Of a stretch of 62,565 nt of DNA, positions 1 through 62,565 are shown piece after piece. How positions within the stretch are numbered: position 1 is the first letter of the stretch; each line of letters begins with the position of its first letter. The position numbers were made by a program, and so were the translations under genes. A model generated the notes under the pieces. The model was not told the DNA's origin, made no database searches, and worked only from the letters and a program-made list of their open reading frames with translations. This stretch comes from a bacterium D16-56. GTDB lineage: Bacteria; Bacillota; Clostridia; Lachnospirales; Lachnospiraceae. The stretch covers positions 1 to 62,565 of the forward strand of contig RAYY01000031.1 of assembly GCA_003611875.1 (NCBI GenBank), given 5' to 3'.

Positions 1-44
1 CTGGAGCAAATCTGTTTCTATCATACAGGTTTGCTCCAGTTTTG
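1..44 (+). terminator. Intrinsic terminator of a gene left of the window
   Basis: Positions 1-15 (CTGGAGCAAATCTGT) pair with 25-39 (ACAGGTTTGCTCCAG) through 15 base pairs with one wobble, leaving a 9-base loop, and TTTT follows at 40-43. This is a strong rho-independent terminator read on the plus strand, so a plus-strand gene probably ends just left of the window. The arms work less well on the minus strand, where the hairpin has no T tract. Confidence 0.75.
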
Positions 45-151
45 TATAGGTACCCACTATCTACCGTTTACGAAAAACCTATGTAAAGGGCACTCAATAA
101 AAACTGCGTATAGATAATGCATCAAATCACAACCAAAATTTCCAATAAAGT

Positions 152-189
152 AAAAAAGGACTGATGTACGATTTTTCGCACAACAGCCC
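152..189 (-). terminator. Intrinsic terminator after the 112-residue gene
   Basis: Read on the minus strand, 189-176 and 171-158 form a stem of about 14 pairs (two wobbles, one T-T mismatch) closed by an AAAA loop, followed by TTTTTT at 157-152. It lies 26 bases past the stop of the gene at 215-553. Together with the opposite-strand terminator at 1-44 it makes a convergent boundary. Confidence 0.8.
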
Positions 190-214
190 CTTTTGCATCG
201 ATCCTCTGATTAGA

Positions 215-553
215 CTATTTTTTCCTCATTTTCCCTATCACTACATTTGCAATAATGGCAAATTGCTTTCTTTTAATTCCATTATCCGGCGATGCTGCCT
301 CCAGGTATCCTCTCTCATCATAATTAAAAAGCATATCCGTTATAATCATACGCCAGATTCGTTCATTTGAAACCGGCATTCCAACTGCAAGCTCATAAAA
401 ATCCTCACAAAATGAATCGAAAACCTCAGCCTCAATCTTAGGATTATAGCTGTCAAATATTTTCGTAAAAATCCTTTTGATCTTCTCCTGATCAAATTCA
501 CCCAATAACACATTGTTCTGAATAAATTCTTTGCTGTAAGAATAATTCGCCAT
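215..553 (-). CDS. Hypothetical protein, 112 residues
   Basis: I do not recognise this protein. It is a mixed, acidic-to-neutral sequence with no signal peptide and no clear membrane segment. Helical stretches such as FDSFCEDFYELAVGM suggest a small soluble helical protein. The ATG follows GTGAGGTATTAGGT, a modest ribosome site. The gene stands alone: a strong terminator lies 26 bases downstream, and a structured repeat tract (571-807) separates it from purD. Base composition is more AT-rich than in the purine genes next to it, so it may have a separate origin. Coding status rests on the start site, terminator and uninterrupted frame. Confidence 0.6.
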   Translation of the reverse strand: MANYSYSKEFIQNNVLLGEFDQEKIKRIFTKIFDSYNPKIEAEVFDSFCEDFYELAVGMPVSNERIWRMIITDMLFNYDERGYLEAASPDNGIKRKQFAIIANVVIGKMRKK

Positions 554-570
554 ACCTAATACCTCACTTT

Positions 571-807
571 ACTATAAAAATCCCATCGCCGAAGGCGATT
601 TAAAACCAGGGATGCCAAATGCGCCCGCCAAGCTTTCATAATTGGTGGCGCGTCCGCAGCCGGGCGCATGCAGGTTTACTATGAAAGTCCCGCCGCCGAT
701 TAGGCGGCATAAATTCAGGGATGCCAAATGCGCCCGCCAGACTTTCATGTGTGGTGGCGCATCCGCTGCCGGGCGCATGAAGGTTTACTATAAAAATCCC
801 ATCGCCT
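571..807. repeat. Structured intergenic repeat, two full copies plus a partial third
   Basis: Unit 1 covers 571-677, unit 2 covers 678-786, and a partial unit starts at 787 before purD ends. Each unit begins ACTAT(A/G)AAA(A/G)TCCC. It then has a 6-bp hairpin: ATCGCC/GGCGAT in unit 1, GCCGCC/GGCGGC in unit 2. A larger structure follows, closed by ATGCGCCCG/CGGGCGCAT. The stem differences between units are compensatory, so the fold seems to be kept. Another copy is at 2137-2245. Apparent open frames across it, encoding similar 68-residue peptides, are by-products of the repeat. Confidence 0.85.
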
Positions 808-817
808 GTTATATAAC

Positions 818-2092
818 CTATGCCTCCTCGATTGCCTTCCCAATATCCCCGCGCATATACTTATTCTCAAACTCCACCCACTCTGCCGCCTGATAGGCGT
901 TAGCCCTAGCCTCCTTCAGACTGCCGCCCAGAGCCGTAACCCCCAGCACCCGGCCTCCGTTGGTAATCACATCCTCATTCTGGTCAGATTTGGTGCCTGC
1001 ATGAAACACATAATATCCGTCTTCATCCGAAAATTTCTCCAGCCCTGAGATCTTATATCCCTTCTCATAATGCTCCGGGTATCCTTCTGATGCCAGCACC
1101 ACACACACAGCAGCATTGTCCTCAAACTCCAGCTCCACCTGGTCAAGTGTGCCGTCAATGCAGGCTTCCAGTACATCCACAAGGTCATTCCTCATCCTGG
1201 GAAGCACTACCTGTGTCTCCGGATCTCCGAACCGGGCGTTGTACTCTAACACCCGCGGTCCCTTGTCCGTCAGCATAAGGCCAAAGAAAATCACCCCCTT
1301 AAACTCCCTTCCCTCTGCCCTCATGGCATCCACCGTAGGCTGATAGATGTGCTCCCGGCAGAAAGCATCAATCTCCTCCGTATAAAACGGACTGGGAGAA
1401 AAGGTCCCCATACCGCCGGTATTCAGCCCCTGGTCCCCATCCTTTGCCCGCTTATGGTCCTGAGCAGAGGTCATCATGCGTATCGTCCTGCCGTCCACAA
1501 AGGAAAGCACGGAAACCTCCCGCCCGGTCATAAACTCCTCAATCACGATCCGGTTTCCCGCAGAGCCGAACTGCTTATCCAGCATCAGGGATCTGACGCC
1601 GTCCTTTGCTTCCTCCAGTGTGCTGCAGATCAGCACTCCCTTGCCCAGGGCCAGGCCGTCCGCCTTGAGCACGATCGGCATGTCTGCTGTCTCCAGATAA
1701 GCAAGAGCCTTATCCGCCGAATCAAAGGTCTCATAAGCTGCTGTGGGAATCCCGTATTTTTTCATCAGGTCCTTGGAAAATGCCTTAGAGCCCTCCAATA
1801 TTGCAGCATTTTTACGTGGTCCAAAAGCACGGAGCCCTGCTGCCTCAAACGCATCCACTGCCCCTGCTGCCAGCGGGTCATCCGGTGCCACAACCGTCAA
1901 ATCCACCTTTTTCTCCTTCGCAAACTCCACCAGCCGGTCAAACTCCATCACCCCGATATCTACACACTCTGCCACCTGGGCAATCCCCGCATTGCCCGGC
2001 GCACAATAAATCCTCTCCACCTTCGGGCTCTTAGCCACCTTCCACGCAATCGCATGCTCCCGGCCTCCGCCGCCCACAATCAAAACCCTCAT
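818..2092 (-). CDS. purD: Phosphoribosylamine-glycine ligase (GARS)
   Basis: PurD catalyses ATP-dependent joining of glycine to 5-phosphoribosylamine, the second step of de novo purine synthesis, in the cytoplasm. The 424 residues match the usual single-domain length. The N-terminal nucleotide-binding motif VGGGGREHAIAWK and the ATP-grasp signatures LKADGLALGKGV and EYNARFGDPETQ are present. The ATG at 2092 follows GGGAGGAAGGCGGA. It is the last gene of the purE-purM-purN-purD run, but a copy of the structured repeat lies in the 151-bp gap after purN, so it may have its own transcript level. Bacterial GART-type fusions with PurM and PurN are absent; the three are separate here. Confidence 0.97.
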   Translation of the reverse strand: MRVLIVGGGGREHAIAWKVAKSPKVERIYCAPGNAGIAQVAECVDIGVMEFDRLVEFAKEKKVDLTVVAPDDPLAAGAVDAFEAAGLRAFGPRKNAAILEGSKAFSKDLMKKYGIPTAAYETFDSADKALAYLETADMPIVLKADGLALGKGVLICSTLEEAKDGVRSLMLDKQFGSAGNRIVIEEFMTGREVSVLSFVDGRTIRMMTSAQDHKRAKDGDQGLNTGGMGTFSPSPFYTEEIDAFCREHIYQPTVDAMRAEGREFKGVIFFGLMLTDKGPRVLEYNARFGDPETQVVLPRMRNDLVDVLEACIDGTLDQVELEFEDNAAVCVVLASEGYPEHYEKGYKISGLEKFSDEDGYYVFHAGTKSDQNEDVITNGGRVLGVTALGGSLKEARANAYQAAEWVEFENKYMRGDIGKAIEEA

Positions 2093-2136
2093 TCCGCCTT
2101 CCTCCCTTTCTCTGTGAGCATCCCCGCTGTCTTTTT

Positions 2137-2245
2137 ACTCTAAAAGTCCCGCCGCCGATTTGGCGGCATGAATTCAGGGATGCCAAATGCGCCCGCCATT
2201 CTTTCATGACTGGTGATGCGTCCCCTGCCGGGCGCATGCAGGCTT
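2137..2245. repeat. Third copy of the structured intergenic repeat
   Basis: This copy fills the purN-purD gap. It has the GCCGCC/GGCGGC hairpin and the ATGCGCCCG/CGGGCGCAT outer arms, and is very similar to the units at 571-786. Its left end abuts the purD start region and its right end meets the purN stop. Confidence 0.85.
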
Positions 2246-2837
2246 ATATCTGCGCATTGGCAATCCGATTGATAGCCTCCGGCAGAATCACCCACTCTGC
2301 CTCCTCCATCACCCGCCGCTGCAAAATCTCCGGCGTGTCGCCGTCCCTTACCTCCACTGCCTTTTGGAGAAGAATCGGCCCTGTATCCATCCCGCCGTCC
2401 ACATAATGCACCGTAGCCCCGGTCACCTTCACCCCTCTTGCCAAAGCCGCCTCATGAACCTTCATTCCATAATAGCCCACACCGCAGAAAGACGGAATCA
2501 GGGACGGATGGACGTTAATGATACGCCCCTCATATTTTCTCACCATCTCCTCCGGAATCCTTACCAGAAATCCTGCCAGCACAATCAGGTCCAGCCCATA
2601 AGAATCTACCTTATCAAGAAATGCCCGCTCAAACTCCGCCCGCTCCGAAAAATCCTTAGGCGACAGGCAGACTGCCTCAATCCCATGCTGTCTCGCCCGC
2701 TCCAGGGCATACGCCCCCGGATTGTTGCTGATCACCACATCAATCTGGGCATTGGTAATCCTGCCTGCATCCAGGGCATCCAATATGGCCTGCAGATTGG
2801 TTCCCCCGCCGGAAACCATTACCCCTATCCTCAGCAT
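2244..2837 (-). CDS. purN: Phosphoribosylglycinamide formyltransferase
   Basis: PurN transfers a formyl group from 10-formyltetrahydrofolate to GAR, the third step of purine synthesis. The 197 residues match the folate-dependent PurN family. Seen motifs are the substrate loop MVSGGGTNLQAI near the start, the catalytic block INVHPSLIPSF, and VDGGMDTGPIL, which holds the conserved Asp. The start overlaps the last 7 bases of purM, so the two are probably translationally coupled. The product of PurD in the same run is its substrate. Assignment is firm. Confidence 0.96.
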   Translation of the reverse strand: MLRIGVMVSGGGTNLQAILDALDAGRITNAQIDVVISNNPGAYALERARQHGIEAVCLSPKDFSERAEFERAFLDKVDSYGLDLIVLAGFLVRIPEEMVRKYEGRIINVHPSLIPSFCGVGYYGMKVHEAALARGVKVTGATVHYVDGGMDTGPILLQKAVEVRDGDTPEILQRRVMEEAEWVILPEAINRIANAQI

Positions 2838-3862
2838 AAGGTCACTCCCTTTTCCCCGGCTTCCACCAAGCCTACAACATAAGGGGTCTCTCCTGCCGCC
2901 CTCATGACCTCCATGGCCTTATCCGCATCCTCTGGATCTACCGCCACAATCATCCCAATCCCCATATTAAAGGTATTGTACATCATCTCTGGCTCAATCT
3001 CCCCCTTATCTGCCAACAGGCCGAACACAGCCGGCACCGGGTAGCTGTCCTTTCGGATCACGGCACGAGTTCCCTCCTTCAGCATCCTGGGAACATTCTC
3101 ATAAAATCCGCCGCCTGTAATATGACAGCATCCCTTTACCGTCACACCGGCACGTTTAACCCCTTTCAGCGCCTTGACATAGATCCGGGTAGGAGCAAGA
3201 AGCGTCTCTCCCAGGGTCTTCCCCAGCTCCTCATAGTAGGTGTTCAGCCCTTCCCTTGTAATCTCCTTCTCAAACACCTTCCTTACCAGGGAAAACCCAT
3301 TGCTGTGAACCCCTGAGGAAGCCATCCCGATCAGCACATCCCCGGCCTTTAGATTCTCTCCTGTGATCATATCCTTCTTATCACAGATCCCCACGGCAAA
3401 GCCTGCCAGGTCATAGTCCTCCTCCGGCATCAGCCCCGGATGCTCCGCTGTCTCACCTCCGACCAGCGCTGCCTCTGACTGAAGGCATCCTTCCGCAACC
3501 CCCTTCACAATCTCCGCAATCTTTTCCGGGTGATTCTTTCCGCAGGCAATATAATCCAGAAAGAACAAGGGCTCGCCTCCTGCACAGGCAATATCATTGA
3601 CACACATGGCCACTGCATCAATCCCAATCGTGTCATGCTTATCCATAATAATGGCCAGCTTTACCTTGGTTCCGCAGCCGTCTGTGCCGGACAAAAGCAC
3701 CGGTTCCTCCATCTCCTTGATCTTAGCCAAAGAAAATGCTCCGGAAAATCCGCCCAGACCCCCCAGCACCTCCTCTCGCATCGTCCTTTTCACATGCTCT
3801 TTCATCAGCTCCACAGACTTATAGCCCGCCTCTATATCCACTCCGGCTTTCTTATAATCCAT
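2831..3862 (-). CDS. purM: Phosphoribosylformylglycinamidine cyclo-ligase (AIRS)
   Basis: PurM closes the imidazole ring of FGAM to give AIR, using ATP. The 343 residues match the usual length. The N terminus DYKKAGVDIEAG, the ATP-site sequence SGTDGCGTKVKLA and the block HSNGFSLVRKV are typical of the AIRS family. The ATG follows a good AGGAGGGAG site. The 153 bases between purM and purE hold no gene and no clear terminator; there is a 12-bp palindrome GGAATGCATTCC, probably by chance. It is co-transcribed with purN and probably purE. Confidence 0.97.
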   Translation of the reverse strand: MDYKKAGVDIEAGYKSVELMKEHVKRTMREEVLGGLGGFSGAFSLAKIKEMEEPVLLSGTDGCGTKVKLAIIMDKHDTIGIDAVAMCVNDIACAGGEPLFFLDYIACGKNHPEKIAEIVKGVAEGCLQSEAALVGGETAEHPGLMPEEDYDLAGFAVGICDKKDMITGENLKAGDVLIGMASSGVHSNGFSLVRKVFEKEITREGLNTYYEELGKTLGETLLAPTRIYVKALKGVKRAGVTVKGCCHITGGGFYENVPRMLKEGTRAVIRKDSYPVPAVFGLLADKGEIEPEMMYNTFNMGIGMIVAVDPEDADKAMEVMRAAGETPYVVGLVEAGEKGVTLC

Positions 3863-4015
3863 ATATCTCCCTCCTGCTGTTCCCGAGTAGTATCATTGTC
3901 TTGTGTCAATCTGCCCAAATCCTCAGATCTTTTCTTCCTCGCTGTACACGATTCGCGGCACATCCTACTCTGTAAGGAATGCATTCCGCTTTATCAGGGA
4001 AAAGCCATCACTCCC

Positions 4016-4531
4016 TTACATCTGCGCCAAATACTCCTTGTACCCTATTTGATCCAGCTTTTCCGCCTTCTTCACCACATCGCCCTTTAAGGACTCTGCA
4101 TAAGCCTTAACCCTTCCCAAAAGCTCCTCATCCGACACAGCCAGCATTTTCGCCGCCAGAATCCCTGCATTGGCGCCGCCGTTAATAGCCACCGTAGCTA
4201 CCGGAATCCCGGAAGGCATCTGCACAATGGAATACAGAGAATCCACCCCGCCCAGATCCGAAGTCTTCATAGGAATCCCGATTACCGGCATGGGAAACAA
4301 AGCTGCGCACATTCCCGGCAGATGGGCCGCCTTGCCCGCTCCTGCAATAATCACCTTAATTCCCTTTCCCTCAGCCGCTTTTGCCCACTGAAAGAAAATA
4401 TCCGGCTCCCGGTGAGCAGAAATAATCGTCATCTCATACTCAATCCCAAACCGGTCCAGAATCTCCGCTGCCTTTGCCATCACCGGCATATCTGAATCAC
4501 TGCCCATTACAATTCCAACCTTAGCCATCAT
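4016..4531 (-). CDS. purE: N5-carboxyaminoimidazole ribonucleotide mutase
   Basis: PurE isomerises N5-CAIR to CAIR in purine synthesis. A PurK partner is not in the window. The motifs GSDSDMPVMAKAAEIL, ISAHREPD and KAAHLPGM match PurE; the usual GGAAHLPG loop reads GKAAHLPG here. I place the start at the tandem ATG ATG (4531 or 4528), preceded by GAAAGGGACGAA, giving 170-171 residues. A longer frame reaching a GTG at 4630 starts inside a hairpin and adds 33 residues that do not resemble the family, so I reject it. Confidence 0.95.
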   Translation of the reverse strand: MMAKVGIVMGSDSDMPVMAKAAEILDRFGIEYEMTIISAHREPDIFFQWAKAAEGKGIKVIIAGAGKAAHLPGMCAALFPMPVIGIPMKTSDLGGVDSLYSIVQMPSGIPVATVAINGGANAGILAAKMLAVSDEELLGRVKAYAESLKGDVVKKAEKLDQIGYKEYLAQM

Positions 4532-4602
4532 TTCGTCCCTTTCTCGTTTTTCATGATCGTACTGGCCGCCCCAACTGCTGCATCCCCTGTCTGCATTGCC
4601 GA

Positions 4603-4637
4603 AAGCGCTGTGAAACTCCCTCAGCTCCACAGCGCTT
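4603..4637. other. Perfect 10-bp inverted repeat upstream of purE
   Basis: AAGCGCTGTG at 4603-4612 pairs with CACAGCGCTT at 4628-4637 around a 15-base loop. It sits between the DHH gene stop (4667) and the purE start. No T tract follows on the minus strand (the next bases are CGGCAATGC), so it is not a standard terminator. It could be an RNA processing or stability hairpin, or an operator. Confidence 0.5.
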
Positions 4638-4666
4638 CTGGCTCATTTCCTTATAAAAGTCTGCCC

Positions 4667-5593
4667 TCACGCCTTCTCATTGGCCAGCTCACAAAGCTCC
4701 TTCAGCATCTTTGGCAGCTCTGCATCCATACTCTCATCAGAAAACTGGCAGGTTCCCACCTTCCTGTGTCCGCCGCCATTGTATTTTAACATCAGGCTTC
4801 CTACATCCAGGGTGGCTGTACGATTCAGGATGCTGTAGCCTACAGCCGCCGAGCATCCATGGCCGCCTCGGCCGCTGACGATCCACGCCGACACATTCTG
4901 CTCCGGATACATGCTGTAGATCATAAACCGGTTCCCTGTATAGATCGGATCCACCCCCCGCAGATCTGTGATGATCACATTCCCCTCTGTCCGGGTATAC
5001 TTGGAAACCATCTCCTTAAACTTCTCCGTCTGCTCATAATAGATCTCAATCCTCTCCTGCATATCTGGCAGGGCAAGAATATCCTCTGTACTCATTACAC
5101 GGCATGCCTCTAAAAGCTTTTCCATCAACTGATAATTGGAAATGGAAAACTGTCTCCACCGTCCCAGTCCGGTTCTGGGATCCATCAAAAACCCGATCAG
5201 GATCCACCCCTTCGGATTCATCACCTCATCAATGGTCAGATTTCCGGAATCCACCTTATCCACGGCATCCATAATCTCCCCAAACTGCGGGAAACGCTCC
5301 TTACCGCCGTAATACTCATAAATAATTCTTGCACAGGATGGAGAGACCCGGCTCTCTCCTTTATATTTTCCCTCAAGCTCCAGTCTTTCATGCTCGCTGG
5401 AATGATGGTCAAACCACAGCCCGCACCCTTCTACATAAGGCACATTGGCCAGACAGTCATCCTCATGAATCTCCACAAGGCCATCCTGTAAGTCCTTTGG
5501 ATGTGCAAACTTCCAATGGTCAATAATTCCTGCTTCCAACAACAGTGCTCCGCACACCAGGCCGTCAAAATCTGAACGTGTTACTAATCTCAT
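4667..5593 (-). CDS. DHH/DHHA1 family phosphoesterase
   Basis: This is a cytoplasmic metal-dependent phosphoesterase of the DHH superfamily, 308 residues. The N-terminal RSDFDG (first Asp motif), the WFDHH signature near residue 61, DAVDKVDSGN, and the DHHA1-type glycine block NGGGHRKVGTCQF near the C terminus are all present. Family members act on pAp, short oligonucleotides, cyclic dinucleotides or polyphosphate; the sequence alone does not decide which. It lies upstream of purE in the same orientation with a 136-base gap, so it may share the purine transcript and a nucleotide-recycling role, which is inference. The ATG follows AGGAGGATTTCCCA. Confidence 0.85.
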   Translation of the reverse strand: MRLVTRSDFDGLVCGALLLEAGIIDHWKFAHPKDLQDGLVEIHEDDCLANVPYVEGCGLWFDHHSSEHERLELEGKYKGESRVSPSCARIIYEYYGGKERFPQFGEIMDAVDKVDSGNLTIDEVMNPKGWILIGFLMDPRTGLGRWRQFSISNYQLMEKLLEACRVMSTEDILALPDMQERIEIYYEQTEKFKEMVSKYTRTEGNVIITDLRGVDPIYTGNRFMIYSMYPEQNVSAWIVSGRGGHGCSAAVGYSILNRTATLDVGSLMLKYNGGGHRKVGTCQFSDESMDAELPKMLKELCELANEKA

Positions 5594-5732
5594 TGGGAAA
5601 TCCTCCTCGTTTTAAGGTAATGCCTCCCTCACATATGTTCGGCGGCAAGTCGTCAAAAGGCATCCTGAAAATACTTCACCTCTGCCTTTCTTCTCTGTCA
5701 ATTTATCTTGCGTCCCTCGCTAAGTGTTCTTA

Positions 5733-5762
5733 ATTATACCATCAATTCCGTAACATTTCCAC
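5733..5762 (-). promoter_or_regulatory. Probable sigma-A promoter for the DHH-purE run
   Basis: The minus strand reads TATAAT at 5738-5733, and 17 bases upstream TGGAAA, a weak -35. It would give a leader of about 130 bases before the DHH gene. The leader contains GGGACGCAAG, which recalls one block of the c-di-GMP-I aptamer, but the rest of that aptamer is missing. The 205-bp gap (5594-5798) holds no other gene. Confidence 0.5.
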
Positions 5763-5798
5763 ACAAAAAATCCAATATAATACAAAAATCAAAAACAA

Positions 5799-8700
5799 TC
5801 AGTGAATCTGATCTAAAATAAACGGATCTTTGATCTTCTTGTCCTCTGCAAGCAGCACGATCTTGGACATGATCTCTGCTGTTTTGGGGTCCTCATCCAC
5901 AAAGGGCAGGAATAGTTTGCCCCGCTTCTGACTGTGAACCGGAAGAATGTTCAGCATAGCGCCGCCCTCCTGATGGATCACGCCGCTTCCTAAATGCACA
6001 TTGTACACGGCCCGGCTTCCCTTTATCAGCGCATGACTTCCGGTCAGCTCCACATTCTGAATCCCAAACAGCGGCAGGTTAAACTCCACAATGGCCCGGC
6101 GCATCTCAATCGTAGAATGACTGGTCTCCGGATCCACGCCTCCCGCATGGGCCACACTCACTGCCAGATCCACATCCCGCATAACCTCGCTGTAAATCAG
6201 ATCCGGCACCTCCTCTATGGTCAGGGCCCGGAAAGTTTTTCTGTCAGAAAATTCCACCCACTCTAAGGCAGGCGCCTCGATCTCACTGGGAGAAAACCAG
6301 TCTGCCATAGCATAGATCCGTGCAATAATATTTTCCTTATAATATATTTTCTGCAGCCCGTCCTCATAATCCGCCACCCAGCGCCTTCCCCGCAGACAGC
6401 CCACGGTCTTTGCAGGCTGAATCTGATTTCCGGCAAACATTCTGGAAAATCTCTGTCCCAGCTCCTCGGCAAGCTTTACATACAGCTCCCGGAATACCTG
6501 TTTAAAGGGCTGGCGCAGTTCATGATCAAACAAATACTTCTGATACTCATGCCAGGTTCCTTCCCGATACAGATCAAGAGGATGGGCAATACGAATCTCC
6601 TCGTCCGGCTTCAGGGCTGCATACCTGCCGTCCCAGGTCCCTAAGCCCAAAGCATCCTTCCTTCTTTGCAGAAAACCAATATGTCCTTCCTTCACATACA
6701 CGAGAGGTTCCAGTATGGGACGCACCACCGGATTTTTAAGAAGCTCCATAACCTCAGACACCTGAAATCCGGTTCCGTCCTCCATGGCATTTTCCATCAT
6801 GGCCCTGGTTCTGGAATACTGGTCCTTCAGCCTCTTATGAGCCTCCTTCACCTCCAGCACATAAGGCTTCTTTCCCAGACGGGACGGCACAGACTTCAGC
6901 ATTTTCCCATCCTTTCGGCACAGGATTCCACTCTTTCCGTCCTCTCCCACCTGAAGGCAGACCTCCACATCCTCCACAGGATGCCATTCCATCAAGCTGC
7001 CAAAGGACTCTGCCAGCCTTGACTCCATATTTAGGGTCAGCCGCGTCACATCCCGGTATCCGGCCCGAACGCTTAAATTCACCAGAGCCAGCTGAACTGC
7101 TTTGGCTTCACTGGCCCGCCTCTGGGCCCCAAACTGCCGGCTCTCTTTGTAAAACTGCTGGATAAACTGATACCGCTCCAGCATATCCTGCTCCCGGTCC
7201 TTCCGGAAAGGAACCAGCCCGTAGCTCATCAGCAGATCCTTATTTCGCTTTGCCGTGATCTCCTGCCTTAACATCTCGGTAGTCACCTTTCCCGTTGCCG
7301 CATCCGCATACTTTCTTGCCCGTGCATGCTTCTGCCCGTCTGATATATATTTTGCTCCATTATAAAGCATTCCAAAGTTCTTTTCCCCCAAAAGGCCGTA
7401 TGCCTCCTCAAACCAGGCCACATCAAACGCCCCATCCTGCAGCTCCTCCGGAGTCAGCGGCGTATATTTGGCGATCATGGCTGCCTTCTGGTCGTCAAAC
7501 CGCTCATTCATGTGAGCCATAAAATAATAGCAGCCGCTTTTCAGTCCGGCCCAGCCCAAATAATCCTGAATCACGTCAATCCACTGAGGCGCATACATAG
7601 CAGTTTCCACCAGCCGGGCTGCCTTAATGCTGGTATCCTTCAAAGCCCTTTTCAGATCCTTGCCCGTCTCCCCGTCCGCCGGGTAAGACACCTTCAAAAA
7701 TCCGCTTAAAACCTGTCTCTTAGACCGGTCTCTGCTGCCATAATACCAGGAATAATAGGTCTCCCGCCCCAGGGTATCCTTTCCCAATGCCATAAGAATC
7801 CGAATCAGGTAAGAGATGCCCCGGATATAGGTCACTCCCCGTACATCCCAGGAAACATCCGTCTCAGCCTCCCCCCTGCGCAGCTCCATGTCCACCAGCA
7901 CAGGCACGATCCGGTCATACATTTCCCGGATCAGGCTTCCCAGCCAAGTATCCTCCCCGAAAAATGCTTCGCCCTCCTGGTAGATCCGGTTAGTCAGCTC
8001 CCATCCAAAAAATCCATCCAGGCACCGCCGGTTCTGGACCTTTACAGCCTCCCCCTTTTTCACCTCACACAGCACCTTCAGACAGTCCTCTCTGGCAAAA
8101 TACTCCATCACTGCCTTGTAAAGAACATCCTCTGACACCAGCCCCATATGATACGCCTTCAAAAACCAGTAGGGCACAATCGGCGTCAGGGAATTTCCAC
8201 GGGCAGGACTATTTCCGGAAGGCATAAACCTTCTCCTCCTCCTGTCCTCCTGACACCTTACCTCCAGCTTCCACGCCGTTTCAAAGGCACAGACAAACTC
8301 CTGGTCCGTCTCCCAGTAACGGATTCCGTCCATGTATGGGGAAAAGAACGGCATACTGCTGATCCACCTGGTAGACTCACTGACCGTCCCGTTCCATCCC
8401 GTGTAGGGATAGCGCACAATCTTATTCTCCTTGTTAATCACCTGGGTCATGGCAGAAACCACCCTAAGCCCGGTCTCAAAAAGCGCCTTTTGATCCCGAA
8501 ACTGATTCCGGTACACCTGACGCACCTGATCCACCCTGCCCCGATGATTTAACCCCAGCTCCTCCGGCTTAATAGGCATACAGCCAAAAACAGCCTGATA
8601 GAACACCTTTGCAGCCTGATAAGAAGCCATTCCCCCAAACGCCAGCAGACAATCCAGCTCCACAAAGACCCGATAATCCCCGATCTCCTCCCGGTAAAAC

Positions 8701-11177
8701 CGCTCAAACACCTGTGACAGCGGATAATTTTCAAGAACAAACCGCTCCTCAAAAGGTTTATTCCACACATCCCCCGCTTCCTTTAAAAGCTTATACCCAT
8801 TCCCTAAAAGCGTGGTCTGTCCGTCTGCAGAAAGATATTCATAATCCTTGTACTCCTCAAAGAGCCGATCCAGCTTCCTCAGCTTCTCAACCGCCTCCTT
8901 CTCCGAAAACGGCATACACTCCTTTAACAGCCTGGCTGAAGTATATTCCTCCGTCTCTCCATCTTCCTGAACCCTTCCTGCCACAAACGGTATCCTCCCC
9001 GCCGCAGCAGCCTGAACACCTGCCGTCTCCTCCGCTGTCCCGGCATCCGCCGTCTCCCCTGCTGTCCCGGCACCTGCCGTCTCTCCCGCTGTCCCGGCAT
9101 CCGCCGTCTCCCCTGCTGTCCCGGCACCTGCCGTCTCTCCTGCTGTCCCGGCACAGTCCATCCGGTTTCTTCCTTCCGGCATTCCTTCCTTTGTCCGCAG
9201 CACTACCTCCGGTACAGACGGGTCATAAATCCCGTATCCAGGCTTATCCTCCGCGGTCTTCTTCTCACCTCCCAGAATCTCCCCAATCAGGATCTTTTCC
9301 TTATCTGTAGGCTTTTCCACCAGAGACGCCATTTCCCTCACCTCCCGGAAAAAGCCCCTCTGCTTCTCATCCTTAGAAAGCCGCAGCAGGATATCCAGCC
9401 CTGCACTTCTCTTCTCCTCCTTCTTATCCTGTAAAAGCCTCTCCAAGGAGCCTTTCATCAAAGACGTTTTCTGCTCCATCAAAAATCCGATCAAAATTCC
9501 TCTCAAGCTGCTCCGCTTAAACCGAAGCATATCCTCCAAAAGCCGGTATTCCCCATCCTCAAGAGTCATCTTTTTCACAATCTCAACTGCCATGGAAGAA
9601 GTCTGGGAATCCGCGTTTCCCATATATCCAATCAGCAGCTCCCTCTGCCTTTTGTTCACAGGACAATACAAAAGCAGATTCACAAGGATACCCCGCCGGC
9701 CATATCCCCCCGCCGATTCTCCCAAAAGCTCCGCCACAAAGGTAATCTTCTCCTCATCCCTCAGCACAAAAGCAAGAAACGCCATCTGCTCCACGATCTG
9801 TCCCGGGGTCAGCTCCGCCCGATACCAGGGGAAAATACAAGGATCATAGACCACACCCTTTTTCGGCAGCTCCTTATAAAGCTTCCGAAAACAATCATAA
9901 AGCTTTTCTGCCTCCTCCCGGCTTTCATAACAATCCGTTACCGGCACCACATTGGTTTGCTTGACCTTCCTCACATAGCGATCCCCGCCAAAAGCCTTCC
10001 AAAGAGAACCAGAAAGCCACTGATCAAACGCAGGCATAAACGCCGCTGACAGCTCCATATCCTCCTGCTCCAAAATAACCTTCTTCGCTATCCTTAAACG
10101 AATCTCCTGATCATAAAGGCTCCCATTATAAAAAGCCGCCGTCAGCCTCTGATTCTTCGTCCCCGAATCCACCAGCGCCTCCATGGCACGAACCGCATCC
10201 TCCACCTCATAAAATCCCAAAGCCCACAAAGCCGTACTGATGGCTACCGAATCATTCGTCCCAAGCTGAGTACGGCAAAAAGCCTCATCCCGAAGACACT
10301 GTCCCATCAAAGTCAAAAGCTTCCCGCTGATCCGGTCCACACTATTCTCATCAAAAATTCCGATCCAGGTAGACACTGCCCGCTTCACCGAAGAATAACG
10401 AATCAGATCATGCTCCTCCACCACCCTGAAAAGCTTTAAAAACGCCTCCCCGGTTCCCTCATCCATCGCCTCACAGATTGCCTGCCGAAGCCCCTCCTGC
10501 AGCCGCGCCGCCAAAAGCAGCCCACACAAAAGCTCCTGCAATTCCCGATTATCAGACCGAACAATCCCAAGAATCATCTCCCGATCCAGGTAGGCCGTAT
10601 TATTCTCACTCAAAATCAGCTTCTTAAAAGCCCCGATCACCGCCTGATTTCCCCGATCAATCTCAGCCGCATACACATAGCTGAAATTCATATTAAACTC
10701 CCAGACATTCCTCACATAATCCAGCTTTTCCGGATCCAGCCGCTTTAAAATATAAGCCTCCAGATTCTCCCCTATGTAAAAAAGCCTCTCATAAGTCAAA
10801 AGCAGCGAAAACACCTGCCGGATCTGAGGTCCATACCCCGCCGTCCGAATACTCCTTCTGCTCCATCCCCGAGGAAACGGAAACCGATTCATCTTATCAA
10901 TCACATAAAGATACGACTCCTGAAACCCCTTCGGCACAAACCCATCCAAAAACGCCCTTCTCATCCCAGAAGAAAACCACTGAGAAGGCTTTTTGTCCCT
11001 GCAATGCTCATACTCCCGCACAATCCGGTTCAAAATCTCATTTCCGGCCATTCGGTTCTCCATCAAATCCAGAGCCAACTGCTTCTCCATCCCCGAAAGT
11101 CCCCGAATCCGCTTCCCTAACCCCTCCTTCCTCTCCTCCGTAATCTTCATTCTGGACTTCCAATCAAAATCTGCCAT
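5799..11177 (-). CDS. Giant DUF4132-type protein, about 1,792 residues
   Basis: This is a very large cytoplasmic protein without signal peptide or membrane segments. The N-terminal two thirds are helical and repeat-rich, with a HEAT/ARM-like character (inferred). The last roughly 300 residues carry a block such as EVMRDVDLAVSVAHAGG and LPVHSQKRGKLFLPFVDEDP that I associate with DUF4132 (MolR/YehI-like) proteins of unknown function. A low-complexity insert of five 9-residue repeats (AGTAGETA plus G or D) lies near residues 676-720. The upstream 146-residue gene ends inside its start region. I choose the ATG at 11177 (protein begins MADFDW), although an overlapping GTG at 11186 is possible. Function unknown. 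Confidence 0.8.
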   Translation of the reverse strand: MADFDWKSRMKITEERKEGLGKRIRGLSGMEKQLALDLMENRMAGNEILNRIVREYEHCRDKKPSQWFSSGMRRAFLDGFVPKGFQESYLYVIDKMNRFPFPRGWSRRSIRTAGYGPQIRQVFSLLLTYERLFYIGENLEAYILKRLDPEKLDYVRNVWEFNMNFSYVYAAEIDRGNQAVIGAFKKLILSENNTAYLDREMILGIVRSDNRELQELLCGLLLAARLQEGLRQAICEAMDEGTGEAFLKLFRVVEEHDLIRYSSVKRAVSTWIGIFDENSVDRISGKLLTLMGQCLRDEAFCRTQLGTNDSVAISTALWALGFYEVEDAVRAMEALVDSGTKNQRLTAAFYNGSLYDQEIRLRIAKKVILEQEDMELSAAFMPAFDQWLSGSLWKAFGGDRYVRKVKQTNVVPVTDCYESREEAEKLYDCFRKLYKELPKKGVVYDPCIFPWYRAELTPGQIVEQMAFLAFVLRDEEKITFVAELLGESAGGYGRRGILVNLLLYCPVNKRQRELLIGYMGNADSQTSSMAVEIVKKMTLEDGEYRLLEDMLRFKRSSLRGILIGFLMEQKTSLMKGSLERLLQDKKEEKRSAGLDILLRLSKDEKQRGFFREVREMASLVEKPTDKEKILIGEILGGEKKTAEDKPGYGIYDPSVPEVVLRTKEGMPEGRNRMDCAGTAGETAGAGTAGETADAGTAGETAGAGTAGETADAGTAEETAGVQAAAAGRIPFVAGRVQEDGETEEYTSARLLKECMPFSEKEAVEKLRKLDRLFEEYKDYEYLSADGQTTLLGNGYKLLKEAGDVWNKPFEERFVLENYPLSQVFERFYREEIGDYRVFVELDCLLAFGGMASYQAAKVFYQAVFGCMPIKPEELGLNHRGRVDQVRQVYRNQFRDQKALFETGLRVVSAMTQVINKENKIVRYPYTGWNGTVSESTRWISSMPFFSPYMDGIRYWETDQEFVCAFETAWKLEVRCQEDRRRRRFMPSGNSPARGNSLTPIVPYWFLKAYHMGLVSEDVLYKAVMEYFAREDCLKVLCEVKKGEAVKVQNRRCLDGFFGWELTNRIYQEGEAFFGEDTWLGSLIREMYDRIVPVLVDMELRRGEAETDVSWDVRGVTYIRGISYLIRILMALGKDTLGRETYYSWYYGSRDRSKRQVLSGFLKVSYPADGETGKDLKRALKDTSIKAARLVETAMYAPQWIDVIQDYLGWAGLKSGCYYFMAHMNERFDDQKAAMIAKYTPLTPEELQDGAFDVAWFEEAYGLLGEKNFGMLYNGAKYISDGQKHARARKYADAATGKVTTEMLRQEITAKRNKDLLMSYGLVPFRKDREQDMLERYQFIQQFYKESRQFGAQRRASEAKAVQLALVNLSVRAGYRDVTRLTLNMESRLAESFGSLMEWHPVEDVEVCLQVGEDGKSGILCRKDGKMLKSVPSRLGKKPYVLEVKEAHKRLKDQYSRTRAMMENAMEDGTGFQVSEVMELLKNPVVRPILEPLVYVKEGHIGFLQRRKDALGLGTWDGRYAALKPDEEIRIAHPLDLYREGTWHEYQKYLFDHELRQPFKQVFRELYVKLAEELGQRFSRMFAGNQIQPAKTVGCLRGRRWVADYEDGLQKIYYKENIIARIYAMADWFSPSEIEAPALEWVEFSDRKTFRALTIEEVPDLIYSEVMRDVDLAVSVAHAGGVDPETSHSTIEMRRAIVEFNLPLFGIQNVELTGSHALIKGSRAVYNVHLGSGVIHQEGGAMLNILPVHSQKRGKLFLPFVDEDPKTAEIMSKIVLLAEDKKIKDPFILDQIH
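9018..9152 (-). repeat. Five 27-bp tandem repeats inside the giant gene
   Basis: The coding sequence repeats a 27-bp unit five times, giving AGTAGETAG and AGTAGETAD in alternation (a 54-bp higher-order period), with the last copy AGTAEETAG. The near-identity at DNA level indicates recent copy-number change by slippage. It keeps the frame and would form a flexible Ala/Gly/Thr/Glu linker between the helical N-terminal part and the rest. Confidence 0.85.
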
Positions 11178-11179
11178 TC

Positions 11180-11620
11180 TCACCACATCCTTCCCGTCAA
11201 CATCGTCAGCCTGACAAACGTAAACACACTCTCCTCCGACACAACAATCCCCTCATCCAGCTCCTCAAGCCCCCTCCCATCCATAAAAACCCGATAAATC
11301 CCATCCTCAAAACACTGAACAGCATTAACCCTGGCCTTCTCCAAATCCGCCTTCCTCCCCCCATAATTCACCCCAAACCCAACCTTCCCCCCTTGAGCCC
11401 TCTCCCCAATTTCCTCCCTGGTCAAACAAGCCAACACCCCATTCTCCACCCCACTGTCCTGCGCCAGCTCCACCCTCCGATTATACTCACTCACCTGAGC
11501 ATCCACCACCGCCAAAATCAACTCCCGCACCGTCCCAGGACAACCCCTAACCTCACAAACCATCTCCTCCACCCCCTGCTTCTTCTTCCCCACATGCTTC
11601 ACATTCACTCTCAATCTCAT
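11180..11620 (-). CDS. Hypothetical partner of the giant protein, 146 residues
   Basis: I do not recognise a named family. The protein is soluble and looks alpha/beta, beginning MRLRVNVKHVG and ending VFTFVRLTMLTGRMW. Its stop overlaps the start region of the DUF4132-type gene, so the two are translationally coupled and likely work together. Small companions upstream of DUF4132 proteins are common in my experience of such loci, but I cannot name the domain. The codon choice is strongly purine-rich (GAG, GGA, AAG, GTG), like the 5' end of its partner. A G-quadruplex-capable tract lies 30-50 bases before the start. Confidence 0.75.
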   Translation of the reverse strand: MRLRVNVKHVGKKKQGVEEMVCEVRGCPGTVRELILAVVDAQVSEYNRRVELAQDSGVENGVLACLTREEIGERAQGGKVGFGVNYGGRKADLEKARVNAVQCFEDGIYRVFMDGRGLEELDEGIVVSEESVFTFVRLTMLTGRMW

Positions 11621-11649
11621 CCATCATCCATCCCTTCTCAAAAATTCCT

Positions 11650-11671
11650 CCCTATCCCCCACCCTTCCCCC
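11650..11671 (-). other. Putative G-quadruplex in the leader of the 146-residue gene
   Basis: On the minus strand 11671-11650 reads GGGGG-AA-GGG-T-GGGGG-ATA-GGG: four G tracts with loops of 2, 1 and 3 bases, which fits the canonical pattern. It ends 29 bases before the ATG at 11620, so an RNA quadruplex could affect translation. The whole gap 11621-11786 is G/A-rich on this strand; it also has a TTTTTT at 11742-11737 after a GC stretch, possibly a weak terminator of the gene to the right. Confidence 0.55.
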
Positions 11672-11786
11672 TCCTCATATCCCCCTCATCTTCATATCTG
11701 CCCTCATCCCCTGACACTCCTGACACACCTCTCCAAAAAAGGCGGCCCCAGACAGACCCAACCTCTCCATCCGAAGCCGCACACCC

Positions 11787-12719
11787 CTACCACATCTCCA
11801 ATTCCTCCTCCGTCAGCACCCTGTCCACCTGGGCCTTAATATTCTCCTCCGTAGCCGGAAGATACCCCTCAAAAGCAGCCTCCCCCCGGCTCCGCCGCGC
11901 CTCAGCCATCTCATAATCCCACTCATCCTTATCCAGCAAAATCCCATTAACCCGATACTCCGGCCCGCCCCAATCATCCAGCTCCATCTCAAAGCTCCAC
12001 ACACTCTTAAACCGAGCCTCCTGATCCTCCATCTGGAACAAATAAAAATCCCCATTAGGCTCCACAAGCTCCAGCCAAACCGTCTCCCCCAAAGGATCCT
12101 GATACAAGGCACTGACAGTCATCCCCTCCTCCGGCTCATCAAATTCCGCAGAAAGAAGAAATTCCTCCTCATCCACGTCCCAAATCGCCACCTCCACCAG
12201 GCTCTTCCTATCCTCCGTCCCCTCCATCATCACTAAATCCCCATACCCGTCCAGATTCAAATCCGTCAAGAGAAAATACGTCTGACTTACCTCAGCCTCA
12301 GCCCCAGTCTGAGCAGCCTTCTTTGTACTCTTCTTTTTCTTTGTCCCCGCCTTCTTAATCTCCGCCTTCACTGCCTTCCGATAAGTATCATAAGCCTCCA
12401 CCTGCAGCCCATCCGGCCCCACATAGCGGTCATCCTTGGTAAAAGTATTGAAGCACATCGCCCCATCCTCCCCCATAAAATACTTGTTTCCGCTATCCTC
12501 ATCTGTAACCCATCCCGTCTTCATGCGGCCCTTCTCATCCACATAATAGATTTTTCCATTATCCTCAATCCACTCATCCTCCCTGGGATTCCCCGGAGAA
12601 TCACAATACGTCCAATATTTCCCATCCTCTGACAGCTCCCACTCTCCCGCCGCTGCGGGAAATACACCAACCGCTGTCAGCACAAGACTGCAAAACAATA
12701 CTGCCATTCTTTTCTTCAA
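11787..12719 (-). CDS. Secreted protein with cell-wall-binding repeats
   Basis: The N terminus is a clear signal peptide (KKRMAVLFCSLVLTAVGVF, then AAAGEW). It is followed by three or so choline-binding/CW-type repeats (WELSEDGKYWTYCD, GKIYYVDEKGRMKTGWV, NKYFMGEDGAMCF), which in this family anchor proteins to cell-wall polymers. A lysine-rich linker near residues 125-140 precedes an acidic C-terminal domain with a DLNLDGYGDLVMM motif, resembling an EF-hand-like or FG-GAP-like calcium loop. I favour the TTG at 12719, giving a normal signal peptide after GGAGGATGAGGTG; an ATG at 12734 would add five acidic residues. Role of the C-terminal domain unknown. Confidence 0.8.
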   Translation of the reverse strand: MKKRMAVLFCSLVLTAVGVFPAAAGEWELSEDGKYWTYCDSPGNPREDEWIEDNGKIYYVDEKGRMKTGWVTDEDSGNKYFMGEDGAMCFNTFTKDDRYVGPDGLQVEAYDTYRKAVKAEIKKAGTKKKKSTKKAAQTGAEAEVSQTYFLLTDLNLDGYGDLVMMEGTEDRKSLVEVAIWDVDEEEFLLSAEFDEPEEGMTVSALYQDPLGETVWLELVEPNGDFYLFQMEDQEARFKSVWSFEMELDDWGGPEYRVNGILLDKDEWDYEMAEARRSRGEAAFEGYLPATEENIKAQVDRVLTEEELEMW

Positions 12720-12741
12720 CACCTCATCCTCCATTTCCTGA

Positions 12742-12813
12742 TCAACAAAATTTTCTCAACAATTTTCCTGACAATCATCACAGCAATCATCTTGGCAATC
12801 TTCCCAACAATTC
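12742..12813 (-). repeat. Six imperfect 12-bp tandem repeats
   Basis: Read on the minus strand, 12813-12742 splits into six 12-base units of the form NNATTGNNNNGA (for example AGATTGCCAAGA, TGATTGCTGTGA, TGATTGTCAGGA). They end just before the ribosome site of the secreted cell-wall-binding gene, so they sit in its leader or promoter region. One frame across them encodes a Cys-rich peptide tail with a four-residue period. Confidence 0.7.
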
Positions 12814-12883
12814 AAACACCAAAAAATCTTCCGTCCTCCCAATATTTCCCACAAAAATATCCCCCACAAAAAGTATTCTCCAT

Positions 12884-12922
12884 AAAAAACATTCTGGCAC
12901 AGCCCCGCACAAATCGTGCCAG
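12884..12922 (-). terminator. Terminator of the flagellar/chemotaxis operon
   Basis: On the minus strand CTGGCAC (12922-12916) pairs with GTGCCAG (12900-12894) and, four bases on, TTTTTT runs 12889-12884. Inside the loop a second arm set (GCAC/GTGC and ACAGCC/GGCTGT just outside) gives an alternative, longer stem. It lies 78 bases after the cheV stop and is the only convincing operon end in this area. Confidence 0.65.
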
Positions 12923-12999
12923 GCTGTACCAGCATACTCATCTTATCCCCGATTCCACAGCAGCCCAGACACAGGATCTGCTGTCCCTATCCATCACCC

Positions 13000-13947
13000 T
13001 TACATCTCACCTCTGCCCACAGTCTGCTCAAACCGCTCCAGCAGCTTGTCGATCACATGGACCAGATTCCCGATCTCCGGCTTCGTAAGCTGCTCATCCG
13101 CACCCAAAGCCTGTCCCTTGATCCGCATCTGATCGTCGATCAGTGATGAGAAAATCACCACCGGCAGCGCCTTCAGCCTTGGATCATCCTTCACCAGCTT
13201 AGTCAGTCTGTGTCCATCCATCTTAGGCATCTCAATATCCGTAATGATCAGGTTCACCTTCTCGTACAGATCCGAATCCCCCTTAATAGAATCCAGATAA
13301 TCCCACGCCTCCTGACCATTGTTAAAGTTCTTCACATTGGTAAAACCAGCCCGCTCCAAAGCCTCGTCAATCATCTTCTGCAAAAGGATCGAATCCTCCG
13401 CAATCACCAGAGGACTGGAACAGATCGGCCGGTCACCCATCTGATCCACCTCAGAAAGCTGAATCGTAGTCTCCGGCGCAATCTCCGCCACGATCTTCTC
13501 AAAGTCAAGAATCGTTACCAGCTCCCCTGCACACTGGGCGATTCCTGTGGCCACCCCTTCCTCACCGTGACTTAAGGTTTTGTCAGGCTTCTGAATGTCA
13601 TTCCAAGAGATCCGGCTGATCCCCTCAATACTTTGAACGCGGAACGCCACAGTCATCTTGTTGAAATTAGTCACAATGAACAGGTCTCTGGCCTTATGCT
13701 CCAAACACTCATCAGTCAGATAAAAGCCAAGGTCAATCACTGTAATCAAAATATCTCTGGGCTTAAAGATCCCCTCCACTGCCGGATGAGCATGAGGCAT
13801 GGCTTTCACTTTCTCTGCCATCATGATTTCCTTCACCTTTGCCACATTGATTCCGTAGAATTCCCCCTGAATCGTGAATTTCATAATCTCAATCTCATTT
13901 GTCCCCGATTCCAGCAGGATTCCCTCTTTTCCTTTCTCCACCTTCAC
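13000..13947 (-). CDS. cheV: Chemotaxis coupling protein CheV (CheW plus receiver)
   Basis: CheV couples chemoreceptors to the kinase CheA and modulates adaptation. The 315 residues hold an N-terminal CheW-like domain (about 15-160; EFYGINVAKVKEI, GIFKPRDILITVIDLG) and a C-terminal receiver domain (about 185-310) with the acidic pair VIAEDS, phospho-acceptor IITDIEMPKMDG, and Lys in EQLTKPE. It is the last gene of the operon, after cheD. No CheA, CheW, CheB or CheR lies in the window, so partners must be encoded elsewhere. A start at 13947 follows GGAGAAAGG-like sequence and a terminator follows the gene. Confidence 0.93.
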   Translation of the reverse strand: MKVEKGKEGILLESGTNEIEIMKFTIQGEFYGINVAKVKEIMMAEKVKAMPHAHPAVEGIFKPRDILITVIDLGFYLTDECLEHKARDLFIVTNFNKMTVAFRVQSIEGISRISWNDIQKPDKTLSHGEEGVATGIAQCAGELVTILDFEKIVAEIAPETTIQLSEVDQMGDRPICSSPLVIAEDSILLQKMIDEALERAGFTNVKNFNNGQEAWDYLDSIKGDSDLYEKVNLIITDIEMPKMDGHRLTKLVKDDPRLKALPVVIFSSLIDDQMRIKGQALGADEQLTKPEIGNLVHVIDKLLERFEQTVGRGEM

Positions 13948-14050
13948 ACTCTCCTCTCTCTATACCACAGTGCCGGGCGTTTCTGATCTCCCTGCCCTGC
14001 AAAACTACCGCATTCATACAACAATCACCTGACCCGAGAACCCAGACATT

Positions 14051-14536
14051 TTACAGATGCTTTTCCGGCTTCCCTACCGTGCGGATCACCACATCCCCGT
14101 TATCCACATTCAAAAGCATGGTCCGGGCATAAGCCCCTCCTGTGTCTTCTGATTTAATATGCATCCGTTCTTCCATTAAAATCTTTTTCACCATGGCAGC
14201 ATTTCTCTGTCCGATATTACCGAAATCCGTGTTGCCCTTAATGTCGAACATCTTGGCCCCTCCGGCAATCTTTACCACGGTTCTGGTCTTCACCATACCA
14301 AAAGCAGAAAGCTTACGGATCATCTCTCGGATTCCGCTGTCTGCATATTTATAAATCTTAGGATCATTCGGATCGCTCCGGCTAGGCAGCATAATATGCA
14401 ACAGACCCCCCAGCTTAATCGCCGGATCATACAATGTGATTCCAATACAGGAGCCAAGGGCATAGGTAATGATGGTACCGCCTCCTCTGGTGAACTTCAT
14501 ATCACCGATTCCCACTTTTATATCCCTATCCACCAT
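14051..14536 (-). CDS. cheD: Chemoreceptor glutamine deamidase CheD
   Basis: CheD deamidates glutamines on chemoreceptors and, when bound by CheC, raises CheC phosphatase activity on CheY-P. The 161 residues have the family order: GGGTIITYALGSCIGITLYD with the catalytic Cys, GGLLHIMLP with the catalytic His, and KIAGGAKMF. The start (14536) is directly against the cheC stop (14538), which suggests coupled synthesis of the two interacting proteins. Assignment is firm. Confidence 0.95.
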   Translation of the reverse strand: MVDRDIKVGIGDMKFTRGGGTIITYALGSCIGITLYDPAIKLGGLLHIMLPSRSDPNDPKIYKYADSGIREMIRKLSAFGMVKTRTVVKIAGGAKMFDIKGNTDFGNIGQRNAAMVKKILMEERMHIKSEDTGGAYARTMLLNVDNGDVVIRTVGKPEKHL

Positions 14537-14537
14537 T

Positions 14538-15158
14538 TTATATAACTCCTAACCTCTCTAAGATACCATTCAGCGACGCAATGTCTGGCAGCATCAGCAA
14601 TCCGTCCGACAGCTTCCTGCCGTCTATAATAAACTCTGCATTAATGTACATCAGCTTATCCGTCTCATAACCATATTCCGCAATGGGAACCGTCAATATT
14701 CCTCCCAGCATATTAAGGGTAGAGCTGGGAACCGACAAGTCAATCTCCACCCCTACCAGCTGAGTAAAAGCATTGACATAAGAACAGATAATAATGTTTC
14801 CGATCTCCTCCAAAGCCGAATAAGCCAGCTCATCCAACTGCTCAAAGGAATCATACCGGACGCCGATCAGCTTCTCCAGCACCACGTTGGCCAAATCCAG
14901 CTTAAAGATAAACAGCATCAGCCCGTTTACCTGATTCGACATCTGAACCAGGGTAGCTGCCACCAGCTCCTCGATATCCCCGATCCGGTTCACGGTCTCG
15001 TCATACCCCAGAACGCTTACCTCTGGTATGGAAATCCGGACTTCCTTCTGCAGGAGCTTGGAAAGGGAAGTGGCAGCATGGCTGGTTCCGATACTGCTGA
15101 TTTCCTTCATTACATCCAATTCCAGTAGGTTCATATCCTCATAACTTTTCAGTTTCAT
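14538..15158 (-). CDS. cheC: CheY-P phosphatase CheC
   Basis: CheC removes phosphate from CheY-P in Gram-positive chemotaxis and partners CheD. The 206 residues contain the two CheC/CheX/FliY-type helices that hold the E-x-x-N active sites. The second (SALEEIGNIIICSYVNAF) is intact; the first (DVMKEISSIGTSHAATSL) has Ser in place of the usual Asn, so only one site looks competent. The gene follows a flgF/flgG-type gene in the operon and precedes cheD. The family call is firm; the reduced first site is what I see in the sequence. Confidence 0.94.
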   Translation of the reverse strand: MKLKSYEDMNLLELDVMKEISSIGTSHAATSLSKLLQKEVRISIPEVSVLGYDETVNRIGDIEELVAATLVQMSNQVNGLMLFIFKLDLANVVLEKLIGVRYDSFEQLDELAYSALEEIGNIIICSYVNAFTQLVGVEIDLSVPSSTLNMLGGILTVPIAEYGYETDKLMYINAEFIIDGRKLSDGLLMLPDIASLNGILERLGVI

Positions 15159-15192
15159 AGATCTCCTGTGACCTCCTATTTATTCTGGTGTG

Positions 15193-15987
15193 TTACCCGC
15201 GAAGGGAATTGATTGTAGTCTCGATTTCATCCGCTGTAGTTACCATCTTAAGTGCATAAGAATAAGCCCTCTGGCACTCGATCATCCGCACCATCTCCTT
15301 GGAAAGATCTGTCCCCGAACGCTCCAGAGCACAGGAAACGATCTTGGGATGCTCCACCAGCACCGGCTCCATACCGGCGGGAGCCGAATATTCATTATCC
15401 CCCACGCTGACTAAATGACTGGGATTGGAAAACGTATAGACGCTGAGACGAGGCTTATCCTCATCGATCTCATCATCCTCATCCTCGTCCTCATCTTCCT
15501 CCTCCTCATAATCCTCATCCAGCATGGCAATCAGCTTTTCAATATCCGGTGTTTCTGCCTCCAAAGGCTCCCCGTTCTGATCTAACACCAGCTTTCCGGT
15601 AGATGTAGTCAAATAATATCCGTCCTGCCACTGTCCTTTATGGAAATTACCGTTTCGGGTATAGGTTATAGCCCCGGTAGCCGGATCCTGCACCATGAAA
15701 AAAGCATTCTCATCTCCAATGGCAAAATCACAGGGACTGGTCGTCTGAGCCATAGCCGACACATCATAATGAGTATAGGTACGCTGCAGCCGAACACCAT
15801 TGCCTGCCATCAGCTCTGTGACAGCAGTCTCCGAATCGTTCAGATTGTAATTGAGCAGATCCGAAAACACGGCAGTCTTAGGCTTAAAGCCATCGTTGTT
15901 AATATTGGCAAGGTTGTTGGAAATAATCCCCATCTTTGCCATACAGGTCCCGGCGCCTAAAGCCCCGGTATAAAATGACTGATACAT
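15193..15987 (-). CDS. Flagellar hook-basal body (FlgF/FlgG-type rod) protein
   Basis: This is a secreted rod component exported through the flagellar gate. The N-terminal rod signature ISNNLANINNDGFKP and the C-terminal helix ERSGTDLSKEMVRMIECQRAYSYALKM match the FlgB/C/E/F/G superfamily; at 264 residues it matches FlgF or FlgG. It is one of two adjacent paralogs. An unusual feature is an acidic insert near residues 158-177, with runs of Glu and Asp, in the central domain. The exact FlgF or FlgG label cannot be settled here, so I leave the symbol empty. It is followed 34 bases later by cheC. Confidence 0.88.
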   Translation of the reverse strand: MYQSFYTGALGAGTCMAKMGIISNNLANINNDGFKPKTAVFSDLLNYNLNDSETAVTELMAGNGVRLQRTYTHYDVSAMAQTTSPCDFAIGDENAFFMVQDPATGAITYTRNGNFHKGQWQDGYYLTTSTGKLVLDQNGEPLEAETPDIEKLIAMLDEDYEEEEDEDEDEDDEIDEDKPRLSVYTFSNPSHLVSVGDNEYSAPAGMEPVLVEHPKIVSCALERSGTDLSKEMVRMIECQRAYSYALKMVTTADEIETTINSLRG

Positions 15988-16002
15988 AAGCTTCCACCTC
16001 CC

Positions 16003-16797
16003 TTACAATCTTCCCACATCTGTGGCAGCCTTACTTAAAATCTGGTCATACATCTTGAGCACCTGGGCAGCACTCTGCAAAGCCCTTTGAGACGTCATCA
16101 TGGAAACCATCTCCTCCACCATATCTACATTGGATTTTTCCACCATCTTCCACATAACAGAAGGAGACTCAACCTCCTGGGGCGCCTGATCGGTGGAAAA
16201 CATCCCATAATCCTCCTTGTGAAGCTGCTCATAGTCCTCAAAATCCACGACCCGCAGAGTCCCCATCTGACGCACCTCTGTAGTAACCTCTCCATCCTCC
16301 GAGCCGCCGCCGCTGGTCTCTACTACACTGATATTGCCTCTGCCGTCCACCGTGAAATTCTCATTATCAATCCGAATCGGCTGTCCGTCTGTACCCTGTA
16401 CCCTTCCCTGTCCGTTCAGAGAAAGATACCCCTCATCATCTACCAAAAAGGAACCATTGCGGGTATAGCGCACCCCTGCCGGCGTGTCAATACAAAAATA
16501 TCCCTTATCTCCCAGGGCAAAATCAAAAATCCCGTCTGTCAAGTCAAAACCGCCCTGCTCATGATTCACATAGGTCCTTTCTGCCGCCCGAATCTTGGAT
16601 GTGGCGGCAAGAGGCTCCGGATCCTCCTTGTAACGCTTTCCCGTACGGTAAAGCACCTCCTCCTGAAATGTGGTGCTGACCATCTTATCCCTCTTATATC
16701 CGGGAGTCTGAATGTTTACCATATTGTTACTGATTACATTTAAATTTCTGCTCTGGGTCAGCATACCGGATGTCAGATTATAAAAACCCTGATACAT
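16003..16797 (-). CDS. flgG: Flagellar rod protein, FlgG-type
   Basis: The second rod paralog has NVISNNMVNIQTPGYKRDK at the N terminus, GDKGYFCIDTPAGVRYTRNGSF in the middle and a C-terminal heptad helix ending MYDQILSKAATDVGRL. These match clostridial FlgG/FlgF proteins that form the distal rod. I choose the ATG at 16797 because AGGAGG lies 8 bases before it; an ATG six bases earlier overlaps that site. The gene is between fliA and the other rod paralog, away from flgB, fliE and flgC. FlgF is the alternative label. Confidence 0.85.
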   Translation of the reverse strand: MYQGFYNLTSGMLTQSRNLNVISNNMVNIQTPGYKRDKMVSTTFQEEVLYRTGKRYKEDPEPLAATSKIRAAERTYVNHEQGGFDLTDGIFDFALGDKGYFCIDTPAGVRYTRNGSFLVDDEGYLSLNGQGRVQGTDGQPIRIDNENFTVDGRGNISVVETSGGGSEDGEVTTEVRQMGTLRVVDFEDYEQLHKEDYGMFSTDQAPQEVESPSVMWKMVEKSNVDMVEEMVSMMTSQRALQSAAQVLKMYDQILSKAATDVGRL

Positions 16798-16868
16798 GAC
16801 CATCTCCTCCTTTCGGCGTATCCCGCCCTGTTTTCCATGCCGCTGTCTGCCATGGCTCCTTCCATTCT

Positions 16869-17642
16869 CTAAGTCATGTAGCTGCTCATATAAGCCTTCA
16901 GCTTTCGTATGGCCGCACTGTGAATCTGGGAAATTCTGGGCTCACTCACATTCAGGATATGAGCAATCTGTCCCATATTCAGCTCCTCTACATAATAAAG
17001 AGAAATCACCATTTTTTCCTTTTCCTTTAAACTATTTACTGCCTCTGCTAAAACCTGGCGGGATTCCTCCTTGAGAAATGCCTTCTCCGGCTGAGAATCC
17101 GGATCTCCGCTGGAAAGCTGTAAAGACTGATGCTCTCCCTCATCGTCCGTAATCATATCCAGGGAAAGCACATTCATCATAACACTCATCCGCTGAAGCT
17201 TCTTAAACTTCTTCACATCCATCCCCATGTATTCCGCCGTCTCCTCATCTGAGGGGGTGTAGCCTAAGCTCCGATCCAAAGCGGACCTGGCCTCATCCAT
17301 AGCCTTCACCTGCTTGCGGAAATCCCTGGGCATCCAGTCATTCTTACGTACCAGATCAATAATCATCCCCCGGATTCTCCGGGAAATAAAGGTCTCAAAC
17401 TTATTATCGCGCTCTGGGTCGTATCTGTCAATACCTTTCATAATTGCAATCACGCCTTCATTAATAATATCCTCCATCTGAAGGGTTCCTGCATAGATAT
17501 TGCGCATCTGCATGGCAATGGTCTTTACGATATAAAGATGGCGAAGGGCAAGAGCCTGTTTCACCTCCAGCTTTCCCTCCTGCCGGTACATCTCCAGCAG
17601 CTCCTCATTGGTTTTATCTTCTAAATTATCTGCCGGCGGCAT
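16869..17642 (-). CDS. fliA: Flagellar sigma factor sigma-28 (FliA/SigD)
   Basis: This sigma-70 family factor directs late flagellar and chemotaxis genes. The 257 residues include region 2 (LRHLYIVKTIAMQMRN, GVIAIMKGIDRYDPERDNKFETF, RRIRGMIIDLVRKNDW) and region 4 with the helix-turn-helix MGQIAHILNVSEPRISQIHSAA. Length and order are those of FliA/WhiG-type factors. It follows flhA by 76 bases with no flhF or flhG between, unlike many Firmicutes. A possible target, a GCCGATAT -10, is seen upstream of the FliD-like gene at 40569-40576. An anti-sigma FlgM is not in the window. Confidence 0.95.
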   Translation of the reverse strand: MPPADNLEDKTNEELLEMYRQEGKLEVKQALALRHLYIVKTIAMQMRNIYAGTLQMEDIINEGVIAIMKGIDRYDPERDNKFETFISRRIRGMIIDLVRKNDWMPRDFRKQVKAMDEARSALDRSLGYTPSDEETAEYMGMDVKKFKKLQRMSVMMNVLSLDMITDDEGEHQSLQLSSGDPDSQPEKAFLKEESRQVLAEAVNSLKEKEKMVISLYYVEELNMGQIAHILNVSEPRISQIHSAAIRKLKAYMSSYMT

Positions 17643-17718
17643 CCTGCCTCACCCCCTTTTCATTCACAGCTCTGCTTTTTCCTTCTGCCGCTTTTTCTGC
17701 TTCCGGGCACATACCGGA

Positions 17719-19863
17719 TCAAGCGCCCTTCCTTCCCGTATTGTCAAGAGTCAGGCTGCCGATTGACTGAATCTGTACATTGTTGGATATCTCATTAAAG
17801 GACAGCACCCGCACATTGGGATAAAACTGATCGATCAGCCGGTAAAAATGCACCCGCATTACCTGAGAAGTCAGGATCACAGGGCTCTGGGAAAATCCGC
17901 TGAATTTTTTAAGCTGAACCGTAACCTGATTAATCAGGCTTTGCAGGATATCCGGACTTAAAGCAAGGTAATATCCCCGCTCTCCCTTGGACAAGCATCC
18001 CACCATAGTCCGCTCCAGCTCCGCATCCAGCGTGATCACCTTCATGCTGCCGTCCTCACAGTACATTCTGGTAATGGTACGCTTTAAGGCAGACCGAATA
18101 TTCTCAATCATGCCGTCCACATCCTTCACCGGAAGCCCTGTGTCGGAAATTGTTTCAATCATGGTTTCCAATATCGTTTCCAGGTCCTTAATGGGCACTC
18201 CCTCTTTCAAAAGGCTGGTCAAAATCTTCTGGAACAGGCTGTAGCTGATCAGATTAGGGAATGCCTCCTCGATCAGCTCCGGAGAAGTCTTCTTGGTGTT
18301 CTCCACCAGGTGCATTACCTCCTGACGGGTAATCAGCTCATGGGCATGCTGCTTTACCACCTCCGATAAGTGAGTCACCAGCACAGACAAGGGATCGATG
18401 ACCGTATAGCCGTAGATCTCCGCCAGCTCCCTGTCCTCCGGGCGTATCCACCGGCTCGGAATCCCATAGGCCGGTTCAATCGTCTCAATACCGTCAATCT
18501 CTTTCTCCGGATTCTCCGGCTCCAAAGCCAGATAATAATCCACCAAAATCTCGCCCTTAGCCACCTCCTCCCCCTTGATCTTGATGCAATACTGATTGGT
18601 ATTCAATCCCGAACTGTCACGCAGACGGATGGATGGAATGACAAATCCCATATCCTGGGCATACTGACGCCGGAAAATAATAATCCGGTTAATCAACCGT
18701 CCTCCCACAGATTCATCCACCAGAGGAATCAGGCTGTAGCCAAACTCCATCTCAATGGCTTCCACGGAAAGCAGGGTATAGACATTGTTCACATCCTTGA
18801 AATATTCCTCCTCGCTGACCGGCTGAGGAGCTTCCTCCAAAGGAGCCGGCTCCAGTCCTTCCGGCTCTGCCCCCGGGGCAGCAATGCCTCCAAAGGCTCC
18901 GACCACGGCAAGTCCCGGCTCCGCCTTGATCCGGCGCGACAGATAAAAGCCGCATCCGATCAGTCCTAAAGAAATGATCATAAGCTGGATCACCGGCATC
19001 CCCGGAATCACGGTCAGCACTCCGATCACAAGTCCGCTGATCATAATCGCCGTAGGCTGTGCCATAAACTGCTTGGAAACATCCTCGTTTAAGCTTCCCT
19101 CTGAGACTGCCCTGGTAACGATCATACCGGTGGCCGTGGAAATCAGAAGAGAGGGAATCTGTCCCACCAAGCCGTCTCCCACCGTAGCGATCGAATAGGT
19201 ACTAAGCACATTGCTGATGCTGTCTCCCGACTGGACAATACCAATAATACTTCCTCCGATCAGGTTGATAGCCGTGGTAATCAGGGACATGATCGAATCA
19301 CCCTTGACAATCTTGGTAGCACCGTCCATGGAGCCATAGAAATCTGCTTCCCTCTGAATCTTCTCACGCCGAAGCTTTGCCTGCTGTTCATTGATCAGAC
19401 CTGAGTTTAAATCTGCGTCAATGGCCATCTGCTTACCGGGCATGGCATCCAAGGTAAATCTTGCCGCAACCTCAGACACACGCTCCGCACCCTTGGTAAT
19501 TACAATAAACTGCATTAACACGATGATCAGAAAAATGATCATACCAACCACTACATTTCCCCGCAGGATAAAATCACCAAAGGACTTGATAATCTGCCCC
19601 GAGGAACCGGAATTGGTCAGAATGTTCCTGGTGGTAGACACATTGATCCCCAGACGGAACAAGGTGGTGATCAAAAGCAGTGACGGAAATATGGAAAACT
19701 CCAGCGGCTCCCGGATCGTCATCGTGGTCACCAGGATCATCATGGAAAGAGACATATTCAGGATAATCGCCACGTCTACCAGCGCCGCAGGAAGCGGAAT
19801 AATCAATAATAGGATTACGGTAAGTACAAACAGCACTACCGAATAACTCAACAACTTTTTCAT
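17719..19863 (-). CDS. flhA: Flagellar export gate protein FlhA
   Basis: FlhA is the large membrane subunit of the flagellar type III export gate; its cytoplasmic domain docks substrates and chaperones. About 714 residues: eight membrane segments in the first ~330 residues, the FHIPEP-family signature around FRLGINVSTTRNIL and MPGKQMAIDADLNSG, then a cytoplasmic domain with PLSVLVTHLSEVVKQHAHELI. I choose the ATG at 19863, which has GGAG six bases upstream, over an ATG four codons earlier. It follows flhB and precedes fliA. Confidence 0.97.
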   Translation of the reverse strand: MKKLLSYSVVLFVLTVILLLIIPLPAALVDVAIILNMSLSMMILVTTMTIREPLEFSIFPSLLLITTLFRLGINVSTTRNILTNSGSSGQIIKSFGDFILRGNVVVGMIIFLIIVLMQFIVITKGAERVSEVAARFTLDAMPGKQMAIDADLNSGLINEQQAKLRREKIQREADFYGSMDGATKIVKGDSIMSLITTAINLIGGSIIGIVQSGDSISNVLSTYSIATVGDGLVGQIPSLLISTATGMIVTRAVSEGSLNEDVSKQFMAQPTAIMISGLVIGVLTVIPGMPVIQLMIISLGLIGCGFYLSRRIKAEPGLAVVGAFGGIAAPGAEPEGLEPAPLEEAPQPVSEEEYFKDVNNVYTLLSVEAIEMEFGYSLIPLVDESVGGRLINRIIIFRRQYAQDMGFVIPSIRLRDSSGLNTNQYCIKIKGEEVAKGEILVDYYLALEPENPEKEIDGIETIEPAYGIPSRWIRPEDRELAEIYGYTVIDPLSVLVTHLSEVVKQHAHELITRQEVMHLVENTKKTSPELIEEAFPNLISYSLFQKILTSLLKEGVPIKDLETILETMIETISDTGLPVKDVDGMIENIRSALKRTITRMYCEDGSMKVITLDAELERTMVGCLSKGERGYYLALSPDILQSLINQVTVQLKKFSGFSQSPVILTSQVMRVHFYRLIDQFYPNVRVLSFNEISNNVQIQSIGSLTLDNTGRKGA

Positions 19864-19968
19864 GAAAAACTCCATCCATCCATATAAAATATGATGCTGT
19901 TACCCATCTGATACCTATTATGGCATATCTGGAACCATGCCGGAACCTGCTTTGGCAAAGCGCCAAAG

Positions 19969-21042
19969 CTACTGAAGCATATCCTCCCTGTGGCTCTCCC
20001 GGTAAATATACACCAGAATCTCAGCCACTGCCCCATAAAATTCTGCCGGGATCTCCCGGTCTACCTCACAGGAATCGTACAGTGCCCGGGCAAGCGGCCG
20101 ATTCTCCATGACAAACACTCCGTTTTCTTCCCCCACCCGCACGATTCGAAGCGCCAGCTCATCCTGGCCCTTTGCAAGAACCACAGGCGCCCCATACTTG
20201 TCAGGGTCATACTTTAATGCCACCGCAAAATGTGTAGGGTTCCTGATGATCACATCCGCCTCGGGAACCTTCTGCATCATACGGCTGAGAGCCATCTGAC
20301 GCTGGATTTTCCGGATTCTTCCCTTGATCTCCGGATTCCCCTCTGTCATCTTATACTCATCCTTCACTTCCTGCTTGGTCATCTTTAAGTTGTTCTCATA
20401 ATCCCACCTCTGATAGAGATAGTCAAAGAACGCTACCACTGCAAAAGCCAGCGCAACCTTCAGCACCAGCTCAAACACCAGCTCCAGCATCCTGGCTGCC
20501 GACGGTAAAAGCCGCATGTCCAGCATCTTGGAAATATCAATCAGATCTGTCTTTAAAAGGTTTACCAAAAGAGCCAGCAAAAGAGTGATCTTAATCAGGT
20601 TTTTTGCCAGATCCACCAGCTTTTTAATGCCGAACATCTTCTTGATCCCGCTGATGGGATTCATCTTACTGAATTTAGGCCGAAGCACCTGAAAGCTTAT
20701 GTTGAAACGTGTCTGGACCCCATGGGAAATGATCCCCAGCGCCATGGATGCCAAAAGCACCGGCATGGCACATTTTATGGCAGCCACTGTCATATATACG
20801 TAAATATTAGGTGAAGAATCAAAAGGGTTCGGATTTCCCACCTGTGAAAAAAAATAAACCATACAGTCCCGTATGGTCTCATACAGGAGCGGAATCATCA
20901 GCTTGAGCATACAAAACACACCAAGCAGCATCACAACGGTAACGGCATCCTTGCTCTGGAAAACATTTCCTTCCTTCCGGGCATCCTTCCGCCGCTTACT
21001 GGTTGGCTTCTCGGTTTTCTCCTGTCCGTTTGACTCCGCCAA
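19969..21042 (-). CDS. flhB: Flagellar export switch protein FlhB
   Basis: FlhB controls substrate switching from hook to filament proteins in the export gate. The conserved autocleavage motif NPTH (in IIRNPTHFAVALKYD) is present, with four membrane segments before it. The N terminus AESNGQEKTEKPTSKRRKDA is typical. The start is probably the TTG at 21042, since the family begins (M)AES/AD...; GTG codons at 21051 and 21048 are alternatives. The 92 bases between flhA and flhB hold no gene. Assignment is firm, with only the start codon uncertain. Confidence 0.96.
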   Translation of the reverse strand: MAESNGQEKTEKPTSKRRKDARKEGNVFQSKDAVTVVMLLGVFCMLKLMIPLLYETIRDCMVYFFSQVGNPNPFDSSPNIYVYMTVAAIKCAMPVLLASMALGIISHGVQTRFNISFQVLRPKFSKMNPISGIKKMFGIKKLVDLAKNLIKITLLLALLVNLLKTDLIDISKMLDMRLLPSAARMLELVFELVLKVALAFAVVAFFDYLYQRWDYENNLKMTKQEVKDEYKMTEGNPEIKGRIRKIQRQMALSRMMQKVPEADVIIRNPTHFAVALKYDPDKYGAPVVLAKGQDELALRIVRVGEENGVFVMENRPLARALYDSCEVDREIPAEFYGAVAEILVYIYRESHREDMLQ

Positions 21043-21099
21043 GCTCACCACTCCCTTCTGTCATTCCAGGCTATGTCTATGAGCATTCTGTATCTTCCG

Positions 21100-21852
21100 T
21101 CACCTCATCAGCATAATCAGCCGCTGCATGTACAAAAACATATCATCCAGCATCACATAGATCCGACTCCCCATAGGACTAAACAAATACACAAGCATCA
21201 TCAGGCCTACCATAATCTTGATCTGGAAATTAACGGCAAACACATTGATTTGGGGAATCATCCTCATCAAGATTCCTACCGCCGCCTCAGTTACCAGCTC
21301 CATAGCCACCAGAGGAAAGGCAAACTGAAAACCTGTGGTAATACTTGTTTTAAAAATTTCCAGCATCAGCTCCGAAAGCTCAGGCCGCAGAACCACCTCG
21401 CCGAAGGGAACCAGCCTGGCCGATGAAAAAAACAAGGCAATCAGCCGCAGGTGGCCGTCTGTGGCAAGAAAGATCAGCGCCATAAACGCATAATAGATAC
21501 CGGAAGTAATGGTCATCTGTGTATTGTACTGCGGGTCATAAACCTGTGCCATGGAAAGTCCCATTACATTATCCATCACTGCAGAAGAAAACCGGATGAT
21601 AGCAAAGGTCAGCTCCATAGAAAATCCCAACGCAAAGCCAACCAGCAGCTCCTTCACCAACATAACCCCATACTCAATCATGCCGGCCGGCTGATGAGAA
21701 AGGGTACCGTCCACCCCCACAAACAGCATCAGAGAAAGGAAGAAAATCAATCCTCCCTTAGCTGCCCTGGGATAGTTCGTCCTGCCGAAGATCGGGTTAA
21801 AAACAATGGCCCCGCTCATCCGCATCACCACCAAGGAGAACAGAATAAACAT
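21100..21852 (-). CDS. fliR: Flagellar export gate protein FliR
   Basis: FliR is an inner-membrane subunit of the FliPQR export-gate core. The 250 residues are almost wholly hydrophobic, with about six segments. Typical blocks are MRMSGAIVFNPIFGRTNYP, ELLVGFALGFSMELTFAIIRFSSAVMD and the C-terminal QINVFAVNFQIKIMVGLM. It follows fliQ by six bases and precedes flhB in the standard fliP-fliQ-fliR-flhB order. Confidence 0.96.
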   Translation of the reverse strand: MFILFSLVVMRMSGAIVFNPIFGRTNYPRAAKGGLIFFLSLMLFVGVDGTLSHQPAGMIEYGVMLVKELLVGFALGFSMELTFAIIRFSSAVMDNVMGLSMAQVYDPQYNTQMTITSGIYYAFMALIFLATDGHLRLIALFFSSARLVPFGEVVLRPELSELMLEIFKTSITTGFQFAFPLVAMELVTEAAVGILMRMIPQINVFAVNFQIKIMVGLMMLVYLFSPMGSRIYVMLDDMFLYMQRLIMLMR

Positions 21853-21858
21853 GAAGCG

Positions 21859-22122
21859 TCAGCCTCCTGCAATCAATGCGACCATCTGCCTGACAAAATC
21901 CTGCAGCATGGCCAATATGGTACTTCCCAAAAATCCCATGATAGCCAGAATAGAAAGAAACTTCGGCACAAAGGTCAGGGTCTGCTCATTGATCTGGGTC
22001 GCTGCCTGAAAAATAGCAATGATTACACCCACCACCAAACTGGTCAGCAGAAACGGCATGGTCAGCCGCACTGCAAGCTGAAACGTCTGATACATAATAT
22101 CCAGAACCTGTAGATCCCCCAT
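21859..22122 (-). CDS. fliQ: Flagellar export gate protein FliQ
   Basis: FliQ is a two-helix membrane subunit of the FliPQR core; its 87 residues match the family length. Two hydrophobic segments flank a loop with the conserved FQAATQINEQTLTFVPK motif. It lies between fliP (23 bases upstream) and fliR (6 bases downstream). Confidence 0.97.
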   Translation of the reverse strand: MGDLQVLDIMYQTFQLAVRLTMPFLLTSLVVGVIIAIFQAATQINEQTLTFVPKFLSILAIMGFLGSTILAMLQDFVRQMVALIAGG

Positions 22123-22145
22123 GGGCCGGTCTCCTTTCTAGGTCT

Positions 22146-22802
22146 CTAACGAAAACTCTGTACAATGCCGGAAAACAAAAGCTCCCAGCCATCCACTGTC
22201 ACAAAAAGCAAAAGCTTAAACGGCATGGAAATCATAGCCGGAGGCAGCATTACCATACCCATGGACATCAGAGTGGTAGATACAATAATATCCACCAGCA
22301 AAAAGGGCAGATAAATTAAAAACCCTGCTGTAAATCCCTTCTTCAGCTCACTGGTCATAAAAGCCGGCACCACCACAGTCAGGGGATAATCCCGAGGCTC
22401 CTCCTGTACTGTTGTCCGAGACAGGCTGATGAAGGTTTCCATGGTACTCACATCCGTATTGCGCAGCATAAACTCCTTCAAAGGAACCACCATCCGCTCA
22501 ATCGCTTCTTCCTGGCTGATCTCCTCATTTACATAAGGCTGATATGCCTCCTCATTGATTCGATTAATAGTCGGACTCATAATATAAAGTGTTAAAAACA
22601 ATGCAATCCCTACCAGAACCATATTAGGCGGAGCCTGCTGGACACCCATAGCGTTCCTGGTAAACGACAAAATGATGATGATTCTGGTAAAAGAGGTCAT
22701 CATAATGACAATGGTAGGAAGCAAAGCCACCAGGGTGGTCAAAAAAATCAATTCCAGGGTAGGGACACTCCCGCCGTTTAACTGTGTCAGAAGGTCATTC
22801 AT
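22146..22802 (-). CDS. fliP: Flagellar export gate protein FliP
   Basis: FliP forms the central pore of the export gate. The 218 residues include TSFTRIIIILSFTRNAMG, GIALFLTLYIMSPT, and the C-terminal GMVMLPPAMISMPFKLLLFV. A cleavable signal peptide, found in many FliP proteins, is not obvious here; the first segment begins near residue 18. The start codon overlaps the end of a 39-codon reading frame that links it to fliO, with AGGAG a few bases upstream. The assignment is firm. Confidence 0.97.
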   Translation of the reverse strand: MNDLLTQLNGGSVPTLELIFLTTLVALLPTIVIMMTSFTRIIIILSFTRNAMGVQQAPPNMVLVGIALFLTLYIMSPTINRINEEAYQPYVNEEISQEEAIERMVVPLKEFMLRNTDVSTMETFISLSRTTVQEEPRDYPLTVVVPAFMTSELKKGFTAGFLIYLPFLLVDIIVSTTLMSMGMVMLPPAMISMPFKLLLFVTVDGWELLFSGIVQSFR

Positions 22803-22914
22803 GGTTCTCCTCTCGCCTCTGCCATAGGCAGCTGTCCGCGGCTTTTCTACCCTGTCTCGCCGCCAGGCTGTCCGCAGCTTCTTTTCGCCTCTCCCTTATC
22901 AGCAGGCTGTTCAT
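22795..22914 (-). CDS. 39-residue micro-ORF filling the fliO-fliP gap
   Basis: An uninterrupted 39-codon frame begins with an ATG that overlaps the fliO stop (ATGA) and has GGGAGG six bases upstream. It ends with a TGA that overlaps the first bases of fliP (ATGAATGA). It therefore exactly bridges the 108-base gap with stop-start coupling on both sides. The peptide is basic and helical, begins MNSLLIRERRKEAADSLAAR, and contains a repeated R-K-(E)-A-A-D-S motif. It may be a true small protein or a device that couples fliP translation to fliO. No family recognised. Confidence 0.45.
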   Translation of the reverse strand: MNSLLIRERRKEAADSLAARQGRKAADSCLWQRREENHE

Positions 22915-23282
22915 GGTTTTCCTCCCATCCTTTCCCGCAACTCTTCCAGGTGTTCCCTTAAAAAATCCGAAAAAGGGAGCCCTGTATTGGCAGGCAGCTT
23001 CGCATTCTCCGGCTCGTCCGCTTTATCAAAAGCTCCTTCCACTTTGGATAAAAGCTGGATTCCCGCCTGACTGACTCCTACCAGATAATGCTCCTCCCCC
23101 ACTTTTAAAAGAAGGATTCTTCTGTCCTGTCCCACCTGAAGCTGTTCCAAAAGCCGGATGTGCCCGGAAGCAGGGGATGTTTTCACTGCCCACTGCTTTC
23201 CCAAAAAACGACTGCACCACCAGGCAAGGACCAATACTGCTCCAACCGTCAGCACAGAACGAAACAAGGTAAGATCTTCCAT
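22911..23282 (-). CDS. fliO: Flagellar biosynthesis protein FliO
   Basis: FliO is a small single-pass membrane protein that helps assemble the FliP ring. The 123 residues have one N-terminal segment (SVLTVGAVLVLAWWCSRFLG) followed by a small beta domain with the family pattern IRLLEQLQVGQDRRILLLKVGEEHYLVGV (shown here as a position from about residue 42 to 70). Its place between fliY and fliP is the standard one. Downstream coupling to the 39-codon frame is described separately. Confidence 0.88.
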   Translation of the reverse strand: MEDLTLFRSVLTVGAVLVLAWWCSRFLGKQWAVKTSPASGHIRLLEQLQVGQDRRILLLKVGEEHYLVGVSQAGIQLLSKVEGAFDKADEPENAKLPANTGLPFSDFLREHLEELRERMGGKP

Positions 23283-23294
23283 GATCCGTCCACC

Positions 23295-24605
23295 CTACAG
23301 GCTTTCCGGATGCAGCTCCCGGGATACGATCTCTGTCACACGGATACCGAAATTATCCTCTACCACAACAATATCGCCTCTTGCAATACACTGGCCATTG
23401 ACAAACAAGTCAACCTGCTCTCCGGCCATCTTGTCTAAAACCACCAGTGTTCCCTGGGTAAACTCCAGAATATCCTTTACCAAACGCTTGGTTCTGCCGA
23501 TCTCCACCGAAATTTCCAACGGAACCTTCATCAGCATCTCCTGGTTGGTCTTGTCTTCCTCTCCGGTACCGTCCTGATCCTGCATCTGCGGAGATGCCAA
23601 CGGGCGGATAATGGAAGAACCTCCGCCGGAAGACGAAGAATGATCCGGTGTCTTTACGTTCTTCATCATCTCCATCATCTGCATCTGTGTCTGCTGCATC
23701 TGATTGAGAAGCTGAAGCATCATGGGGTCTGCCCCTGCAGGCGGATAAGCATAATATGGCTGCTGCGGCATAGCCTGCATGGCCGTCGGGTCCATCTGAG
23801 GCATTGGCTGCGGCATAGGTGCTGGCTGAGCGGCCGGTGTTGGCGCTGATGCGGCCGGTGTTGGCGCTGCCGGAGCGGCTGGCATCGGCTGAGGCGCTGC
23901 CGGTGCTGGCTGAGGCGCTGGCGCTGCCGGAGCGGCCGGCATTGGCTGAGGTGCAGGCTCTGGTGCAGGCGCAGCCGGCGCCGGTACCTCCTCTGCCCCC
24001 GCGTCTCCCAAAGAATCCGCAAAAGGCTCCAAAAGGCGCTTCGCCAGCTTAATGGGCATCAGGTTCATAAACTCACTGTTAAGCTTATTCTCAATCTCCA
24101 GCCGGAAGCGCACAATTACCATGCCGGATTCTTCCGTAAAATACGTATCCTTAAATTCCTCCGGCTCTCCCACCTCAAAGGATTTTGGTGTAGATATATT
24201 TACAATGGTACCCAGAAACTCCGACAAAGCCGTAGCCGAGGATCCCATCATTTGATTCATAACCTCACAGATGGCGCTGATATACAGTTCATCCATCATC
24301 TCAAAGGCATCGGCAGGCGGATCTTCTCCCATCATGGTTCCCACAATGATCCGGATATCTTCCTTCCGGAACATCATTATATTCTTACCGTCCAGCCCTT
24401 CCACGTAGTCGATCACAACACCAATAGCCGGCTCCAGCCTTTTAAATTCAAACTCCTCCCGTGACTGAACCAGCACTACTGGTGTGGTGATATTTACTTT
24501 GGTGCCCAGCATTGTGGAAACGGCCGTCGCCGAAGCACCCAAGCTGATATTCATTATCTCGCCTATGGCGTCCAGTTCCATCTCATTAAAGCTGCTAGCG
24601 CCCAT
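23295..24605 (-). CDS. fliY: Flagellar switch phosphatase FliY
   Basis: FliY combines a CheC-like CheY-P phosphatase with a FliN-like C-ring domain. The N-terminal part (about 1-200) carries two intact E-x-x-N sites (ELDAIGEIMNISLGASATA and YISAICEVMNQMMGSSATA). The C-terminal FliN domain (about 345-436) starts near LEISVEIGRTKRLVKDIL and ends EIVSRELHPESL. Between them lies a long Ala/Pro/Gln/Met-rich linker (about 205-330) of low complexity, longer than usual, made of repeated P-A-A-P-type units. No EIDALL-type N-terminal CheY-binding peptide is evident. It lies between fliO and flgC. Confidence 0.95.
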   Translation of the reverse strand: MGASSFNEMELDAIGEIMNISLGASATAVSTMLGTKVNITTPVVLVQSREEFEFKRLEPAIGVVIDYVEGLDGKNIMMFRKEDIRIIVGTMMGEDPPADAFEMMDELYISAICEVMNQMMGSSATALSEFLGTIVNISTPKSFEVGEPEEFKDTYFTEESGMVIVRFRLEIENKLNSEFMNLMPIKLAKRLLEPFADSLGDAGAEEVPAPAAPAPEPAPQPMPAAPAAPAPQPAPAAPQPMPAAPAAPTPAASAPTPAAQPAPMPQPMPQMDPTAMQAMPQQPYYAYPPAGADPMMLQLLNQMQQTQMQMMEMMKNVKTPDHSSSSGGGSSIIRPLASPQMQDQDGTGEEDKTNQEMLMKVPLEISVEIGRTKRLVKDILEFTQGTLVVLDKMAGEQVDLFVNGQCIARGDIVVVEDNFGIRVTEIVSRELHPESL

Positions 24606-24647
24606 TTCTCAATCTCCTTTTACCCTAATTTTTCATTGCGCTAAACA

Positions 24648-25097
24648 TCATTTACCAATATCCAGCGCCTTCTGCGCCATCAGCTTCATTGCATTCAACG
24701 CCGTAACGTTGGCCTCATAAGACCTGGTGGCAGACATACTGTCCACAGTTTCCTTCAGAAGGTCCACATTGGGCAATGTCACAAAACCGTTCTCATCCGC
24801 ATCCGGATGTCCTGGATTATATACCTGCTTCATCTCCCGGTCGTCCTCAATAATTCCTGCGACCCTTACTCCTGCATTCCTGCCTGCAAAGCCCTTCCCC
24901 ATGGAAGCATTGCGGAGGGCTTCTTTAAAGGATCCTGCCCCAAAGCTTTCAAAGAGCACATCCTTTCTTCGATATGCGCCGCCTCCCTCTGTTCTGGTGG
25001 AATCAATATTGGCAATATTCTCCGCCGCAATATCCATACGGACACGCTGTGCGCTGAGAGCAGACGCACTGATGTCAAAAGAACTCAAAAAAGCCAT
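24648..25097 (-). CDS. flgC: Flagellar basal-body rod protein FlgC (displaced)
   Basis: FlgC builds the proximal rod and is exported early. The 149 residues show the FlgC hallmarks: SSFDISASALSAQRVRMDI and AAENIANIDSTRTEGGGAY, then VYNPGHPDADENGFVTLPNV and the C-terminal helix ATRSYEANVTALNAMKLM. Normally flgC lies between flgB and fliE. Here flgB and fliE are neighbours at 38.2-39.0 kb and flgC is 13 kb away between cheY and fliY. No second flgC is visible, so this appears to be the working copy. Confidence 0.93.
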   Translation of the reverse strand: MAFLSSFDISASALSAQRVRMDIAAENIANIDSTRTEGGGAYRRKDVLFESFGAGSFKEALRNASMGKGFAGRNAGVRVAGIIEDDREMKQVYNPGHPDADENGFVTLPNVDLLKETVDSMSATRSYEANVTALNAMKLMAQKALDIGK

Positions 25098-25121
25098 CTT
25101 TCCTTCCTCCTGCCCGAAAGA

Positions 25122-25484
25122 TTACTGTCCTAAAATGGTGTTGACAGTCTGAACAATGCGGTCTGCATTAAAGGGTTTTACGATGAAATCCTTGGCGCCG
25201 GACTTGATTGCATCCACAACCATGCCCTCCTGGCCCATGGCCGTACACATAACGATCTTGGCATCCGGATGGCTCTCGCGGATCTTCTTTAATGCCTGCA
25301 GGCCATCCATATTGGGCATTGTGATATCCATGATCACCATGTCCGGATTTTCTTCCTCATACTTCTTTACTGCTTCCGCCCCGTCCTGCGCCTCTACAAA
25401 ATTATCATACCCGCTTTTTGTCAAGGCATTCTTAACCATCATCCTCATAAACGCGGCGTCATCAACCAACATAATCTTAGCCAT
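25122..25484 (-). CDS. cheY: Chemotaxis response regulator CheY
   Basis: CheY is the single-domain receiver that binds FliM and FliY to set motor direction. The 120 residues show the acidic pair MLVDDAAFM, the phospho-acceptor Asp in VIMDITMPNMDG, the Thr in MCTAMGQ and the Lys in FIVKPF. It lies in the motor/switch part of the operon between fliM and flgC. The 24 bases to flgC hold only the ribosome site. Confidence 0.95.
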   Translation of the reverse strand: MAKIMLVDDAAFMRMMVKNALTKSGYDNFVEAQDGAEAVKKYEEENPDMVIMDITMPNMDGLQALKKIRESHPDAKIVMCTAMGQEGMVVDAIKSGAKDFIVKPFNADRIVQTVNTILGQ

Positions 25485-25522
25485 TGTGTTCCCCTCTCTT
25501 TATTAAAATAATAATATATGAT

Positions 25523-25586
25523 GTTACTGAAAATACAGTAACCTCTTATCCTGTTTAATGATATGGCCCTCTCCTGTCCGAGAGCC
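25523..25586 (-). other. Two hairpins in the fliM-cheY gap
   Basis: GTTACTG/CAGTAAC (25523-25542, 6-base loop) and GGC-CTCTC/GAGAG-CC (25565-25586, 6-base loop) fill most of the 108-base gap, followed on the minus strand by an AT-rich stretch before cheY. They may attenuate or process the transcript between fliM and cheY, or mark an internal promoter. No strong T tract is present. Confidence 0.4.
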
Positions 25587-25592
25587 ATAGGA

Positions 25593-26711
25593 CTACTGAT
25601 CTCCGGCCAGAAGAAGCTCCTCCTCAGAAGCCTCTAACTCTTCCGGATCCTCCTGGTCTTCTTCTCCGTGGATCCTCTGATTAATACGGATTGCCACATT
25701 CTTTTTATAAATGCCCATCTTTCCGGTAAACCATGCCTGCCTGCCCACATAAAGTGTGACCTCTCTGTCCTTAGGCTTATTCATATCAATCACATCGCCT
25801 ACCTTTAGATGATACACATCATCCAAGTCAAGAGACACTTTGCCAAGCTGCCCTGTAATGGGAAGCTGGGACTGACGGATATTCTCCAAAATCGTATCCC
25901 GGTTATCCTCATAGGAATAGCCCTTAGCCAGATGCCTGTGGCTGTCTAATACCTGGAACATAGCCTCCAGCAAGGTTCCCGGCATACAGATCCGGATCCT
26001 CTCTACTGCAAGCCCGGTCACATCCACGTTCAAATGGATAATGGCCACCGTTTCATCCAGACCTACATCCTGCATCATGGTGGGATTCTCCTCAATCCGG
26101 ATAGCCTCAAAATTCACATTTATGTAGCTGGCAAAACCATCCTTCAGCGCGTGGATCAGCTGGTTTAAAATCCTGCGGTAAAGAGCCGTCTCCACATCGG
26201 AATAGCGGTATCCGTCCTTTACCTTTACCACCGTCTCCTCTCCGCCCAGCATACGATCCACAAGCGTGATCACCAGCCCCGGTGTTACATACATCATCAA
26301 AGGCACCAGCTTTCTGCTGTAGTTCTCCACACTGGCATTAACCAGGGTAATCACATCGTTTTCATTCAGAGAGTTTACAAATTCATAATAACGCCGTTCC
26401 TGAACCTCCATCACCGTGATATCGGTCATAACCCTGAACACACCGTTGACCTGAGAGGTAATAATCCTCGCATAGTTTTCGAACACACTGTTCAGGATTT
26501 TCATCTTATCCTTAGTAAACTTTCTGGGACTGTAAAAATCATATTTACTATATTTGATCTCTGGTGTTTCCGGCTTTTTCTTCTCTTCCTGCACAGCCGC
26601 CGTCTTCTGCTCCGGCTGTGCAGGGGTAGTACTGCTGCTGTCGTCACCTCCGCCACCCTGCATGGACTTTAAAAGTGCATCTATCTGACTTTGGGATAAT
26701 ACGTCTGCCAT
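25593..26711 (-). CDS. fliM: Flagellar motor switch protein FliM
   Basis: FliM is the C-ring subunit that binds CheY-P. The N-terminal CheY-binding peptide is intact (LSQSQIDALLKSMQ). A Ser/Thr/Gln-rich linker of about 30 residues follows, then the middle CheC-like domain (without E-x-x-N sites) and the C-terminal FliN-like domain from about residue 260 (LGKVSLDLDDVYHLKVGDVI). The 372 residues are slightly long because of the linker and the acidic tail. It follows motB directly; fliL, usual at this spot, is missing. Confidence 0.96.
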   Translation of the reverse strand: MADVLSQSQIDALLKSMQGGGGDDSSSTTPAQPEQKTAAVQEEKKKPETPEIKYSKYDFYSPRKFTKDKMKILNSVFENYARIITSQVNGVFRVMTDITVMEVQERRYYEFVNSLNENDVITLVNASVENYSRKLVPLMMYVTPGLVITLVDRMLGGEETVVKVKDGYRYSDVETALYRRILNQLIHALKDGFASYINVNFEAIRIEENPTMMQDVGLDETVAIIHLNVDVTGLAVERIRICMPGTLLEAMFQVLDSHRHLAKGYSYEDNRDTILENIRQSQLPITGQLGKVSLDLDDVYHLKVGDVIDMNKPKDREVTLYVGRQAWFTGKMGIYKKNVAIRINQRIHGEEDQEDPEELEASEEELLLAGDQ

Positions 26712-26737
26712 TTTAAAACGCCACCTTTTCTCAATTG

Positions 26738-27730
26738 TTATTCCGCTGCAGGTTCAACCATGCTGTCTGCACCCTGGCCTGCCGGAACAGGGGCTGCCCC
26801 TGCAGCCTCTCCTTCTGCCGGAGCAAGCTCGGCTCCTGCCCCTTCCTGAACCGGCTGCCCTTCTCCGTCAGCGGGAGTATCCGACGAATTTACCATACTG
26901 GCCGATCCCTCCATGCTGTTGCCTGCCTCCGTAAATCCATCCAGAGCAGAGGCATCCTCGTCGTCCACGCCATTGACCTCATCATAAAGCTCATTCATTG
27001 TCTTTATATCAGCCCCATTGTTGATAATCAAAAATTCCACCCGCCGGTTTTTCGCCCTGCCTTCACTGGTCTCAAAGGTGTCTACCGGACGGTTCTGCCC
27101 ATAGCTGATTCCGATCAGCTTGCCGGGGTCCATAATGTTTTTGTTCTGGATGTAGGCCACCACCTCTGCCGCACGTGTGGCCGAAAGGAGACGGTCTGTA
27201 TGGGCATTATTTGGCTTATTCGGATCTCCCTGTGCCGTGTGCCCCAGAACCTCAATCTGTGCAAAGGATTCGATCTGAGGCTCAATGGACTCACAAAACA
27301 CGTCCAGCACCTCAATCGCTTCCGGAGTAAGCTGGGAACTGTCACCTGCAAAAAAGGCGTGATTCTCAAAGGAAATAAAAGCATATCCATCTCCCTTATT
27401 CATACTGACGCCCTCTGCAAGTCCCTTTTCCTCCAGCTTTTTCTGCAGAGCGATCCAGAGCTTATCCAGCTCATCCATTTCCTCTTCCATCTCCAGGTTT
27501 CCTGAGACATCATACTCGCCATCCAGTATATTTTCATTAATAGCGATCTGCTGATCCTCATTGGAATTGGGAAATACGCTTTTCACGAATATCTCCCACT
27601 TCTGCTGATCCAGGCTTGACATGGAATACAGCATGACAAAGAAACACAAAAGCAGTGTAACCATGTCGCCGTATGTATCCATCCAGCTTCCGCAATCCTC
27701 TCCTCCGCCGCCTTTTTTTCTCCTGCTCAT
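26738..27730 (-). CDS. motB: Flagellar motor stator protein MotB
   Basis: MotB forms the stator with MotA and anchors it to peptidoglycan. The single membrane helix with the proton-carrying Asp is MDTYGDMVTLLLCFFVML. The OmpA-like domain follows at about residues 130-250 (VLGHTAQGDPNKPNNAHTDR, GKNRRVEFLI-like block). An unusual C-terminal tail of about 75 residues is rich in Ala, Glu, Gly and Pro. The start at 27730 overlaps the motA stop (TAATG); a longer frame from 27808 lies inside motA and is not used. Confidence 0.95.
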   Translation of the reverse strand: MSRRKKGGGGEDCGSWMDTYGDMVTLLLCFFVMLYSMSSLDQQKWEIFVKSVFPNSNEDQQIAINENILDGEYDVSGNLEMEEEMDELDKLWIALQKKLEEKGLAEGVSMNKGDGYAFISFENHAFFAGDSSQLTPEAIEVLDVFCESIEPQIESFAQIEVLGHTAQGDPNKPNNAHTDRLLSATRAAEVVAYIQNKNIMDPGKLIGISYGQNRPVDTFETSEGRAKNRRVEFLIINNGADIKTMNELYDEVNGVDDEDASALDGFTEAGNSMEGSASMVNSSDTPADGEGQPVQEGAGAELAPAEGEAAGAAPVPAGQGADSMVEPAAE

Positions 27731-28545
27731 TAACCCTCTGCACCTCCGCCGCCGCCGGACTTCTCGGCCTTCAAAAGAAGCTTCTTCTGCTGGGACTGTT
27801 TCATACAAGACAAAAGATGCTCACGAAGCATCTTGGGATTCTCACCTGCCTGGATTCCCATAAGTCCCTCAATCACCGTGGAACAGTAAAGCTCCTCCTC
27901 TGATTCTCTTACCCTCAGTTTCTTTGCAATGGGCTGACAGAATATATTGGCAAAACCACTGCCGTAAAAGGTTGTGATCAATGCAACTGACATATCCGCA
28001 CCCAGGCTGCTGGCGCCTCCGCCTCCGTCTAGGTTCAGTCCCTTCAGCATGTTGATCAGACCGATCAATGTACCGATCATACCAAAGGCAGGCGCATACG
28101 CAGAAGCCTTCTCATAAAGCCCTGCCGCCTCGTCATGTCTTGCAATCATATCGTCCATCTGCTTCTCCAGCATTTCCCGTACCTTATCCGGATCACTGGC
28201 ATCTACGATCATCAGCACACTCTGCTTTAAGAAGGGATCCTTGATCTCCTCCGCCTTCTCCTCCAGAGCCAACAGTCCGCTCTGTCTGGCCAGCATTGCC
28301 AGATCCACCAGCTGATCCACCAGCTTGGGGATATTATACTTTTTCCCCCGGAACAGCACCATAATATGTTTCGGCACATCCAGCAGAATCCTTAAGGGAT
28401 AACTGGCCGTAATCGCAGCAATCGTACCGCCGATAACGATTGCAAGGCTTTGAGGGTCAACAAAGTTGCCGATTTTATCTACGCCAATGCCCCATACGCA
28501 CAATCCGAGTGCCATCAATATACCAATAAGCGTTGTCAAATCCAT
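27730..28545 (-). CDS. motA: Flagellar motor stator protein MotA
   Basis: MotA is the four-helix ion-channel subunit of the stator. The 271 residues include the N-terminal LIGILMALGLCVWGIGV, the cytoplasmic loop with MDDMIARHDEAAGLYEKAS, and the conserved AYAPAFGMIGTLIGLINML followed by the fourth helix. A Gly-rich C-terminal end (SGGGGGAEG) overlaps motB. It follows flbD by 33 bases. Confidence 0.96.
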   Translation of the reverse strand: MDLTTLIGILMALGLCVWGIGVDKIGNFVDPQSLAIVIGGTIAAITASYPLRILLDVPKHIMVLFRGKKYNIPKLVDQLVDLAMLARQSGLLALEEKAEEIKDPFLKQSVLMIVDASDPDKVREMLEKQMDDMIARHDEAAGLYEKASAYAPAFGMIGTLIGLINMLKGLNLDGGGGASSLGADMSVALITTFYGSGFANIFCQPIAKKLRVRESEEELYCSTVIEGLMGIQAGENPKMLREHLLSCMKQSQQKKLLLKAEKSGGGGGAEG

Positions 28546-28578
28546 CTTACTTTCCTCCTAATTCCACTCCAAATACGC

Positions 28579-28779
28579 TTATTTTCCTTTGTCCTCATAG
28601 ACAATACAGCCTTTGATAAACGCCCGGATTTGGTCCATGATCGATTCCGCCGAATCCTTCAGCAGGTAATAATCCCCGTTCATCATCTTTACCTTTGTTT
28701 CCGGTATCTGTTCAATGGCCTCAATCTGAAGCATGTTCAGATAAATTTCCTCACCGTTTAAGCGAATTACCTTTACCAT
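28579..28779 (-). CDS. flbD: Flagellar protein FlbD
   Basis: FlbD is a small Firmicute/Spirochaete protein found between flgE and motA; its role is not fully known. The 66-residue product begins MVKVIRLNGEEIYLN, the family signature, and has the conserved block VKMMNGDYYLLKDSAESI. The ATG at 28779 has a long AAGGAAGGAAGAGGA site. The reading frame stays open for 54 codons upstream with basic, non-family sequence, which I take as non-coding leader. Confidence 0.92.
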   Translation of the reverse strand: MVKVIRLNGEEIYLNMLQIEAIEQIPETKVKMMNGDYYLLKDSAESIMDQIRAFIKGCIVYEDKGK

Positions 28780-29002
28780 TCCTCTTCCTTCCTTATCCCC
28801 TACCTGATTGTCTGCTTCACCGGAAGAGTAGCCACGACGGCCGTGGCTGCTCTTGTCTCCAAATATTCTTTCTTTTCTTGCTTTGCGGGCGCGATCCATT
28901 ATTTTCTGGTTCTCGCTGGCTAACCGCCTTCTCATGCTCATGGTCTGTTACCCGTTTTTCTTTCTTAGCTGGTTATTGCCCTATTTTATTACTATATTAT
29001 GA

Positions 29003-30007
29003 TTACCGCTTCATGGCTACTAAATCGGAAAGCATCTCATCAGACACCGTGATCATCTTGGTGTTGGACTGGAAACCTCTGTGGGTGGTGATCATGTCAG
29101 CAAACTCCTTGGCTAAGTCTACGTTGGAGGCTTCTACATAACCGGTCATAAGAGCCGGGTTAACACCGCCCGGAATACCTGCCGACGCATTACCTGCATT
29201 ATCGTTTTTGCTGGTTGTATAGTAGTTGCCGCCCGATTTCGTCACACCGTTGGGGTTCTGGAAGGTAGCAATTGCAACTGCGCCAAGAGAGAAGGTTTTT
29301 GTTTCTTTCTTGCCGCCAACCTCATATTCGGCAGTCACTGAAATATCCCCGGCACTGTTTATAGAAACCTTTTTGGATATCAGCGGATGATTAGCAGCAT
29401 TTGTGTCGCTGGCACTTGGGTAGGTAGTCGCATTAAATGTCGGATTCACTCCATCCGTTGTACCTAATCCGGCTGTAAGCTCTGCTAATGTAGGCATACG
29501 CAGCGGCACTAAGTTATCCGTCTTATACCCATCTCCATCTTCCTCCGGATAAAAGCCATAAACAAAGTTCTGATCTCCGTCTACCACATAACCGTTATTA
29601 TCCAGTGTAAACTGCCCGACCCTGGTAAACAAAAACTCGTTCGTCTTAACTCCGTCTGAATCAGGGGTCGCCGTGGTTTTAATCGGTTTTACCATAAAGA
29701 AGCCGTCTCCGCTGATACTGGCATTAAACCCGCCTACATAAGTCGGCGTACTGGCTGTCATATCCATGCCAATCGTTCCCATCAAAGCACCATAACCATA
29801 CTGTGCCACGTTGGCGCCTGCTGAGCCGTTGGCGCCTGCTGAACCGCCTGTGGAGGCTGTGGATGTCTGATACATTGCCTCTTTAAATGTATATGTCTGT
29901 GCTTTAAATCCAAATGTATTTACGTTTGCAATATTATGACCTACTACGTCCATCTTATTCTGGTGGGCCCGAAGACCTGCCACCGCTGCATCCATTGCTC
30001 TTAACAT
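29003..30007 (-). CDS. flgE: Flagellar hook protein FlgE
   Basis: FlgE polymerises into the hook. The 334 residues have the N-terminal MLRAMDAAVAGLRAHQNKMD and VVGHNIANVNTFGFKAQ, a Gly/Ala/Ser-rich stretch near 50-65, and the C-terminal TGYVEASNVDLAKEFADMI plus a heptad helix. The central domains are short compared with enterobacterial FlgE (~400). It lies after flgD and the TIGR02530-type gene, as in other Clostridia. The 88 bases before it contain only the leader. Confidence 0.94.
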   Translation of the reverse strand: MLRAMDAAVAGLRAHQNKMDVVGHNIANVNTFGFKAQTYTFKEAMYQTSTASTGGSAGANGSAGANVAQYGYGALMGTIGMDMTASTPTYVGGFNASISGDGFFMVKPIKTTATPDSDGVKTNEFLFTRVGQFTLDNNGYVVDGDQNFVYGFYPEEDGDGYKTDNLVPLRMPTLAELTAGLGTTDGVNPTFNATTYPSASDTNAANHPLISKKVSINSAGDISVTAEYEVGGKKETKTFSLGAVAIATFQNPNGVTKSGGNYYTTSKNDNAGNASAGIPGGVNPALMTGYVEASNVDLAKEFADMITTHRGFQSNTKMITVSDEMLSDLVAMKR

Positions 30008-30095
30008 CTCTTTCTTTTCCTTTCCCTACAGCTTCCGTCCCTTCCCGCCTGCCCATCTGACAGACGGGACAAACATCCTCATTTCGAGGTCCTGC

Positions 30096-30476
30096 TTACA
30101 ACAGGACGGCACTGTCAATATTTGTGAAAACTCGTTCCTTCATATCCTGCTGTCCCATGGTTGTCACTACCATATTGTTGGGAACATTGACAATGAACAC
30201 TCCCTGAGCTCCGATAATGGCCACATCTTTGGCCCCCTTTTTTCTGGCGCCCTCCACAGCGTGTTCTAAGTCGCTCATAAGCTGATTGTCCACGGAGATT
30301 CCCCGCTCGCCCAGCCTTTTTGCTGCATGCTTGGAAAAATTCAGGCCCACCTTTGCCTTCTCCTGGAGAAGCTCATCAAAGCCTGTCTGGCGCTCCCCTG
30401 TCCCTGGTATCATGCTGTTCTGGTGGGGGATGCCGGACATGCCGTTCTCATATACGCGCATTCCTTTCACATCCAT
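30096..30476 (-). CDS. TIGR02530-type flagellar operon protein
   Basis: This small protein (126 residues) belongs to the conserved but uncharacterised family found between flgD and flgE in Gram-positive flagellar operons. The block NFSKHAAKRLGERGI, followed by GAKDVAIIGAQGVFIVNVPN, is typical. It has no membrane segment. Its position suggests a role in hook assembly or export, which is inference. Confidence 0.87.
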   Translation of the reverse strand: MDVKGMRVYENGMSGIPHQNSMIPGTGERQTGFDELLQEKAKVGLNFSKHAAKRLGERGISVDNQLMSDLEHAVEGARKKGAKDVAIIGAQGVFIVNVPNNMVVTTMGQQDMKERVFTNIDSAVLL

Positions 30477-30506
30477 ATCTTTCCTCTTTCCAAAAGCGTT
30501 TTCTTT

Positions 30507-31109
30507 TTAAATCAAAGCATTTCGTGTCTTGGCTAAACCGTTCTCCGGCTCTGTATCTGGTTTTCCTGATTCCTCCGGCTTTCCTACACTGCCATCTTCT
30601 CCGGAATCATCCTTGTCGCCATCCTCATCTGTTTCAGGCGTCCCAAAAGGATTGGGCACCTTACCCATACCTACTAAATGCACCAGATTATATTCTTTGT
30701 CGTCTCCCTCAAGCTTTATGGTAGGATCTCCTGATGTAAAGTTTACCCATTCCACCTTAGCATATTTTACATCTACCGGCTCCTCTTGTCCATAAATATT
30801 TTTTTGCGTCACCGCCATGGTTACTTCCTGGCCTACAAGCCCTGCCGCATAGGTCTGAGTATTGATCGCTGAAGAGTTCTTCATGGTGTCTGTCATGGTA
30901 GTCATGGCCTGCACCATCGCCATCTGGGTCATCTGTGCCATGATCTCGCTGTTATCCATGGGATTGGTCATATCCTGGTTTTGGAGCTGAGTCGCCAAAA
31001 GCTGGAAAAAGCCGGTCATGGTTATGGTATTTTTGTCATTTGCCTGAGCTGTATACGAATAACGTGTATACGGATCCGAGGTTCCGCTGACTCCTAAACT
31101 GTCTGCCAT
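30507..31109 (-). CDS. flgD: Flagellar hook capping protein FlgD
   Basis: FlgD caps the growing hook. The N-terminal domain signature MTGFFQLLATQLQNQDMTNP and MDNSEIMAQMTQMAMVQAM is clear. At 200 residues it has the short form, with a Gly/Asp/Glu/Pro-rich C-terminal tail (about 150-200) instead of full outer domains. I start at the ATG of MADSLG (31109), with AAAGGAGACAAG upstream; a 27-residue longer form overlaps the fliK end. Confidence 0.92.
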   Translation of the reverse strand: MADSLGVSGTSDPYTRYSYTAQANDKNTITMTGFFQLLATQLQNQDMTNPMDNSEIMAQMTQMAMVQAMTTMTDTMKNSSAINTQTYAAGLVGQEVTMAVTQKNIYGQEEPVDVKYAKVEWVNFTSGDPTIKLEGDDKEYNLVHLVGMGKVPNPFGTPETDEDGDKDDSGEDGSVGKPEESGKPDTEPENGLAKTRNALI

Positions 31110-31193
31110 CTTGTCTCCTTTTCTGTCTCTGCTCCGATATCCTCTCTGCCTGTCTTCTCCTGCTGTCCCGGATATCGTCTCTGCCTGCACATC

Positions 31194-32435
31194 TTATACC
31201 AGCCCTAACCGAAGCTGCTGGGCAAAGGAATCGCTTTGATGTGCCGGTTTTTCTTTTCTTTGCTGTCCCTGCTCCTGTTCTTCCTGCCGGCTGCTCCCAT
31301 GCTTGTTCTCTTGATACTGCTCCTGTTCATGGGACTCCTGGGTGAGAATCACTGTCTCCTGTCCTGTTTTTTCTTCCAGGATCGACGCGATCTCCGCTGC
31401 CTTGCTGTTAAGAAGCTCTAACGTTCTTGGGTTGGTGGCCAATATGGATACTGCCGCCCGCCCTGCCTCATAAGTAAGCCGTATGGTCAGCTTTCCAAGA
31501 GAAGCCGGCTCCAGCTCTACAGTCAAGGTCTTTCCTGCATCCGGAAGCTTTGCCGCTAAAGTCTTTCCTAAATCCTCGGGCAATGTATCCGGTGTGGTCT
31601 TTAAAGGAATCTGTTCTCCTCTGGTGTCATGGATCATGGGCTCCTGCTGTCCGGATATCCGAAATGCTCCTGCCTCTGCCATCTGCTGTGTGCTGCCATC
31701 TTCTGTCTGCTGAATCCTTCTGCCATTCTCACTGCCGGAATCTGAAAGGTCCTGCCCCTGCTGTCGGCTGGTATCTGCTTTTACCTCTGAACGGTTATCT
31801 TCTGCCGCAGGCTGCCTGACACGGGATACGCCTTCTGACGGATCCCCTGATTCCTTTACCGGCTCTGCAGGCTTCTCCGCCCCGTCCTTTCGGACCGGTT
31901 CCTTTGCCGTCATGGTTTCTGCTGCCATCTGCTGACCTGTATTTTGAATCATATCCGCAGAATCTGATGCCGTCTGTTCTCCGGCCGCCAAAGCTTCTGC
32001 CGTCTGCTGGCCTGTCTGCTCTATCCCTTGTACGGATTCTGCCGCAGGTATTTTAAGTGTCTCTGCCCCAGGTTCCTCCTGAACCATTCCGACCATCTGT
32101 GCCGCCGCCTGCTCTAAGGCTGCTCTCTGAAGCGCCTCCTGACAGGCTGCATCCTCAGAATCTGTAGTATCCGGAACCTTTGTCTCATCCTTCTTGCTCT
32201 CGGAAGCTTTTCCGGCCTCATCACTTTCAGAGGTCTTCTTGTCTGTCTGATTTATGCTGTCCGGCTTTCCTGACTTATCTGTCTGGTTTTGTCCTTTTAC
32301 ATCCGCCGCATCCTTCTTTACCTGGAGAAGCTGGCGAAAGCCGCTGCCTCCTGCCGACGTATCGACTGACGGCAGACGTCCTGCTGCAGATGTCCTGACT
32401 GACGCTGTGCTCTGCACTTTCACTGATGCTTCCAC
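31194..32435 (-). CDS. fliK: Flagellar hook-length control protein FliK
   Basis: FliK measures hook length and triggers the FlhB switch. The C-terminal Flg_hook domain (about residues 285-375) shows LTVELEPASLGKLTIRLTYE. The N-terminal half is Gln/Glu/Ala/Lys-rich, flexible and low in complexity, as expected of a molecular ruler, and the end is Gln/Glu-rich. I choose the GTG at 32435, which has GGAAAGGAGGGATTTA before it, giving 413 residues; an upstream start at 32558 reads through leader DNA. The 212-base fliJ-fliK gap holds a small GCCC/GGGC hairpin and AT-rich sequence with possible -10 boxes. Confidence 0.9.
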   Translation of the reverse strand: MEASVKVQSTASVRTSAAGRLPSVDTSAGGSGFRQLLQVKKDAADVKGQNQTDKSGKPDSINQTDKKTSESDEAGKASESKKDETKVPDTTDSEDAACQEALQRAALEQAAAQMVGMVQEEPGAETLKIPAAESVQGIEQTGQQTAEALAAGEQTASDSADMIQNTGQQMAAETMTAKEPVRKDGAEKPAEPVKESGDPSEGVSRVRQPAAEDNRSEVKADTSRQQGQDLSDSGSENGRRIQQTEDGSTQQMAEAGAFRISGQQEPMIHDTRGEQIPLKTTPDTLPEDLGKTLAAKLPDAGKTLTVELEPASLGKLTIRLTYEAGRAAVSILATNPRTLELLNSKAAEIASILEEKTGQETVILTQESHEQEQYQENKHGSSRQEEQEQGQQRKEKPAHQSDSFAQQLRLGLV

Positions 32436-32647
32436 TAAATCCCTCCTTTCCTTCCTATAATAATCTATAATCAACAGCCTTAAACTGTGATTACCCCTAT
32501 TCAAAAGAAATGCCCCATTAGGGCCCACTTCTGCCGTATCTCTATAACTATAACACAAATAAAATCAAAATTCTACTTTATACGTTACAAAAGATCATTT
32601 TATTACTACTTTTTTACATCGTGACAGTCTCACCTGTACTGTCTTTC

Positions 32648-33106
32648 CTACCCTCTGTGCTGTCTTCTCTGCCGAAGCGAGGTATTGGACACAAATTCCT
32701 CCACAAACATCTCGTCTGCCTTTGCCGCTACCTTTTGGTATTCCTGATACTTTTTCTCTTTCAGCTTCTCAAACTTTGAGGTATCCACCTTAGCCCCAAT
32801 AACCTCCTGCTTCTTGGCATCCTCTTTTTTTCTCAGCGCCTTCAGCCGTTCCTTCTCAAGATCAATGATTTCTTCCATCCTGCCGATGCACATATCAAAC
32901 AACCGATAACTCTCTATACTGATTCCTTCTACCTTAGCCTGGTCAAACTGGCTCTCATAACCGGACAGCTCCTGGTTCAGTCCCCGGATTTCTTCCTGCT
33001 TCCGGTTCACATCCTGCAGAATCGCCGCATGCTCTGTCTTTAAATTATCAAGAACCTGCGTCTTGTAGGCCAGCACGGTCTCAAGTCTGTACTGAAATTG
33101 CTTCAC
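32648..33106 (-). CDS. fliJ: Flagellar export chaperone FliJ
   Basis: FliJ is a small coiled-coil protein that links the FliI ATPase to FlhA and escorts substrates. The 152 residues are almost entirely heptad coiled coil (MKQFQYRLETVLAYKTQVLD at the start). It follows fliI directly in the operon. The family is poorly conserved, so the call relies on length, coiled coil and place. Confidence 0.88.
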   Translation of the reverse strand: MKQFQYRLETVLAYKTQVLDNLKTEHAAILQDVNRKQEEIRGLNQELSGYESQFDQAKVEGISIESYRLFDMCIGRMEEIIDLEKERLKALRKKEDAKKQEVIGAKVDTSKFEKLKEKKYQEYQKVAAKADEMFVEEFVSNTSLRQRRQHRG

Positions 33107-33169
33107 CTTTCCTTCCTCCCGGACTGCTGCTTTTCATCTGTTATGGTAAGCAGCATTTCTTTTCTTCTG

Positions 33170-34471
33170 TCAGCCTGTAATGGCCTCAATCCGCTGCAGG
33201 GTCTCCTCATAAGTAAAGCTTTCCTTAATTCCCTGCTGGAGAAAACCATTGATCTCATTTATTTTCATAACCGCCTCGTCAAGAGCCGGATTGCTTCCCC
33301 TTTTATATGCGCCGATGGATATCAAATCTGCATTCTTCTGGTAGATTCCCAACAGATTCCGGAATTTGGCTGCTACCCGGTGATGTCCTTCCGGCACAAT
33401 CTCCACCATCAATCTGGAAATGCTGGCTCCTATATCAATCGCAGGAAAATGATTTTCATTGGCAAGCTGTCTGCTGAGAACAATATGTCCGTCCAGAATA
33501 CCTCTCACGGTATCGGAAATCGGCTCATTGGTATCGTCCCCTTCCACCAGCACAGTATATACACCTGTAATGGAACCCTTTCCAAAGTTCCCGCTTCTTT
33601 CCAAAAGTTTGGGGAACTCTGCATAGATGGACGGCGTATAGCCTCTGGCAATGGGCGGTTCCCCTATGGCAAGCCCGATTTCCCGCTGTGCCATGGCATA
33701 ACGGGTCAAAGAATCCATCATCAGAAGCACATCATAGCCCTGATCCTTAAAATACTCTGCAATGGTTGTAGCTACAAGAGGACATTTCATCCTCAGCATG
33801 GCCGGCTGGTCAGAGGTGGCTACCACCAATACAGAACGGCGCATTCCTTCTTCTCCCAAATCCTTCTGGATAAATTCCAGCACCTCACGTCCACGCTCTC
33901 CCACCAGAGCAATCACGTTAATGTCCGTCTTTACATTCTTGGCAATCATGCCCATAAGGGTACTCTTGCCTACGCCGGAACCGGCAAAGATTCCGATTCT
34001 CTGTCCTTTCCCGATGGTGTTCAGCCCGTCAATAGCCTTGATCCCAAACTCCAACCGTTCCCGGATGGGCGGACGGTTCAGCGGATTAATATAGGGACTG
34101 CTGACCGTGTAATGACGGCTGGCCGGAAAAGGCTCCTTTCCGTCCATAGGCTCCCCCATGGCGTTGATGATCCGCCCTCTTAAAAAATCTCCTACCGGCA
34201 CCTTCAGCCGACGCCTGGTATTGCGCACAAAGCTTCCCGAGGCAATCCCGCTGGTAGCCTCATAGGTCATGAGCTGGATCTTTCCGTCCTTAAAGCCCAC
34301 CACCTCTGCCGGCATCTGACGGTTTTCTTCTTCATTGTAGATCATTACGATATCCCCGATGCTGGATCTGCCGCCGGACGCCTCCATGGACATTCCTACC
34401 ACATTTTCAATTTTCCCAATATGGCTGATCGTCTCTGATTTGGCAATCAGCTGAGGTATCTTCTCATACAT
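33170..34471 (-). CDS. fliI: Flagellum-specific ATPase FliI
   Basis: FliI powers substrate unloading at the export gate. The 433 residues have Walker A GIFAGSGVGKSTLMGMIAKN, the ATPase signature YAEFPKLLERSG, and Walker B VLLMMDSLTRYAMAQREIGLA. It is related to the F1 beta subunit and to type III ATPases, but the operon settles the role. It follows fliH, with the small gap 34472-34480. Confidence 0.97.
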   Translation of the reverse strand: MYEKIPQLIAKSETISHIGKIENVVGMSMEASGGRSSIGDIVMIYNEEENRQMPAEVVGFKDGKIQLMTYEATSGIASGSFVRNTRRRLKVPVGDFLRGRIINAMGEPMDGKEPFPASRHYTVSSPYINPLNRPPIRERLEFGIKAIDGLNTIGKGQRIGIFAGSGVGKSTLMGMIAKNVKTDINVIALVGERGREVLEFIQKDLGEEGMRRSVLVVATSDQPAMLRMKCPLVATTIAEYFKDQGYDVLLMMDSLTRYAMAQREIGLAIGEPPIARGYTPSIYAEFPKLLERSGNFGKGSITGVYTVLVEGDDTNEPISDTVRGILDGHIVLSRQLANENHFPAIDIGASISRLMVEIVPEGHHRVAAKFRNLLGIYQKNADLISIGAYKRGSNPALDEAVMKINEINGFLQQGIKESFTYEETLQRIEAITG

Positions 34472-34480
34472 ATGCGGCTC

Positions 34481-35419
34481 CTATACTCTCACATTCTCCA
34501 GGATATCTTTAATATTTTCAATTTGGGTATTGACACTTACATCCACAATTTCTTCCGGCATCTCGATTATACAGCTTCCCCGTTCCTCTTTATCCATCAC
34601 AATAAACTTAATATTGTCTGACAAATGGGAAAGCTCGTCTAATATGGCAGCGTCTGCCTCCATCATCATGTCATAATCACATTTATCAATGTAGATTTTC
34701 ACCCAGGCTGTCTTTTTCAGCTTTTCTGTAGCAGCAATGATCATCTGCCGGATCACCTCGCCGCTGGAACGGAGGCTGATGTGAATCACCTTTTCCCCTA
34801 TGGCCACCGCGCAGTCCTTCAGCTCATCTAAGTAGCTGCGCAGGCAATGCTCCTTTGCCGTATCCACTGATTTAAGAGCCTGGCGCATATCCTCCTGAAA
34901 AGAAGCCAGGGCAGTGCGGAAAGCCTCCTGGCACTCTGCCTCTGCCTTTTGCCTGCCTTCCCGGTAGCCGGCCTCATAGCCTTCCCGAAAACCTGCCTGG
35001 CTGGCTTCCTCCCGGATTTTCTCCGCTGTCCTTGAGGCTTCGGCAAGAAGCTCCTCCGCCTCTTTTCTGGCGTCCTCCAAAAGCTTTGCAGCATCCTCCT
35101 CTGACCTTTTTATGGTTTCCTTATCAGGATCCGGAAGGATCACCTCATCCTCCAGCTCTGCAAAGTCCTCGGTTTGTATCTTTCGCTTCTGTTTTAATTC
35201 TTCCTCCTCTTTCAGCATATCCTGACCGGAATATTTGATAACAGAGCGGTATTCCCCCTGCTCCTTCCCATCCTTGCTGTAGCGGGGAAAGGAGGGGGCT
35301 CTGGCTGTAGTCAGCTGGTTTTCCTTAATCAGCTCTCGGGGAGGGACAAACTGTTCAATCACAGAGGCTCCGGAGGCATCCGGCTGTTTAATAACCCGCC
35401 TAAGCGATGATGTCGTCAT
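34481..35419 (-). CDS. fliH: Flagellar export regulator FliH
   Basis: FliH binds FliI and controls its activity. The 312 residues show a long acidic/Ala/Glu-rich coiled coil in the middle (about 100-180, with the EAGYREGRQKAEAECQEAF type of repeat) and a C-terminal domain with IRQMIIAATEKLKKTAWVKI. It overlaps the 3' end of fliG by 20 bases. FliH is longer than the enterobacterial protein (about 235), as often in Clostridia. Confidence 0.92.
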   Translation of the reverse strand: MTTSSLRRVIKQPDASGASVIEQFVPPRELIKENQLTTARAPSFPRYSKDGKEQGEYRSVIKYSGQDMLKEEEELKQKRKIQTEDFAELEDEVILPDPDKETIKRSEEDAAKLLEDARKEAEELLAEASRTAEKIREEASQAGFREGYEAGYREGRQKAEAECQEAFRTALASFQEDMRQALKSVDTAKEHCLRSYLDELKDCAVAIGEKVIHISLRSSGEVIRQMIIAATEKLKKTAWVKIYIDKCDYDMMMEADAAILDELSHLSDNIKFIVMDKEERGSCIIEMPEEIVDVSVNTQIENIKDILENVRV

Positions 35420-36470
35420 TGTCTCCTCCCTTCTTGATGACTACCTCACCCTGCTCCTCTAGGTTCCGGATAATATTGACGATTCTCTGCTGAGCCTCTT
35501 CTACGTCTTTCAGTCTTACGTTGGTTGTAATCTCCAGATCGCCCTTGACCGTCTCCACCATACGCTTGGACATATTGCTGAAGAATATGTTCTTCATCTC
35601 CTCCGTAGCGTTCTTTAAGGCAAAGACAATATCCTTGGCATCGCAGTCCCGGACGAAACGCTGTACGGAACGATCGTCCATATCCATAATATTCTCGAAC
35701 ACGAACATTTTGTCCCGAATGCTCTGAGCCAGCTCCGGGTTGCGCTTGCCCAGCTCCTCGAATATTTTTCTCTCGCTGCTGCGGTCCACATGGTTCATCA
35801 TATCAGCCACATAGTCCACACCGCCCAGACTCATATTGTCCTCGCTGGTAATGATGGTAGCGAACTTCCGCTTCATCTCTTCTTCCACAATGGCAATGGC
35901 CTCCGGGGATACCCGGTCCATCCTGGCCATGCTTTCCACAGTCTGGATCCGTTTGTCGTCCGGCAGCTCCTCCAGCACCTGGGCCGCCTGCATGGCATCC
36001 ATGTAAGCAAGAATCAGTGCAATCACCTGAGGCCGCTCATTCTGCAGCAAGGAGAACAGCGCCTTGGGGTCGCCCTTGGTAAAGAAATTGAAGGGCTTAG
36101 ACTGCAGGGTCTTGGACACCTTCTCCAGAAGGTTCCTTGCCGTGGACTCGCCAAATGCCTTTTCCAGAACGTTCCGGGCATAATCCAGTCCGCCGTCAGT
36201 CATCATCTTATGGGTCAGGCACAATTTGTAAAATTCGTCCAGCACTGCCTCTACCTGGGCGTTGCCGGTCTTCCCCAGCTTCGCCACCTCGTAGGTAAGG
36301 TCTTCAATATCCTGTTCATTTAAATATTTATAGATCTGGGAAGCCCGGTCAGCCCCCAGAGACACTACCACCAAGGCCGCTTTGCTTTTGGCATCGGTAA
36401 TGGGCTCTCCTTCAAACTTACTATCTGGACTGTTTTCTAGACCCAGAAGACTTTCTTCTGTCATTGCCAT
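35400..36470 (-). CDS. fliG: Flagellar motor switch protein FliG
   Basis: FliG sits on FliF and transmits torque from the stator. The three-domain layout is complete in about 356 residues, with the middle-domain motif NERPQVIALILAYMDAM (usually EHPQ) and the C-terminal domain with the charged motor residues near DMDDRSVQRFVRDCDAKDI. I favour the ATG at 36470, six bases after GGGAGG; an ATG six bases earlier overlaps that site. Its start overlaps the end of fliF by about 50 bases. Confidence 0.96.
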   Translation of the reverse strand: MAMTEESLLGLENSPDSKFEGEPITDAKSKAALVVVSLGADRASQIYKYLNEQDIEDLTYEVAKLGKTGNAQVEAVLDEFYKLCLTHKMMTDGGLDYARNVLEKAFGESTARNLLEKVSKTLQSKPFNFFTKGDPKALFSLLQNERPQVIALILAYMDAMQAAQVLEELPDDKRIQTVESMARMDRVSPEAIAIVEEEMKRKFATIITSEDNMSLGGVDYVADMMNHVDRSSERKIFEELGKRNPELAQSIRDKMFVFENIMDMDDRSVQRFVRDCDAKDIVFALKNATEEMKNIFFSNMSKRMVETVKGDLEITTNVRLKDVEEAQQRIVNIIRNLEEQGEVVIKKGGDNDDIIA

Positions 36471-38190
36471 TTTCATCCTCCCCTCTCAGCCAGGTCTGTA
36501 CCAGCTTCGCCGCAATCTGCGGATTCTGATCTACAAATTCCGAAATATTCTGCTTCAGGCGCAGGCTGCGCTGCATCCTAAGATTGAGAATTTCTTCGTT
36601 CTTCGCAAATTCATCCTCTTCCTCATCTTCAGGCGCACCTGGCATTCTGTGCATATTCGATCCTTCCATGCCTTCTCCGCCCAAAAGCTCGCCGTCCTCA
36701 CTGACTAAGCCCTCGCCATCAGCCGTCAGCTCACCTTCACCGATCTCTCCTGCTTCCAGCGCAAGCTTCTTCTTACGCCTGGAGCGAAGCAGAAGAAGCA
36801 GCAGAAGAAGCAGCAGAAGCAATACGCCGGCGCCAATTGCAATCAAAAGCGCAAGCGGCAGCTTTGTCTCTACATCGCCTTTACTGCCAGCCGGCTTGTC
36901 GTCGTCATTGCCGGTGCCTTCCACATCCACAGTCGGAGGATCGGAACGGACAATGGTAATTTTCTGATCCATAATATCCACCGGAATACCGGCAGAATTG
37001 GCCACCAGACGAAGCAGGTTCTGCTGTTCTACCTCATCTTTTTCCGTATCTGTAATAATTACCACACCAATGGAGGCATCCTGCAGCATCCCGGGATCTA
37101 TCTGCCTTTGCTCCTTTAGCATATTATAGAGCCAGATTCTTGAGGAGCTGTTGTTGGAATAGCTGTCATTTACCTGGCCTGTGCCGTTCTCATTGGTATA
37201 TCGGGGAATATCTGCATTGGCATCAGCGCCTACCACTCCCCCCACGCTCTGATTGGACGACACCGTGCTCTCATCCGTCAGGTTCTCCTGCTGCAAAAGC
37301 CCGGTCTTATCCTCCTCATCAATCTTATCCGGAGTAGTGTACTGGGTACTCTCCTGAATAAGCCGTTCCATATTCAAGGTCCCCTTTACGGAAACCGCCA
37401 CATTGCCTGAGCCGTAAAGCTGCTCTAACACCCGCCTTACGTTGGCGGCAATGCTGTTCTCCACCATGGTCGTAAGAGCGGCAAGATCTGTCGCTCCGCC
37501 TGAGGAGCTGTCCCCCTCTCCTCCAACCTCCAGCATGGTGGCAGCGTCATACACTGCGGTTTCGGTAATGTTAAGCCCTTTGACTGCATGAGAAATCAGC
37601 CCCTTTACCGCCTGAGCCTTTTCCGGGGTCAAGGTGCTGCCGTTCTGCATGGTCACCACCACGGAAGCAGAGGCGCTCACCTCATCCACATCGTCAATCA
37701 CATAGCGTCTTTCGCCTCCCAGGGCAATCGTCACCTTGGCATCCTGCACTCCCTCAAAAAGGCGGATCTGCGCCCCCAAGCGGTCCTGCAGCTCATATAC
37801 CGTGATCTGCTCTTTGTCGGATTCCGTGGTCATAAGACCCGTATTCTTCAAGTAAGTGTCGTATGTAAAGCCACTTTTGGGATAACCCTGGCTTAACAGG
37901 TTCGCCCTCGTCTGGTCAACTGTGGCGGAAGGCACCCGTATGGCCCCCTCACTGTTATCATAGCGGTAATCAATATCTGACTCCTGCAAAAGACTGACTA
38001 CCTGCTGCGCATCCTCCTGATTCATTCCTGTAAACAGGATACTGTAATCCTTATCCCGTCCCATATTCAGCGCAACGATCGCGATCAAGGCAATGGCCAC
38101 GGTTCCGCCGGCAATCACCTTTATAAGAGTCCTGGTTTTCGCCGGCATGTTCTGCCAGCTTTCTTTCCAATTCTGCACGTCTTTATCCAA
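36421..38190 (-). CDS. fliF: Flagellar MS-ring protein FliF
   Basis: FliF forms the MS ring in the membrane on which the rod and C ring are built. The 589 residues have a first membrane segment near 24-44 (VIAGGTVAIALIAIVALNM), a long periplasm-facing YscJ-like region, a second segment of poly-Leu (IGAGVLLLLLLLLLLLLR) near 455-475, and a cytoplasmic tail that binds FliG. It lies between fliE and fliG. Confidence 0.96.
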   Translation of the reverse strand: MDKDVQNWKESWQNMPAKTRTLIKVIAGGTVAIALIAIVALNMGRDKDYSILFTGMNQEDAQQVVSLLQESDIDYRYDNSEGAIRVPSATVDQTRANLLSQGYPKSGFTYDTYLKNTGLMTTESDKEQITVYELQDRLGAQIRLFEGVQDAKVTIALGGERRYVIDDVDEVSASASVVVTMQNGSTLTPEKAQAVKGLISHAVKGLNITETAVYDAATMLEVGGEGDSSSGGATDLAALTTMVENSIAANVRRVLEQLYGSGNVAVSVKGTLNMERLIQESTQYTTPDKIDEEDKTGLLQQENLTDESTVSSNQSVGGVVGADANADIPRYTNENGTGQVNDSYSNNSSSRIWLYNMLKEQRQIDPGMLQDASIGVVIITDTEKDEVEQQNLLRLVANSAGIPVDIMDQKITIVRSDPPTVDVEGTGNDDDKPAGSKGDVETKLPLALLIAIGAGVLLLLLLLLLLLLRSRRKKKLALEAGEIGEGELTADGEGLVSEDGELLGGEGMEGSNMHRMPGAPEDEEEDEFAKNEEILNLRMQRSLRLKQNISEFVDQNPQIAAKLVQTWLRGEDENGNDRRKSSGSRKQSR

Positions 38191-38228
38191 CCTTTTGTTA
38201 TATTAATGTCCGACCTTCAAAAACAAAA

Positions 38229-38555
38229 CTAGACGTTGATCTTGATAAGCTCATTATAAGACTCTATCGTCTTATTGCGCAGTGTAATAAGAACGTCTAA
38301 GGCAATTCCGGCTTTGGCCTCTGCAATGGGCAGGGTATGAGCATCATCTAACTGTCCGGTCATAAGCAGATACTGCTTATTCTCCACATCCGCCTGAGTC
38401 TCCTTGACCCGTCCCACCGTATCCTTGAAAACACTTTTAAACAGGGACACCTCTCCGCTTGCCGCGGGTGCATTCTGCTGAACCTGATCCAAATTCCCGT
38501 TCACGCCAATCGGCCCCCACGGGGTCATAGGCACAATAAAAGCCGCTCCATCCAT
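38229..38555 (-). CDS. fliE: Flagellar rod-base protein FliE
   Basis: FliE joins the MS ring to the rod and is the first exported subunit. The 108 residues show the family pattern FKSVFKDTVGRVKETQADVE and DAHTLPIAEAKAGIALDVLITLRNK (positions about 45-95). It lies directly after flgB; flgC, which usually separates them, is elsewhere. Confidence 0.94.
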   Translation of the reverse strand: MDGAAFIVPMTPWGPIGVNGNLDQVQQNAPAASGEVSLFKSVFKDTVGRVKETQADVENKQYLLMTGQLDDAHTLPIAEAKAGIALDVLITLRNKTIESYNELIKINV

Positions 38556-38581
38556 AATATCCTCCCTGTAATCAAATAGTC

Positions 38582-38974
38582 CTAAAAGCTCTTGGCTGCA
38601 TTCCTCAAACGATTGATATCATTGTTGATGGAATTGAGAACATACTGGTACTGGTATGCGGTTCTGACCACCTCTACCTGCTCCTGGTCCATATCTACAT
38701 TGTTCCCATCCAGACGGGAGGACTCCTCCCAGGTCGTGTGCAGCTTATAGCGGGACGCATCGATGGCATTGGAAACGGCACGCTTAGGAGCCGTACTCCT
38801 GCTGCTTGCGGCAGAGAGACGCCGGCTCATCTCCTCCTCAAAAGTTATGTACTGGGATTTAAATCCTGGAGTATCTACATTTGCAATATTATACAGCGAT
38901 ACGCTCTGCCTTCCCCATAGATAGTCAAGAACCTTTTCCGACAAAGCAACGCCGTTCCCATATATCCCTACCAT
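38582..38974 (-). CDS. flgB: Flagellar basal-body rod protein FlgB
   Basis: FlgB is the first rod protein and here the first gene of the operon. The 130 residues have the rod signature VSLYNIANVDTPGFKSQYI and the C-terminal helix VEVVRTAYQYQYVLNSIN. The ATG at 38974 follows AAAAGGAGGAAATAAGAGT. A structured leader of about 190 bases precedes it (see 39075-39158). Confidence 0.94.
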   Translation of the reverse strand: MVGIYGNGVALSEKVLDYLWGRQSVSLYNIANVDTPGFKSQYITFEEEMSRRLSAASSRSTAPKRAVSNAIDASRYKLHTTWEESSRLDGNNVDMDQEQVEVVRTAYQYQYVLNSINNDINRLRNAAKSF

Positions 38975-39074
38975 ACTCTTATTTCCTCCTTTTGCTTCCT
39001 TGTATCCTTTGTATCATTTTCCATGATAGACAGCACAATTTCAATAGTAACTTTCTTCCAAAAACTTCTTTTCT

Positions 39075-39158
39075 GTTGGTTTCAACGCCTTCTGACATCT
39101 TAAGAGCAACACAATAAATGGGAGGCTCTCCCGCAGACTGCCCCGAAACCAACCTCCC
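39075..39158 (-). ncRNA. Structured 5' leader of the flagellar operon
   Basis: On the minus strand GGGAGG (39158-39153) can pair with CCTCCC (39125-39120), while the adjoining TTGGTTTC (39152-39145) can pair with GAAACCAA (39083-39076): an H-type pseudoknot of 6 plus 8 pairs. The same CCTCC can instead pair with local GGGAG (39132-39128) in a 5-bp hairpin with a 3-base loop. These two folds exclude each other. The element begins within about 10 bases of the likely transcript start and lies about 100 bases before the flgB ribosome site. It does not match the c-di-GMP-I aptamer. A regulatory role is inference. Confidence 0.5.
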
Positions 39159-39171
39159 TAGAATATTATTT

Positions 39172-39200
39172 ATTATGCCGCAATTTTTTTTCTATGTCAA
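39172..39200 (-). promoter_or_regulatory. Sigma-A promoter of the flagellar operon
   Basis: TTGACA (39200-39195), a 17-base spacer, and CATAAT (39177-39172) give a near-consensus vegetative promoter. AT-rich sequence upstream could act as an UP element. Transcription would start near 39165 and give the structured leader. The same spacer carries an A8 run. Confidence 0.85.
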
Positions 39201-39410
39201 GTGCTACAAGCATATTTTTGAAAAATAAACGTAGGAATAAAAACAAGCCATATGAATGCATATTTTAAAATCCTCCTCCCCTGTCTGCTTTCTTCCCTGT
39301 CCGGAAATAAATATTTATATGCATATGTTTATGTTTAAAATGCATCAAATCACCAGGTGAATGCTTCCAGTTCCCCCATGCGTTTATTCTGTTCAGTTTG
39401 AGATGGGATA

Positions 39411-39439
39411 TTGACAGTTTAGACAGAATCAGTTAGAAT
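39411..39439 (+). promoter_or_regulatory. Orphan plus-strand promoter
   Basis: TTGACA, 17 bases, TAGAAT on the plus strand. There is no plus-strand gene downstream, only about 125 bases to the strong hairpin at 39563-39590. It could drive a short non-coding RNA or, with read-through, an antisense RNA to the FliD-like gene. Between 39201 and 39410 I see AT-rich sequence with ATGCAT motifs and no gene. Confidence 0.5.
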
Positions 39440-39562
39440 AAGCTTAGAAGTAGAATAAATAAAAAGGTGCTGCCCTAAAGCAAGACAGCTGTCCTGGAAT
39501 TAAATAACTACTGCCAAAATAGATACACGACATATTTTCATTTTTACACATCACTCATATAA

Positions 39563-39590
39563 ATATCCGGCAGCAGCCGCTGCCGGATAT
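39563..39590. terminator. Perfect 12-bp hairpin, likely terminator of the FliD-like gene
   Basis: ATATCCGGCAGC and GCTGCCGGATAT pair around AGCC. On the minus strand TTTATAT follows, 37 bases past the FliD-like stop, fitting a terminator. On the plus strand a T/C-rich stretch follows, so it could also end a transcript from the promoter at 39411. Confidence 0.7.
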
Positions 39591-39627
39591 CCTTCTTCCT
39601 TATCTGTTCTGTCAGAAAATACTGCCC

Positions 39628-40521
39628 TTACACCAAAATGTTCAACATGGATACTGCGTAATAATTAGACAAGTTGTACGCTCCACTCCTTGCGAAATTG
39701 GCAAACTGTCTGAAGGAATCAGACATGGTAGATTTGGAGGAAGACGTAGTTCCGCTTACGGAGCTGCTGCTGGAGCTGGTACTGCTTGAAGTGCTGTCAG
39801 AAGAAGCAGTACTTCCTCCCATGATCTCATTAACCGACATATCCAAAATCTGGGTCGCCTTGTCTCCGGCCCGCTCTGCCATGCCGAACTGTCCGCCCAG
39901 CAGATCCTTCACCAGTTCCGGATCTTTTTGCAGCGCTTCCCTGAACTTATCTTCATCCATGCTTAGCTCACCCTTGGTGTTAACACTGATGCCGATCTTT
40001 GCCAGCGCCTTGTCAGAGGGGATCGTCCTCTGCAAAGATGCAAGCTGAAAAGCAACCGTCGCACTGTGGCCGCTGTTCTTTGACAGGAAGGAAATGGTGC
40101 CGTTGAGCTGATCGATAAAATCCTTGGTAGCATCCACCACATCATCTGTGGCGTCGCTCATCTTCTTATCCATCACACTGCCGTCTTCATTTCCTGTGAT
40201 CTGGGTCTTGGAATATTCCGCCCGAACTGCGTCATAATTGCTGAACACATTGTCCTTCTTGCTGGTCTGCAGCTTTGCTGCCGCTGCTTCCAGATCCTCA
40301 AGCCTGGTCTGATATTCCATCAGAAAGCTGGATGTACTGCTGATCGCCTTGGCAGTGGAGGTGCTGCTGGTTGAGCTGGAAGTCTTGGTCCCCGTGCTCT
40401 CTTTCAGCTTCTCTGCATCCTCGTTAGCCTTATCATACCAGCTGTTGCTGTCAATCAGGGAGCTGTAGCCGCCATAGGTGTAGCTGCCATAGCTACTGGA
40501 TGAAATTCCGCTAATTGCCAT
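39628..40521 (-). CDS. Short FliD-like flagellar protein
   Basis: The 297 residues resemble a pared-down filament cap or hook-associated protein 2. A FliD_C-like stretch (ATKDFIDQLNGTISFLSKN; ALAKIGISVNTKGELSMDED; KFREALQKDPELVKDLLGG) occupies about 130-210, and a leading helix (FLMEYQTRLEDLEAAAAKLQ) recalls the FliD N terminus. Ser/Thr/Gly-rich segments at both ends replace the outer domains, and normal FliD proteins are 450 residues or more. A sigma-28-like -10 lies about 50 bases upstream. It may be an export-related or cap accessory protein; exact role unknown. Confidence 0.65.
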   Translation of the reverse strand: MAISGISSSSYGSYTYGGYSSLIDSNSWYDKANEDAEKLKESTGTKTSSSTSSTSTAKAISSTSSFLMEYQTRLEDLEAAAAKLQTSKKDNVFSNYDAVRAEYSKTQITGNEDGSVMDKKMSDATDDVVDATKDFIDQLNGTISFLSKNSGHSATVAFQLASLQRTIPSDKALAKIGISVNTKGELSMDEDKFREALQKDPELVKDLLGGQFGMAERAGDKATQILDMSVNEIMGGSTASSDSTSSSTSSSSSSVSGTTSSSKSTMSDSFRQFANFARSGAYNLSNYYAVSMLNILV

Positions 40522-40568
40522 AAAGTCTCTCCTTTCCGGTATTAAAATACCTGCATTCTACACTGTAT

Positions 40569-40576
40569 ATATCGGC
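40569..40576 (-). promoter_or_regulatory. Sigma-28-like -10 element
   Basis: GCCGATAT on the minus strand matches the sigma-28 (SigD) -10 core and lies 47 bases before the FliD-like ATG. A clear TAAA -35 at 14-16 bases is not present (the region reads TTATTTTTC). Supported by the flagellar context and by fliA in the same window. Confidence 0.5.
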
Positions 40577-40636
40577 TTTCCGTCCTAGAAAAATAAGGAA
40601 ATTCCCCTTGTATTTTACAATTATCCGGCTCTTTTG

Positions 40637-41941
<1,305 letters not shown>

Positions 41942-42019
41942 TCATTCTAATCGTACTGATGTTTTCCATCGCACAGCAAAACGGCAGTCCATACAGTCCA
42001 ACTGCAGTCAGCAATTAAC

Positions 42020-42048
42020 AGTATAATGGAAACGCCCGGTAAAATCAA
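42020..42048 (-). promoter_or_regulatory. Sigma-A promoter of purA
   Basis: TTGATT (42048-42043), a 17-base spacer and TATACT (42025-42020). It lies just after the likely purB terminator, so purA is separately transcribed, with a leader of about 90 bases. Confidence 0.75.
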
Positions 42049-42063
42049 TATAAAACCAAGAAA

Positions 42064-42089
42064 GGCAGGCTGATTTTTTCTAATCTGCC
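42064..42089 (-). terminator. Probable purB terminator
   Basis: On the minus strand GGCA-GATT pairs with AATC-(4-base bulge)-TGCC around an A-rich loop, followed by TTTCTTGGTTTTA. Located 42-67 bases after the purB stop. The bulge makes it only moderately strong. Confidence 0.45.
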
Positions 42090-42130
42090 CGCCCCTTTTT
42101 ATTAGCACAACTTATCAATATTTATCGTTT

Positions 42131-43561
42131 CTACACGGTAATTTCTGCTTTCATCCCCAGAACATCCCTGTTTTTCTCCAAAATCGGCTGTATCATCTCT
42201 GCAAGAAATTCCTCCACCTGCCGGGGCGCCCGGCCCACATAGCGGGACGGCTCCATACATTTTTTCAGCTCCTCAAGAGAAAGCCCAAAAGCCGGGTCTG
42301 CCGCGATCAGCTCCAGCAGATTGTTGTCAAGCCCTTTTTCCTTTACGTTCTGCCCTGCTTCCATGGACAGCCTGCGGATCCGCTCATGAAGCTCCTGACG
42401 GTCGCCTCCTGCCTTCACTGCATCCATCATAATATTCTCCGTGGCCATAAAAGGAAGCTCTGCCATGAAATGCTTCTCGATTACTTTAGGATACACCACC
42501 AGCCCGTCCACCACATTCAGATAAAGATCCAGGATCCCGTCCACTGCCAGAAAGCCCTCCGGAATGCTGAGACGTTTGTTGGCAGAATCGTCCAGCGTTC
42601 TCTCAAACCACTGGGTAGAAGCCACCAGCATGGGATTCATCACATCACTCATCACATAATTGGACAGGGAAGCAATCCTTTCACTCCGCATGGGATTCCG
42701 CTTATATGCCATGGCAGAAGAACCGATCTGGTTTTTCTCAAAAGGCTCCTCCACCTCCTTTAAATGCTGCAGAAGGCGGATGTCATTGGAAAACTTGTGA
42801 GCGCTCTGGGCAATGCCTGCCAGAACATTCACCACCCGTGTATCCACTTTCCGGGAATATGTCTGTCCTGACACCGGATAACAATCGGAAAAGCCCATTT
42901 TCTCCGCAATCATCTGGTCTGCTCTCCGGCATTTCTCATGATCTCCCTCAAAAAGCTCCAAAAAGCTTGCCTGGGTACCTGTAGTCCCCTTGGAGCCTAA
43001 AAGCTTCATGGAACCAAGAACATGATCCAGATCCTCTAAGTCCAGGCATAGCTCCTGCAGCCACAAGGTCGCCCGTTTTCCGACCGTAGTAGGCTGGGCA
43101 GGCTGAAAATGGGTAAAAGCCAAGGTTGGCTGATCCTTGTAATGTTCTGCAAACCTTGCCAGCTCTGCCATCACATTGATCAGCTTTTTTCGCACCAGCC
43201 TTAAAGCCTCTGTCATAATGATCAGGTCCGTATTGTCTCCCACATAACAGGAAGTGGCTCCCAGATGGATAATTCCTTTTGCCTTGGGACACTGCTCTCC
43301 ATAAGCAAAGACATGGGACATTACATCATGGCGCACCAGACGCTCCCGCTCCTTTGCCGTCTCATAGTTAATGTCGTCCTGATATGTTTTCAGTTCCTCG
43401 ATCTGTTCCTGGGTAATGGGAAGCCCCAGCTCCTTTTCTGTCTCTGCCAGAGCAATCCACAGCCTCCTCCAGGTCCTGAACTTTTTGTCCGGCGAAAAAA
43501 GGTACTGCATCTCCTTACTGGCATACCGCTCTGACAGCGGGCTTTGATATTTATCGTACAT
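42131..43561 (-). CDS. purB: Adenylosuccinate lyase
   Basis: PurB catalyses two fumarate-releasing steps, SAICAR to AICAR and adenylosuccinate to AMP. The 476 residues match the fumarase/aspartase superfamily. Seen are THFQPAQPTTVGKRA with the catalytic His, GTQASFLELFEGDHEKC, and the signature loop SSAMAYKRNPMRSERI. It lies after purF, separated by a 141-base gap with three 18-bp repeats. Confidence 0.97.
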   Translation of the reverse strand: MYDKYQSPLSERYASKEMQYLFSPDKKFRTWRRLWIALAETEKELGLPITQEQIEELKTYQDDINYETAKERERLVRHDVMSHVFAYGEQCPKAKGIIHLGATSCYVGDNTDLIIMTEALRLVRKKLINVMAELARFAEHYKDQPTLAFTHFQPAQPTTVGKRATLWLQELCLDLEDLDHVLGSMKLLGSKGTTGTQASFLELFEGDHEKCRRADQMIAEKMGFSDCYPVSGQTYSRKVDTRVVNVLAGIAQSAHKFSNDIRLLQHLKEVEEPFEKNQIGSSAMAYKRNPMRSERIASLSNYVMSDVMNPMLVASTQWFERTLDDSANKRLSIPEGFLAVDGILDLYLNVVDGLVVYPKVIEKHFMAELPFMATENIMMDAVKAGGDRQELHERIRRLSMEAGQNVKEKGLDNNLLELIAADPAFGLSLEELKKCMEPSRYVGRAPRQVEEFLAEMIQPILEKNRDVLGMKAEITV

Positions 43562-43607
43562 ACTTCCTCCTGATCCGTCTTTTTCCTTGCGGTCTGTCTA
43601 TCTTCCT

Positions 43608-43661
43608 TATTAAAACGTTCTGCCTGTTTAAAACATTCTGCTTATTTAAGACGTTTTGCTT
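43608..43661 (-). repeat. Three 18-bp tandem repeats between purF and purB
   Basis: Minus-strand units are AAGCAAAACGTCTTAAAT, AAGCAGAATGTTTTAAAC and AGGCAGAACGTTTTAATA. They lie 48-100 bases before the purB start. The core (A)ACGTTTT recalls LacI-type operator centres, which is only a resemblance. No terminator or promoter is certain in the gap. Confidence 0.7.
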
Positions 43662-43702
43662 CTCCCATATCCAATCATTCAAAAAGCTCTCTCTATAATT
43701 CC

Positions 43703-45145
43703 CTACCGCACATATTCTCCCCTAATATCCTCCCCTGGCGGCTCAATCGGATATCTTCCGCTAAAGCAGGCCGTACAGACCGGCAGTCCCCCTGCCAGCT
43801 CTGAAAGACGCTCCCTCCTCAGATATGCCAAAGAATCCGCCCCCAAAAGCATACGGATCTCCTCCAAAGTCTTCCCGTAAGCAAGGAGCTGGTCCTGAGA
43901 AGGAATATCGGTTCCGAAATAACAGGGATAGAGAAACGGCGGCGCACTGACCCTCACATGGACTTCCCTTGCGCCTGCCTCCCGCAGCATCCGCACGATC
44001 TGATGGCTGGTAGTTCCCCGGACAATGGAGTCGTCAATCATAATCACCCGTCTTCCCTCCACTGCCTCCCGCAGGACATTCAGCTTTACCTTCACGGCTG
44101 AGACCCGGCTGCTCTGTCCGGGCTTAATGAAGGTACGTCCCACGTAAGAATTTTTCACAAAAGCCGTCCCATACTCAATACCTGATTCCATGGAATATCC
44201 CAAAGCCGCAGCATTACCCGATTCCGGAACCCCTACCACTAAGTCTGCCTCCACTGGAGAATCCTTTGCCAGGCACTGTCCGGCATAAATCCGGGACCGG
44301 TACACACTCACTCCGTCAAACACACTGTCCGGCCTTGCAAAATAAATATATTCAAACACACACCTTGCCTGCTTCTTCTCATCAGCAAAACACATGCTTT
44401 TGTCGGAATGGATTCCGTCCTTATGAATCGTGACGATCTCCCCCGGCTCCACATCCCGGACAAACCTGGCCCCAAGAGTATCCAATGCACAGCTTTCCGA
44501 TGCAAGGATATAGGCATTGTCCTTTTTCCCGATGCATAAAGGCTTAAAACCAAAAGGATCCCGAACACCGATCAGCTTCCTGGGACTGGCAATCACCAGT
44601 GAGTACGCTCCGGAAAGCTTCTTCATGGCATTGGCCACAGCGCTTTCCACGCTTGACGCACGAACCCTTTCCCTGGCAATGTGATACGCAATCACCTCCG
44701 AATCAATGGTTGTCTGAAAAATGGCTCCGCCATATTCCAGCTCCCGACGGAGCTGCAGCGCATTCACCAGATTGCCGTTGTGGGCCAAGGCAAGGGTTCC
44801 CTTTACATAATTTAAGACTAACGGCTGCGCATTCTCACGGGTACTGCTGCCTGCAGTGGAATAGCGCACATGTCCCACTCCAATATTCCCTGTCAGCCCT
44901 TCTAAAATCTTCGGGGTAAATACCTCATTGCACAGTCCCATGCCTTTGTGGACATGGACTCTTCCCTTCGGCCCCTCTGTGTCGCTGACCGCAATCCCGC
45001 AGCTCTCCTGCCCCCGGTGCTGCAGGGCAAACAGCCCATAATAAATCTCGCCTGCCACTGACCTGCCATCCGGATCATACATGCCAAAAACGCCGCATTC
45101 CTCCCGAAGCTTCTCATCCTCTGTTGATCCCAGTCCCTCTATCAT
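43703..45145 (-). CDS. purF: Amidophosphoribosyltransferase
   Basis: PurF commits PRPP to purine synthesis by making phosphoribosylamine. The N-terminal glutaminase nucleophile Cys lies in EECGVFGMYD after a short propeptide of about 15 residues, as in Gram-positive Fe-S-type enzymes; Cys residues later in the chain (CVFEYIYFARPDS; PVCTACFSGRYP) fit this. The PRPP motif is VIMIDDSIVRGTTS. I start at the ATG at 45145 (480 residues) after GGAAGGAAGACATCG. The frame is open far upstream only because of 17-bp repeats. Assignment is firm. Confidence 0.96.
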   Translation of the reverse strand: MIEGLGSTEDEKLREECGVFGMYDPDGRSVAGEIYYGLFALQHRGQESCGIAVSDTEGPKGRVHVHKGMGLCNEVFTPKILEGLTGNIGVGHVRYSTAGSSTRENAQPLVLNYVKGTLALAHNGNLVNALQLRRELEYGGAIFQTTIDSEVIAYHIARERVRASSVESAVANAMKKLSGAYSLVIASPRKLIGVRDPFGFKPLCIGKKDNAYILASESCALDTLGARFVRDVEPGEIVTIHKDGIHSDKSMCFADEKKQARCVFEYIYFARPDSVFDGVSVYRSRIYAGQCLAKDSPVEADLVVGVPESGNAAALGYSMESGIEYGTAFVKNSYVGRTFIKPGQSSRVSAVKVKLNVLREAVEGRRVIMIDDSIVRGTTSHQIVRMLREAGAREVHVRVSAPPFLYPCYFGTDIPSQDQLLAYGKTLEEIRMLLGADSLAYLRRERLSELAGGLPVCTACFSGRYPIEPPGEDIRGEYVR

Positions 45146-45221
45146 CGATGTCTTCCTTCCTGACGATCTTCTGATCCTTCTGTCTTGCTGTCTTCTGATC
45201 TGCCGATCTGTCCAATCTTCT

Positions 45222-45323
45222 GATCCTTCTGTCTTCCTGATCCTTCTGTCTTCCTGATCCTTCTGTCTTCCTGATCCTTCTGTCTTCCTGATTCTTCTGT
45301 CTTCCTGATCCTTCTGTCTTCCT
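45222..45323 (-). repeat. Six 17-bp tandem repeats between purC and purF
   Basis: Six near-perfect copies of a 17-bp unit (plus strand GATCCTTCTGTCTTCCT, one copy with GATT) run through the 271-base gap, with degenerate copies on both sides (about 45165-45221 and 45324-45416). Because 17 is not a multiple of three, the array keeps all three minus frames open, which explains several overlapping false coding frames there. Confidence 0.9.
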
Positions 45324-45416
45324 GATCTGCACAATCTTCCGGTCTGCCTGGTCTTTCTTTCTGCTTGTTCTGCACAGTCTTCCGGTCTATCTGGTCTTTC
45401 TATCCTCCTGATCTGC

Positions 45417-46127
45417 CTACTGAATCCCCAGACGCCTAAATACCTCCTGATAGGCATCCTCCACATTGCCCAGATCCCGGCGGAAACGATCCTTGTCCAG
45501 CTTTTCATGGGTTTCCTTATCCCACAAACGGCAGGTATCCGGCGACACCTCGTCTGCCAAAATGACTGTACCATCTGCCAGCCTTCCAAACTCGATCTTA
45601 AAATCAATCAGCTCAATCCCCAGCCCTGCAAAATACTCCCGCATCACCTCATTGACCACAAAAGCATATTTGGTAATCACATCAATTTCCTCCTGTGTGG
45701 CCAGTTTCAGCGCCAGCGCATAATAGCTGTTGATAAACGGGTCATGAAGGTCATCGTTTTTATAGCTAAATTCCAGGGTAGGACATGCCAGCTTAATCCC
45801 TTCCTCCATGCCAAGCTTTTTTGCAAAGCTTCCTGCCGAGAAATTGCGGATGATCACCTCCAAGGGTACGATCTCCACCTTTTTCACCACGGTTTCCCGA
45901 TCATTCAGCTCCTCCACCAGATGGGTGGGTACGCCTTTTTTCTCCAGCAGCTTAAAAATATGGTTGGTCATACGGTTATTAATGGCGCCCTTGCCCACAA
46001 TCGTCCCTTTCTTCTGACCGTCAAAAGCCGTGGCGTCATCCTTGTAAGAGACAATCAGCTGCTCCGGATTATCTGTTGTGTAAACCTTTTTTGCCTTGCC
46101 CTCATACAATAGTTCTTTTTTCTCCAT
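45417..46127 (-). CDS. purC: SAICAR synthetase
   Basis: PurC joins CAIR with aspartate using ATP. The 236-239 residues include [48 protein letters not shown] and [14 protein letters not shown] prefer the ATG at 46127 over a GTG at 46136, because AGGTGGATACC gives it good spacing. It is first in purC-purF-purB, with a strong promoter 85 bases upstream. Confidence 0.96.
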
Positions 46128-46160
46128 GGTATCCACCTGTCCTTTTTCATAGTAGTCAAA

Positions 46161-46211
46161 CTAAGATCCTTTACAAACTAAGATGCTTTACAAAATAAAA
46201 TGCTTTAATTT
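46161..46211 (-). repeat. Three 17-bp direct repeats at the purC transcript start
   Basis: Plus-strand copies CTAAGATCCTTTACAAA, CTAAGATGCTTTACAAA and ATAAAATGCTTTAATTT are head to tail with no spacer. The first base of the array on the minus strand is next to the predicted start of transcription (about 46212), so the leader RNA is largely made of these repeats. Confidence 0.8.
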
Positions 46212-46218
46212 CAGGAAA

Positions 46219-46247
46219 ATTATAATATATAGGAATTATAATTGCAA
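46219..46247 (-). promoter_or_regulatory. Sigma-A promoter of purC-purF-purB
   Basis: TTGCAA (46247-46242), 17 bases, TATAAT (46224-46219). AT-rich spacer. No PurR-box of the Bacillus type is recognisable and no purine or guanine riboswitch is seen in the short leader. Confidence 0.85.
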
Positions 46248-46288
46248 TAGGTTATTTTCCATACTTGTATCATTGCCTTTCCTCATAA

Positions 46289-46621
46289 TTACCGCAAATA
46301 TTCCTGACGATGATAGAACTCAAGCTCCCAGGTCTCAGGATGGACGCGTATTCCATATACATTTCCCGGTTCTTCTGCACTTTGTTCAGACCGAAAAACC
46401 CACTCTGCCTGATAATATTCCTGCCGATTCACAAGGGAAATCCCTCCTATCCCCGACTTTCCCCCGATCACAGCAAGCTCCGACGCAAAAAACGCCAGCA
46501 AAACATACTTTAACCGTATCTTTTCCTTCCTCCCGACTACTGTAATCCTCTTTTTTCTCCAGAAGCATTTTCCCTGCCAGGCAAAAGCCGTCCTTGGCCG
46601 CTTCTTCCCTTTTCTTCCCAT
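46289..46621 (-). CDS. Hypothetical basic membrane-associated protein, 110 residues
   Basis: Not recognised. The first ~35 residues are strongly basic (MGRKGKKRPRTAFAW), followed by a hydrophobic segment near residues 38-58 (KYVLLAFFASELAVIGG) and a polar C-terminal part with GNVYGIRVHPETWELEFYH. This suggests a single-pass or exported protein with a cytoplasmic basic start. An internal start at the segment would leave a normal signal-anchor. The ATG has GAGGAATCAAA upstream. It has its own promoter (46774-46803) with a hairpin at +1. It stops 42 bases before the purC promoter. Confidence 0.5.
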   Translation of the reverse strand: MGRKGKKRPRTAFAWQGKCFWRKKRITVVGRKEKIRLKYVLLAFFASELAVIGGKSGIGGISLVNRQEYYQAEWVFRSEQSAEEPGNVYGIRVHPETWELEFYHRQEYLR

Positions 46622-46729
46622 TTTGATTCCTCGGCCCCCTGATTCCTATCTAAAAAGCATACAAACAACATCTTTGTCTTGAATCGCTGAAATTTGCAGC
46701 GAACCGCTGCAGCAGGATCACAGAAATAC

Positions 46730-46803
46730 TCCACAGTCCACAAATGAGAATCAACCGTGGATACTGTGGAAACAGTATAGCAAATGACACACATGGATGT
46801 CAA
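46730..46803 (-). promoter_or_regulatory. Promoter with a hairpin at the transcript start
   Basis: TTGACA (46803-46798), 18 bases, TATACT (46779-46774). Directly downstream, TCCACAGTATCCAC (46770-46757) pairs with GTGGACTGTGGA (46741-46730): 12 pairs with a two-base bulge and a 15-base loop. A second perfect 7-bp hairpin (TGCAGCG/CGCTGCA) lies at 46695-46711. The gap 46622-46950 holds no other gene; the next minus gene is at 46621. Confidence 0.6.
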
Positions 46804-46951
46804 TACTGACAACTCCTATTGCGTCCCTTGCCATTTCGATTGCATCTGCAGCATCTGTTCCTTGTGTATTGATTTCAAAATCCGGCACATATGCCACGAT
46901 AAACTTTTCTCCTTGTGTTCACAATTATCAAGCACTCAGTATATAAGGATC

Positions 46952-46979
46952 AAAAAACGGAGGCGTAGTGGAGCTACGC
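46952..46979 (-). terminator. Terminator of the sensor-kinase transcript
   Basis: On the minus strand GCGTAG-CTCCA-CTACGC (46979-46963) is followed by CTCCG and TTTTTT (46957-46952). It lies about 98 bases after the kinase stop. On the plus strand GGCTTTTT also follows, so the hairpin may work in both directions. Confidence 0.6.
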
Positions 46980-47076
46980 TGAGGCTTTTTGGCCTGTACA
47001 ATCGGGAAAACAGGCAAGCGATTGGTGTAGTTATCTGCAAAACGATGTACTAGGTGCTTAAGAGCGCTCATAGTGC

Positions 47077-49323
47077 TCAAAGTTCGTTTCTCCCCACCAT
47101 CTCCCTCAGCCTCCCGTAAAGCTCCGTCTTGGGAATAAAATCATCAATCATCCCGTTTTTCAGATACCAGTCAAACTGGGAATCATCCCGTCCGCTCATC
47201 AAAACCAGACGAATCTGCGGATTCAGCCTGCGGACCATGGCAGCCAGCTCCAGGCCGTTGACAGACGGCATCTGGTAATCTGTCAGCACCATATCATAAT
47301 CATTCCTCCGCTTCTGCAGCAGAGCCAGCGCCGCAGCAGGATGGCTGCAGCACTCCGCTTTCACAGAAACACCCCTCAGCATGGCATCCAATGCTTTTAA
47401 AACCTTCGGGTCATCGTCCACCACCACCAGCCTGCGAAAGCCCTGCCTCTCCTGCCCTCTGTCCTCTGGATCCGATGGCTCTGTCAGCGGGAAGGAAAGA
47501 ATAAAGGATGTCCCCACTCCCGCCCTGCTTGTGATCCGGATCCGGCCCTTTGCCGCTTCCATCACGTTTCTTACCACTGACAGCCCCAGGCCGGTACCCT
47601 TGCCGCTGCGCTTCGTGGTATAAAAGGGTTCAAAGATCTTATCCAATGCCTCCCTGCTGATTCCGCGGCCAGTGTCAGTAACAGTCAATACCGCCCATTC
47701 TCCCTGACAATCTTCCGTAAAATCCTGCGAAAGATCTCCCCAGCCATCGTTTGGGATCTGTTCTGCCAAATCTTTCTGCACTTTTTCTGAAATTCCATCC
47801 AAAAAAACTTTCCGGGAATCTTCCCCCACGTCCTTCTTTTCCATCCTGAACAGCCTTACGGTCAGGACACCACCCCTCCCCTCCATCGCATGAAAGGCAT
47901 TGTTGGACAGATTCAAAAGCAAATGGCTCATCATTCCCTTGTTTCCCTGAGTCCACAAAGGATCCCCGGAAATGTCTGTAACCATTGAAACATTCTCCGG
48001 GGCCATCCGGTCCACCACCTGACACGCCTCTGCCGCCTCCCTCCGCAGATCCTGGCAGATCCTCTCTCCATAGCTGTCCTGACGGCTGAAATCCAGCAGC
48101 CGCCTGGATAGAGCTGCCGCCTCCTCCACTGACCTGACAATCCCATGGATCAATTCCTGATTCTGAGGGCTGATATCATTGTCCCCCTCCAGAAGCTCCC
48201 CATAGATCATCACCGGGGTCAGATAATTGTTAAACTCATGGGCAATATGGCTGCTCATCTGGCCAATGGACTGCATTCTCTCATAACGCTGGATCTCCTC
48301 CTCCTTGCGCCGCAGCAACTCCATACCCTGATTGATCTCCTTTAGATAGGCAATCTCCCTTTTCTGCGCCTCCTCCCGCATCAGAAGCCTTGTCATAAAA
48401 TACACAAATACAACAAGAAAGAAAAGAAAAAGGGCGCTCATACCCAAAAGTCTTCTTATCATGCGGCTCAATGGCTCGTTTAGCTCCTCATACGGCAGAG
48501 TTGAATTTACAATCCAATCCTCCCCGGAAACATGGATGGTGGTATAGGCCACGATCCGCCTCTCCGGAGGCAGCTCCGGGTCGTCCCATACATAAGAATG
48601 GATGATACTGCAGCCCTCCTTCTGATTCTGCTGCATAGTAACCCACTCAAACAAATCCTGCAAATCCAGTTGAGGATAGCGCACATTCCGGTCATAGGCC
48701 GCGTCAATGCCGATCTGGGAGGAAGCATGATGCATGAGAATCACCAAATCCCGGTCCTTCACAATGGAATATCCCCCTTTTCCGATCTGCACCGGAGCCA
48801 CGATCTGCTGGTAAATCCGGTTTAGATTCATGGCGCAGACAACGGTACAGGGTTCCTTGTTCCATTCAAATTTGCGGGAAATAAACATCTGATACCATCC
48901 CTTTGGAGAAAGCTTTTTACCGCAGATCACCGCCTCCTGGCTGTCCGGAGCCTCCCTGTAATCAAAATCAAGAATCCCCGCCTCAAATATCCTGCTGCCC
49001 CGTGAATCATAACAGGCCATCCCATCATAGAGGCCGTCTTTTTTGTCCATAAATGCTGCCGCTGCCTTCCGGATATCCTGATCATCGGCAGAATTGCCAA
49101 GCCCAGGCTCTGAAAAATATAAGTCCATGACCTCCAGCTCCTGGTTCAGATAATTCACCAGGCTTTGCCCTACAGTCCTGGCCATGACCAGCAGTTGGTT
49201 CTGTTCCACTGCAACCAGCTCCTGCCGGTAATTGCGGTAGAAAAACAAGCTAAAATAAAGAATGATACCAGCACACAAGACGCCAAGAATGCTGAAAATA
49301 AAAATCCCCTTACCCTTTTCCAT
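47077..49323 (-). CDS. Hybrid sensor histidine kinase with extracytoplasmic sensor
   Basis: This membrane kinase of 748 residues has a first membrane helix near 8-28 and a second near 297-320, enclosing an extracytoplasmic domain of about 260 residues with Cache-like features (GMACYDSRGSRIFEAGI, SGEDWIVNSTLPYEEL). The cytoplasmic part has the phospho-acceptor His in SSHIAHEFNNYLTPVMI, an ATPase domain with N, G1 and G2 boxes (NLSNNAFHAM; DTGRGIS; GKGTGLGLSVV), and a C-terminal receiver (VVVDDDPKV; MVLTDYQMPSVNG). It overlaps the upstream regulator by 14 bases. Its neighbour transporter suggests a citrate or related ligand, which is inference. Confidence 0.92.
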   Translation of the reverse strand: MEKGKGIFIFSILGVLCAGIILYFSLFFYRNYRQELVAVEQNQLLVMARTVGQSLVNYLNQELEVMDLYFSEPGLGNSADDQDIRKAAAAFMDKKDGLYDGMACYDSRGSRIFEAGILDFDYREAPDSQEAVICGKKLSPKGWYQMFISRKFEWNKEPCTVVCAMNLNRIYQQIVAPVQIGKGGYSIVKDRDLVILMHHASSQIGIDAAYDRNVRYPQLDLQDLFEWVTMQQNQKEGCSIIHSYVWDDPELPPERRIVAYTTIHVSGEDWIVNSTLPYEELNEPLSRMIRRLLGMSALFLFFLVVFVYFMTRLLMREEAQKREIAYLKEINQGMELLRRKEEEIQRYERMQSIGQMSSHIAHEFNNYLTPVMIYGELLEGDNDISPQNQELIHGIVRSVEEAAALSRRLLDFSRQDSYGERICQDLRREAAEACQVVDRMAPENVSMVTDISGDPLWTQGNKGMMSHLLLNLSNNAFHAMEGRGGVLTVRLFRMEKKDVGEDSRKVFLDGISEKVQKDLAEQIPNDGWGDLSQDFTEDCQGEWAVLTVTDTGRGISREALDKIFEPFYTTKRSGKGTGLGLSVVRNVMEAAKGRIRITSRAGVGTSFILSFPLTEPSDPEDRGQERQGFRRLVVVDDDPKVLKALDAMLRGVSVKAECCSHPAAALALLQKRRNDYDMVLTDYQMPSVNGLELAAMVRRLNPQIRLVLMSGRDDSQFDWYLKNGMIDDFIPKTELYGRLREMVGRNEL

Positions 49324-50002
49324 TGAAAATATATCCTATTCCCCGAACCGTTTTTAAGTAGGCCGGTTTTTTACTGTCATCCTCAATTTTCTCCCGAATC
49401 CGTTTGATATAGACCATAATGGTATTGTCGTCCACCAGATTTTCGTTCCAAACCTGATGATAAAGCTGTTCCCTGGTAAAAACCTGCCCCGGATGCTCCA
49501 AAAAGAAACGGAACAATACCAGCTCCTTAGCTGTCAGATTCAGCCGCTTCCCGTTCTTATAACACTCCAGCTTCATTGTATCAAACCGAAAAGGTCCTGC
49601 CTGTATCCCGCCCTGATTCTGATGGCTGTACACACGGTTGCGGCGGATCAATGCCTTTGCCTTCTGAATCAGCACTGACAGATGAAACGGCTTAGTCAGA
49701 TAATCATCCGCCCCCAGCCCAAGGCCAAGGACCTGATCCATCTCCTCCTGCCTGCCGCTGAGCATCAAAATCGGGGTCATAATACCGTCCGCCCTCAATT
49801 TCTGCAAAATCGTATAACCATCCATATCCCCCATCATAATATCCAGCACGATCAGGTCAAACTCCTGCGTCTTTAATAAGGTAAGCGCCTCCGCTCCGCA
49901 GGAAGCCTCCCATACCATCATATGCTCCCTGGAAAAAGCTGTCCGCAGCGCAGACCGAATCGCCAGCTCATCATCCACAATCAATAATTTTTCATTTGCC
50001 AT
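49310..50002 (-). CDS. OmpR/PhoB-type response regulator
   Basis: The 230 residues have a receiver domain (LLIVDDELAIRSALR; LIVLDIMMGDMDG; Lys in YLTKPFH) and a C-terminal winged helix (LNLTAKELVLFRFFLEHPGQ; VYIKRIREKIEDD). It is likely phosphorylated by the neighbouring kinase, or trades phosphate with its receiver. Two GTCAGA motifs spaced 11 bases apart upstream of the transporter gene are a plausible binding site. The 130-base gap before it has a weak hairpin and TTTTTG, possibly a partial terminator. Confidence 0.94.
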   Translation of the reverse strand: MANEKLLIVDDELAIRSALRTAFSREHMMVWEASCGAEALTLLKTQEFDLIVLDIMMGDMDGYTILQKLRADGIMTPILMLSGRQEEMDQVLGLGLGADDYLTKPFHLSVLIQKAKALIRRNRVYSHQNQGGIQAGPFRFDTMKLECYKNGKRLNLTAKELVLFRFFLEHPGQVFTREQLYHQVWNENLVDDNTIMVYIKRIREKIEDDSKKPAYLKTVRGIGYIFNGKG

Positions 50003-50132
50003 AAGGATTCATCCTTTTCTTTCTGTGAAGTATCTTTCTCCGCTATTATAGCTTTTTTACAGCAAAATTACAAATAGCAGGGACAAAAAGACCACTCCCG
50101 AAACCGGCCTTCTGCCCCTGCACAAAAATTTA

Positions 50133-51433
50133 TTAAAGGATAGGAATAATCCCAAACACGATCCCCACAAATATCATAATCACACTGACTGCCCAGTAAA
50201 CCGGAATGCTGAACTTCATATGATCCTTCAGCTCTGTGTTGGTCAAACCAATGGCCAGATAAGTGGCAGGCACCAGGGGACTGACCATTAAAGCCAGATT
50301 CTTCCCGATCACCATAGTCAAAGCTGTGCTCAGGGAAGCGACGCCATAAGTCTCTCCCACCTGCATAACCAACGGCATAATACCATAGAAATAAGCATCC
50401 GTCCCAATGCAGAGTCCGAGCGGCAGCGCCAGGATACCGAAAATAATGTGGATAAAACGCCCAAGGAATCCCGGAATAATGCTCATAATCGTGCCGGCCA
50501 TTTCCGTCAGCATCCCTGTGCCGTCAAAGATGCCGACCATGGCGCCTGCCGCAAACAGGGTGGCAGAAATCATCAGCGCAGCCGGGGCATGCTTTTTGAT
50601 CAGCTTGTCCTGCAGCTTCAAATCCGGATAATTGACCGCCAGTGCCAGGCCCAGCGCCAGCAGAAATGCCACATAGCTGGTTATGTAGCCTACAGACAGG
50701 ATGGCAATCAGCCCGACCGTCAAAAGCAGGTTAAAAACCAAAAGCTTTGGCCTGCGCAGCTCCGCCGCCTCATCCTTTGCCTTCTGGTCAACCTCCATTT
50801 CTTCTCCTTTTCCACTTCCGGCCCCCTTCTTGACAGCAAACATGCCAAGAACAACCGCCAGTGCAAGATTAATCAAAAATCCGACGATCTGAATCGGAAT
50901 CAGAATATGCCACAATTCATTGGCATCCATAGCCAGAACCGTTGCCGCACGAGCCACCGGACCACCCCACGGCAGCAGGTTCATCACTCCCATACAGGCT
51001 CCTGTGAGGCACAGCAGAATCTTGGAGTCAATGTTCATCCGTTTATAAACCGGATACAGAGCCGGAATGGTAATGAGTACTGTTGTCGCCGTGGTGCCGT
51101 CTAAATGGGCGATGGTAGCGATCAGGGCAGTGGCAACCGTAACTGCGATTACGTTGTTCCCTGCCCTATTCACTAAAAATTTACAATGACATCAAACATC
51201 CCCGTATCAGACATGACGCCAAAGTAAATCACAGAAAAAATGAACAGGATTCCGTTGCTGGTGGTAGTGCCGATCCCCTCCTTAATAAATCCGGCCACAT
51301 CCTTCGGATTGTACCCGAGGATTAAGGCAGCCACCGTAGGAATTAGGGCGAGAACTACGATTGGGGACATCTTCCCCTTCAGCAGCAAAACTACGATCAG
51401 TGCGATCATGATAAAACCAACCAGTGCAATCAT
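50133..51433 (-). pseudogene. CitMHS-family citrate-type transporter with a -1 frameshift
   Basis: CitMHS proteins import metal-citrate or related acids. The N-terminal part (51433-51176, 85 residues, starting MIALVGFIMIAL) and the C-terminal part (51173-50133, 346 residues) make a normal ~432-residue transporter if one -1 shift joins them. The family alignment runs straight through the joint (FDVIV-(N/K)-FLVNRAGNNVIAV). Zero frame stops at TAG right after GTA AAT TTT. The A AAU UUU heptamer allows a -1 slip onto TTA GTG. It may be a broken gene, a sequence error in A3T5, or programmed frameshifting. About 12 membrane segments in total. Confidence 0.8.
51125..51182 (-). other. Candidate programmed -1 frameshift signal
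   Basis: In mRNA sense (minus strand): AAATTTT (51182-51176), read A AAT TTT in zero frame, then TAG, then a 9-base spacer and the stem GGGCAG (51166-51161) pairing with CTGCCC (51130-51125). The loop holds a second stem CGTAA/TTACG (51153-51138). Heptamer, spacing and stem all fit a classical -1 signal, but each is short enough to arise by chance. Confidence 0.45.
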
Positions 51434-51538
51434 TTTGTAACCCCTTTCTTTTTTTAATTTTTCATAACCGTTCTCCACACTGAACAATTATGACGATCCC
51501 CTGCACAGGATTCAAAGCACGAATCATTGGATGGTTTT

Positions 51539-51581
51539 ATTATAATAAAGGAAGCTGAATATTCTCTGACTGAAATCTGAC
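51539..51581 (-). promoter_or_regulatory. Activated promoter and regulator site of the transporter gene
   Basis: TATAAT (51544-51539) has no good -35. GTCAGA occurs twice, 11 bases apart, at 51581-51576 and 51570-51565, just upstream of where a -35 should be. Direct repeats one helical turn apart are typical OmpR-family binding sites, and a regulator of that family is two genes downstream. Confidence 0.5.
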
Positions 51582-51643
51582 AAACCATTAAGATAAGCCC
51601 ATTCTCTCCGCAAAGACCGCACCCTCTTTGTTCCGCCGAATCA

Positions 51644-51703
51644 ATCGACCTCCGTCAATGTTTAAGTTTACATAATTATCGACCTCCGTCAACGCTTAAG
51701 TTC
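51644..51703. repeat. Two 26-bp direct repeats
   Basis: ATCGACCTCCGTCAA plus (T/C)G(T)TTAAGTT occurs at 51644-51669 and 51678-51703, 34 bases apart, with three or four differences. The second copy covers the end of the chimeric reading frame. They may be recombination scars. Confidence 0.65.
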
Positions 51704-52061
51704 CACGATTTAAGAAACCTTCTGCTGATGCCTGAACGCTGTCTCCGCTGATCAGGATCTTATGGCTGCGGTCAAGAAGGGCGATACTGCCGTTGGTGTG
51801 TCCGGGAATTTCAATTACTTCGAAATGATCTGGATGCCCGTGGGTCAGAACCACCTCAATCGGAAGGTTTGAATAGCATTCAGAGATTCCGTCTCCGTTG
51901 CCGCCCAGCCATTTCCAGGTGTCTGCCGGATAGCTTCCGTCTTCCTCCTGCCGCCACCAGCCGGTTTCGTTCTGCTTCCACTCACCGGCCAAGGCCTGAG
52001 ATGCCATTGTCATCGTCATCACGGCAGCGCATCCTGCTGCAATTACCCTTTTGTTTCTCAT
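51696..52061 (-). pseudogene. Chimeric remnant: cell-wall-binding repeat joined to a metallo-beta-lactamase fold piece
   Basis: The frame starts with a signal peptide (MRNKRVIAAGCAAVMTMTMA, cut after ALAGEW) and one cell-wall-binding repeat (WWRQEEDGSYPADTW). It then changes to a metallo-beta-lactamase hydrolase: IEVVLTHGHPDH followed at once by EVIEIPGHTNGSIALLDRS and ILISGDSV. In the family the H-x-H-x-D-H block and the IPGHT block are about 60-70 residues apart, so an internal part is deleted. It ends inside a direct repeat. This is a recombined remnant, probably non-functional as an enzyme. The GAGGAG site upstream of the start is intact. Confidence 0.65.
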
Positions 52062-52171
52062 CATCATTCTCCTCGTATTGTATTGGGAAGACAGGAAGCG
52101 GCAGCGCCGATGAAACGGAGCAGAAACCATATGATACGGTCTGTTATTCATCGCTTACGTTCTTCTCTAAT

Positions 52172-53539
52172 TTAATGGTTCGATACCGCATTTAACGTAA
52201 GGCTGCACATCATTCTTTTCTTCTCTTTCAAAACAAGCAATATGGAAAGAATCGTTGCAAGCAAATCACTGATTGGCTGTGCAAAGAAAATACCGTTAAT
52301 TTCAAAAAGAATCGGCATTACATAAATAAACGGTACTAAAAAAACTATCTGCCGTAAAACTGTTATGATAATAGAGGGAGCCGGACGGTTAATTGACTGG
52401 AAAAAAGTGGTTGCTAACATTACAAACCCCAAAACAGGTGTAATGCAGAAATTTATACGCAAGCCGGAAATTCCAATGCTGAACATTTCTTCCGTTCCTC
52501 CGAAAGCAGCAAGGATTTGTTTCGAAAACACAAGTACAATAATCCAAATTATACAAGTAATTGAAACGGAAAAAATAACAGCCTGACAAAGCGTTGAAAT
52601 AACTCTCTTGTAATTACCGGAGCCATAATTATTCCCGATAATTGGCTGAATACCTTGACTGATACCGCTTGCTGGCATGATTACAAATGTCATAATGCTT
52701 GATATGACAGCATACACACTGATTGCAATATCGCCGCCATATTTTCCCAACTGGCTGTTATAGACAAGGCTGATAAATCCCATAGCCATTTGCGCTACCC
52801 AAAAAGCAAAGCCGCAGGAAATAATCTGCAAACAAAGTCCCTTATCTAAACGAAAAATATTCTTTGAAATTTTAACTAATGTTCGGTTTCCAAATACTAA
52901 ATAAGCACCAAAAAGAGCAGAAAAAATTTGTCCTATTACAGTTGCAGTCGCAGCCCCTATCACGCCCCAGTCGAAAATGATAATGAATATAGCGTCCAAA
53001 ATAATATTTGTAACTGCCCCTATTCCCGTTACACACATTCCTAATACTGGTTTTCCTGAAACACGGACAAAATCACAAAACAACTGGGAGAGTCCTTGAA
53101 AAACACACCCGACAGCTACAATGCGATAGTATAAAATTGCGTATGGATATGAGGTTTCCGTAACTCCAAAAATCTTTAAAATAGGGTTAGGGAATATCAG
53201 CAGTAAAACACTTAGAATAATTTCAAATACACAAACAAGCACCATAGCATTTCCAAAAGACTGATTCATTTTTTCCTGTTCATTCTGCCCGGAGAATAAA
53301 CTGAAAAATGTAGACCCGCCTGCACTGCACATTAGGGCAAAAGCCATCATCATATAGGACAATGGGAAACAGACTGACAAGCCCGCTAATGCGGAAGTTC
53401 CGTTAAAATTTCCAACAAACATTCTATCCACAATATTGTAAATTGCTGTTATCAACAGTGAGATAGCTGCCGGTATGGAAAACCGCAAAATCATGGGAAA
53501 TAAGCTGCCGTTTAAATAGTCTACCTTTGTTTCTTTCAT
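52172..53539 (-). CDS. MATE-family multidrug/metabolite exporter
   Basis: The protein (455-457 residues) has about 12 membrane segments in the two six-helix halves of the MATE family (NorM/DinF-like). Typical stretches are VDRMFVGNFNGTSALAGLSV and GISQGIQPIIGNNYGSGNYK. It is an Na+ or H+-coupled exporter of cationic drugs or metabolites; substrate unknown. I choose the ATG at 53539, six bases after GGAGGT. It is downstream of a marR gene with a matching operator in front of each, so MarR probably represses both. It is more AT-rich than the purine and flagellar genes, a sign of transfer. Confidence 0.93.
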   Translation of the reverse strand: MKETKVDYLNGSLFPMILRFSIPAAISLLITAIYNIVDRMFVGNFNGTSALAGLSVCFPLSYMMMAFALMCSAGGSTFFSLFSGQNEQEKMNQSFGNAMVLVCVFEIILSVLLLIFPNPILKIFGVTETSYPYAILYYRIVAVGCVFQGLSQLFCDFVRVSGKPVLGMCVTGIGAVTNIILDAIFIIIFDWGVIGAATATVIGQIFSALFGAYLVFGNRTLVKISKNIFRLDKGLCLQIISCGFAFWVAQMAMGFISLVYNSQLGKYGGDIAISVYAVISSIMTFVIMPASGISQGIQPIIGNNYGSGNYKRVISTLCQAVIFSVSITCIIWIIVLVFSKQILAAFGGTEEMFSIGISGLRINFCITPVLGFVMLATTFFQSINRPAPSIIITVLRQIVFLVPFIYVMPILFEINGIFFAQPISDLLATILSILLVLKEKKRMMCSLTLNAVSNH

Positions 53540-53554
53540 AGTCATACCTCCATT

Positions 53555-53607
53555 TATTAGTTTCCTAAGTTTTTACATTAAAATGTAGCTGCCGATTTAT
53601 CGACAGC
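53555..53607 (-). promoter_or_regulatory. Hairpin and second MarR-type operator before the MATE gene
   Basis: GCTGTCGAT/ATCGGCAGC (53607-53588), with flanking AAATGT/ACATTT arms, can end the marR transcript in part. ACTTAGGAAACTAATA (53570-53555) matches the marR operator at 13 of 16 positions. Together they allow separate control of the exporter gene. Confidence 0.55.
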
Positions 53608-53616
53608 CTTAACATT

Positions 53617-54039
53617 TCACGAAATGTTATCAAGCATTTTTTCAATCACTTTGAAAAAAACATCAAGCTCGTTTGGTGGAATATCCTTTGTTAATTCATC
53701 CTCCAATGCAGTAATGTCCTCTATAACCATGTCTTTATACTGCAAGGCTTTTTCACTGACAACAATACGTTTCATTCTTGCGTCACTCGCCATAGATTCC
53801 CGGTATATCAAGCCGTTTTTCTCCATTTTCTTTAGCAATTCGGTTGCTGTTGGTGGGCGCAAACTATATTCTTCCTCTATGTCTTTTTGAAAAACATCGT
53901 TGCTTTGAGCCAAAATGAAATGCAGCACCCGCCCTTGTGAGCCACTAAAGGATTCCCTGCTTGAAAAAGCGTCAATCTTCCTGCGTAATTTATTCGACAA
54001 CTTGCTGACATAACGTGCTGCGTGCTTATCGTGTTTCAT
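53617..54039 (-). CDS. MarR-family transcription regulator
   Basis: A 140-residue winged-helix repressor: the block SQGRVLHFILAQSNDVFQKDI, the recognition helix region YSLRPPTATELLKKMEKNGL and the wing with SDARMKRIVVSEKA are typical of MarR. It would act as a dimer and sense small lipophilic molecules. It is directly upstream of the MATE gene. Its own promoter's -10 overlaps a 16-bp palindrome, so autorepression is likely. No regulator-specific ligand can be named. Confidence 0.93.
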   Translation of the reverse strand: MKHDKHAARYVSKLSNKLRRKIDAFSSRESFSGSQGRVLHFILAQSNDVFQKDIEEEYSLRPPTATELLKKMEKNGLIYRESMASDARMKRIVVSEKALQYKDMVIEDITALEDELTKDIPPNELDVFFKVIEKMLDNIS

Positions 54040-54053
54040 ATCGTTCCTCCATT

Positions 54054-54095
54054 ACTTAGTAAACTAAGTATATTTCATATTTCTGTAAATGTCAA
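54054..54095 (-). promoter_or_regulatory. marR promoter with overlapping palindromic operator
   Basis: TTGACA (54095-54090), 17 bases, TATACT (54072-54067). ACTTAGTTTACTAAGT (54069-54054), a perfect palindrome, covers the end of the -10 and the start point. A dimeric MarR bound there would block polymerase. Confidence 0.8.
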
Positions 54096-54179
54096 TCCTG
54101 TAAATAAGAGTTTTCAATATTTTGTAAGATATGATGAATGAGGAGATTTCGTCGTCGTCGGCATTGTGGAAAAATCTTA

Positions 54180-54420
54180 ACGTTTGGATTTTTCCATGCC
54201 TCAAACGCCGAGACCCGTGCCCCGTGCGATAACAAGGGTCTGCAAAGTGGTGATTTTCACCAAACTTTGCATCCATTGTATCATCAATACACAGAAAAAC
54301 AGGCTGGGCATTGTCAGGGACATCTCTTTCTACAACAAGCACTTCCTTGACTCTCACCCGGATATTATCACCGGAAAGAAATCCGACTCCCCTGCTATAT
54401 TCTGTATTCATACTCTCATA
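54180..54420 (-). pseudogene. Transposase remnant (IS4-like DDE type)
   Basis: A short minus-strand stretch reads VKEVLVVERDVPDNAQPVFL followed by CIDDTMDAKFGE, which resembles the first-Asp region of IS4/IS701-like transposases. The sequence then departs from that pattern and no downstream catalytic Asp or Glu or inverted repeats are seen. The surrounding frame (54064-54522) continues only by chance. It marks a past insertion between the RHS locus and marR. Confidence 0.5.
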
Positions 54421-54491
54421 AAAACATATGATTTTGATATCGCTCTTTCTAAGCACACAACAAAAACGCTGAAACCAGATAAAATCCCGGG

Positions 54492-54770
54492 TCATAATAC
54501 CGGTATCCCTTCTGTTCTCCACATTTTAATTATGGGGACAACGAAAATCGCTGAAATAATAATAGAGACAAGAATTTTGGCTATATTAAAAAAATCCCGA
54601 AAGCTTCTTATGACCATTCCATTCTTCAAAAAGCCTGAAACCGTTATTGCTAAAATACAGACGAAAAGGACCACACCGCATACACAATATACCCATCCAA
54701 TTCTCCATCTTTTCACTTGGGACGCCAAAAATCCATTAGGGAAATTTCTTTGTTTATAGGCATCATCCAT
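54492..54770 (-). CDS. Small two-helix membrane protein, possible orphan immunity protein
   Basis: A 92-residue frame with a short hydrophilic start (MDDAYKQRNFPNGFLASQVK), two hydrophobic segments (about residues 26-47 and 65-83) and a short tail. No family recognised. It lies directly downstream of the degraded RHS tip, where immunity genes normally sit; membrane immunity proteins pair with pore-forming toxins, so this is a candidate leftover immunity gene. The ribosome site is weak (GTAGAG). Confidence 0.4.
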   Translation of the reverse strand: MDDAYKQRNFPNGFLASQVKRWRIGWVYCVCGVVLFVCILAITVSGFLKNGMVIRSFRDFFNIAKILVSIIISAIFVVPIIKMWRTEGIPVL

Positions 54771-54985
54771 CTCTACAAAACTAATTCTATGGCATGATCA
54801 CAAACTTTCCTGAGACAGATCTTCTCTTTCGCCTTCCACCCCCCGCGTCTTCACACTATATGTCACCCCTGGATCCTCCCACACACACAATATTACTTCC
54901 CCTTCTCTCATTCAGATAGTCCTTTCTCCCCACACTTTGAAAGAATCGGATCTCTGCTACCTTTTTATATACCGCTGTTGCTTCG

Positions 54986-57767
54986 TCATTGAACATAGGC
55001 ACTAACAAACTGCTGAGAAATTGCACTATACCCACTTGGATCATAATACCTCACCGGATTATTCCCACAGTAGGCATACAGGTTCAACCTATCTCCTTGG
55101 TATACATCCTCCTGCAAAAACCTTCCCAGTATCGGATTATAATACCTTGCCCGAAGATAATACTGCCCCGTTACTCCATCATACTGCTGTCCGGTATAAC
55201 GGATTCTATTAGAAATCCCTTCTTCCTGACATATCCCGTTTCCAAAGGCATCATACTGGTAATGGTTCTGAATCTATCTCCTCTCCCCCTTTCTCATACA
55301 GCAACTCTCCCTGATGGTACACAAACCGAATCCGGTTTGCATTTTCTCTTACTTCATATCGCAATCCTTCTGCATCGTATCGGTTCTCTTGTACCTGACC
55401 GTCTTCCGTCTCTGTTCGTATCTGCTGGTTTTTGCTGTTATAGATAAACCTGCTGACTCCAGACGACCCTTCTCCGCTTATCATGCCTCCCTGCTGGCTG
55501 TATGTAAAGTGGATTCTTTCCTGGGCGCTTTCCTCTGTGACCAGTTGATTTTTCCCGTTATAGGCATAAATCGTCCGTCTGCCATTTTCTTCCTTTTCAA
55601 TCCGGTTTCCACACGCATCATATCCATAGCGGAAAACCACTCCTGCTGGCTCCTCTTCATGGTTTTCCTCTAACAACTGGCCTCGGATATCATATTGATA
55701 CATGGTATGGATGGGGACAGTTTCATCTCCTGCAAGACATTGGATTCCCTTTTTCTCCACACGGTTCCCATTCCCATCATACTGACAAGCCAGAGAGAAC
55801 AGGATTTTTTCATCTGTCTTTGTTTCCAGTACTGCCAGATTTCCGTCCCGGTCATATTCATATCGGGTCCGGATTCCATTTCCATAAAGAATCTTCTCAA
55901 TCCGGTTCTGACAGTCATAACCATATTGGACTTCCAGGCCGTTTCCATTGTAAATCCGGCTTGTCCGGCCTAAAAGGTCATAGCTATAGCAGGTTTTCAC
56001 TCCTGCCGGGTCTGTCATGTAAGTAATGTTTCCTGCTTTGTCATATTCATAGGAAATCAAACGCTTCCCGCTGGATCGCTTCTCCTTCAAATATCCCTGC
56101 CCATTGTATTCATACTCATAAGAATGGCCATTCCCCACCGCCTGGACTAACCGACCCATACTGTCATACCGGAAAGTAGTCAGGCAGGGATTTTCTCCGT
56201 TTTTATCCGCTGCTTTCTCATATACTGGTTCTCCAAATATATTATAAAGGCGATAAATCTGGTTCCCTTCCCGATCTGTGTATAATTGCAGATTTCCTTC
56301 CTCATCATATTGGAAGGTCTCTTTTTCTCCTGCCTGATCAATCCGCTCCCGGACTTTTCCAAAGCTGTTGTAGAGATATTGAACGGTATTCCCATTTCCG
56401 TCAACCGTCTTTTTTACCTGACCGGAGGGAGTGTATTCATAGCCTTCTTTTACCCCGTCAGAGAAATTCACTGAAGTGATTCTTCCCCAACTGTCCATAT
56501 CATAACCAATCTTTTCCCCAACCCCATCTACAATACCGACAATCTGGCCTCTGGCATTGTATTCGTACTGTTGAATCGGATTATGCTGCTGGCTTTGACC
56601 GATGTAGCCTTGGCCTGCAAGGTTTTGACCAGTACGGCCTTGGCCTATATTCTTTTTCTCTCCAGCACTCCTCCCTCTACGCACCTCCCGTACCCGTCCA
56701 TCTAGGGTATATTCCATCTCCTGCCGGGTACCAAGCCCATCTGTCCACCGGATTGGCTCATTCCGAAGGTTATACCCTCTTTCCTCCACCAACTCTCCCA
56801 GCGCATTCGTTTCCCGGATCCGGTTCCCCCTGTTGTCATATTGATAAACCGTCCCCTTTCCACAATCCGTTTCCGCCTCATAACCATATGGCGTAATCTC
56901 CTGAATCAGTTGGTCGTTCCGGTCATACACATACCGGGTCACTGCCCCTCCGGGCGTAATCTTATGGGTCATCCGATCCTTCCGGTCAAATTGATACAGG
57001 GTTTCCAGTTTGTTGGTATCTGCTCCCTTTATGCTCTCTCCGACACAATTTCCTGCCGCATCATAGCCATACTCTGTCCTCTGGTCAATCCCGTTCTTTT
57101 TGTCCAATACCTGCCTTTGTATCATCCGGTCATCTGCATCATAGCGGTAATGGATCTCCGCCCCTTTGGGCATGATTACCTTAATCACATTCCCATTGGC
57201 ATCATATTCATATTTAGTAATGGCAGAACGTATCGGCCCATTCCCCTGGATAGTTTCCTTCTTCTGGATTCTCCAGCCACTCTTATTATATTGATACCGA
57301 ACCTTCCTTCGGATCCCTTCTTCCACCACTTGTTCTTCCAGAGTACGGTTTCCCAGGCAGTCATACTCATACCGGACCTTCGCCCCGAAATCATCCTCCA
57401 CACTGGTCAGGTGGATGGATGCATTCCCGTTCCGGCCCAAATGGATGCAGGTAAGCATCCCCCGGTCCGTCGCCGCACTGGCCGAATCCGGCGTTAGCTG
57501 CAAGGCCGCTCCGTCCACATTGGAAAATGACTTGCAGTCCGGATTTTGCCCATAGCCGCCCCCTGGCTGACCGCCTTCTCCCGCCGCCCTCATCCGGATG
57601 GCATGGCCCCCTATGGCACTCCCTTCATCGCTAGTGGGAAAATAGATATGCACCTGGCTTCCCACCTTCGGCATACAGTAAATAAAGCTGCTCTCTATGG
57701 CATAGACATAATACTTCTGGTTAGGGCAGGCCGCATACTCTGCATCCATATGGAAATGCACCCGCAC
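54986..57767 (-). pseudogene. Displaced VgrG-RHS gene, truncated and frameshifted
   Basis: From 57767 to 55251 an 838-codon frame starts inside a VgrG-like OB domain (SSFIYCMPKVGSQVHIYFPT), passes a short link, and continues through about 25 RHS/YD repeats (for example YDANGNVIKVIMPKGAEIHY). It has no proper start, since upstream VgrG sequence is missing. At about 55262 the frame breaks (+1). The RHS core tip goes on in another frame (QYDAFGNG ... YYLRARYYNPILGRFLQED ... NPVRYYDPSGYS) and stops at 54986 after about 15 residues of tip-specific sequence. RHS proteins form a shell around a C-terminal toxin; here the toxin is lost. Likely not functional. Confidence 0.85.
55025..55274 (-). repeat. 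250-bp RHS-core repeat, copy 1
   Basis: The RHS core tip (from QNHYQYDAFGNG to DPSGYS) is repeated at 58937-59186. By hand alignment I count 16 differences in 250 bases (about 94% identity). Such conserved cores are where RHS toxin tips are exchanged by homologous recombination. Confidence 0.9.
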
Positions 57768-57993
57768 ACAGTTTTAATAACCTTGAATCAACAATTTAAT
57801 AAAATATGCACAATAATATCTTAAAGCACATTAACCAAAACCCTCTTTTTCTGGACTATTTTAATATACTGGTGCCAAACTGACACCAGCTAATATTTTA
57901 TACAATCTATCTACGATTCAAAAAAGAGCTAAATTTTGAAAACACTCTTTTCAATGAAAGATTTTTTAACAACTTTGCCATCATTCTTCATAA

Positions 57994-58509
57994 TTACCAT
58001 GTCCAATATGCAGCACCATTTGCCATAAAAATCCTATTCATAAAAACTCTAAAATCACCTCTTATAAATTTCCATTCATTTATCGGGCGTTCTTCTCTTC
58101 CATCAATAATATATGTATTATTATCTAATTTACTTAAATCAAATAACAATATATTAGAATTAAACATAGTTGTCATAAAAATCAACCAATCCTTTTTCAA
58201 ATCATACCCCATATTTCTCATTTCGTTTGTTAATTCGATAGCATTTTCTATTGATAGTAACTCATATCCTGCATCTTCTATGTTATTATATAGAATAGCT
58301 CCATTTGCTTTTAATAAAAAATCACGATAATCTATAGGTAAATTTAACTTATATGTTTCTGTTATTGCTATTAGATTTTCTATTTTTATTGCTGGTTTCC
58401 ATTCAAATGTATATTTTAAGATATTACCAAGTAAGTCTATACACTCTAATTCCCTCTTTTCTTTTGTCCTATTAAACAATTCTTCTAATGCATTAAATTT
58501 TTTAAACAT
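57994..58509 (-). CDS. SUKH/SMI1-KNR4 family immunity protein
   Basis: The 171 residues carry the SMI1/KNR4 signature (LNLPIDYRDFLLKANGA near residues 52-68) followed by NIEDAGYELLSIENAIE and FDLSKLDNNTYIID. In polymorphic toxin loci such proteins bind and block nuclease toxins. The gene overlaps the end of the HNH toxin frame by 8 bases, so the pair is coupled. It is AT-rich. The 226-base gap downstream (57768-57993) holds a CTGGTG/CACCAG hairpin (57869-57889) and no gene. Confidence 0.85.
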   Translation of the reverse strand: MFKKFNALEELFNRTKEKRELECIDLLGNILKYTFEWKPAIKIENLIAITETYKLNLPIDYRDFLLKANGAILYNNIEDAGYELLSIENAIELTNEMRNMGYDLKKDWLIFMTTMFNSNILLFDLSKLDNNTYIIDGREERPINEWKFIRGDFRVFMNRIFMANGAAYWTW

Positions 58510-59029
58510 TATCTCCTCCGAAAAATCTCCACCATGGATTTAAATACTTTCTATGTATATCTCTTAAAATAGGAGTCAAATTATCAAATGAATTACTTCC
58601 GCCATATTCTTTTGGTTTTATGTGATGTATTTCATATTCTGACCATCCTTTCTCTGGTGTTTCATACCCTTGTTTGTACCACTCATCTATAAAATCTTTT
58701 TTACATAGTATTTCGTCAGGTGTTGTGCGATGCATATCAGCTTCATATTGGCTTCTATACCAATTAACTCGTTCTTCTTCTGGTATTATATTTAAGTCAC
58801 CTTCTGGAAATTCTAATTTTTTTCCTGTTTTGATATCTATTATATCAGGGTATTCAATTTTTTTACTATTTAAATGTTTAGAGTTACTATCTTCTATAGT
58901 TGGATTTGGGCAAACCATAACAGACTGTGGTGTTTTACTATACCCACTCGGATCATAATACCTCACCGGATTATTCCCACAATAGGCATACAGGTTCAAC
59001 CCATCTCCCTGGTATTCATCCTCCTGCAA
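58502..59029 (-). CDS. RHS core tip with HNH nuclease toxin (5' part missing)
   Basis: The frame encodes the RHS core end (NLYAYCGNNPVRYYDPSGYS) followed by a ~130-residue toxin with an HNH/endonuclease VII-like motif: SEYEIHHIKPKEYGGSNSFD, then NLTPILRDIHRKYLNPWW. The nuclease frame is intact and overlaps its immunity gene. Upstream the frame remains open to 59251 and continues RHS core (STAFITNEKRQIQNYYQYDD), but no ATG or GTG is available; 59029 is a TTG. So the tip has been cut from its RHS body or needs a recombined upstream gene. It is a stored or recently acquired toxin cassette. Confidence 0.8.
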   Translation of the reverse strand: MQEDEYQGDGLNLYAYCGNNPVRYYDPSGYSKTPQSVMVCPNPTIEDSNSKHLNSKKIEYPDIIDIKTGKKLEFPEGDLNIIPEEERVNWYRSQYEADMHRTTPDEILCKKDFIDEWYKQGYETPEKGWSEYEIHHIKPKEYGGSNSFDNLTPILRDIHRKYLNPWWRFFGGDNV

Positions 59030-59186
59030 AAATCTTCCCAGTATCGGATTATAATACCTTGACCGAAGATAATACTGCCTCGTTACTCCATCATACTGCT
59101 GTCCGGTATAACGGATTCTATTGGAAATCCCTTCCTCTTGAGATATCCCGTTTCCAAAGTCATCATACTGATAATAGTTCTGGATC
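58937..59186 (-). repeat. 250-bp RHS-core repeat, copy 2
   Basis: This is the partner of 55025-55274, in the same orientation about 3.9 kb away. Recombination between the two would delete the SUKH gene, the HNH tip and the RHS repeats, or swap toxin tips. Confidence 0.9.
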
Positions 59187-59217
59187 TGCCGCTTCTCATT
59201 CGTAATAAAAGCCGTAC

Positions 59218-59376
59218 TTAGCTGTTCTCCGGCAGCTCGTAAAGCGCCGCCTCATCCTCAAAATACCCCTGAAGTTTTAGGATCCCATGCTCCCCCATCT
59301 GATTTTCGATCACACAGAAGCGGATCCCTGTAAGGGGAATCCCTTCCACCCATAAATCATGTAAACTGTACGCCAT
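59218..59376 (-). pseudogene. N-terminal fragment of a third VgrG-like protein (52 residues)
   Basis: Twelve bases after the complete VgrG-like gene, an ATG with GGAGGAAGGGT starts a 52-residue frame (MAYSLHDLWVEGIPLTGIRF ... ALYELPENS). It resembles the N-terminal beginning of the neighbouring VgrG-like proteins. It stops at TAA right where RHS-core sequence begins in the -1 frame. It is the start of a VgrG-RHS gene whose middle has been deleted. Confidence 0.6.
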
Positions 59377-59388
59377 ACCCTTCCTCCG

Positions 59389-60768
59389 TCAGCTATTGCT
59401 CAAAATCCTCCATCCGTCCATTACAATCTTCCCTTCCTCCATGGAAATGCTGTCCTGAAGACCCTGAAGCCGTACCTTGGTTCCAGCCTTCAGCATCACC
59501 TTTCCCCCTGCCTGGATTGCCCCTGTGGACACTGCCCCCAGCCGGATCCCCGTATCGGAACAAACCTCCGCCATCCCGTTGTTCATCAGCTTGACAGACC
59601 CTTTTCCGTCCCTCACTGCCAACAGGATCCCGCCGTCAATGAACTGCACTGTCTTCTGGTCCGGGGTGGTGATGTTCTTCCGGTCCGGGTTCCCCCCGGA
59701 CTGGGAAACCTGCCCTAAGATACTGGAGACAGCATACCCTTCCTTCTCATCCCTTTCCGGGAAAAAGATCCGCACCGAATCCCCTGCCTTGGGCATACAA
59801 TACCATCCGCTTCCGTCCGGCGACGCAGCCACAGTGGAATAGGGGAAATAAAAGGCATCCTGACAGGTTCCCGAAGCGTCCGTCACCATCCTCACCCTTA
59901 CCCGATCCCTCTGCACCCCGGTAACGGTACCAAAAACAGACACCCCTGCCAAAAGCGGGTTGTGGTATTTTTTTATCTCCAGGCCCTCTGCAAAATACAG
60001 GCTGTACTGATTCACCAGCAGCCCGTCCTCAAGGGTTCTCACAATCCCTCCCACAAAAAGCTCCTGCCCTTGGAAAACCACCTTGGATCCCAAAGGAAGG
60101 AGCTCACAGGCATTCACCTGGTACACTGCCTGGGCCTTTCCCGTCCTACCTTTGAAAGCCAGGTTCCGGTATATGAGATACGGCATCCCCTCCCACTCCA
60201 CAGCCATCTCCTCCCCGGAAAGCCCTGCATACAGCCGGATCTGGCCGCTGGCGCTGTCCGTGTACAGGCAGGCTCCATAGTGGGACAAAAACCGCTTTAA
60301 AAACTCCCAGCTGGTTTCCTGGTACTGCATCATGATCTGCCCCACCGGCCCGTCCGGAATGGAAATCAAAAGCTCCACCCCGGGATAAGGCTCCAGCGCT
60401 TTTAAAAGCAGGGCATGAGAGGTCATGGCCATGTCCTGAAAAGAAACATGAAACTTCTTAAAATCCAAAAGCCAACTATTGGTCACAGCCTGGATATGGA
60501 TGAAAAAAAGTCCCCCGTCCCCAGACACCTCCATATGGAGCACAATCCCACAAAACAGACATAACGGCTCCTCCAAAAGAGCATAGAGGAACACATTCCC
60601 CTCTCCTTCATACAAAAGATATTCCTTGGTTTCCTGTTCGGCCACTGCCGTCAGGTCCAAAAACCCATGCTGGTTCATGCCTTCCTGGATCTCCAGGGAA
60701 ATCACCGGCACAGCAATCTCCCCAACCGTCATAACCAGATCCTTATACGTAATGGCTTCTCTCTCCAT
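59389..60768 (-). CDS. VgrG-like spike protein of a contractile-type injection system
   Basis: The 459 residues have a gpD-like N-terminal part (about 1-270), an OB-fold (gp5-like) region with YFPYSTVAASPDGSGWYCMP and DSVRIFFPERDE at about 300-345, and a C-terminal beta-repeat stretch (VMLKAGTKVRLQGLQDSISM). These are features of VgrG and phage baseplate hub proteins; it is shorter than Gram-negative VgrG (about 600-700). Its stop is 12 bases from the next fragment, and it follows the 218-residue gene by one base. In Gram-positive genomes such proteins lie with RHS toxins and PAAR-like proteins; no PAAR-like gene is seen here. Delivery role is inferred. Confidence 0.82.
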   Translation of the reverse strand: MEREAITYKDLVMTVGEIAVPVISLEIQEGMNQHGFLDLTAVAEQETKEYLLYEGEGNVFLYALLEEPLCLFCGIVLHMEVSGDGGLFFIHIQAVTNSWLLDFKKFHVSFQDMAMTSHALLLKALEPYPGVELLISIPDGPVGQIMMQYQETSWEFLKRFLSHYGACLYTDSASGQIRLYAGLSGEEMAVEWEGMPYLIYRNLAFKGRTGKAQAVYQVNACELLPLGSKVVFQGQELFVGGIVRTLEDGLLVNQYSLYFAEGLEIKKYHNPLLAGVSVFGTVTGVQRDRVRVRMVTDASGTCQDAFYFPYSTVAASPDGSGWYCMPKAGDSVRIFFPERDEKEGYAVSSILGQVSQSGGNPDRKNITTPDQKTVQFIDGGILLAVRDGKGSVKLMNNGMAEVCSDTGIRLGAVSTGAIQAGGKVMLKAGTKVRLQGLQDSISMEEGKIVMDGWRILSNS

Positions 60769-60769
60769 C

Positions 60770-61426
60770 TCATTCTCCTCCCCGGTTTCTTTCTTCCATC
60801 ACAAGCAGGACAGCCTCCAACAACACCCCCATCCACTCCCGGTCCTGGTCCATACAGGTAAAGGCGCCGCCCAAAAGCTTCCCCTCCCTCTCCCAGCGGA
60901 ACCCGATGGAATAGGTGCGCCCACTGGCAGTGGGAAGACTGTAATCAAAATATTCCAGGTCCCCCTGTTTCTGACGGTTGAGCAGCCGTGGATACAGATT
61001 CCTTTCCTTCAACACATCCACAGACCCCTGAATCCATTCCTCCATGGGCGGCTGCTCCCCGGTACAGTCACCCAGCGCAAGAATCATAGAGACTGCCCAT
61101 TCCTTGCAGAACCAGAACACACAGTCCTTTTCTTCCCTCTCTGTATCAAAAAAGTCCTCCATCCAGGGAAACCTCCATGCCCCGTAAAGGATTTCTCTCT
61201 CCGTAAAGGAAATAGACAGCCCGTCAAACATAACCTGCCCTTTGCGGATTCCCTCCATCACTTCCTCCCGTGTATATACAGGACTCTCCTTTGTGTCTGG
61301 TGTTTTTGGCGTACTTGATGTTTCTGGCGTTTCTGGTGTTTCCGGCTCAAGCCCTCTTTGTTCTTCCCTTTCTCTTTCCTCCCGCGCCGCCCGGGCAAGC
61401 AGCGCGATAGAACGGTCCATCTCCAT
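60770..61426 (-). CDS. Possible adaptor/chaperone of the VgrG-RHS locus, 218 residues
   Basis: I do not recognise a family with certainty. An acidic, Glu/Arg-rich N terminus leads into a Pro/Thr-rich linker (about 25-50). A domain follows (about 60-218) with SISFTEREILYGAWRFPWM and a closing pattern YSIGFRWEREGKLLGGAFTC followed by a helix (MGVLLEAVLLVM). The order and end of that domain resemble DcrB/EagR (DUF1795)-type chaperones that load RHS toxins on VgrG in Gram-negative bacteria; this is a structural guess. It sits between two VgrG-like genes and ends one base before the next begins. Confidence 0.55.
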   Translation of the reverse strand: MEMDRSIALLARAAREEREREEQRGLEPETPETPETSSTPKTPDTKESPVYTREEVMEGIRKGQVMFDGLSISFTEREILYGAWRFPWMEDFFDTEREEKDCVFWFCKEWAVSMILALGDCTGEQPPMEEWIQGSVDVLKERNLYPRLLNRQKQGDLEYFDYSLPTASGRTYSIGFRWEREGKLLGGAFTCMDQDREWMGVLLEAVLLVMEERNRGGE

Positions 61427-61470
61427 AAAATGCCTCCTCCCTGTTGTTTTTGTACTCTCCTCGCTCTTTA

Positions 61471-62565
61471 CTACTGCAATCGGAACTCCCCACCAGACAC
61501 AATAATATCCTCACTCAATTTAATGCTTGTTTCCTTTTGCTTAATCCTTAAAACATTCTCTGCTGACAAGGTAACATCCTGATCTTCACTTGCCACTGTC
61601 ATCTGGCCTTTGGCACGGATACGGATGTCCTTGTCACTCTCGATCCAGATCCCATGATCATCGGATATCTCTATAAAACTCCCTGCATTGTTTGTAATCA
61701 GAATCCCTTTCGGTGTGAAACGGATTTCTTTGTTATATTTATTCTTGAAAGATTTTTCATCCGGATTCAAGCGGCCGCTTTCTGTGGGTAAATGGACTGC
61801 ACTGATCACATAGGCATTCCTTTCGTCTGGATCCGGGAAATGAAGACGGATCTGATCCCCTTCTTCCGGCATACAATACCATCCTGTGCCATCTTGTGAG
61901 GAATATACGGTTGAGAATGGAAACCAGCGGTAGGAACTGCTTCTATACTCATCCTCCACTAATTCAACAAAAACCATGTCCTTCTTTACTTTCTTCACTG
62001 TCCCCAGCATAGATACCCCTGCTATACGCTCCCCATGCTTTTTATTAGAAAAGCGTTCTTCCTCCAAAACCAAATGATACTCATGCAAAAGCTCCCCCTG
62101 ATGCAAGCGGGACTGTATTCCAAAAATACAAAACGCTCTCCCGCCAACCATCACCTGATCCCCCATACTATGTATTTCCCTGCTTGTAAAGCCTAATGCC
62201 CCAATACTTCTTTCCATGTCCGGAACTAAGCGCTTTTTATATCTCTTATATCGTTCGGACTCTGGCAGCACTATGGTTTCCCTCTTGGGAAATTTTGTAA
62301 AATAACGGGTTCCCATAGTCAGAACCTCCGGTATCAGGAACTCTCCGCTCTTGGCTGCCAAACGTTTTGCAAACTCCCAATCCGTTTCTTTATATTGCAC
62401 GACCAAATCCTTTACTGTCCTGTCAGCTCCCTTGCTGGTCACAACCCCATTCTGGAAATACTCTTTGGTAATCACTTCATACATTTTTTCATAAGTTTTC
62501 TGTTCTTCCTGGAATACCCGTATGTGCTGCCTTTGATCCATCAGATATGTCCCGCTGACCAATTC
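61471..62565 (-). CDS. VgrG-like spike protein, cut by the window edge
   Basis: About 363 residues are visible; the true start lies right of 62565. The visible part begins in a gpD-like region (DLVVQYKETDWEFAKRLAAK), has an OB region with WFPFSTVYSSQDGTGWYCMP and DQIRLHFPDPDERNAYV, and ends in a C-terminal beta repeat (KDIRIRAKGQMTVASEDQDV). It is a paralog of the gene at 59389 and shares the same domain order, with diverged sequence. Presumably the first gene of the locus seen here. Confidence 0.8.
   Translation of the reverse strand, partial: ELVSGTYLMDQRQHIRVFQEEQKTYEKMYEVITKEYFQNGVVTSKGADRTVKDLVVQYKETDWEFAKRLAAKSGEFLIPEVLTMGTRYFTKFPKRETIVLPESERYKRYKKRLVPDMERSIGALGFTSREIHSMGDQVMVGGRAFCIFGIQSRLHQGELLHEYHLVLEEERFSNKKHGERIAGVSMLGTVKKVKKDMVFVELVEDEYRSSSYRWFPFSTVYSSQDGTGWYCMPEEGDQIRLHFPDPDERNAYVISAVHLPTESGRLNPDEKSFKNKYNKEIRFTPKGILITNNAGSFIEISDDHGIWIESDKDIRIRAKGQMTVASEDQDVTLSAENVLRIKQKETSIKLSEDIIVSGGEFRLQ

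Follow-up and report, generated by a model that had tools for sequence, protein, structure and literature searches.

A decayed spike-and-toxin module in a Lachnospiraceae genome and the contractile injection machine to which it probably belongs

Introduction

In the type VI secretion system (T6SS) the sheath consists of TssB plus TssC, whereas the gene cluster described here, which is found in Bacillota, encodes a predicted one-chain sheath and, unlike the T6SS, combines an Hsp70-like ATPase and a J-domain protein with no AAA+ family among the 20 of its proteins scanned. For extracellular contractile injection systems (eCIS) we used for comparison the Pfam core list of PMC8213781, as given in the available part of that paper. 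PAAR_motif belongs to this core, while in our cluster DUF4280 stands in for PAAR; the cluster further differs from eCIS, the Streptomyces particle included, by a VgrG-RHS toxin fusion and by FHA, PP2C and VWA genes. The same pairing of DUF4280 with a GPD-type spike is known from neighbourhoods of PAAR_H2 (DUF4280) and Phage_GPD in Firmicutes. According to the accessible portion of PMC8651086, no conserved eCIS or T6SS genes lie near those neighbourhoods, in contrast to the sheath (by predicted fold), tube and possible baseplate that we find in a fixed order.

Polymorphic toxins, as presented in the available sections of PMC3482391, have in common with the locus under study an RHS core, a variable C-terminal toxin, an immunity gene and displaced tips. 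The trafficking table of the same sections places firmicutes among the carriers of T6SS-type (VgrG/PAAR/Hcp1) toxins and, for the apparatus, names phage baseplate proteins and an ATPase of the ClpV kind; a cluster of sheath, tube, FHA, PP2C and Hsp70-like genes is not described in them. Our search of the open-access literature (subscription papers and preprints being outside its scope) retrieved no description of this cluster.

Here we argue that the spike and toxin genes in the analysed DNA probably form a decayed module belonging to a contractile injection machine, the genes for which lie on other contigs of this genome (C190 and, as a second type, C124).

Results and Discussion

Spike and toxin genes of the window

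The window, that is the whole stretch of 62,565 nucleotides analysed, is the entire contig C126 of a 5.54 Mb genome in 202 contigs, and all of the named pieces lie at its right end on the minus strand (Table 1). They are transcribed in the order VgrG1, 218-aa protein, VgrG2, VgrG3 stub, RHS/HNH, SUKH-1 and broken VgrG-RHS. The six pieces named in the first-pass annotation are all present, five of them with Pfam matches and the 218-aa gene as an open frame. The spike-like nature that it ascribed to VgrG1 and VgrG2 is borne out by matches to PF05954 and PF04717, some of them scoring slightly under the Pfam curated cut-offs, and its HNH nuclease and SUKH immunity protein were recovered as a pair. 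Its count of two VgrG-like spikes has to be raised, as a third VgrG exists in the form of a 52-aa stub.

Table 1. Spike and toxin genes at the right end of the window (contig C126)
Feature	Position	Strand	Remarks
VgrG1, spike protein	61471..62565	-	364 aa visible, 5' end lost at contig end; PF05954 E 9.7e-7, PF04717 E 2.5e-5
218-aa protein, S198 family	60770..61426	-	candidate loader/adaptor, judged from position only
VgrG2, spike protein	59389..60768	-	459 aa; PF05954 E 6.5e-6, PF04717 E 6.8e-5; C153 copy 94% identical
Third-VgrG stub, N-terminal	59217..59376	-	52 aa; 94% identity to N-terminus of C153 462-aa VgrG
Displaced RHS C-terminus with HNH nuclease tip	58502..59230 (open frame)	-	PF01844 E 1.2e-4
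SUKH-1 immunity protein	57994..58509	-	PF09346 E 1.7e-11
VgrG-RHS gene remnant: VgrG piece and part of RHS core	55251..57767	-	RHS_repeat E 3e-59
RHS C-terminus continued in other frame, tip cut short	54987..55273	-	96% identity to C153 and C151 RHS C-termini

A Pfam scan of the 218-aa protein gave no match, and a relation to a 198-aa protein of C190 was found at 25% identity (E 1e-15). Members of this S198 family sit between B260 and VgrG both in C190 and in the complete genome AP025576.1, so that the small gene does occupy a site where a loader could sit, as had been proposed. Judged by their sequences, the toxin genes carry the features of RHS polymorphic toxins (RHS_repeat, HNH, an adjacent SUKH-1 and displaced tips). 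The contigs C126, C151 and C153 have RHS C-termini in common and differ in their tips; the displaced RHS C-terminus of the window is 86% identical over 111 aa to that of the C153 toxin, and the first ATG, GTG or TTG start in its open frame comes not before 59029.

Decay of the window module

Positions 59385-62565 of the window are 93.6% identical in DNA to contig C153, and VgrG1 is 92% identical in protein to the copy at the end of that contig. C153 stops at the same point of the same VgrG1 gene as C126, and this shared end point looks like an assembly break within a repeat. Relative to C153, the window lacks about 10.5 kb where the VgrG3 stub now adjoins the RHS end that bears the HNH tip; in C153 this segment holds the rest of VgrG3, pentapeptide, Imm11-like and DUF4280 genes, and most of a VgrG-RHS gene. 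The stub and the HNH-tipped RHS C-terminus that follows it are in different frames, and a fused VgrG3-HNH product is therefore not expected. The second RHS piece of the window has lost most of its VgrG part and, compared with the intact paralogue, some 3.1 kb of RHS core, its remaining DNA matching two separate parts of the C153 gene; in addition, its frame breaks near the 3' end and its tip is shortened. By this comparison the window module, which had been read as an intact locus, is a decayed copy. The VgrG-RHS fusion attributed to it holds as a polymorphic toxin, in that C153 carries an intact-looking fusion of 2479 aa, while the gene in the window itself is a remnant.

The dN/dS values against C153 are low for VgrG1 (0.17) and VgrG2 (0.18), which fits continued use and also the time preceding decay; they cannot separate the two, because the broken RHS piece gives 0.15 as well. 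The window may still provide VgrG1 and VgrG2, its toxin genes being broken or detached, and its genes cannot be joined to a machine cluster on contig C126. Toxin genes that are broken or detached from VgrG would also suit an export of the window RHS toxins by another route (e.g. type VII or general secretion), with the VgrG parts as evolutionary leftovers. We regard such an export as very unlikely, given that intact VgrG-RHS fusions are located directly behind DUF4280 in C190, C153 and AP025576.1; the dN/dS values of the two VgrG genes likewise argue against leftovers, though they perhaps reflect pre-decay time.

A machine cluster in the same genome

Matches of the spike type occur on C126, C153 and C190, and also on C124, C151 and C176, while DUF4280 is located on C124, C153, C176 and C190. 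PF05954 is above its cut-off at four of the eight listed places and below it at the others; DUF4280 is above at four of four. Read in the direction of transcription, C190 begins with a VWA protein, a protein of ~722 aa, two tube-like proteins and a J-domain protein, followed by an FHA protein with a membrane segment, an FHA protein with a Cys-rich start, a PP2C protein with a membrane segment, a PP2C/TPR protein with a membrane segment, an 856-aa Hsp70-like protein and the proteins B431, B237 and B260. The run is completed by the 198-aa protein, two VgrG genes, pentapeptide, X177, DUF4280 and a VgrG-RHS gene cut by the contig end. C124 carries a second cluster type, in which no VWA or J-domain gene was seen. 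The J-domain protein matches PF00226 (E 3.3e-23), and the HPD motif is present in 57 of 58 hits.

The first-pass annotation had left open how the spike is fired. Contractile genes, sought in the genome and in relatives, were found as one conserved cluster with a sheath by predicted fold, Hcp-like tubes and DUF4280. It is made up of a sheath-fold protein, Hcp-like tubes, FHA and PP2C proteins and, usually, an Hsp70-like ATPase with a J-domain protein; its downstream end, where readable, adds spikes (VgrG), a tip (DUF4280) and toxins of the VgrG-RHS type together with immunity genes.

Sheath, tube and baseplate

Structure prediction gave the ~722-aa protein a contractile-sheath fold, which over residues ~5-707 aligns to phage, tailocin and eCIS sheaths, the best CIS match being the Streptomyces particle. 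Judging from this alignment range, the predicted sheath is one chain. By sequence it was recognized neither in Pfam, NCBIfam, PHROGs and PDB profile searches nor by hhalign against one prophage sheath of the same genome. Its best PDB profile hits are viral NS-1 proteins (E 0.0033 over 38 residues), and AAA_24 matches weakly in 4 of 35 sheath sequences (best E 0.0099); both were taken as chance. For the tube, TssD matches 22 of 29 members at E up to 3 (best 1.6e-5) and the sole PDB hit is Hcp1 (E 0.025), which suggests an Hcp-like protein. The sheath, tube and spike/tip of a contractile injection system are all found, the tube by sequence only. Sequence comparisons of B431, B237 and B260 returned no match; this says little, because sequence recognition missed the sheath too, and the assignment of cluster proteins to a baseplate is weak.

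As a possible engine we also weighed the PF04984 sheaths encoded on C152 and C155, and set them aside, since they sit in phage-like gene runs on other contigs. The presence of two such runs in the genome could suggest that the cluster is itself a cryptic prophage tail, an explanation to which we give hardly any credence: the two runs are other loci, none of the ten C190 proteins compared with PHROGs matched a sheath or tube there, the 20 cluster proteins scanned showed no match to capsid, terminase or portal families, and genes for FHA, PP2C and Hsp70-like proteins each turn up in 60 to 63 of the 64 loci described below.

Relation to the T6SS and to eCIS

PF05591 (TssB) has no match genome-wide, while an E. 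coli control matches; this test of a two-chain sheath covered PF05591, not PF05943 (TssC). The same holds for PF06761 (TssM/IcmF family), again with a matching E. coli control, though a divergent protein could escape this model. By these models the cluster appears to fail two tested canonical T6SS features, TssB and TssM, and the type VI context suggested by the VgrG and RHS genes does not extend to a canonical system.

A more serious alternative, albeit still an unlikely one, is that the cluster encodes an eCIS or tailocin, that is particles free in the cytoplasm that leave the cell when it lyses or, as has been proposed for Streptomyces, act within it, rather than being docked. The alignment of the one-chain sheath to phage, tailocin and eCIS sheaths, with the Streptomyces particle as best CIS match, would agree with this, as would the report of eCIS in Firmicutes in the available part of PMC8213781. 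On the other hand, only Phage_GPD of the eCIS Pfam core listed there is shared with the cluster: Phage_T4_gp19, PAAR_motif, Phage_sheath_1, GPW_gp25, Baseplate_J, DUF4255, AAA and DUF4157 gave no match in the 20 cluster proteins (E up to 0.1 and 0.5). The FHA, PP2C and VWA proteins with membrane segments fit a docked and regulated machine, although they prove nothing on docking.

Conservation across Bacillota

A pattern scan of a species-genome collection yielded 206 candidate stretches, 74 of them with a sheath relative; these counts are a lower bound, as the scan relied on two peptide patterns. The sheath relatives come mostly from Lachnospiraceae and other Clostridia, and also from Paenibacillus, Selenomonadaceae, Oscillospiraceae and Defluviitaleaceae; one of the carriers is the non-pathogenic Lacrimispora algidixylanolytica (locus L055). 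Gene content was counted in the 64 loci for which 9 kb or more of sequence follows the sheath on its downstream side, using HMMs seeded from C190 (from locus L032 for the J-domain) and trained on the same loci that they count. The tube, FHA2 and PP2C-a were each found in 63, PP2C-b and FHA1 in 62, the Hsp70-like protein in 60, B431 in 54, B237 in 49 and the J-domain protein in 46; B260 (17), VgrG (6) and DUF4280 (1) lie mostly beyond the stretch examined. Where 4 kb of upstream sequence is present (61 loci), 39 loci carry VWA on the same strand and 5 on the opposite one. The gene order sought in relatives was met with in AP025576.1, which repeats the C190 run from B237 to VgrG-RHS (B237, B260, an S198 family member of 214 aa, VgrG, VgrG, pentapeptide, X177, DUF4280 and a VgrG-RHS of 2428 aa) and ends it with an Imm1 immunity gene.

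In the class (391 genomes) the sheath occurs in 9 genomes and DUF4280 in 17, and all 9 sheath genomes have DUF4280 (hypergeometric P 4.5e-14, or 1.0e-12 when D16-56 itself is left out, uncorrected for kinship, the 9 genomes representing 3 families). In each of these 9 genomes a DUF4280 gene lies no farther than 22 kb from the sheath, according to the listed coordinates. A search for the tube in the 8 sheath-less DUF4280 genomes gave no match in any of them, with 2 of 2 positive controls matching. DUF4280 is also present in all 14 named genomes, which were picked for having the cluster. The sheath is distributed patchily within the genus, being present in 6 of 24 genomes when D16-56 is counted, and in 7 of 41 in the full relative sample.

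Proposed mechanism

None of the 20 cluster proteins scanned matches an AAA+ family, which makes the Hsp70-like ATPase and the J-domain protein candidates for sheath turnover. An intact phosphate-2 (ATPase) motif and the J-domain gene agree in 51 of 58 loci (42 with both, 9 with neither) and disagree in 7. All 9 loci with neither belong to the C124 type, their sheaths being 90-98% identical to that of C124; as members of one lineage they come nearer to a single event than to nine.

In the machine to which the window module probably belongs, the sheath would assemble in the cytoplasm around an Hcp tube capped by VgrG and DUF4280, with the toxin carried by VgrG-RHS. VWA, FHA and PP2C proteins with membrane segments might serve to dock the machine and, through Ser/Thr phosphorylation, to control its firing; on contraction the spike would be pushed with the toxin across the wall and into an adjacent cell, kin being protected by SUKH, Imm1 and similar proteins. 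We tentatively suggest, as a possibility that we hold with less than even confidence, a new class of CIS, widespread in Bacillota and devoid of a ClpV-type AAA+ recycler, in which a dedicated Hsp70-like ATPase and J-domain protein would assemble or dismantle the one-chain sheath, while phospho-signalling by FHA/PP2C and a membrane VWA protein would gate firing.

If the machine works as read here, gut Lachnospiraceae and Paenibacillus may use RHS toxins to spear neighbouring cells through a thick wall, and the cluster would be overlooked by surveys that rely on Phage_sheath_1, TssB/TssC or AAA+ genes. The cluster, in which the gene for the sheath (by predicted fold) keeps a fixed order with those for tube and regulators and is linked to spike and tip genes, provides a parts list and culturable strains for testing, and the Hsp70/J pair makes it possible to test directly whether sheaths are turned over without ClpV. 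In both Paenibacillus loci that were scanned, VWA has a protein kinase gene next to it (PF00069, E 1.9e-34 and 3.8e-34).

Sheath and tube genes

The genome carries two types of cluster, on contigs C190 and C124 (L015/L021 and L017/L024). In the C124 type the Hsp70 phosphate-2 motif is degenerate, and neither J-domain nor VWA genes were seen adjoining the cluster. Phage-like genes, including PF04984 sheaths, are found on contigs C152 and C155 (L019 and L020), whose first open frames are almost identical. The single frame in which a sheath is joined to VgrG-RHS (see table) reflects either real recombination or an assembly chimera.

The profile seeded from the Hcp-like tube proteins of C190 (tube HMM) matched a Selenomonadaceae protein that Pfam TssD did not match and that perhaps combines a tube domain with an extra domain. 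Selenomonadaceae are diderm, and the machine may therefore serve cells with an outer membrane as well.

Features discussed in this section
Location	Record	Strand	Feature	Match
50133-51487	window	minus	two adjoining open frames, 104 and 346 aa	
L067:5305-11145	CANQPJ010000032.1		1946-aa open frame, sheath at start, then VgrG-RHS	
L122:785-1816	record of L074, Selenomonadaceae		343-aa protein, spike/toxin module	tube HMM, E 1e-20
L016:13668-14288	own genome, C153		X177 member	Imm11 (PF07791), E 4.3e-8
L119	own genome, C151		pair of large RHS genes, one of 2344 aa that includes a VgrG part, the other of 2316 aa	

Candidate immunity genes and an apparently split transporter gene

Genes for DUF4280 and pentapeptide proteins are the constant neighbours of the X177 family. 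The match to Imm11 in its C153 member, shared by none of the remaining X177 members scanned, points to an immunity-type fold at a seemingly structural position. Several small genes standing in the same row as the C151 RHS genes could be immunity genes. The two adjoining frames of the window, judged by eye, look like a single transporter gene in two pieces.
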